Below are positions 1-22,859 of a stretch of 22,859 nt of DNA, in pieces. The notes beneath the pieces are model-generated. The model was not told the DNA's origin, did not search any database, and saw only the letters and a program-made list of their open reading frames with translations. This stretch comes from a virus: the IMG/VR virus record IMGVR_UViG_3300023176_000110, positions 1 to 22,859 of that record; one strand, given 5' to 3'. A program made the translations under genes and the position numbers. Numbering within the stretch: position 1 is the stretch's first letter; every line of letters begins with the position of its first letter.

Positions 1-1066
1 TATACAGGTCAAGGAAACTGTTTTTAGTGTCTTCATCAAATCTGTTAGTACAAACTTGAATTGCCTTCATCTTGTTTTTAAAGATGGCGTATGCGTTGGC
101 AATGTGAACAATACGTCTGGTAGAAATGATCTCATCAATACCACCGTCATAGAAAGTTTTTCTAATAACGTCTGCCCATTTGACAAGGTTTGTTGCAAAC
201 TCATTGTCATTAATACCAAGAGATTGGAAAACGTTCTTTACAATGTTTTCTTCAATCTTTAGTGAAGGATAAGACTGTTCAAAAGTTACAGGGAATCTTT
301 CTAAGAACGCCTCATTCAGAACATTGGTACCGATAAATCTACCGTCTTCAGAACCCTTACCCTTAGTGTTGGCAGTAGCGATCACATTGAACCCTTTGGC
401 AGGTTCGATGTATTCGTTGATCTTTTTTAAGAACACACCCTTACCTTCTAAGATAGGTTGTAAACACATAATCTTATTTGATGCAAGGTCGATCTCATCA
501 AGTAATAGAACTGCACCACGTTTCATTGCATCAACAACTGGACCATCGTGCCATGCAGTTTCACCGTTAACTAATCTGAAACCACCAAGTAAATCGTCTT
601 CGTCTGTTTCAATAGTCACGTTGACACGGATACATTCTCTTTTGAGTTCGGCACATGCCTGTAAAACGTTTAGTGTTTTACCATTACCAGATAGACCAGT
701 AATAAAAGTTGGATAGAAAATCTTAGATTTAATCACAGATTTAATATCTTTGTAATGACCCCAAGGCACAAAAGTTACCTCATCAGTTGGAGTAATATCT
801 TTTGCAGTATTGGAAGTTTTAGAAACTTTAGATTGTTTCGCAGGTTTCTCTACCACTTTTACTTCTGGTACAGAAACATCGCCATCAATTGATGGTACTT
901 TATAAACACCTCGTGATAATCTGTAGGTGTCTGAAACGAACCAGTTGTTACCAGACAAATTATATTTTGCCTCAAGGTCTTTTACTTGGTTCATTGTGAT
1001 TTGATCACCATACTCTTTTCTGGCAAGAGTAAGAAAGTTGATCTGTTTTTCATTCAAGTTATTCAT
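1..1066 (-). CDS. cobS: CobS-like AAA+ (MoxR-type) ATPase, partial at left edge
   Basis: The reading frame starts at ATG 1066-1064 and is still open at base 1, so about 355 residues are visible and the C-terminus is missing. It shows Walker A GLSGNGKT (about residues 124-131), Walker B LLLDEID (187-193), a sensor-1-like ATANT (about 230-234) and an arginine-finger-like FLERF (254-258). The first 100 residues look like a small separate domain followed by a Lys/Ser/Thr-rich linker. The CobS family is the ATPase subunit of aerobic cobaltochelatase, and homologues occur in marine T4-like phages. The gene lies just downstream of the CobT-like gene, matching the usual AAA+ plus VWA partnership. An AGAGG ribosome site precedes the start, and a promoter lies at 1096-1124. 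Without a CobN subunit in view, a role in cobalamin synthesis is unproven; a chaperone-type remodelling role is the alternative. Confidence 0.85.
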   Translation of the reverse strand, partial: MNNLNEKQINFLTLARKEYGDQITMNQVKDLEAKYNLSGNNWFVSDTYRLSRGVYKVPSIDGDVSVPEVKVVEKPAKQSKVSKTSNTAKDITPTDEVTFVPWGHYKDIKSVIKSKIFYPTFITGLSGNGKTLNVLQACAELKRECIRVNVTIETDEDDLLGGFRLVNGETAWHDGPVVDAMKRGAVLLLDEIDLASNKIMCLQPILEGKGVFLKKINEYIEPAKGFNVIATANTKGKGSEDGRFIGTNVLNEAFLERFPVTFEQSYPSLKIEENIVKNVFQSLGINDNEFATNLVKWADVIRKTFYDGGIDEIISTRRIVHIANAYAIFKNKMKAIQVCTNRFDEDTKNSFLDLY

Positions 1067-1095
1067 AATGTTAACCTCTTTCATTATTTGATTCC

Positions 1096-1124
1096 ATCCT
1101 ATCATAGTTTGTGGTAAATGTCAA
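1096..1124 (-). promoter_or_regulatory. sigma70-like promoter for cobS
   Basis: On the minus strand a perfect -35 TTGACA (1124-1119) is followed by a 17-bp spacer ending in TGA and a -10 of TAGGAT (1101-1096). Predicted transcription begins near 1089, giving a leader of about 23 nt that includes an AGAGG ribosome site before the ATG at 1066. The TGn before the -10 makes this an extended -10 promoter like others in the window. Confidence 0.7.
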
Positions 1125-1165
1125 CCATTTATTTTCTAGCTGCGACAATAATGACCAATTTTCTA

Positions 1166-1186
1166 TATTTTGTTCGTATTTTGTTC
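1166..1186. repeat. Short tandem repeat between cobT and cobS
   Basis: TATTTTGTTC occurs at 1166-1175 and again at 1177-1186, separated by one G. It sits just after the cobT stop codon in the sense direction. No function is evident; it may be chance in AT-rich DNA. Confidence 0.4.
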
Positions 1187-1190
1187 TCAT

Positions 1191-3437
1191 TTATGCCACT
1201 TTCTCTATGAATTTGTTTAGTAATACTCTGGACATTACCTTGTTCTTTGAGTATTTTTTGAAGGCAGCGACCAGTGATGTTCTTTTGTTTGGGTCGACTG
1301 TGAAACCTTCATCGTTAATTTCTAGGTCTTTTGAACCTTTGATATAGTATTGTTCATCGTAACCATTCTTGGTAGAGATAACAAACTTATTTTTTCTAAA
1401 AGAATCTCTGATCTTTTCAGATTCTCTCATGTTTACTCTATAATAAGTTTTACCTGCAATTCTACCAATGTCTTCTTGTTCTAGTTTTCTGTGAACAATA
1501 TGGAAACCAATTAGAACTGTATCAACTTTTCTTTTCAGCAATTCAAAATAATCTTTAGTAGTATTTCTCATATAAGACATTTTGAAAGAATACTTTGTTT
1601 GATTATCGATACAAACCATATTGTTTTCATAAGGCATATCACCATACTTCAAACCATTCTTTTCATCTTTTACTTGATAAGACTGTTCGTTACCGTCAAC
1701 AGGTACAAAGAAATCTCTATGATCGTGGGAATCACCATCAGTCAAAAAGATTGTGTTCATCTTTTGAATTTGATTTTCTTTTTTAAATCTTTTGATCATT
1801 GGAATTGAAGCAAGAACTGCCGCATTCAATGGAGTACCACCAAGAGATAATAAAGTACATGGTGAATAATAGTAGGAAATGAACTCATTTAATTTATTAG
1901 AGTATGACATTGCCACTTTGTAAATCTCAATACAAGCATTTTGAAATTCTTGTTTTTTCATTGTTGAAGTAAACAATTGTAACAGACTAAATTGATCCAT
2001 TGCCTTGTCACCAGATTTGTACATCCAACAACTTTCTTTTCCCATACCGATATTCAATCTTTGTGATCTATCAGAGAAAGCATAAACTTCAAAAGGAATC
2101 TTTACTTGTTGACAGAAAAATACTAGGTTGAATAACTGAGTAATTGTTTCATAAAAACTTTTATGCATTGAACCAGACCAGTCAACAAACATCATCATAC
2201 CGTGGTTCTTACCGTCAGGAATGATCGTTAACTTTTTGAAAATGTCATCATTGAATTTGTAAGAGTGTAATTTGTTAACATTGATGACACCAGTTCTGGA
2301 AACAGATGCCTTCTTGTATGCATCAGCAGACTTCTTCATTTCAAATTCTTTGACTAGATAATTCACAGTTTTCATTGAACTATCTTTAAACTTTTTGAAC
2401 TCTCTAGCAACAGCAGTGTTGATATCATCCATATGAGTATATCTACCTTCTTGTTCTTTTACTAACTTGTATAATTCTTTATGTTCGATAACAATCTGTT
2501 TCAAATTAGGTAGTGGTAAAGTAACGTAAGTATTATCTCTACCTTTTTCATCTAAAAGAGATTTCATCTTTTCAGTCATTGATGTATCTGTTGATGCCTC
2601 TAAATCATCACCACCGATAGAACCCTCTCTACCGTCTGAAACTTTTTTACCTTCGCCAGTCTTTTCTTCTTCGTTTGATTCTGGATTGATATCACCTTGA
2701 CCTTGTAAGATTTCTAGTTCTTCATCACCTTGATCAGATTGTTCTGAATTAGTAGATGCGGATTCTTGTTCTTCTTGTTGATCATCTTGTGTATTATCTG
2801 GTTGTTGCATTTTCTCTACATCATCAGATTGACCAGACTGTTGTTCTTTTGAATTATCAGGAACTTTTTGTTCTTGTTGTTTTTGTTCTTTCTCATATGC
2901 ATAAATTTCTTTTGCAAGATTATATACATCATCAAATGTTTCAGTTTCAAATGCACGTTTAACAAAATTCATTTCAATCTCATTGTGAAAAGGTATCTGA
3001 GCAAATGCACCAATTTTATAATGAACGTTCATTCGATCAATAAACTTTAATTGTGAAACTTCTTTGTCTTTAATACCAAAGAAATCTTTGTTAGATAAAA
3101 TCTGATAACCATCATAAAAGTTTTTACGTAAACCAGGAAATCTTTGTTTCATCATCTTTTCAATTCTAACGTCTTCTAATACGTTTAGAAAAGAAACAGG
3201 AACTTCTTTTTGTTTAAACATCCAGTCTTCTTTTGGAGTAAACAAAGCATGACCAACTTCATGCCCAACTAATAAGTCATACACATCATTAGGCATTTCT
3301 TCTTTCCAGATTGGTAAACATAATACTCTATTCTTCACATCAAAATATGCAGTATCAACTTTTCTGTGTTGAACTGTGATATTCTCAGTGGCAAGTAATT
3401 TTGCAAGATTTGATTTTTGTAAATTTTCAATTGTCAT
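1191..3437 (-). CDS. cobT: CobT-like protein with HExxH peptidase motif and VWA domain
   Basis: This 748-residue protein combines three parts. The N-terminal part carries the zinc-peptidase motif HEVGH (residues 59-63). A long acidic, Gln/Ser-rich low-complexity linker covers about 185-285. A C-terminal von Willebrand A domain has a MIDAS motif DWSGS (419-423), a GGTPL loop (533-537, likely MIDAS Thr 535) and TDGDSHD (566-572). The acidic linker plus C-terminal VWA resembles CobT, and marine T4-like phages carry similar genes annotated as CobT or peptidase. VWA proteins of this kind work with MoxR/CobS ATPases, and the CobS-like gene follows directly. The N-terminal HExxH suggests it may bind zinc or cut a protein; activity is not shown. 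The start at 3437 has AAGGTG about 9 nt upstream, which overlaps the -10 box of its promoter. Confidence 0.85.
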   Translation of the reverse strand: MTIENLQKSNLAKLLATENITVQHRKVDTAYFDVKNRVLCLPIWKEEMPNDVYDLLVGHEVGHALFTPKEDWMFKQKEVPVSFLNVLEDVRIEKMMKQRFPGLRKNFYDGYQILSNKDFFGIKDKEVSQLKFIDRMNVHYKIGAFAQIPFHNEIEMNFVKRAFETETFDDVYNLAKEIYAYEKEQKQQEQKVPDNSKEQQSGQSDDVEKMQQPDNTQDDQQEEQESASTNSEQSDQGDEELEILQGQGDINPESNEEEKTGEGKKVSDGREGSIGGDDLEASTDTSMTEKMKSLLDEKGRDNTYVTLPLPNLKQIVIEHKELYKLVKEQEGRYTHMDDINTAVAREFKKFKDSSMKTVNYLVKEFEMKKSADAYKKASVSRTGVINVNKLHSYKFNDDIFKKLTIIPDGKNHGMMMFVDWSGSMHKSFYETITQLFNLVFFCQQVKIPFEVYAFSDRSQRLNIGMGKESCWMYKSGDKAMDQFSLLQLFTSTMKKQEFQNACIEIYKVAMSYSNKLNEFISYYYSPCTLLSLGGTPLNAAVLASIPMIKRFKKENQIQKMNTIFLTDGDSHDHRDFFVPVDGNEQSYQVKDEKNGLKYGDMPYENNMVCIDNQTKYSFKMSYMRNTTKDYFELLKRKVDTVLIGFHIVHRKLEQEDIGRIAGKTYYRVNMRESEKIRDSFRKNKFVISTKNGYDEQYYIKGSKDLEINDEGFTVDPNKRTSLVAAFKKYSKNKVMSRVLLNKFIEKVA

Positions 3438-3446
3438 TATATTAAC

Positions 3447-3475
3447 ACCTTATCATACTTTTTTGCATTTGTAAA
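3447..3475 (-). promoter_or_regulatory. sigma70-like promoter for cobT
   Basis: On the minus strand TTTACA (3475-3470), a 17-bp spacer ending in TATGA, and TAAGGT (3452-3447) form an extended -10 promoter. The predicted start near 3440 leaves only a few leader bases before the ATG at 3437. The AAGG of the -10 box could act as a Shine-Dalgarno only in longer read-through transcripts. Confidence 0.6.
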
Positions 3476-3477
3476 TA

Positions 3478-3501
3478 GGGCTGCGACAAATCGCACAGCC
3501 C
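3478..3501 (-). terminator. GC-rich hairpin, probable terminator or sRNA end
   Basis: A 24-nt imperfect inverted repeat forms GGGC plus TGCGA pairing with TCGCA plus GCCC, with a CAAA-type loop and a two-base bulge. It lies after the accessory operon and just before the cobT promoter on the minus strand. The following minus-strand bases are TATTTACA, so the U-tract is weak. It may end transcripts from 3576 or from the operon. The plus-strand side has no U-run. Confidence 0.5.
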
Positions 3502-3547
3502 TAAAAATAGAAAGGAAAAAAATATGAAATCAATCATTTATGTCTCC

Positions 3548-3576
3548 ATGCTATAGGAAAAATGCTGATTTGTCAA
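3548..3576 (-). promoter_or_regulatory. Candidate sigma70-like promoter upstream of the hairpin
   Basis: On the minus strand TTGACA (3576-3571), a 17-bp spacer and TAGCAT (3553-3548) match the promoter pattern seen elsewhere in the window, although no TGn precedes the -10. The predicted start is near 3541. The only thing between it and cobT is the hairpin at 3478-3501, so it may make a small RNA of about 60 nt or add a second cobT transcript. Confidence 0.45.
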
Positions 3577-3606
3577 ATAAATAATTTAATTAAAAAGTAA
3601 GTAGAT

Positions 3607-3705
3607 TCAGTAGTTTATTTGAAGTGCGACAATCTGTCCACAATGAGGACACGTATTTTCCTCTGATTTTACAATCATTTCGCAGTTTTCACAGGTTTTA
3701 ACCAT
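3607..3705 (-). CDS. 32-residue zinc-ribbon microprotein
   Basis: The ATG at 3705-3703 overlaps the stop of the upstream membrane-protein gene (8-base overlap), and the frame ends at TGA 3609-3607. The 32-residue product has two CxxC knuckles, CENC (residues 5-8) and CPHC (19-22), followed by Gly. This is the typical spacing of a minimal zinc ribbon. It is the last gene of the overlapping accessory operon and is probably translated by coupling. Tiny zinc ribbons often mediate nucleic-acid or protein contacts, but no function can be assigned. Four correctly spaced cysteines in 32 residues plus the overlap argue for a real gene. Confidence 0.65.
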   Translation of the reverse strand: MVKTCENCEMIVKSEENTCPHCGQIVALQINY

Positions 3706-3904
3706 GTCTTCTCTTTCGAAAAAACCATCTCCATAAAGTTGAACGTATCATTCCGACGGCAGTAAATATCAATGCTATTCCCATACTATCTAGTATTGTT
3801 GGATATAAACCAAATAATGGGAATACTAATAGTTGTATAATAATGGCAAGTATTAAACCACTACCCACATCTATGATACCTTCAAATAAATCAGATTTAA
3901 TCAT
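3698..3904 (-). CDS. Small two-helix membrane protein
   Basis: The product has 68 residues with two hydrophobic segments (about 10-33 and 40-56) and a strongly basic, aromatic C-terminus (WRWFFRKRRHG), which by the positive-inside rule should face the cytoplasm. Its start overlaps the methyltransferase stop by 4 bases (ATGA), and its stop overlaps the zinc-ribbon start. The sequence resembles a family of small phage membrane proteins of unknown function, recalled from memory as DUF7220-like; this needs a profile search. A membrane anchor for an operon partner is possible but speculative. Confidence 0.75.
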   Translation of the reverse strand: MIKSDLFEGIIDVGSGLILAIIIQLLVFPLFGLYPTILDSMGIALIFTAVGMIRSTLWRWFFRKRRHG

Positions 3905-4983
3905 GTCTTTTGAAATATAAAGGTAGGTTCAAACTTACGACCTGTTATATTAGGTCTTTGATATCTACCCATGTATTGTTGTTTTTGTTTTACTTCGGTA
4001 GCATCTCCGTCTAGTGTTGATACACTTGAACCACCTTGTTGTGTTGATAGAGATAACCACCAAGTATCTGTATGTTTGAAACCTACTTCTAATGCAAGGT
4101 CAACTGTATCTTCTTCAAATGTTTTATATTGTTTAGTGTTCGCAACATTTAATGCAAGAAACTTATCTCGTTTTAAACCTTTAAATGCATTTTTAATTGT
4201 CTGTTTCAGAAAGTGTTCTTTCCACATATCACTTGTATTGAACTTGATACTTGATTGTTCAGGTTCATCACCATATGATTCCCAACCAAAGTATGGTGGA
4301 CTTGTAAATACAAAATCTAAACTTTCTTCTTCGGGATCATATGTTTCACTACCTTGTCTGAGTAGTGTATAATTTTTATGAGAATGACCATATGTATCTC
4401 TAATCTTTTCTAAACCTTCATATGTTGGTATGCAAGGATCAGTACCAATATAATTAATACCAGATGCGATTGCACCTAATAAACGACCACCATAACCCAT
4501 ACTCGGATCCCATACTGTACCTGCCGTTGTACCTTCTAGTGGACTATCTTTATCAACAAAGATGTCATACAATGCAGCCGCAGCCGTAGGTCTAAAGTTT
4601 GATACCATTTGAGTACCACTATATCGTCTTAACATAGAACGCATATCTGATTCTGTAATATCATGTGGTTTCTTTTGTTTGAAGAATGTGCCTGTAAGAA
4701 TTTTATTGATACCTTTTTTGAGATGTTCTTCATCATTCCAAACTTCCATCGGTGTTCTCATTTTACCACATTGAATACCCCATGAATGTTTCATATAAGA
4801 CCATGCAAGAGATAAACCATGTGTCGATTGACCGATGATCTTATTCTTTCGATCAATCATTGTATCTCTTTTAAAATTCATTAAATCATTAAATCTTTTA
4901 TCTCTCCATTCTTTCTTATCTGAATAGTATGGAAATCCTTTGTTCTTCCAATAGTCGTGTGTATCTTGTAATATATCAGTCAT
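3901..4983 (-). CDS. SPPY-type amino-methyltransferase (DNA methyltransferase-like)
   Basis: This 360-residue protein shows a Rossmann methyltransferase core: SAM-binding motif I DPSMGYGGR (159-167), an acidic motif II at TD (181-182) and catalytic motif IV TSPPYFGW (227-234). DPPY/SPPY motifs mark enzymes that methylate exocyclic amino groups of adenine or cytosine in DNA. About 150 N-terminal residues precede motif I and may hold target recognition or a family-specific domain. Motif I precedes motif IV. It overlaps the glycosyltransferase-like gene by 8 bases and the membrane-protein gene by 4, so it is co-translated with them. No restriction endonuclease is present, so it is an orphan enzyme. 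It could methylate DNA for self-protection or catalyse a step of base hypermodification. Motif assignment is firm; substrate is unknown. Confidence 0.8.
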   Translation of the reverse strand: MTDILQDTHDYWKNKGFPYYSDKKEWRDKRFNDLMNFKRDTMIDRKNKIIGQSTHGLSLAWSYMKHSWGIQCGKMRTPMEVWNDEEHLKKGINKILTGTFFKQKKPHDITESDMRSMLRRYSGTQMVSNFRPTAAAALYDIFVDKDSPLEGTTAGTVWDPSMGYGGRLLGAIASGINYIGTDPCIPTYEGLEKIRDTYGHSHKNYTLLRQGSETYDPEEESLDFVFTSPPYFGWESYGDEPEQSSIKFNTSDMWKEHFLKQTIKNAFKGLKRDKFLALNVANTKQYKTFEEDTVDLALEVGFKHTDTWWLSLSTQQGGSSVSTLDGDATEVKQKQQYMGRYQRPNITGRKFEPTFIFQKT

Positions 4984-5992
4984 TTATTATCTCCAAGAAT
5001 TTGTTTTCAAAGATATCATATATTTGATCTTTTGATAGTAATGTTTTTTTATATGATTCATGTATTTCATTAAAGGTCTTTTCATATTCTGTATTCATTA
5101 TCTTATCACACAATTCTTCAGCAGTTTGAACTCTTTGCCAGTTTGATTTTACAAGTATACCTGTTGAATCATAATCTTTATAAACCATTGGTATTATACC
5201 ACACGCCAATGCTTCGTGATATCGACTTGTTGTTGCTTTATTATCTTTCCAATTGAAACACAATGTGTATTTTGATTGATTTAATGTAGGTAATAATCCT
5301 CTCATACCTTTTGTTGGTTCCATATCTCTTTTAACAGTAGAAAATTTACCTATAAATCTTGTAAGATATCTACCCATACCATTTTGAATATCTTTCAAAA
5401 TTAGGTGTCTTTCATCACCACTTTCTATATTACCAACATCTTTTCTTTTTTCTGTTCCCCAATATGAAAACAAATATTTTCTTTTTACAGTTTCAAGTTT
5501 TTCATCTTTTATAAAATGGTACTTTAAAGCATGAACACCACCATCAATATCAATTTCATCTAATACTGATATCTTACAATCAATATTTTTAAAAACTTTT
5601 TCTTTATATAATTCTGCCGTATCACCTCTGTCTGATCTAAGTATGACAATATGTTTGCCTTTTATATGTGGTAGTATATGATCTCTAATGGCAGTAGTTG
5701 ACTTTTCTAAATTCTTTGGATCAATATATACTGATTTGCCACTTTCATTTATTATATGATAATGGAATTCATTTTCACTTGGTATAACAATAATATCACT
5801 ACCTGGCATATCTTTAGAATCTCTACGATTTGCTTTATTAAAACCAAAATTATAATATCCATAATTATATTCTGGATGATTTAATTGAAATCTCTGATAA
5901 AGATAATAGAAAGAATCTAATATATGATCTAGTGGTCTTTTATAATTAACACCACTTCTTAATCTTGCAATCGTTATTTTCCTACGTTCCAA
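4976..5992 (-). CDS. Glycosyltransferase-like protein (GT-B type C-terminal motif)
   Basis: This 338-residue protein ends in a region typical of nucleotide-sugar-dependent GT-B enzymes: RYHEALACGIIPMVYKDYDS (257-276), where a Glu and a small-residue CG/IP turn form the donor site in exostosin-like and group-1 glycosyltransferases. The preceding segment (about 172-255) reads as alternating strands and helices with FSYWGT and YTLCFNW. The N-terminal half is lysine- and tyrosine-rich without a clear motif. The gene overlaps the PLP-enzyme gene by 19 bases and the methyltransferase by 8. Phage glycosyltransferases modify either DNA bases or cell-surface glycans; the SPPY methyltransferase neighbour favours the former. 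The fold call is moderately sure; acceptor and sugar are unknown. Confidence 0.65.
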   Translation of the reverse strand: MERRKITIARLRSGVNYKRPLDHILDSFYYLYQRFQLNHPEYNYGYYNFGFNKANRRDSKDMPGSDIIVIPSENEFHYHIINESGKSVYIDPKNLEKSTTAIRDHILPHIKGKHIVILRSDRGDTAELYKEKVFKNIDCKISVLDEIDIDGGVHALKYHFIKDEKLETVKRKYLFSYWGTEKRKDVGNIESGDERHLILKDIQNGMGRYLTRFIGKFSTVKRDMEPTKGMRGLLPTLNQSKYTLCFNWKDNKATTSRYHEALACGIIPMVYKDYDSTGILVKSNWQRVQTAEELCDKIMNTEYEKTFNEIHESYKKTLLSKDQIYDIFENKFLEIIND

Positions 5993-6726
5993 AATAAAGA
6001 TCCTTTCTTAGCATACTTTCTCATTACTGACCATGCTTTTGCATCATATGTTGGTACTGACGGAAAAGGTGGTCTATCTTCTTCTTTAACTTCTTGTGTA
6101 AACTTATAATCTGATCGATGAAGAATTGCACGGCCAACTTCATGTTGTTTCATTTTATGACCAACAGACACAACATGAACATCTTTTTTAGGAAATGCCA
6201 TTTGCAATCCTCGTGTTAATGTACCACTAGAACCAACTGACCAGACTTCACTCACTTCAATATTATAATCACTTTCAATTGTTTTTGCTAGATTTTTAAT
6301 ATCTTCTAACACTCTATGTTCTTCTAATCCTAAAGGTAATAATCTTCGTCTAACAGGATCTGCATCATAGTATTCTCTTGCTCTTGCCTTTGTCACATTC
6401 AACATACCATTCGGCACCCAACGTATATCAGCACCATATTCTAATGCCTGTTTTTGATAAGGATGTAGATTCTCTAAAGACCTTTTTGCCATAAAGAATA
6501 TTGCCTTTTTATCATATACTTTTGCTTGTAAAGTTAATGATAACTGAGCATATCCATTTGCAGGACATCCACCATAAACAAATTCTTCCGCACCCTTTTC
6601 TATTTCTTCTCTGATTAATCGATCTACAAATCTTCTTTTTGAACCACCTTCTAATAAGTCATCTCTGACAACATGAAATCCTTCGTGTTGTTCTATAACT
6701 AATTTAGGAAATTGAAAAGGTTTCAT
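5974..6726 (-). CDS. Fold-type-II PLP-dependent enzyme, ACC-deaminase/D-cysteine-desulfhydrase-like
   Basis: The 250-residue product starts with a segment much like the PLP site of the ACC deaminase/D-cysteine desulfhydrase group: RDDLLEGGSKRR (21-32), where Lys30 of GGSK is the likely Schiff-base lysine (family pattern GGNK). GGCPANGYAQ (52-61) occupies the place of the family's substrate-carboxylate loop, and GSSGTL (165-170) matches the glycine-rich phosphate-binding loop. It is shorter than the usual 320-340 residues, so part of the C-terminal half is reduced. Such enzymes catalyse beta-elimination, beta-replacement or deamination of amino acids. In this operon it might supply or modify an amino-acid-derived group. 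It overlaps both neighbours (23 and 19 bases). The fold call is fairly sure; the reaction is not known. Confidence 0.7.
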   Translation of the reverse strand: MKPFQFPKLVIEQHEGFHVVRDDLLEGGSKRRFVDRLIREEIEKGAEEFVYGGCPANGYAQLSLTLQAKVYDKKAIFFMAKRSLENLHPYQKQALEYGADIRWVPNGMLNVTKARAREYYDADPVRRRLLPLGLEEHRVLEDIKNLAKTIESDYNIEVSEVWSVGSSGTLTRGLQMAFPKKDVHVVSVGHKMKQHEVGRAILHRSDYKFTQEVKEEDRPPFPSVPTYDAKAWSVMRKYAKKGSLFWNVGK

Positions 6727-7126
6727 TGTTATATTGTTCTGTTATATCGGTTACTTTTAATTTACCGTGTACTTCTACAAATGAATATGTTGGTGTATAT
6801 TGTTCTAAATAATCATATCCTTCTTCTTCAAATTTTTCATCTAGTTCTTCTTCTTCAATACCAACAACACTATTGAAATAAAATGAACACTGATCATCTA
6901 AATCAATATCAACAATTTCTTCACTGTCAAATTCAAAAACATTATTATCATCATCAACATCACCAACAACATCTTCTAATGTTTCATTGTCTTCTAACTG
7001 AATAACAATATGTCCCCAACGATACATTTCTTCGGTCTGAAATCTAACTGACTTATCATCATTTTGAAATCCTTGATATTCAAAGATTGATTTCTTCCAA
7101 GTAGGTTCTATTTTATAATACTTCAT
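6704..7126 (-). CDS. Hypothetical acidic protein, first gene of accessory operon
   Basis: This 140-residue protein is very acidic, with Asp/Glu runs at about residues 45-80 (e.g. GDVDDDNN) and 90-105. It has no transmembrane segment or recognised motif. A good GGAG ribosome site lies at 7136-7133, directly after the CCA end of the upstream tRNA-Thr. The gene overlaps the PLP-enzyme gene by 23 bases. The composition resembles small acidic hypothetical proteins of marine T4-like phages, but I do not recognise the family. A DNA-mimic role cannot be judged from composition alone. Confidence 0.7.
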   Translation of the reverse strand: MKYYKIEPTWKKSIFEYQGFQNDDKSVRFQTEEMYRWGHIVIQLEDNETLEDVVGDVDDDNNVFEFDSEEIVDIDLDDQCSFYFNSVVGIEEEELDEKFEEEGYDYLEQYTPTYSFVEVHGKLKVTDITEQYNNETFSIS

Positions 7127-7136
7127 GTTGTACTCC

Positions 7137-7212
<76 letters not shown>

Positions 7213-7222
7213 ATTTCTTTCT

Positions 7223-7251
7223 ATTATATCATATTTTAACTGATTTGTCAA
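7223..7251 (-). promoter_or_regulatory. Consensus promoter for tRNA-Thr and accessory operon
   Basis: On the minus strand a perfect TTGACA (7251-7246), a 17-bp spacer ending in TATGA, and a perfect TATAAT (7228-7223) with TGn form a near-ideal extended -10 sigma70 promoter. The -35 box directly abuts the gp46 stop codon (7254-7252). The predicted start is near 7216, just before the tRNA 5' end at 7212. Confidence 0.85.
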
Positions 7252-8964
7252 TTATTGTATAATCCTTGTGAAATTCTTGTATTTTTCTACTTTTATTTGA
7301 TTAGAGAACTTATCTACTAATACATCGGTCTTATGTGATATAATGAATACGTTTTCGTCTTGTAGTGTATGAATTATCTTTAAGAAGTCATCTGTACCAT
7401 TGACATCTAATGAACTATCAAATATCTCATCAAGTATTAAAAGGTTTGTTGATACACTGTTTTTCATTTTTGCAATGGCACGCCATGTAAATAATAATGC
7501 CAAATCAATTCTCATCTTTTCACCTTCACTAAATGATGAATAAGAAAAGTCATCTCTAAATCGACTTTTAATTGTTTCATTAAATTCTTCATCTAATTTG
7601 AAGTTCACAAAGAAGTCCATTGACTGTAAATACTTGTTGATTAACTGATTCATAATTGGTAGATACATTTTGATAATCTTTGTTTTGATACCACTATCTA
7701 ATAACATCTGTTTAGCGGCATTAATATAATCCATTTCTTCTAATGTAGAAATCTTTTTATCGTCTTTCTCTTGTAGATTTTCATTGTATGTTTTAAGAAC
7801 ACCTTGTGCCTCTGATACATTCTTTGAACTGTTCATTATCTTTTCAATGTCTAAATTAATCTTGGTATTAAAATTATTCAGTTCAGTAATAGATTGATTA
7901 TATTTTGCAATCTGAATTTCTTTAACTTTAATCTTTTCATACTCAGTAGTAATTTCTTCTAATCGTCTTTGTTTACCATTAACTTCTTTGTTTAATTGTT
8001 CTAGTGCCTTTTCTAATTCAGATAATTTCTTTGTACCTTCATCAACCATTGAAGTTTTAAATTCTTCATCAATATCTTGTTTACAAGTTGGACATTCATC
8101 TTTCTCTGAATAGAATTTAATATCTTTCTTCTTCTTTGATACTTTATTTTCAATGGTCAATTCAAAGTTTTCTAATTTCTTTAGATTCTTTTTAACTGTA
8201 TCTTCATCAGAGATGATGTTCTTTTGTGTATCAATATCTGATTGTATTTCAGATATTTTATCATTGTATTCTGTTATTGTAGTATTATTCTTTTCAATCT
8301 TATCTTTGTATTCATCAATGGTAGATTGTTGTTGTTTCTCTGCCTCTGCAATATGTTTTTCTTGTATAGAAATCTTATCTTTGAGATGTTCAACTTCTTT
8401 TTCTAAATCTTTAATCTCTGTTTCTAGTTCTTTTTGTTTTTGTTTTGCTAGAATATTCATGGTAGAGAATACTTTAATATCTAAGATATCTTCTACAACT
8501 TCTTTTCGATGTTGTGTTTTCAACTGCATAAAAGGTACAAAAGAAGAACTACCTAGAATAACAACTTGTGTAAATGAACGATAATTGATTTTTAATATAT
8601 TCTGTTCTAAGTATTTCTGATAATCCATTGTCGTTGCATCTTGGTTGATAAGATGATCATTTTGATATATCTCAAATACATTTGGTTTGATACCTCGTTT
8701 AATTAAGTATTCATTCTTACCGATTGTAAACTCTACTTCAACCTCTGTACCACCCATATTAATTGTGTTGATTAATTGATCTTTCTTAATATCTCTGAAT
8801 GGTTTGTTAAACAAAGCAAAACACAATGCATCTAACAATGTTGATTTACCAGAACCATTTTCACCTATAATTAGTGTTGTGTGATTCTTATTTAAATCAA
8901 CTTCGATAAATGTATTACCGGTTGAAAGAAAATTCTTCCATCTAACTTTTTTAAAAAATATCAT
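7252..8964 (-). CDS. 46: gp46 recombination endonuclease subunit (Rad50/SbcC-like)
   Basis: This 570-residue SMC-type ATPase has Walker A GENGSGKS (34-41), a long coiled coil (about 175-410) broken by a zinc-hook CPTC (291-294), the ABC signature FSEGEK (478-483) and Walker B LLILDEIFDS (508-517). T4 gp46 with gp47 forms the nuclease complex that resects DNA ends for recombination-dependent replication and degrades host DNA. The length is close to T4 gp46 (560). The start ATG overlaps the stop of the upstream nucleosidase gene by 4 bases (ATGA), indicating coupled translation within the gp55-gp47-nucleosidase-gp46 operon. Confidence 0.95.
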   Translation of the reverse strand: MIFFKKVRWKNFLSTGNTFIEVDLNKNHTTLIIGENGSGKSTLLDALCFALFNKPFRDIKKDQLINTINMGGTEVEVEFTIGKNEYLIKRGIKPNVFEIYQNDHLINQDATTMDYQKYLEQNILKINYRSFTQVVILGSSSFVPFMQLKTQHRKEVVEDILDIKVFSTMNILAKQKQKELETEIKDLEKEVEHLKDKISIQEKHIAEAEKQQQSTIDEYKDKIEKNNTTITEYNDKISEIQSDIDTQKNIISDEDTVKKNLKKLENFELTIENKVSKKKKDIKFYSEKDECPTCKQDIDEEFKTSMVDEGTKKLSELEKALEQLNKEVNGKQRRLEEITTEYEKIKVKEIQIAKYNQSITELNNFNTKINLDIEKIMNSSKNVSEAQGVLKTYNENLQEKDDKKISTLEEMDYINAAKQMLLDSGIKTKIIKMYLPIMNQLINKYLQSMDFFVNFKLDEEFNETIKSRFRDDFSYSSFSEGEKMRIDLALLFTWRAIAKMKNSVSTNLLILDEIFDSSLDVNGTDDFLKIIHTLQDENVFIISHKTDVLVDKFSNQIKVEKYKNFTRIIQ

Positions 8965-9467
8965 AACTTAGGCAAAACCTCATTCACAAATAACTCTTGT
9001 CCTTTTTCACAATTCTTTTCCCAATCACTAGCATCACCAGAATCACTAATGTATTTGAACACACGATATTTGATATCAAAGAAACGACACACTTTCGCAA
9101 TTGCATATGCTTCCATTTCGTAACAATCATACTCTCTTGTAATGTTTGAAACAAAAGTATCGGATGTAGCACAAATATGATATGACTGACCATTTGATAT
9201 CATTCGCTGATCAAATGGTGTTTCATAGTTTTCAAAACCTAATTCAGTTGCATCCATATCTTTTTGTATAAAATGTCCAAGTTCAATAATCTTTCCTTGT
9301 TTGTGAATCACCGATCCTGCAGTGCCATAATTAACTACAAGTTTTGGTCGATGTTCTATAATATACTTTGTTAATTTAAGTGTTGCATTAATCTTTCCAA
9401 CACCTGTCAATAGAATAGGATGTTTTAATTTACTGACTTCTTCTTTTAATGCTGATACTATAATCAT
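8961..9467 (-). CDS. mtnN: Compact MTA/SAH nucleosidase (Pfs/MtnN-like)
   Basis: The 168-residue protein aligns by eye with E. coli MtnN. It has an N-terminal SALKEEV (catalytic-acid Glu 9/10), TGVGKINA (21-28), GTAGS (48-52), the nucleoside-binding EMEAYAIA (117-124) and the catalytic Asp region ISDSGD (140-145). It is about 60 residues shorter than MtnN (around 230); the strands between the first Glu motif and TGVGK are missing. The enzyme hydrolyses S-adenosylhomocysteine and methylthioadenosine to adenine plus the ribosyl product, relieving product inhibition of methyltransferases. It sits between gp47 and gp46 with ATGA overlaps at both ends. A general purine nucleosidase is the alternative. 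Family is sure; exact substrate is inferred. Confidence 0.85.
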   Translation of the reverse strand: MIIVSALKEEVSKLKHPILLTGVGKINATLKLTKYIIEHRPKLVVNYGTAGSVIHKQGKIIELGHFIQKDMDATELGFENYETPFDQRMISNGQSYHICATSDTFVSNITREYDCYEMEAYAIAKVCRFFDIKYRVFKYISDSGDASDWEKNCEKGQELFVNEVLPKL

Positions 9468-10534
9468 AAATCTATATCATTTGCCTCTGTGTACAAACTT
9501 CTCATCAATGTTTTTAATCTACTCTTATCTAACTTTGTATTTAATTGTTCAACGTAATTATCTAAGAGTGTGGTTGTATCTTCAGCCTTTTCTGCGATAT
9601 CATCTTCGACAGATGAAGCATCTAAGTCTGAGTAGTCTTCTATGACTTTTAAATCGTGTATATTGGTCATCTTATAGAAACCATCTAAGAAACGATCAAA
9701 CATATAATAATCTTTCTTTTTCTCTACGATAACCTTGATATATGAATCTCTGTACTCGGAGTAGTCAAATTCAGAATAATCGTCTGTATCGTCATTATAA
9801 TAGATTTTTCGGTGTATTCTATAAGGGTTTGCGATACGTTCTAACTCTCTTGTTTCTGTATCAAAGACATGAAATCCTTTAGGACATTTGTAGTCATTCC
9901 AAACCATTTCATATGGAGCACCCAAATAATAGATATGTCCATCGTCTGATTTCTTATGAAAGTGACCTGTAAATACTTTTTCAAATCTTTTTAAATACTT
10001 CTTATCTAAACCATGTGTGTTAGTCATACCATTTAACATTTCAAATCCTGCAATCTCTAAATGACCACATACAACATCAGCACTTTCTTGTTCTAACATT
10101 GTTTTAGTTTGAGATGCGTTGTCTGGACAGATCCAAGGTAACATGAGAAAACGAACATCATCAAGTGTCATTATTTTAGGTTGATCATAGATAAAAGGTT
10201 CGTGTACACCATCATAAGTTGTAAACAATTCTATGGGTGCATTAATCTCATTTGTATTTTTGTAATACGTATCGTGGTTACCGATAATGATGTGTGTGTC
10301 AATTTTCATATCCCATAAAGGTAACATAAACTTATTTCTAAAATCACTTAATGTTTTGAAGTTCACAAACTTTCGTCTATCAACAACATCACCTAAGTGT
10401 ATTAGATGTTTGATATTATTCTTTTGTAGATATGGAAAAAATATATCTTGTAAAAATTTATATTGATACTCAGCAAAGGCAGGACTATCTGACCTAACAC
10501 CAAAGTGAGTATCAGCAATTATCGCTATTTTCAT
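9464..10534 (-). CDS. 47: gp47 recombination endonuclease subunit (Mre11/SbcD-like)
   Basis: This 356-residue metallophosphoesterase has all the expected metal motifs: DTH (8-10), GDVVD (48-52), GNHD (85-88), GHLE (157-160) and GHFH (190-193). T4 gp47 (339 residues) is the nuclease partner of gp46. The C-terminal third, rich in Asp/Tyr, should hold the gp46-binding and capping region. The start overlaps the gp55 stop by one base (TAATG), and the stop overlaps the nucleosidase start by 4 bases, so the gene is translationally coupled on both sides. Confidence 0.95.
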   Translation of the reverse strand: MKIAIIADTHFGVRSDSPAFAEYQYKFLQDIFFPYLQKNNIKHLIHLGDVVDRRKFVNFKTLSDFRNKFMLPLWDMKIDTHIIIGNHDTYYKNTNEINAPIELFTTYDGVHEPFIYDQPKIMTLDDVRFLMLPWICPDNASQTKTMLEQESADVVCGHLEIAGFEMLNGMTNTHGLDKKYLKRFEKVFTGHFHKKSDDGHIYYLGAPYEMVWNDYKCPKGFHVFDTETRELERIANPYRIHRKIYYNDDTDDYSEFDYSEYRDSYIKVIVEKKKDYYMFDRFLDGFYKMTNIHDLKVIEDYSDLDASSVEDDIAEKAEDTTTLLDNYVEQLNTKLDKSRLKTLMRSLYTEANDIDL

Positions 10535-11070
10535 TACATAAACAATTCAAGTTTAGATTTAGTTTTCTTTTTGACTTTCTTTTCTTTAGGTTTCTTTTCT
10601 TTTTCTTCTGGCATATTTCTTTGCATATAATCGATATATGAATTTGTATAGTTTGTATCATCTCCGTCTATTGTTTCATATTCTTGTATACCAGATTTAG
10701 AAATTAGTTTTTGTTTGATTTCTGTTTGTTTCTTTTCTTTTTGAATCCTACGAATAAATGCATAGTAAATTATCTGTGTAAAATATGCAAATGGATTATT
10801 TGATTTTTCAGGATTGAAATTAGAAACATATTGTAAACAGTTTTCTATACCATCAGATATCATATCGTCTTTATAGGTATAGTTAATAAAATTCGGTCTA
10901 TAAGATAGATGATTTGCTATCTTTAAAAAACATTCGCCCATATAGTTTGTAATAGGAGGTTGTCGTCTACCACGCTTTTCTGCCTTGGCACACATCTCCT
11001 TATACTTTATCATTTCAGAAAGAAACTTTTTATTATCTACATAATGTTCGGTTTTCTTTTTCATGTTCAT
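10534..11070 (-). CDS. 55: gp55 late-transcription sigma factor
   Basis: The 178-residue protein resembles T4 gp55 (185 residues), the small sigma70-family factor that recognises TATAAATA late promoters together with gp33 and the gp45 clamp. The core-binding region-2-like stretch includes DMISDGIENCLQYVSNF and FAYFTQIIYYAFIRRIQKEKKQ, typical of sigma region 2. The C-terminus is lysine-rich and ends ELFM. ATG codons occur at 11070 and 11064. A promoter -10 box ends at 11071, so the RNA would begin near 11064, favouring the second ATG for that transcript; the first could serve read-through RNA. Six TATAAATA-type elements in this window are its presumed targets. Confidence 0.9.
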   Translation of the reverse strand: MNMKKKTEHYVDNKKFLSEMIKYKEMCAKAEKRGRRQPPITNYMGECFLKIANHLSYRPNFINYTYKDDMISDGIENCLQYVSNFNPEKSNNPFAYFTQIIYYAFIRRIQKEKKQTEIKQKLISKSGIQEYETIDGDDTNYTNSYIDYMQRNMPEEKEKKPKEKKVKKKTKSKLELFM

Positions 11071-11099
11071 ATTATATCATACTTTTAATTAAAATTCAA
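11071..11099 (-). promoter_or_regulatory. sigma70-like promoter for the gp55 operon
   Basis: On the minus strand TTGAAT (11099-11094), a 17-bp spacer ending in TATGA, and a perfect TATAAT (11076-11071) with TGn. The -10 directly touches the first ATG (11070), so the predicted start near 11064 coincides with the second in-frame ATG and no Shine-Dalgarno is present. The mRNA would be leaderless. Confidence 0.7.
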
Positions 11100-11112
11100 T
11101 TAAATTTTTTGC

Positions 11113-11141
11113 TTGACATACACTTTTTTTTCTGTTATAAT
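11113..11141 (+). promoter_or_regulatory. Rightward consensus promoter opposing all genes
   Basis: On the plus strand a perfect TTGACA (11113-11118), a 17-bp spacer and a perfect TATAAT (11136-11141) with TGn directly before it. The start is predicted near 11148. It is divergent from the gp55 promoter (the -35 boxes are 13 bases apart) and would transcribe antisense to the LSm-like gene and the 3' end of uvsW. No convincing plus-strand gene follows. Confidence 0.7.
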
Positions 11142-11150
11142 CTGTATGTC
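11115..11150. repeat. 8-bp inverted repeat flanking the rightward promoter
   Basis: GACATACA (11115-11122) and TGTATGTC (11143-11150) are perfect inverted copies 20 bases apart. One arm overlaps the -35 box and the other starts just after the -10 box of the plus-strand promoter. It could be a repressor operator, or an RNA stem in the 3' untranslated region of the LSm-like gene. Neither side has a terminator-like U-run. Confidence 0.6.
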
Positions 11151-11163
11151 CCTGCTTCAGAGA

Positions 11164-11595
11164 TTAGTGTTTGGTTATCTTACCAGCAAGTATATCATAT
11201 AACTCTTTCTTTGTCAACTTACTATCCCCTTTTTTAAACTTATCTTCTAACATTTTAAGGGAGTTTTCAGCCTTTCTTTCTTTCTCTCTATCAAGTTTTA
11301 TTTGTTCATATTTCTTCTTTGTACCCACATAATATTCTTTTAAATTCTCATCTGGTTTTGAAATAGTGACAATTCTGTCTTTATGAATAGAAAAAACATT
11401 GTCTGCTGAGTGATGTATCCAATCAGATAAACATACTGTTTCATCAACAGCACCATACTCATTGACATCTGATAAGACTTTGAGTTCCATCGGTTCTATC
11501 ATTCGAATGAAAATAGATCCTTCTTCGTGTGTCAAGTAACAAACGATTTGTTCACCACTCGACAACTTTACGACTTTTAAATCATTTGGTGTCAT
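11164..11595 (-). CDS. Hypothetical protein with possible LSm-like N-terminal domain
   Basis: The 143-residue product begins with a short beta-rich domain of the form VVKLSSGEQIVCYLTHEEGS followed by IRMIEPMELKV (residues 8-40). This resembles Sm/LSm-like folds seen in many phage hypothetical proteins that start with a K-L-xx-G-E pattern. The C-terminal 50 residues are a charged helix rich in Lys and Glu. Its start overlaps the uvsW stop by 4 bases (ATGA), so it is coupled to uvsW. RNA binding is a guess from fold resemblance. It is opposed by the rightward promoter just downstream. Confidence 0.7.
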   Translation of the reverse strand: MTPNDLKVVKLSSGEQIVCYLTHEEGSIFIRMIEPMELKVLSDVNEYGAVDETVCLSDWIHHSADNVFSIHKDRIVTISKPDENLKEYYVGTKKKYEQIKLDREKERKAENSLKMLEDKFKKGDSKLTKKELYDILAGKITKH

Positions 11596-13079
11596 TTTAA
11601 CTCCACATTATGAATAGAATATTCAAATTCTTCTTCATTGTAAATATTTATGCGTTCTGAAAAGTGATTAAGTGTGAAGTTCTTGTACGTACCAAATGAT
11701 AAATCATCTGCAATATCATACAATGTAGCATCTGTTTTTGATTCAGATTGTCTTAGACTTCGACCTATTGATTGTAAACTTCTTATCCTAGATTTGGTTG
11801 GAGATGAAAAAATAACATTGTGAAGATTACGAATATTAATTCCAGTGCTAAAAGTTCCGTAAGAGGCAACAATGATAGCGTTACTTTCATTTTCGACAAT
11901 CGACCTGATGTTTTCCCGATCCACAGTTTCAGTACCACCATACACAAAAAAGACTTTGCGGCCTTCTTCAGCATTTTCTTTAATGTTTTCATATAACGGT
12001 ACTCCATGTTTTTCTACATACTGAAAAAGAACAAGAGTATTACCATTAAGACGCAAACATAACTTACGAATAACGTTATTTCGTACTTGGTGTCCGGTGA
12101 GATATTCCATCTCCTCTTGGTAAGTTGCGTTTCGTATTTGTCTTCTATCTGCTTCATTGTGTTTTAGTACCAAACATTTAATCGTTAATTTACTCAACTG
12201 ATTTTTATCAATCAGTGTCTTTGTTGAAGTTGCACGATACACCGTACCGAACAAACCTTCTAATACCAACTTGTGCGTTTTCGTACCGTCTAAAGTACCT
12301 GTCGTACCAATACGATACTTCGCATTATTTAAAGCAGTCATTATACCTGTTAACGACTTTGCTTTAAAGTTGTGTGCCTCGTCTCCGATCACACATTCAA
12401 ATTGTTTGAAATAGTTTTTATCGAGGGTTGCTAAAGATTGCCATGTTGAGATTACAACATCTTTGACTATATCTTTATCATAACCATGATATATTCTATG
12501 ACAGTATTTATCAACATTCCAACCATAATCTGCAAAGTCTGAATACATTTGTTCAACTAAAGATGTAGTCGGAACAATGATCAATGTCTTACGATTTGCC
12601 ATTTGATGAAAACGAACAATCGAATAAATGATTAACGATTTACCAGATGCAGTTGGTGATAGTAATAATAACTTGTGTCGTTTGAGTGATTGATAGATTG
12701 CCTGTATTTGATAATCACGTACTTCAATATCTTTGCCTTGTGATTGGGGTTTGAGAGATTTACAGAATCCTTCGACATCTTTAACATCAATCTTTGTCGA
12801 TGAATAAACATCTGGTGCCTGTACAACTTTTAAATCATTCTGTTTTGCAAACTCTCTCACATATGCCAATAATCCACCATAGAGTTTACCGTTTCTTTTA
12901 TCGTATAGACGTATCTTTCCATCCCATACACGATTACGATATTGTGGAGAAAACTTGGCACCTGGAACTTCAAAAGTGAAAAACTCTGAAAGTTCTGCGG
13001 CTACATGAGGTTCACATCTTACTTTGATATAAACTTCATCAACTTTTTCTATATTGATCCTTGAGTGAATTTCTTCCAT
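11592..13079 (-). CDS. uvsW: UvsW-type superfamily 2 DNA/RNA helicase
   Basis: This 495-residue helicase has an N-terminal accessory domain (about 1-110), a Q-like RDYQIQAI (121-128), motif I SPTASGKS (141-148), motif II DEAH (233-236), motif III-type GTTGTL (258-263) and motif VI QSIGRSLRQ near residue 440. T4 UvsW (503 residues) unwinds branched recombination intermediates and R-loops, shifting replication from origin-dependent to recombination-dependent mode. The N-terminal domain also resembles T4 UvsW. The start lies inside the uvsY gene (31-base overlap), and the stop overlaps the next gene. Strongly supported. Confidence 0.95.
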   Translation of the reverse strand: MEEIHSRINIEKVDEVYIKVRCEPHVAAELSEFFTFEVPGAKFSPQYRNRVWDGKIRLYDKRNGKLYGGLLAYVREFAKQNDLKVVQAPDVYSSTKIDVKDVEGFCKSLKPQSQGKDIEVRDYQIQAIYQSLKRHKLLLLSPTASGKSLIIYSIVRFHQMANRKTLIIVPTTSLVEQMYSDFADYGWNVDKYCHRIYHGYDKDIVKDVVISTWQSLATLDKNYFKQFECVIGDEAHNFKAKSLTGIMTALNNAKYRIGTTGTLDGTKTHKLVLEGLFGTVYRATSTKTLIDKNQLSKLTIKCLVLKHNEADRRQIRNATYQEEMEYLTGHQVRNNVIRKLCLRLNGNTLVLFQYVEKHGVPLYENIKENAEEGRKVFFVYGGTETVDRENIRSIVENESNAIIVASYGTFSTGINIRNLHNVIFSSPTKSRIRSLQSIGRSLRQSESKTDATLYDIADDLSFGTYKNFTLNHFSERINIYNEEEFEYSIHNVELK

Positions 13080-13477
13080 TCGATTGCGTTCTTTATATTA
13101 AATGTTCGATTATTAATATTTCTTATGATGCCTTCTATATAATTTATAACTGTTCTGAGATAGGTAATTTTCTGTGATAGTTTGATTAACTCTGCATCTG
13201 ATTTAATATACTTATCAACATCTTGTCTTAACACTTTGATATCAAATGGGTTCTCTCTGTAAACAGATTCAGGTGCTTTACCTGTATAATATTCCCATTT
13301 GTCTTTTGCCAAGACATCATAATCGTCTTCCGCTTTCTTTAGAAGTAATGAAAATTTAGAAAGATATTTGAGATATTTGTTGTGAATGATAGGTGTACGA
13401 ACTGATTCCATATCAAGTTCTGTATCGTCTATCTGTAAATCTCTAGTGGCTTCTTCTTGTAGTTTTTCTAAATCCAT
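13049..13477 (-). CDS. uvsY: UvsY recombination mediator
   Basis: The 142-residue protein matches T4 UvsY (137 residues) by eye: MDLEKLQEEATRD against MRLEDLQEELKKD, a central helix with WEYYTGKAP like LDYYSGRG, and a C-terminal helix ending in NIKNAIEWKKF. UvsY loads the UvsX recombinase onto gp32-covered single-stranded DNA. The gene precedes uvsW and overlaps it, an arrangement found in T4-like phages. Its promoter -10 box ends 5 bases before the ATG and there is no Shine-Dalgarno, suggesting a leaderless or nearly leaderless mRNA. Confidence 0.9.
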   Translation of the reverse strand: MDLEKLQEEATRDLQIDDTELDMESVRTPIIHNKYLKYLSKFSLLLKKAEDDYDVLAKDKWEYYTGKAPESVYRENPFDIKVLRQDVDKYIKSDAELIKLSQKITYLRTVINYIEGIIRNINNRTFNIKNAIEWKKFTQGSI

Positions 13478-13482
13478 AGTAT

Positions 13483-13511
13483 ATTATATCACAAAATGAT
13501 GATAAAGTCAA
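13483..13511 (-). promoter_or_regulatory. sigma70-like promoter for uvsY-uvsW
   Basis: On the minus strand TTGACT (13511-13506), a 17-bp spacer ending in TGTGA, and a perfect TATAAT (13488-13483) with TGn. The -35 box begins one base after the stop codon of the 199-aa tube-fold gene (13515-13513). The -10 is followed by ATACT and the uvsY ATG. Confidence 0.75.
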
Positions 13512-13512
13512 G

Positions 13513-14112
13513 TTATATTGTATAAAATTCGTAGTACTTGTAACCAAATGTTACGTCTGCCTGTAAATAAGTGACCTCTGTATCTTGTGTTGTCAATGCA
13601 ACAGGACCTATTGATTTAGGATAAACATCTCTAAATCGTATTTCTAATGACGGATTATTCTTTGATGATAGAATAGTTAATGTGGCATCAGAATAAATGG
13701 CACCATCTGGAGTTGCAGGTTTGATTTTACCTGGTTCTGTTTGTACACCACGACTTGTTGAACCTGGCATACGATCAGAATTTTCATTTAACAGACTTGC
13801 ATACTGAGAGTGATTCTCTGGAAAACCAAGACCTTTAATCCAATCATGGACTTCTCTATAGTTTCGATATTCTTCATCAATCAAAAATGTTACCGTTAAA
13901 TCTTCATAAGTCATATCAGAACCAGCTAATGTAATATTTTGTAATGGTGTTGGTTGTGATAGTTCTGTTAATGATACACTAGGAATGTTTGCCTGTGTTG
14001 TAAAGAATTGTACTTCTGGTAGTTTCTGTATGGAAAATCGAAACTGAGTTGGTGAGGCAAAGTCTAGTTCTCTGCCAGTCGGTTGTCTAAGTACTGCGTT
14101 TGTATCTGTCAT
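13513..14112 (-). CDS. Tail-tube-fold structural protein (gp19/gp54 family)
   Basis: The 199-residue protein has the pattern of T4-like tube-fold proteins: FRFSIQKLPEVQFF (25-38), IPSVSL, TPLQNITLAGSDMTYEDLTVTFLIDEE and NYREVHDWI. The same pattern marks tube protein gp19, tube initiator gp54 and related hub proteins. A separate canonical gp19 is encoded at 20202-19675, so this is a paralogue, perhaps an initiator, terminator or baseplate component. It is transcribed from its own late promoter, whose element ends 5 bases before the ATG; no Shine-Dalgarno is visible. It lies between the gp23 terminator and uvsY. Structural class is fairly sure; exact virion position is not. Confidence 0.75.
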   Translation of the reverse strand: MTDTNAVLRQPTGRELDFASPTQFRFSIQKLPEVQFFTTQANIPSVSLTELSQPTPLQNITLAGSDMTYEDLTVTFLIDEEYRNYREVHDWIKGLGFPENHSQYASLLNENSDRMPGSTSRGVQTEPGKIKPATPDGAIYSDATLTILSSKNNPSLEIRFRDVYPKSIGPVALTTQDTEVTYLQADVTFGYKYYEFYTI

Positions 14113-14117
14113 ACTAG

Positions 14118-14125
14118 TATTTATA
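14118..14125 (-). promoter_or_regulatory. Late promoter for the 199-aa tube-fold gene
   Basis: A perfect T4-type late element TATAAATA reads 14125-14118, followed by CTAGT and then the ATG. In T4 the element lies at -13 to -6, which puts +1 on the A of the start codon and predicts a leaderless mRNA. Confidence 0.85.
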
Positions 14126-14129
14126 CGCT

Positions 14130-14159
14130 AAAAAAAAGGGGTCCCCGAAAGGACCCCTT
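14130..14159 (-). terminator. Rho-independent terminator after gp23
   Basis: On the minus strand a perfect 9-bp stem (AAGGGGTCC pairing with GGACCCCTT) with a six-base TTTCGG loop is followed by a run of T's, partly shared with the stem. It lies 44 bases after the gp23 stop codon and just before the next late promoter. It is the strongest terminator in the window. Confidence 0.92.
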
Positions 14160-14202
14160 CTGGTGTGGTTTGTGGTAAATTATTACCAACAACCTAAAGT
14201 GA

Positions 14203-15531
14203 TTACATTAAGTTAGTTACCTGAACTCGTCTGTAATAGATGTTGGCGTTGTTTGTACCAGTTGTATCGTTAGCAGCTGCGATTTGAGCTGATGACTCTG
14301 CAAATGGGTTTCTTACCATACCGTATCTTGTCTTAAAGCCAATCTTCGGTTGGAAAGTGTTTTCACCAACTGCACGTACCATTTGTAATGGAACATATGG
14401 GCAGTAGAACATACCAGCATCGTAAGGTGAAGTACCTTTGTAACCGATTACGTAGTATTGTTTAGCAGCACCGTTTGCGGCATATGGGTCAATATATACT
14501 TTATATCTTCCGTTTAATGTACCAGCAAATGTGTTACCTGTGTCATCTACACTTAGATTGTTGTTTAAAGCAGGTGTATAATCTAGTACACCAGCCATGT
14601 TTAAAGCAGAAGCAACGTCTGATGAAGTGATAATCACATTACCTCTTCCTCTACGTGTCTGTTGTGCAATAACGTTCGCATCTCTTTCGAGTTGGAACAT
14701 TAAGCCTTTAAACTTCTCAACTGACCATCTACCGTTAGAATCTGTGTCTAAGTCAAAGATTCCTGCGTTAGTTGTGTTCACTTGAGCACCTGGCTTTGCC
14801 TTTTGATAGATTGTTCTTACGACTTCTCTGTTAATCTCAGCAAGAATTTCAGCAGATAGAATGTTTGATAATTCTGTTTCTGCATCTAAACCATGGATTG
14901 CTTTTAAGTCTTGAGCAAGTTCCATTGTGTATTCTGCTTTTAAAGCACGTGACTTTGCAGTTACGGTTGCTTTTTCGATTGAGAAAGCCATCTCAGCAAA
15001 TGCGTTACCAGCAGCGTCGCCTAAAGCTTCACCTTCTGCTGTTGTATGACCTTGACCTCTAGTGTAAGTACCAGCAGATGAATCGTTTAGTACTGCAGGG
15101 TTTGTTCCAGAGTGTGCGTCACCTGATCCAGTTAGTGCTGAACCAGCTGCATTTCTTGCTGAAAAGTCTGTGTCTGCCTCGTTAAATAACGCTTCTGTAC
15201 CAGACTGTGATGCATATCTGCTCTTCATTGCGAAGATTAAACCTGTTGGGCCAGTCATTGGCTGAACACCACAGATGTCGTATGCAATTAAGTTAGGCAT
15301 AGAACGTCTAACGAGAGAAATTAGAATTGGATCCCAATTCGCAATAGCTGAACCTGTTGAGTTTGTAGGTGCAGCTTCACCAAGAAACGCTTTGTCTTCT
15401 TTTAAAGCTTTCTCTTGGTTTTCGAGGATGACAGTTGTTACAGCTCTTCTGTAAGCATCTTTGATCTCAGGAAGATCGGCGTGCTCAAGAACTGGTTGCC
15501 ACTTCTCTTGTAATGTTTCAGATAAAAACAT
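14203..15531 (-). CDS. 23: Major capsid protein gp23
   Basis: This 442-residue protein is the T4-like major head protein, recognised by ANWDPILISLVRRSMPNLIAYDICGVQPMTGPTG and a C-terminal RYGMVRNPFAE. T4 gp23 is longer (521 residues); marine relatives are shorter. The N-terminal propeptide should be cut by gp21 after an LxE site; LGE at residues 50-52, followed by Ala, fits that rule and would leave about 390 residues. Its leader has an AAGGAGAG ribosome site and a late promoter, and the strong terminator after it isolates it as a highly expressed single-gene unit. Confidence 0.97.
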   Translation of the reverse strand: MFLSETLQEKWQPVLEHADLPEIKDAYRRAVTTVILENQEKALKEDKAFLGEAAPTNSTGSAIANWDPILISLVRRSMPNLIAYDICGVQPMTGPTGLIFAMKSRYASQSGTEALFNEADTDFSARNAAGSALTGSGDAHSGTNPAVLNDSSAGTYTRGQGHTTAEGEALGDAAGNAFAEMAFSIEKATVTAKSRALKAEYTMELAQDLKAIHGLDAETELSNILSAEILAEINREVVRTIYQKAKPGAQVNTTNAGIFDLDTDSNGRWSVEKFKGLMFQLERDANVIAQQTRRGRGNVIITSSDVASALNMAGVLDYTPALNNNLSVDDTGNTFAGTLNGRYKVYIDPYAANGAAKQYYVIGYKGTSPYDAGMFYCPYVPLQMVRAVGENTFQPKIGFKTRYGMVRNPFAESSAQIAAANDTTGTNNANIYYRRVQVTNLM

Positions 15532-15561
15532 TTGTTCTCTCCTTATTTTCTTTCGTTATAA

Positions 15562-15569
15562 TATTTATT
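15562..15569 (-). promoter_or_regulatory. Late promoter for gp23
   Basis: AATAAATA (15569-15562), one mismatch from TATAAATA, is followed by TTATA. The predicted start is near 15556, giving a 25-nt A-rich leader with AAGGAGAG before the ATG at 15531. The TTATA spacer is the same as in the gp22 promoter. Confidence 0.75.
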
Positions 15570-15582
15570 AAAACTCATACTT

Positions 15583-16689
15583 TTAGTATAGTTTCTTTGC
15601 TTTTGTTCTTGAGATAGCGGCTGAATATGCTGACATTGATTCAGACATATCAATCTGTCCGCCCTCGGCGTCATTAGTTTCAGTAACGTTGTTTGATGAT
15701 ACTTTTTCTTTTACGAAATAAGATTCTTTAATAGTTTCTAATTTCTCTTTGTAAGAATCAGCATCTTCATAATCGATACTTTCTACCAAACCCTTGAACT
15801 TCTCCTTCTCAGAATCAGCTAGTGAATCTGAAACGGATTCAAAGATAGATGCTTTAGTTTGCTCACCTACTTCTTTATTCAGTTCAACAATTTTTGAAGT
15901 TGCTTCATTTAACTTTCCTTTGAGTTCGTCAATCTCAGTTGCCTGTGATTCTAGTACGTTGTACTTCTCATCTGGAATATCAATGTAGTGATCTTCGAAT
16001 AATTGTTTTAGACCTGTGATAAAGTCTTCAGCGATTTCACCTTTAACACCCTTTTCAATAGCTAGTTCGTTTTCTTTCATCCACTCCTCAACTACGTAGT
16101 TAAGGTAAGAATCTACTTTTTCTGTTAATTCAGATTTTGCAGTTTCTTTAGCTTCTTCTAAATTCTTAGCATATTCTTCTTCTAGTCTGTCGATCTCTGC
16201 ACCAACTTTTGATTTGATAGCAGCTTCGAAGATAGTAGCAGCTTTTGCTTTGAATTCCTCAGAAAGATTGTCTTCGCCATTGATTAAAGCATCAACATCT
16301 TCTTTGACGTTAATCTCTTTAATTTTATCAGCTTCCTTTGGATTTTCTGCGAGTTCCTCGCCATCGTGTTCGACTTGGTCGCCAGCGGCAATAGATTCTT
16401 TAGGTGGTTTAATACTTGAAGAACCTTGAGAAACAGGAGCAGAATCACCTTTGTCAGCTTTAGCATTTACTTGATCCTTCGTAGGCTTCACATCTTTAGC
16501 GTAATCTTTCTTAGGTGCGTCTGGTGTAACCACCGCATCACCTGTATCAGTTACATCTTTAGATGCTTTTGCGACATGTGAAGGTTCAGGAGCAACTGCC
16601 TTTTTTGTAGGCTCATTAGCAGCGGCTTCAGCAACTTCTTGTGTTGCGATCGCTTCTAACTCGTCTAAGTTTTGTTCTACGTCTGACAT
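15583..16689 (-). CDS. 22: Prohead scaffold (core) protein gp22
   Basis: This 368-residue protein is a scaffolding protein by position between gp21 and gp23 and by its long charged coiled-coil helices (about 150-330), with ELKGKLNEATSKIVELNKEV as a clear coiled coil. T4 gp22 has 269 residues; the extra length here is an N-terminal Ala/Lys/Glu/Pro-rich, probably disordered stretch (about 1-125). Scaffold proteins fill the prohead and are then cut by gp21. The leader contains a perfect palindrome followed by GGAGAG. Confidence 0.88.
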   Translation of the reverse strand: MSDVEQNLDELEAIATQEVAEAAANEPTKKAVAPEPSHVAKASKDVTDTGDAVVTPDAPKKDYAKDVKPTKDQVNAKADKGDSAPVSQGSSSIKPPKESIAAGDQVEHDGEELAENPKEADKIKEINVKEDVDALINGEDNLSEEFKAKAATIFEAAIKSKVGAEIDRLEEEYAKNLEEAKETAKSELTEKVDSYLNYVVEEWMKENELAIEKGVKGEIAEDFITGLKQLFEDHYIDIPDEKYNVLESQATEIDELKGKLNEATSKIVELNKEVGEQTKASIFESVSDSLADSEKEKFKGLVESIDYEDADSYKEKLETIKESYFVKEKVSSNNVTETNDAEGGQIDMSESMSAYSAAISRTKAKKLY

Positions 16690-16701
16690 TTAACTCTCTC
16701 C

Positions 16702-16721
16702 TTATTAATTCGAATTAATAA
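16702..16721 (-). promoter_or_regulatory. Perfect palindrome at the 5' end of the gp22 mRNA
   Basis: A 20-base perfect palindrome with arms TTATTAAT around TCGA begins exactly where the late promoter predicts +1 (16721) and ends overlapping the TAAGGAG ribosome site. As RNA it would form an 8-bp, AU-only stem with a UCGA loop at the transcript's 5' end. It could stabilise the RNA or tune ribosome access; a DNA-binding site is the alternative. Confidence 0.6.
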
Positions 16722-16726
16722 TATAA

Positions 16727-16734
16727 TATTTATG
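16727..16734 (-). promoter_or_regulatory. Late promoter for gp22
   Basis: CATAAATA (16734-16727), one mismatch from the T4 late consensus, is followed by TTATA as in the gp23 promoter. The predicted +1 is at 16721. A strong GGAGAG ribosome site lies before the ATG at 16689. Confidence 0.72.
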
Positions 16735-16738
16735 TTTT

Positions 16739-17392
16739 CTACAATTTTGAAAGAAAGGATTTGAACACAGCAGCTTTCTTTTCTGCGAGTTCAATGCGCC
16801 TTGCTCTCTCAATTGTATTTCTCATTTCGTGTATATCGACTTCTCGTATTACACCATTGTCCCATACCCACTCTTTACCTTCCATAATACCTTCTACGAA
16901 AGCATCTGGAGCAGATGGATCTGCGACAATGTCGGCAGCGGTTGCCAAGTAAAAATCACTTTTTACGTAGTTTGAACCGCCTTTATTCTCCAGCGACCCC
17001 ATGCCTCTGGAAGAAACTCCTAGTTTTGCACCCTCGTCTATTAAATTTTTCACTATTTTTCCATAAGGGGTGTCCATAATCTTTGCTTCACCAATGAAGT
17101 TTTTACCTTCTGGTGTTAAACTTGTAATCATATGCGATACACGTTCTAAGTTGACAGTAGGTCCGTCAGGATGACCTAGTTCGCCAAAAGCACGTTTTGC
17201 TTCTACGAACTCTTTATTATAACGATTAACCTCTTTGTTTAAGGTTTCCATAGGATAGATGCGACCGTTTCGATTCTTCATATCGGCCTGCATAAAGATA
17301 CCACGTATCTTGTAATTCTTTTTTCCGTTATCTGCTTCTTCTACAATGTATTCAGCAGATGATACTTCTTCCGTAATGAGTTTCATTGTCAT
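16739..17392 (-). CDS. 21: Prohead maturation protease gp21
   Basis: The 217-residue protein matches T4 gp21 (212 residues), the serine protease that cuts scaffold and capsid proteins during head maturation. GELGHPDGPTVNLERVSHMI (70-89) holds the catalytic His (about 74), and GVSSRGMGSL (125-134) the catalytic Ser (likely 128). MKNRNGRIYP (38-47) is also characteristic. It has its own late promoter with an 11-base A-rich leader and no clear Shine-Dalgarno. A second in-frame ATG lies at residue 3. Confidence 0.95.
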   Translation of the reverse strand: MTMKLITEEVSSAEYIVEEADNGKKNYKIRGIFMQADMKNRNGRIYPMETLNKEVNRYNKEFVEAKRAFGELGHPDGPTVNLERVSHMITSLTPEGKNFIGEAKIMDTPYGKIVKNLIDEGAKLGVSSRGMGSLENKGGSNYVKSDFYLATAADIVADPSAPDAFVEGIMEGKEWVWDNGVIREVDIHEMRNTIERARRIELAEKKAAVFKSFLSKL

Positions 17393-17408
17393 TTTTTTTC
17401 TCTACTAT

Positions 17409-17416
17409 TATTTATA
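17409..17416 (-). promoter_or_regulatory. Late promoter for gp21
   Basis: A perfect TATAAATA (17416-17409) is followed by ATAGT, the same spacer as in the gp20 promoter. The predicted +1 is at 17403, giving an 11-base leader made mostly of A before the ATG at 17392. Confidence 0.85.
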
Positions 17417-17434
17417 AGTTTTTAGTGTTTAAAA

Positions 17435-17680
17435 CTATACATTGTACGCAATTTTTGTTGCCCATGCAGCCGCATGAGTTAACGTATCTGTTGGTTCTTT
17501 TTCGATAAGAACAGTAGCATTTGCAGGAACGTATAGTGTTCCGTATGTTACATTGCCAGCTGCGTTCTTATGTGTCACTGCACCACCAGATGTTGCAGTT
17601 AATGAAACCATAGTTGCGTTACTGATATTATTAGCATTTGGATTTTCCACTGCACTACTAAGTATCTTTATTCTTGCCAT
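17435..17680 (-). CDS. Small beta-rich hypothetical protein, probable virion component
   Basis: The 81-residue product is rich in Ala, Thr, Asn and Val with strand-forming segments (MVSLTATSG, NVTYGTLYVPANATVLIEKEP) and no charged coil or membrane helix. It is encoded between the prohead core genes and gp21, with a GGAGAG ribosome site. The position and composition suggest a small head-associated or decoration protein, but I do not recognise the family. T4 has no obvious counterpart between gene 68 and gene 21. Confidence 0.7.
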   Translation of the reverse strand: MARIKILSSAVENPNANNISNATMVSLTATSGGAVTHKNAAGNVTYGTLYVPANATVLIEKEPTDTLTHAAAWATKIAYNV

Positions 17681-17689
17681 TCTTCTCTC

Positions 17690-17926
17690 CTATTGTGACA
17701 AAATGTCATCTATAATTTTTTCTAATTGACGTTTCGCAGGAGACTTATCGATTACTTGCATCAACTTAGGCACGTCAACATCACCTCTACGATTGGTCGC
17801 AAAGTCCATGACTTTATCAACTTCTTTTCTTAGACGTGGTGCTAAACGTTTATAAGATTGTATCTTCTTATAATCGTCTTTACGCTCCAGTATCTGATTG
17901 TTCAGGTGACTGAACGCTATCGACAT
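17690..17926 (-). CDS. Prohead core protein, gp68 position
   Basis: The 78-residue basic, helical protein contains ERKDDYKKIQSYKRLAPRLRKEVDKVMDF and overlaps the gp67-like gene by 47 bases in another frame. In T4 the order is 20-67-68-21, so it sits where gene 68 is expected. T4 gp68 is longer (141 residues), and I see only general helical and basic similarity, so the identity rests mainly on position. Confidence 0.6.
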   Translation of the reverse strand: MSIAFSHLNNQILERKDDYKKIQSYKRLAPRLRKEVDKVMDFATNRRGDVDVPKLMQVIDKSPAKRQLEKIIDDILSQ

Positions 17927-18101
17927 TCTCTGCCTCTCCTACTTCGTCTGATCTTACGAATGTTTTCGCAAGGTCTTTTCTTCTATCATCTAATGCAGCT
18001 CCAACTTTATCAGTTAACGCAGCTTTTAGATTTGTTTCTGCTTCAAGATTATCATCTTGGTCTAACGCATCAATCATATTCTTTACATGTTCACTCATCA
18101 T
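17880..18101 (-). CDS. 67: Prohead core protein gp67-like
   Basis: The 73-residue protein has the form EHVKNMIDALDQDDNLEAE then KAALTDKVGAALDDRRKDLAKTF and an acidic tail, like the T4 gp67 core protein (80 residues: a helix, an arginine/lysine segment and an acidic C-terminus). It lies directly after gp20, the T4 position. Two ATGs stand in tandem (18101 and 18098); AAGGAG spacing favours the second. The product is probably abundant in the prohead core and cut by gp21. Confidence 0.75.
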   Translation of the reverse strand: MMSEHVKNMIDALDQDDNLEAETNLKAALTDKVGAALDDRRKDLAKTFVRSDEVGEAENVDSVQSPEQSDTGA

Positions 18102-18108
18102 TTACTCC

Positions 18109-19641
18109 TTAATAACCATTTTGTGCATCATCATTATATGGATCTTTGATAATGCCTTGATCAATTTCTTGTTTGATTTTTTCTCTTTGTTCTTCTACTT
18201 CTCTTTCTGTCATACGAAGTATATTTTTAAGAACATAGTCCATTGAAAATACTTTACCAACCATTTGATTGTTAAACAACTCTTGTGCTTGTTGTAAACG
18301 TGATTGACGAATCTCTTGTTCTTTCATCTCAGAAAAATATCCATCTTGGATAAAATCATACTTGATGTAATCACAGATACTACCCCAATCTTCTTCACTT
18401 ACAATACCTTTGAGTATTACTTGTGTTCGTAACATATCAGAAAAGAGATGAACAAATTTCTTTCTTAATCTCTGAATGTATTTGGTAAACTTTAATTCAT
18501 CACGTGAAATCTCTGTTGATTTACCTAACTGTAATCCACCAGAACCTTCACTATCTAAACGTGAGAAAGGTACGTTTAGTGATTGATATAATTTCTTTTG
18601 AAAATATCGAATGTCATCAATCTCACCTAGATTAGAACCACCAGGTAGAGTTGTAATATCAGTTCCTCGACCACCTTCTCTTGTCGGTAACCAGAAGTCT
18701 TCTAACATTGACATATAGTTTCGATCATCTCTAATCTCACCAGTTGATGCATCATAGACAAGTTTATTTCTATATCTGTTCATCACATCTTTGAGATATT
18801 GTTCTGCCTTAATCTTTGGTAGATTACCAACATCAATCTTAAAGATTCTTCTTTCTGGTGCTCTTGAGATACGATAGATAACTAAACTATCTTCAATCAT
18901 TCGTAATTGATTCACAGGTTTGATTGCCTTGTGTAAGTGTGACATGACAATATTTTTCTGTTGATCAACAAGACCTGAAGGACAATATGCAATTGCATCT
19001 GGATGTATTCGAACACCACCTGTATTCATTGCACCACCTACACCCTTTTCATTATAGACATAGTATTCTTCAAACTTAATAGGATCTGGTGCATCACCAG
19101 GTAACTTTGCAGGTCCGTCTTTCTTTTTTAATTCTCTAATCTTTTTGATTTTACGAGGATCAATGTATCGTAATTCTTTGATACCATCTCTAGGATTCTT
19201 TGGGTCGATCACTTTATGATAATACATACGACCATCAACATACCAACGTCTGAATATATCATGACCTTTTTCTTCAAATTCTAAGATGCGTAGAACTTCA
19301 TCAAATTCATTTGCAATCTTTCTTTTTAAATCTGGAGAAAACTTTTTGATACGTTCTAAGTTTAATCGAACAGGAGGTTCTATTTCGTCTGATACGATTG
19401 CCTCGTTGACGATATCTTCAACAGCCTGATCACACTCAGGTTGTATTGCGACTTCTCTATATCGTCTAATTAAATCTGCTTCATCTTTGATCTTACCTTC
19501 AATATCAAGGTAATGACCAATTTGTCCACCACCACCAATGACAGTTTGTGATCCGTCATCGACGGAGGGCAACGTAAAGTCTTGTGATGTCGCCCTCTCG
19601 TCCTTTTTTCGGGTAATAGAAAATCCAAATAATTCTGCCAT
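18109..19641 (-). CDS. 20: Portal vertex protein gp20
   Basis: This 510-residue protein is the T4-like portal (T4 gp20 has 524), forming the dodecameric ring through which DNA enters. Family-typical stretches include QPECDQAVEDIVNEAIVSD (67-85), YYHKVIDPKNPRDGIKELRYIDPRKI, and SGGLQLGKSTEISRDELKF in the C-terminal half. Gene 20 is a standard marker for myoviruses of this group. Its ATG lies 5 bases after a perfect late element with no Shine-Dalgarno, so the promoter-proximal mRNA should be leaderless. Confidence 0.97.
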   Translation of the reverse strand: MAELFGFSITRKKDERATSQDFTLPSVDDGSQTVIGGGGQIGHYLDIEGKIKDEADLIRRYREVAIQPECDQAVEDIVNEAIVSDEIEPPVRLNLERIKKFSPDLKRKIANEFDEVLRILEFEEKGHDIFRRWYVDGRMYYHKVIDPKNPRDGIKELRYIDPRKIKKIRELKKKDGPAKLPGDAPDPIKFEEYYVYNEKGVGGAMNTGGVRIHPDAIAYCPSGLVDQQKNIVMSHLHKAIKPVNQLRMIEDSLVIYRISRAPERRIFKIDVGNLPKIKAEQYLKDVMNRYRNKLVYDASTGEIRDDRNYMSMLEDFWLPTREGGRGTDITTLPGGSNLGEIDDIRYFQKKLYQSLNVPFSRLDSEGSGGLQLGKSTEISRDELKFTKYIQRLRKKFVHLFSDMLRTQVILKGIVSEEDWGSICDYIKYDFIQDGYFSEMKEQEIRQSRLQQAQELFNNQMVGKVFSMDYVLKNILRMTEREVEEQREKIKQEIDQGIIKDPYNDDAQNGY

Positions 19642-19646
19642 ACTAT

Positions 19647-19654
19647 TATTTATA
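19647..19654 (-). promoter_or_regulatory. Late promoter for gp20
   Basis: A perfect TATAAATA (19654-19647) is followed by ATAGT and the gp20 ATG (19641). T4 geometry puts +1 on the A of the start codon. Confidence 0.85.
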
Positions 19655-19674
19655 CCCTTTTTTCAACCACTATT

Positions 19675-20202
19675 TTAAGTAGTTGTGTTAGATTCCCAAT
19701 ACTGATATCTCCAAGTACAGGTAAATGTTTCTAACGCAGTCGCAGCTTCGTATGTTAAATCGATAGGTGCCACAATCGTTGGAAACATTCCTCTAAATGT
19801 GTAAGACTTAATTGTATTACCATTTCTGTCTAGGTGATCAACAAAGGCGTCAACTTGATAATCAGTTGGATTGACAAGACCTTCATTATCAGACATATTG
19901 TTAATACCGTTAGTCCATCTCTCAATCGCATTTCGGATTAAGAAATCAGTATCATTGATTATTGTTGTTTCCCATGTTTCAAATGTTCGATCGCCAGCAA
20001 TATAGAGATTTCTACCTCTAAATGGCACAGCAATTTCTTCGACAGTTGTACCAGGAAGTGTTGTTGCATTACATAAGAATGCCATACTTTCTGTTTCACC
20101 GCCTACAGCTGAATATCCTGGGAAAGGCATTGTTACTTTGAACTGATTAGCTCTTGCACCGCCGCCTTTAAGTTTAGATACAAAATCTGAAATGTTTGCC
20201 AT
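19675..20202 (-). CDS. 19: Tail tube protein gp19
   Basis: The 175-residue protein matches the T4 tail tube subunit (163 residues): FKVTMPFPG near residue 22, TTLPGTTVEEIAVPFRGRNLYIAGDRTFETWETTIIND (47-84) and a C-terminal FPTIVAPIDLTYEAAT. It starts two bases after the gp18 stop, with GGAGC inside the last gp18 codons serving as ribosome site, so it is co-transcribed and coupled with the sheath gene. Confidence 0.95.
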   Translation of the reverse strand: MANISDFVSKLKGGGARANQFKVTMPFPGYSAVGGETESMAFLCNATTLPGTTVEEIAVPFRGRNLYIAGDRTFETWETTIINDTDFLIRNAIERWTNGINNMSDNEGLVNPTDYQVDAFVDHLDRNGNTIKSYTFRGMFPTIVAPIDLTYEAATALETFTCTWRYQYWESNTTT

Positions 20203-20204
20203 GA

Positions 20205-22193
20205 TTATGCTCCTACGACTTCACTGAACGCAACGCCAGTTCTTGTTGCAACAAAGTTAAGTTTGATAAAGTTGATACTTCTTGCAGGTTTTACAAAGAT
20301 GTCTGCAACAAATTCATTTCTATCAATAACTTCGCCTGTGTTATTAGTTTCATCAGCTACCACAGCAAAATCTGTGATACCTCTACGACCTTGTACATCT
20401 CTTAGGAAAGGTTCTACTAGATTTCTAAATTGTGCTCTTGTGAACTCATCGTTGAACTCAAAGAGTTGGAATTTAGCAGCAGTAGAAATTGCCTTTTCTA
20501 AAGTGATGAAAAGTCTTCTTACATTGATTCGATCAAATGCACTTGGTTTGGATAATGCAGTCTTATCACCAAACAATACAATACCTTGACCAGGGAATGA
20601 AGTTACAGGGTTTACTCTTTTTCTGTAAAGAATATCTCTCTGTGCCTGTGTAGGATTGTATGCAAGTTTTAATGCACCACGAATTTGACCTCTGTTGAAT
20701 CCACCTGGTGAATACCAAGGATCTGCAACTAAGTCTGTTCGAGCACATAGACCAGCAACGTCACCATTCAATGGAACATATCTGTAAACATCGTTATACT
20801 TATCGTATTGATACTTATAACCTGAATCAAATACAGCGTATGAACTTGAAGGTAAACCGTCAGCAAAATCTGCCACGTTTTGTGTTTGTGCAATAGGATC
20901 AGTTACGTTCACAACGTCTGCACGTGCAGGTGAAATAAATGCAACACAATCTTTTCTCTGTTCTGCGAGATCGATTAACATTGTTGCTTTTGTGTCACCA
21001 GTTGCATCTGCGTCTGTCTGTGAAGGACCACCAATGATAAAGTTAACATCTACTGATTCAGTGTCAGCAAACTTATCATAAGCAAGTTCTAACTCACCGT
21101 TTGTTGGTACGTTGTCATCAGTTCCACCAGAAAGTGATGTACTGAAAACAGTGTGTGATGCACTACCAGTATTATCAAATGTATTACCAGTAACAGCTGC
21201 ACCTGCACCTGAAAGTGAAGTTTCGTGGTCCATCCAATAGATGTATTCTGAACTATTGTATAAAACATCTACGTAATAGTTTGTTCCGCCTTGTGCGTTT
21301 TTGGCATCTGAACCTTGTGAAAGTCCTTCGTATTTTTCTAATACTGAACCTGCAACACCAGTGATTCCACCGTCTTCGTCAACAACAACGATATGAAGTT
21401 CATCATTTGAAGCGCCATTGTCTGAAGCGTATTGTGTTGTACCAGGAGCACTATCAAAAAGATAGAAATATTCCCAACGTCTTTTGATGTATGCATTATC
21501 AACTACGGCATCTTTTAATCCAGTTTGACCAGCAGCAAGACCACTTTCAACGTTAGTGTTTACTCTTGCGATAGTTAAAGTGTTTGAAGAAATTGCAGTA
21601 ATTTTATAATACTCACCAGAAGGAGCAGCGTTAAAGTTTCCACTTATATCGCCGAACTCTAGTAAGTCGCCTACATTAAACTCTGTGCCATCATCAACAG
21701 TAATAGAGGTTGCACCTTTTGATGCGTTACCTGCTACTAAGTTGTCAGCGGGCATAGTTTGTTCAAATGCAGTAGAATTTGTACACATTGATACCTTGAG
21801 GTTGTTACCCCAAGTGCCAGCAGTTCTTGCAGCCCAGCTTCCAACTGAACCCGAACCATCGGCGTAATTGTTAGTATAGTGATCTGTGTTTTTGATTTGT
21901 AATCCAGAACCATCGCCTGAGGCGTTGAGGTTTCCAGTCACAGCTCTGACCACTCTTAATGCGTTTCCGTACTGTAGAAAGTTGGTTGCACTAAAAAAAT
22001 ACTCGAATGTGTTGCTGTCTGGTTTACCAAACACGTCAACATATTCTTGTTCACTTGAGATCGCAACGATCTCATCCATCGGCCCTTTTTCACTAACAAC
22101 GGAGATGCCTGCAATTGATGTAGCTACGGCAGGTACTACGTTTGTTAGATCCTTTTCAGTTACGAGAACACCGGGTGATACTAAAAATGCCAT
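20205..22193 (-). CDS. 18: Tail sheath protein gp18
   Basis: This 662-residue protein is the contractile sheath subunit (T4 gp18 has 659). The N-terminus SPGVLVTEKDLTNVVPAVATS is typical. The C-terminal domain has GQIRGALKLAYNPTQAQRD, INVRRLFITLEKAIS and FVEPFLR-like segments conserved across myovirus sheaths. The variable middle (about 110-400), rich in Gly/Ser/Thr/Asn, corresponds to the protruding domains. The late promoter and palindrome lie upstream, with an AAGGAG ribosome site. Confidence 0.97.
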   Translation of the reverse strand: MAFLVSPGVLVTEKDLTNVVPAVATSIAGISVVSEKGPMDEIVAISSEQEYVDVFGKPDSNTFEYFFSATNFLQYGNALRVVRAVTGNLNASGDGSGLQIKNTDHYTNNYADGSGSVGSWAARTAGTWGNNLKVSMCTNSTAFEQTMPADNLVAGNASKGATSITVDDGTEFNVGDLLEFGDISGNFNAAPSGEYYKITAISSNTLTIARVNTNVESGLAAGQTGLKDAVVDNAYIKRRWEYFYLFDSAPGTTQYASDNGASNDELHIVVVDEDGGITGVAGSVLEKYEGLSQGSDAKNAQGGTNYYVDVLYNSSEYIYWMDHETSLSGAGAAVTGNTFDNTGSASHTVFSTSLSGGTDDNVPTNGELELAYDKFADTESVDVNFIIGGPSQTDADATGDTKATMLIDLAEQRKDCVAFISPARADVVNVTDPIAQTQNVADFADGLPSSSYAVFDSGYKYQYDKYNDVYRYVPLNGDVAGLCARTDLVADPWYSPGGFNRGQIRGALKLAYNPTQAQRDILYRKRVNPVTSFPGQGIVLFGDKTALSKPSAFDRINVRRLFITLEKAISTAAKFQLFEFNDEFTRAQFRNLVEPFLRDVQGRRGITDFAVVADETNNTGEVIDRNEFVADIFVKPARSINFIKLNFVATRTGVAFSEVVGA

Positions 22194-22209
22194 TGTCTGT
22201 TCTCCTTAT

Positions 22210-22225
22210 TTACTAAATTTAGTAA
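22210..22225 (-). promoter_or_regulatory. Perfect palindrome near the 5' end of the gp18 mRNA
   Basis: The 16-base perfect palindrome with arms TTACTAAA/TTTAGTAA begins four bases after the predicted +1 (22229) and ends just before the ATAAGGAG ribosome site. As RNA it forms a 6-bp stem with an AAUU loop. It matches the gp22 arrangement: late promoter, palindrome, Shine-Dalgarno. Confidence 0.55.
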
Positions 22226-22234
22226 TTATGATAC

Positions 22235-22242
22235 TATTTATA
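22235..22242 (-). promoter_or_regulatory. Late promoter for gp18-gp19
   Basis: A perfect TATAAATA (22242-22235) is followed by GTATC; the predicted +1 is 22229, 36 bases before the ATG at 22193. It lies between the gp17 stop and the gp18 leader palindrome. Confidence 0.85.
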
Positions 22243-22253
22243 AAATTCAAATT

Positions 22254-22859
22254 TTACAGTCCTTTTCGAACGACAGGTACCCAACGTGTACCATATTCGT
22301 CAATGGTATCTTCATTCATTGGATCATCGACCCCATTATCAACAAATCCAAAGGGTGCCATATCTTGTTCTATGAGATTCTGTTGTTCTTCAAAGATACG
22401 ACTTCTTAGATCATTATCAGTCAATTCTTTGAAATAAACTTGTGTGGTTAACCAGGCAAAGAGTAATAAACATGCCACTAAATCATCTGAACAACCGTCA
22501 TCTGCCTCGTATTTTGACGTGCCTTTGAGTATGTAAGTTGACAATTCTGAGATAATATCGAAGTCATTAATCAGTAGTTTATCTGCCTCAATCATCTGTT
22601 TAAGATTGGAACATGCAACTTTCTTCACAGCTTTCGTTGTTCGCACACCCATTTGAGAACCAGAACCAGAGAATCCAGAACCTGCAATTTGACCAGAACG
22701 ACCTCGTTGAGAGACCATAATCAGATTGTCATATTCTAAATCAAACTGTAATGTATCTGCCACTTGACCACCAATATCATTGACCTCAACCAGTATCTCA
22801 GCGTGATTATAATTCTTTGCAACTTCGTTGATGATATTAGGAAAGACAAGCGGTTTAAT
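22254..22859 (-). CDS. 17: Terminase large subunit gp17, C-terminal part
   Basis: The frame is open to the right window edge, so only the last 201 residues are seen. They correspond to the nuclease domain of T4 gp17. EILVEVNDIGGQVADTLQ carries the second acidic residue (Glu, equivalent to T4 E458), and CSDDLVACLLLFAWLTTQ carries the third (Asp, equivalent to T4 D542). Between them is a Gly/Ser-rich loop (SGFSGSGS) and KAVKKVACSNLKQMIE, as in T4. The enzyme packages DNA through the portal. The N-terminal ATPase lies outside the window. The true start is upstream, so the internal GTG at 22763 is not a start. Confidence 0.93.
   Translation of the reverse strand: MKPLVFPNIINEVAKNYNHAEILVEVNDIGGQVADTLQFDLEYDNLIMVSQRGRSGQIAGSGFSGSGSQMGVRTTKAVKKVACSNLKQMIEADKLLINDFDIISELSTYILKGTSKYEADDGCSDDLVACLLLFAWLTTQVYFKELTDNDLRSRIFEEQQNLIEQDMAPFGFVDNGVDDPMNEDTIDEYGTRWVPVVRKGL

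Follow-up and report, generated by a model that had tools for sequence, protein, structure and literature searches.

In Synechococcus phage S-B43, CmoA, CmoX and CmoY form a demonstrated DNA carboxymethylation and glycine pathway (PMC12783734). The window, by which we mean the whole stretch of 22,859 nucleotides of viral DNA analysed here, resembles this 5-carboxymethylcytosine/glycine pathway in that both would join a SAM-dependent methyltransferase-like first step on DNA to tailoring enzymes, and the closest relatives of the window (contigs L195, L201 and L232) carry the pathway in the same genomic slot. The enzymes themselves differ, as CmoA-CmoX-CmoY comprise a C5-cytosine methyltransferase, a Cx-SAM synthase and an amide ligase, whereas the window holds an SPPY amino-methyltransferase (MTase), a PLP enzyme and a BGT-like glycosyltransferase (GT), and the two cassettes have no homologous gene in common. 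The T4 beta- and alpha-glucosyltransferases (BGT and AGT) share with the window GT the fold, the RxxE pair for UDP binding and the phage setting, but overall sequence similarity to them is undetectable. The 5hmC carbamoyltransferase system (MetaGPA) depends on a dCMP hydroxymethylase (PMC8670742); split carbamoyltransferase genes come after the MTase in the related contigs L061, L063 and L065, unlike the window, which has no carbamoyltransferase.

The DNA of the Ackermannviridae carries 5-NeOmdU (PMC11721090). These phages resemble the window in having a fold-type-II PLP enzyme in a setting of hypermodified DNA. With Vincenzo gp2 as the query, instead of the window PLP enzyme, weak matches were obtained in more than 300 phage records, mostly of Salmonella, Vibrio and Klebsiella phages, including Kuttervirus PhiSH19. 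The modified base of the 5-NeOmdU phages is thymidine, by way of hmdU, whereas the PLP enzyme of the window is partnered by an amino-MTase. Genes for hmdU synthesis, an hmdU-DNA kinase or an amino-acid:DNA transferase were not recognised in the window, which represents 22.9 kb of a larger genome. The ParB-MTase(-PLP) proteins of Erythrobacter, Microcystis, Pseudanabaena and Mycobacterium phages belong to the same MTase subfamily ([SC]PPYxxxExYs) and PLP family as those of the window; unlike the window, they have a fused ParB domain with the PLP enzyme adjacent or inserted, and no BGT-like GT was recognised among their neighbours, as judged from annotations. No description of a PLP-MTase pairing was found in the full-text literature searched, which covers the field incompletely.

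We consider it highly likely that a T4-like marine phage related to HTVC008M uses the PLP-GT-MTase trio to hypermodify its DNA after replication, the three genes forming an exchangeable cassette whose chemistry we infer. Together, the three enzymes very probably decorate the DNA of the phage itself in a way not yet described, and the finding indicates a DNA hypermodification pathway that awaits characterisation. Such a role, at which the first-pass annotation had guessed, is now strongly supported by the T4 DNA-glucosyltransferase fold, by the PLP-MTase linkage and domain insertion, and by allelic exchange with a published pathway.

Gene order and the exchange slot

The ORF list of the window places six genes on the minus strand, all at the coordinates that had been assigned to them: 7126-6704 (140 aa), 6726-5974 (250 aa, PLP enzyme), 5992-4976 (338 aa with a TTG start, GT), 4983-3901 (360 aa, MTase), 3904-3698 (68 aa) and 3705-3607 (32 aa). 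The 4-23-base overlaps reported for them were confirmed, being successively 23, 19, 8, 4 and 8 bases, and the naming of the products as a fold-type-II PLP enzyme, a GT-B glycosyltransferase and an amino-methyltransferase with TSPPY also holds. The 19-base PLP/GT overlap recurs in most related loci with that pair (30 loci, not dereplicated), as does the 8-base GT/MTase overlap (34 loci, not dereplicated), and these two overlaps are therefore real and conserved. Overlap is nevertheless insufficient to define a module, because SbcD, the nucleosidase and SbcC on the opposite side likewise overlap, by 4 bases.

The claim of a single six-gene unit thus stands for the overlaps and fails for the module, since the 140-aa gene, the DUF7220 gene and the zinc ribbon gene border other cassettes too. 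In the window and its closest relatives, a constant frame was observed, running from tRNA-Thr and the 140-aa gene through the cassette to DUF7220, the zinc ribbon and a peptidase. The tRNA-Thr(TGT) (7137..7212, minus strand) lies between SbcC and the 140-aa gene, marks the upstream edge of the slot and adjoins SbcC in L195 and L196 as well. The 140-aa orphan gene (6704..7126) is a conserved upstream flank which is not cassette-specific, with homologues in L195 and L198. The small membrane protein DUF7220 (3698..3904; PF23858, E 6e-14) and the 32-aa zinc ribbon (3607..3705; Zn_ribbon_3, E 4e-5; also in L195 and L198) had been set aside as extra and unexplained; they do lie outside the cassette, and they form the conserved downstream flank of the slot. 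DUF7220 is 97%, 93% and 78% identical to the window copy in L195, L198 and L196, respectively, and SbcC of L195 is 93% identical.

Within this frame, the slot holds the PLP enzyme, the GT and the SPPY MTase in the window, CmoX-CmoY-CmoA homologues in L195 and L201, two TAGT glycosyltransferases (TAGT-TAGT) in L196 and DruA in L198. PLP-GT-MTase alone is the exchangeable cassette, and the outer three genes are flanks. A cassette of the PLP-GT-MTase, CmoX/Y/A, TAGT or DruA kind occupied all 17 fully covered SbcC-peptidase intervals, although part of this count is inferential, because to our knowledge there is no proof of DruA as a DNA-modifying enzyme. The C5-MTase, Cx-SAM synthase and amide ligase of the CmoA/CmoX/CmoY pathway, present in L195, are absent from the ORFs that lie between SbcC and the peptidase in the window. 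In the same interval, the ORF list and profile searches revealed no nuclease gene that could serve as a restriction endonuclease, and PADLOC returned only weak MTase_II matches. The slot appears to be a site where phages exchange whole DNA-modification chemistries, and it is practical for mining new DNA-modifying enzymes, since homologues of a pathway already demonstrated occupy it in the closest relatives.

The three cassette enzymes

Searches of PDB sequences with the PLP enzyme, the MTase and a GT profile gave nothing significant, so structure was needed. The first cassette gene (5974..6726; phrog_7093, E 2e-31) encodes a predicted fold-type-II PLP enzyme whose AF2 model (pLDDT 89) has the tryptophan-synthase-beta fold of D-cysteine desulfhydrase, ACC deaminase and O-acetylserine sulfhydrylase, matching an ACC deaminase homologue with VIA Z 20.7. 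The presumed Schiff-base lysine, K30 (6637..6639, within RDDLLEGGSK), is invariant in 19 aligned homologues alongside R21, D22, D23 and G28, and the presumed phosphate-binding loop GSSGT (residues 165-169, 6220..6234) has G165, S166 and T169 invariant in alignment A3. The window enzyme had no Pfam match, PALP included, whereas its Erythrobacter, Microcystis, Vincenzo and Pam4 relatives score above the PALP threshold of 35 bits. Relatives were found on at least 571 viral contigs, those examined being mostly of T4-like phages; a search of HTVC008M and of the 170-kb contig G001, run without a positive control, found none.

The GT (4976..5992) was modelled with moderate confidence (AF2 pLDDT 76) as a T4 BGT-like GT-B enzyme. 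The model matches the T4 DNA glucosyltransferases above all other GTs listed, with VIA Z 17.4 for BGT (288 residues, rmsd 4.0) and 14.9 for AGT against 14.1 for the best other GT-B, PimA, and BGT took ranks 1-3 in Foldseek. HTVC008M gp104 is 50.6% identical to the window GT, and that phage carries DruA as well. Automatic alignments pair R257-x-x-E260 (5213..5224) with R269/E272 of BGT, which bind UDP, and both residues are invariant in 15 relatives (A4). D121 (5630..5632), likewise invariant in A4, is proposed as the counterpart of the BGT catalytic base D100 from an alignment by eye after the same strand (KHIVILRSDRG in the GT, SKIYYLFTDIR in BGT), where the automatic alignment is gapped. A global GT-BGT alignment was rejected, as both ends are colinear and the middle is misplaced. 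The link to BGT is one of structure and a short motif, because sequence similarity is very weak (hhalign probability <3%). The GT probably acts on an acceptor other than 5hmC made in the T4 way, since a PF00303-type hydroxymethylase had no match in nine related records, among them the full-length HTVC008M with its GT; most of the nine are fragments, and none combines a complete genome with the known presence of all three window genes.

The third gene (3901..4983; phrog_12517, E 2e-13; phrog_498, E 1.5e-7) encodes an SPPY amino-methyltransferase-like enzyme. It has the motifs of N6-A/N4-C DNA methyltransferases, DPSMGYGG and TSPPY, both fully or almost fully conserved: in SAM-binding motif I (DPSMGYGG, residues 159-166, 4486..4509), D159, S161, G163, G165 and G166 are invariant in alignment A2, as is motif IV (SPPY, residues 228-231, 4291..4302). 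Against Pfam N6_N4_Mtase the window enzyme scored 16.6 bits, below the gathering score of 26.7, while a Vibrio homologue reached 26.9 and most ParB relatives were above the threshold. By its sequence profile the enzyme is assigned to the ParB-MTase subfamily, because the family profile gave ParB-MTases 20-40 bits and other DNA MTases <3 bits.

Linkage, proposed pathway and competing readings

When gene neighbourhoods were compared across 54 dereplicated contigs with full coverage, 53 had an SPPY/CPPY MTase within 7 kb of the PLP enzyme. The ParB-MTases of Erythrobacter phages R6L and ZS04 and of Pseudanabaena phage Pam4 contain the PLP domain as an insertion in the stretch separating motif I from motif IV; in Microcystis phage Mae-JY30 and in Mycobacterium phage Vincenzo it adjoins the MTase. 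The insertion in the MTase chain fits a substrate common to both activities better than a diffusible one, and since such fusions sit in cultured Erythrobacter and Pseudanabaena phages, the chemistry is directly testable. Some contigs have the MTase with AspH and GNAT and neither PLP enzyme nor GT, suggesting that the pathway steps are separable. Other neighbours include a PAPS-reductase gene between the PLP enzyme and the MTase (L113 and L185), carbamoyltransferase and cytidylyltransferase genes downstream (L061-L067), and, in Croceibacter phage P2559S and three related contigs, a SAM decarboxylase gene that overlaps the gene for the ParB-MTase.

In the proposed pathway, the SPPY MTase-like enzyme would install a SAM-derived group, either methyl or the amino(carboxy)propyl arm, on an exocyclic base amine (N4-C or N6-A), the PLP enzyme, acting on DNA or on a donor derived from SAM, would remodel the amino-acid portion, and the GT would move a hexose from a UDP-sugar onto a hydroxyl of the product; the resulting modification may shield virion DNA against host nucleases. 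More tentatively, what the SPPY/CPPY subfamily transfers to the base amine may be, in place of a methyl, the amino-acid arm of SAM in its original or a remodelled form, with the resulting amino-acid-bearing DNA bases tailored in combinatorial sets by PLP, Asp-hydroxylase-like 2OG, GNAT, hydroxyacid dehydrogenase and glucosyltransferase enzymes. This is hinted at by the overlapping SAM decarboxylase gene, by the PLP insertion in the MTase and by partner enzymes of amino-acid or hydroxy-acid type.

A rather unlikely variant of the hypermodification cassette is that the MTase adds a plain methyl and the GT a sugar, while the PLP enzyme provides another step with a free amino acid or small-molecule donor, produced for instance by beta-replacement or elimination. 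The PLP enzyme shares its fold with enzymes whose substrates are free amino acids, and the PAPS reductase of L113 and L185 could feed sulfur chemistry; however, the PLP insertion speaks for a shared substrate, and a ligase for attaching a free amino acid was not recognised among the cassette genes of the window. The same insertion, together with the 53/54 linkage, makes it very improbable that the MTase acts as an ordinary sequence-specific N4-C/N6-A enzyme set against host restriction, with the PLP enzyme and GT as unrelated neighbouring auxiliary metabolic genes. Such an enzyme would agree with the intact TSPPY and motif I, with several contigs that have the MTase without PLP, and with the many phages in which a ParB-MTase has no PLP enzyme nearby, but not with a GT nearest to DNA glucosyltransferases or an entire cassette that swaps with hypermodification cassettes.

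A cell-surface or metabolite role, for which the first-pass annotation had left room, is now unlikely. In its surface-glycan or lipid form, where the GT acts on an envelope or capsid component of host or virion, with the PLP enzyme as the source of an amino sugar or amino acid and the MTase as the capping enzyme, we find it scarcely credible: the GT-B fold is indeed common to lipid and glycan GTs such as PimA, and carbamoyltransferase and cytidylyltransferase genes do lie downstream in L061-L067, yet the DNA GTs lead the fold matches by about 3 Z units, the motifs of the MTase are those of DNA amino-MTases, its relatives include ParB fusions, and the slot is shared with CmoX/Y/A. Amino-sugar synthesis typically relies on the type I aminotransferase class, unlike the fold-type-II PLP enzyme found here.

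Among phages outside the PLP-MTase pairing, Listeria phage B054 is one example of the many having a ParB-MTase with no PLP enzyme nearby. The published Serratia phage eta, which has a ParB homologue but unmodified bases, is without bearing here. HCTV-2 gp12, considered as a CmoA partner of a ParB-MTase, was rejected as it is a piece of an N6_N4 MTase.

The exchange slot beside SbcC

Six consecutive overlapping genes had been annotated on the minus strand of the window, and an ORF check confirmed that the ORFs are real and overlap as described. Read on this strand, the gene order of this virus record of 22,859 bp (capsid and tail genes, upstream of sigma-55-like, SbcD, SbcC, cassette, peptidase and CobS) agrees with that of Pelagibacter phage HTVC008M (Kyanoviridae), and a tRNA-Thr (7137-7212) lies between SbcC and the first of the six genes. 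Overlap by itself is no proof of a module, because SbcD, a nucleosidase gene and SbcC also overlap by 4 bases, tight overlaps being general in this region. The nucleosidase gene (8961-9467, 168 aa, MTA/SAH-nucleosidase-like, PF01048), between SbcD and SbcC, has a counterpart in the related locus L195, and its product could clear SAM-derived by-products of the methyltransferase step.

The gene-neighbourhood check was anchored on SbcC, taken as a neutral neighbour of the cassette; 64 IMG/VR loci were retrieved, their contigs, which are fragments, were dereplicated by shared 150-mers, and a slot with swapped modification cassettes was found. In the nearest relatives of the window, the flanks are unchanged and the middle is swapped. 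L195 retains SbcC (93% identical), the DUF7220 membrane protein (window 3698-3904; 97%), the tRNA-Thr, the 140-aa gene (window 6704-7126) and the zinc ribbon (window 3607-3705), while a C5-methyltransferase, a CmoA homologue (TIGR00740, E 3e-32, under the curated cut-off) and a protein resembling asparagine synthase replace the PLP enzyme (5974-6726, 250 aa), the glycosyltransferase (GT; 4976-5992, 338 aa) and the SPPY methyltransferase (MTase; 3901-4983, 360 aa). The slot harbors two TET-associated glycosyltransferases (PF20691) in L196 and a DruA homologue in L198. The membrane protein and zinc ribbon are therefore backbone, flanking other cassettes as well, and what stands of the proposed six-gene unit is a three-gene PLP-GT-MTase cassette.

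A cassette of such kind was observed in all 17 dereplicated SbcC-to-peptidase loci, counting DruA as a putative DNA modifier: CmoA/X/Y in eight, a BGT-like GT with DruA in four, DruA in two, and a TAGT cassette, a second C5-methyltransferase (contig L206, adjoining a ParB-like gene) and PLP-GT-MTase in one each. CmoA/CmoX/CmoY is a DNA hypermodification pathway established by experiment (PMC12783734). Cassettes resembling it are present in contigs closely related to the window (L195, L201, L223, L226, L227, L232, L234, L236 and L237), and with them the range of the published 5cxmC pathway grows to take in HTVC008M-like contigs.

Homologues of DruA, known from Druantia defence (PF14236, E 5e-18; PADLOC DruA, E 4e-14), also occupy the slot in pelagiphage-like contigs (HTVC008M gp106 at L006:6572-7714; L198, L209, L214, L216 and L257; c68 in L057), a position that hints at a possible DNA-modifying activity for the DruA family. 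A peptide-deformylase-like gene (c6, e.g. L012:5455-6015) lies directly 3' of SbcC in most cassette-bearing contigs; the window is without it. Downstream of CobS, some MTase-cassette contigs carry c44 (L035:9913-11133), for which Pfam gave no match, or c138 (L032:5550-6845), both with an N-terminal part that reads ParB-like.

Linkage of the PLP enzyme and the methyltransferase

Of the 54 dereplicated, fully covered contigs, 53 have an SPPY/CPPY MTase no further than 7 kb from the PLP gene, and the sole exception (L119) has a C5-MTase-like gene nearby. Three phages, Erythrobacter R6L and ZS04 and Pseudanabaena Pam4, carry the PLP domain within a ParB-MTase chain, between motif I (DPFAGG, residue 341-348) and motif IV (CPPY, 662-686); the two are neighbouring genes in Mycobacterium phage Vincenzo and Microcystis phage Mae-JY30. 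As these arrangements recur, together with the contig linkage, the PLP enzyme and MTase have stayed together, fused or adjacent, in phages of unrelated hosts. A profile of the window MTase family scored ParB-MTases at 20-40 bits versus below 3 bits for other DNA MTases, so that the window MTase family and the ParB-MTases form a single subfamily, marked by the signature [SC]PPYxxxExYs.

The fold-type-II naming of the PLP enzyme agrees with its structure model (pLDDT 89), whose relatives are D-cysteine desulfhydrase, ACC deaminase and O-acetylserine sulfhydrylase (Z about 20); across 19 homologues there is no variation at R21-D22-D23 or at K30, the presumed Schiff-base lysine. Relatives were detected in at least 571 viral contigs versus at least nine loci in a set of 84,980 species genomes of bacteria and archaea, both being lower bounds from pattern-seeded searches. 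Several of these nine loci, in which a ParB-MTase adjoins PLP or the surroundings are those of a T4-like SbcC gene, look viral. With Vincenzo gp2 as query, related fold-type-II PLP enzymes of the 5-NeOmdU phages, in which PLP plays a part, were also retrieved.

The glycosyltransferase and a proposed pathway

The GT has no significant match in Pfam, NCBIfam or PDB sequences. With an AlphaFold2 model built from 15 relatives (pLDDT 76, pTM 0.79), the Foldseek check placed T4 beta-glucosyltransferase (BGT) at the first three ranks (best E 7e-8), in line with the GT-B naming. VIA-align gave Z 17.4 over 288 residues for BGT and 14.9 for T4 AGT, while no other GT-B protein scored above 14.1. Two residues that do not vary within the GT family, R257 and E260, align to BGT R269 and E272, and D121, aligned by eye only, could plausibly correspond to the catalytic D100. 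The GT is thus probably a DNA glucosyltransferase, for which UDP-glucose would be the donor. Its HTVC008M homologue (50.6% identity) neighbours 2OG-oxygenase, cupin and DruA genes. Because thymidylate-synthase-type hydroxymethylase (PF00303) was not found in nine related records, full-length HTVC008M among them, the acceptor is probably other than 5hmC made in the T4 way.

What the analysis shows for the PLP-GT-MTase cassette is its composition, conserved active-site residues, linkage and exchange with known modification cassettes. In the pathway we propose, the MTase-like enzyme would put a SAM-derived group onto an exocyclic amine, the PLP enzyme would act on the amino-acid arm, whether still part of the donor or already attached, and the GT would glycosylate a hydroxyl. 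That PLP can be built into the MTase speaks for a substrate common to both. The transferred group may be methyl or, less probably, an amino(carboxy)propyl arm. Precedents for such steps are CmoX with carboxy-SAM (PMC12783734), 5hmC carbamoylation (PMC8670742) and the 5-NeOmdU phages (PMC11721090).

Variable partners of the methyltransferase

The MTase partners differ by contig, namely PLP with GT, PLP by itself or accompanied by a second GT and split carbamoyltransferase genes, a divergent PLP enzyme paired with a D-2-hydroxyacid dehydrogenase, or PAPS reductase; amino or hydroxy acids are substrates of many of these enzyme types. A further 380-aa partner has an Asp-hydroxylase-like 2OG domain (PF05118) as its C-terminal half, and its N-terminal half looks GNAT-like; in other MTase contigs these functions are two genes without PLP. 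In many contigs the apparent fusion lies immediately 5' of PLP (L187:4796-5944; L164, L166-L168, L172), and the split form is c14 with c19 (L038-L040, L070-L075). The NodU/TobZ-type carbamoyltransferase (PF02543 and PF16861 as separate genes) lies directly 3' of the MTase in L061, L063, L065, L080 and L085. The PAPS-reductase gene lies between PLP and MTase (L113:3716-4396; L185), and the Erythrobacter phages likewise have one close to their fusion gene. The ParB-MTase gene of Croceibacter phage P2559S and of three related contigs is overlapped by a gene for SAM decarboxylase (PF02675, E 2e-19; L263:2856-4494; L265-L268), which may point to aminopropyl transfer to DNA.
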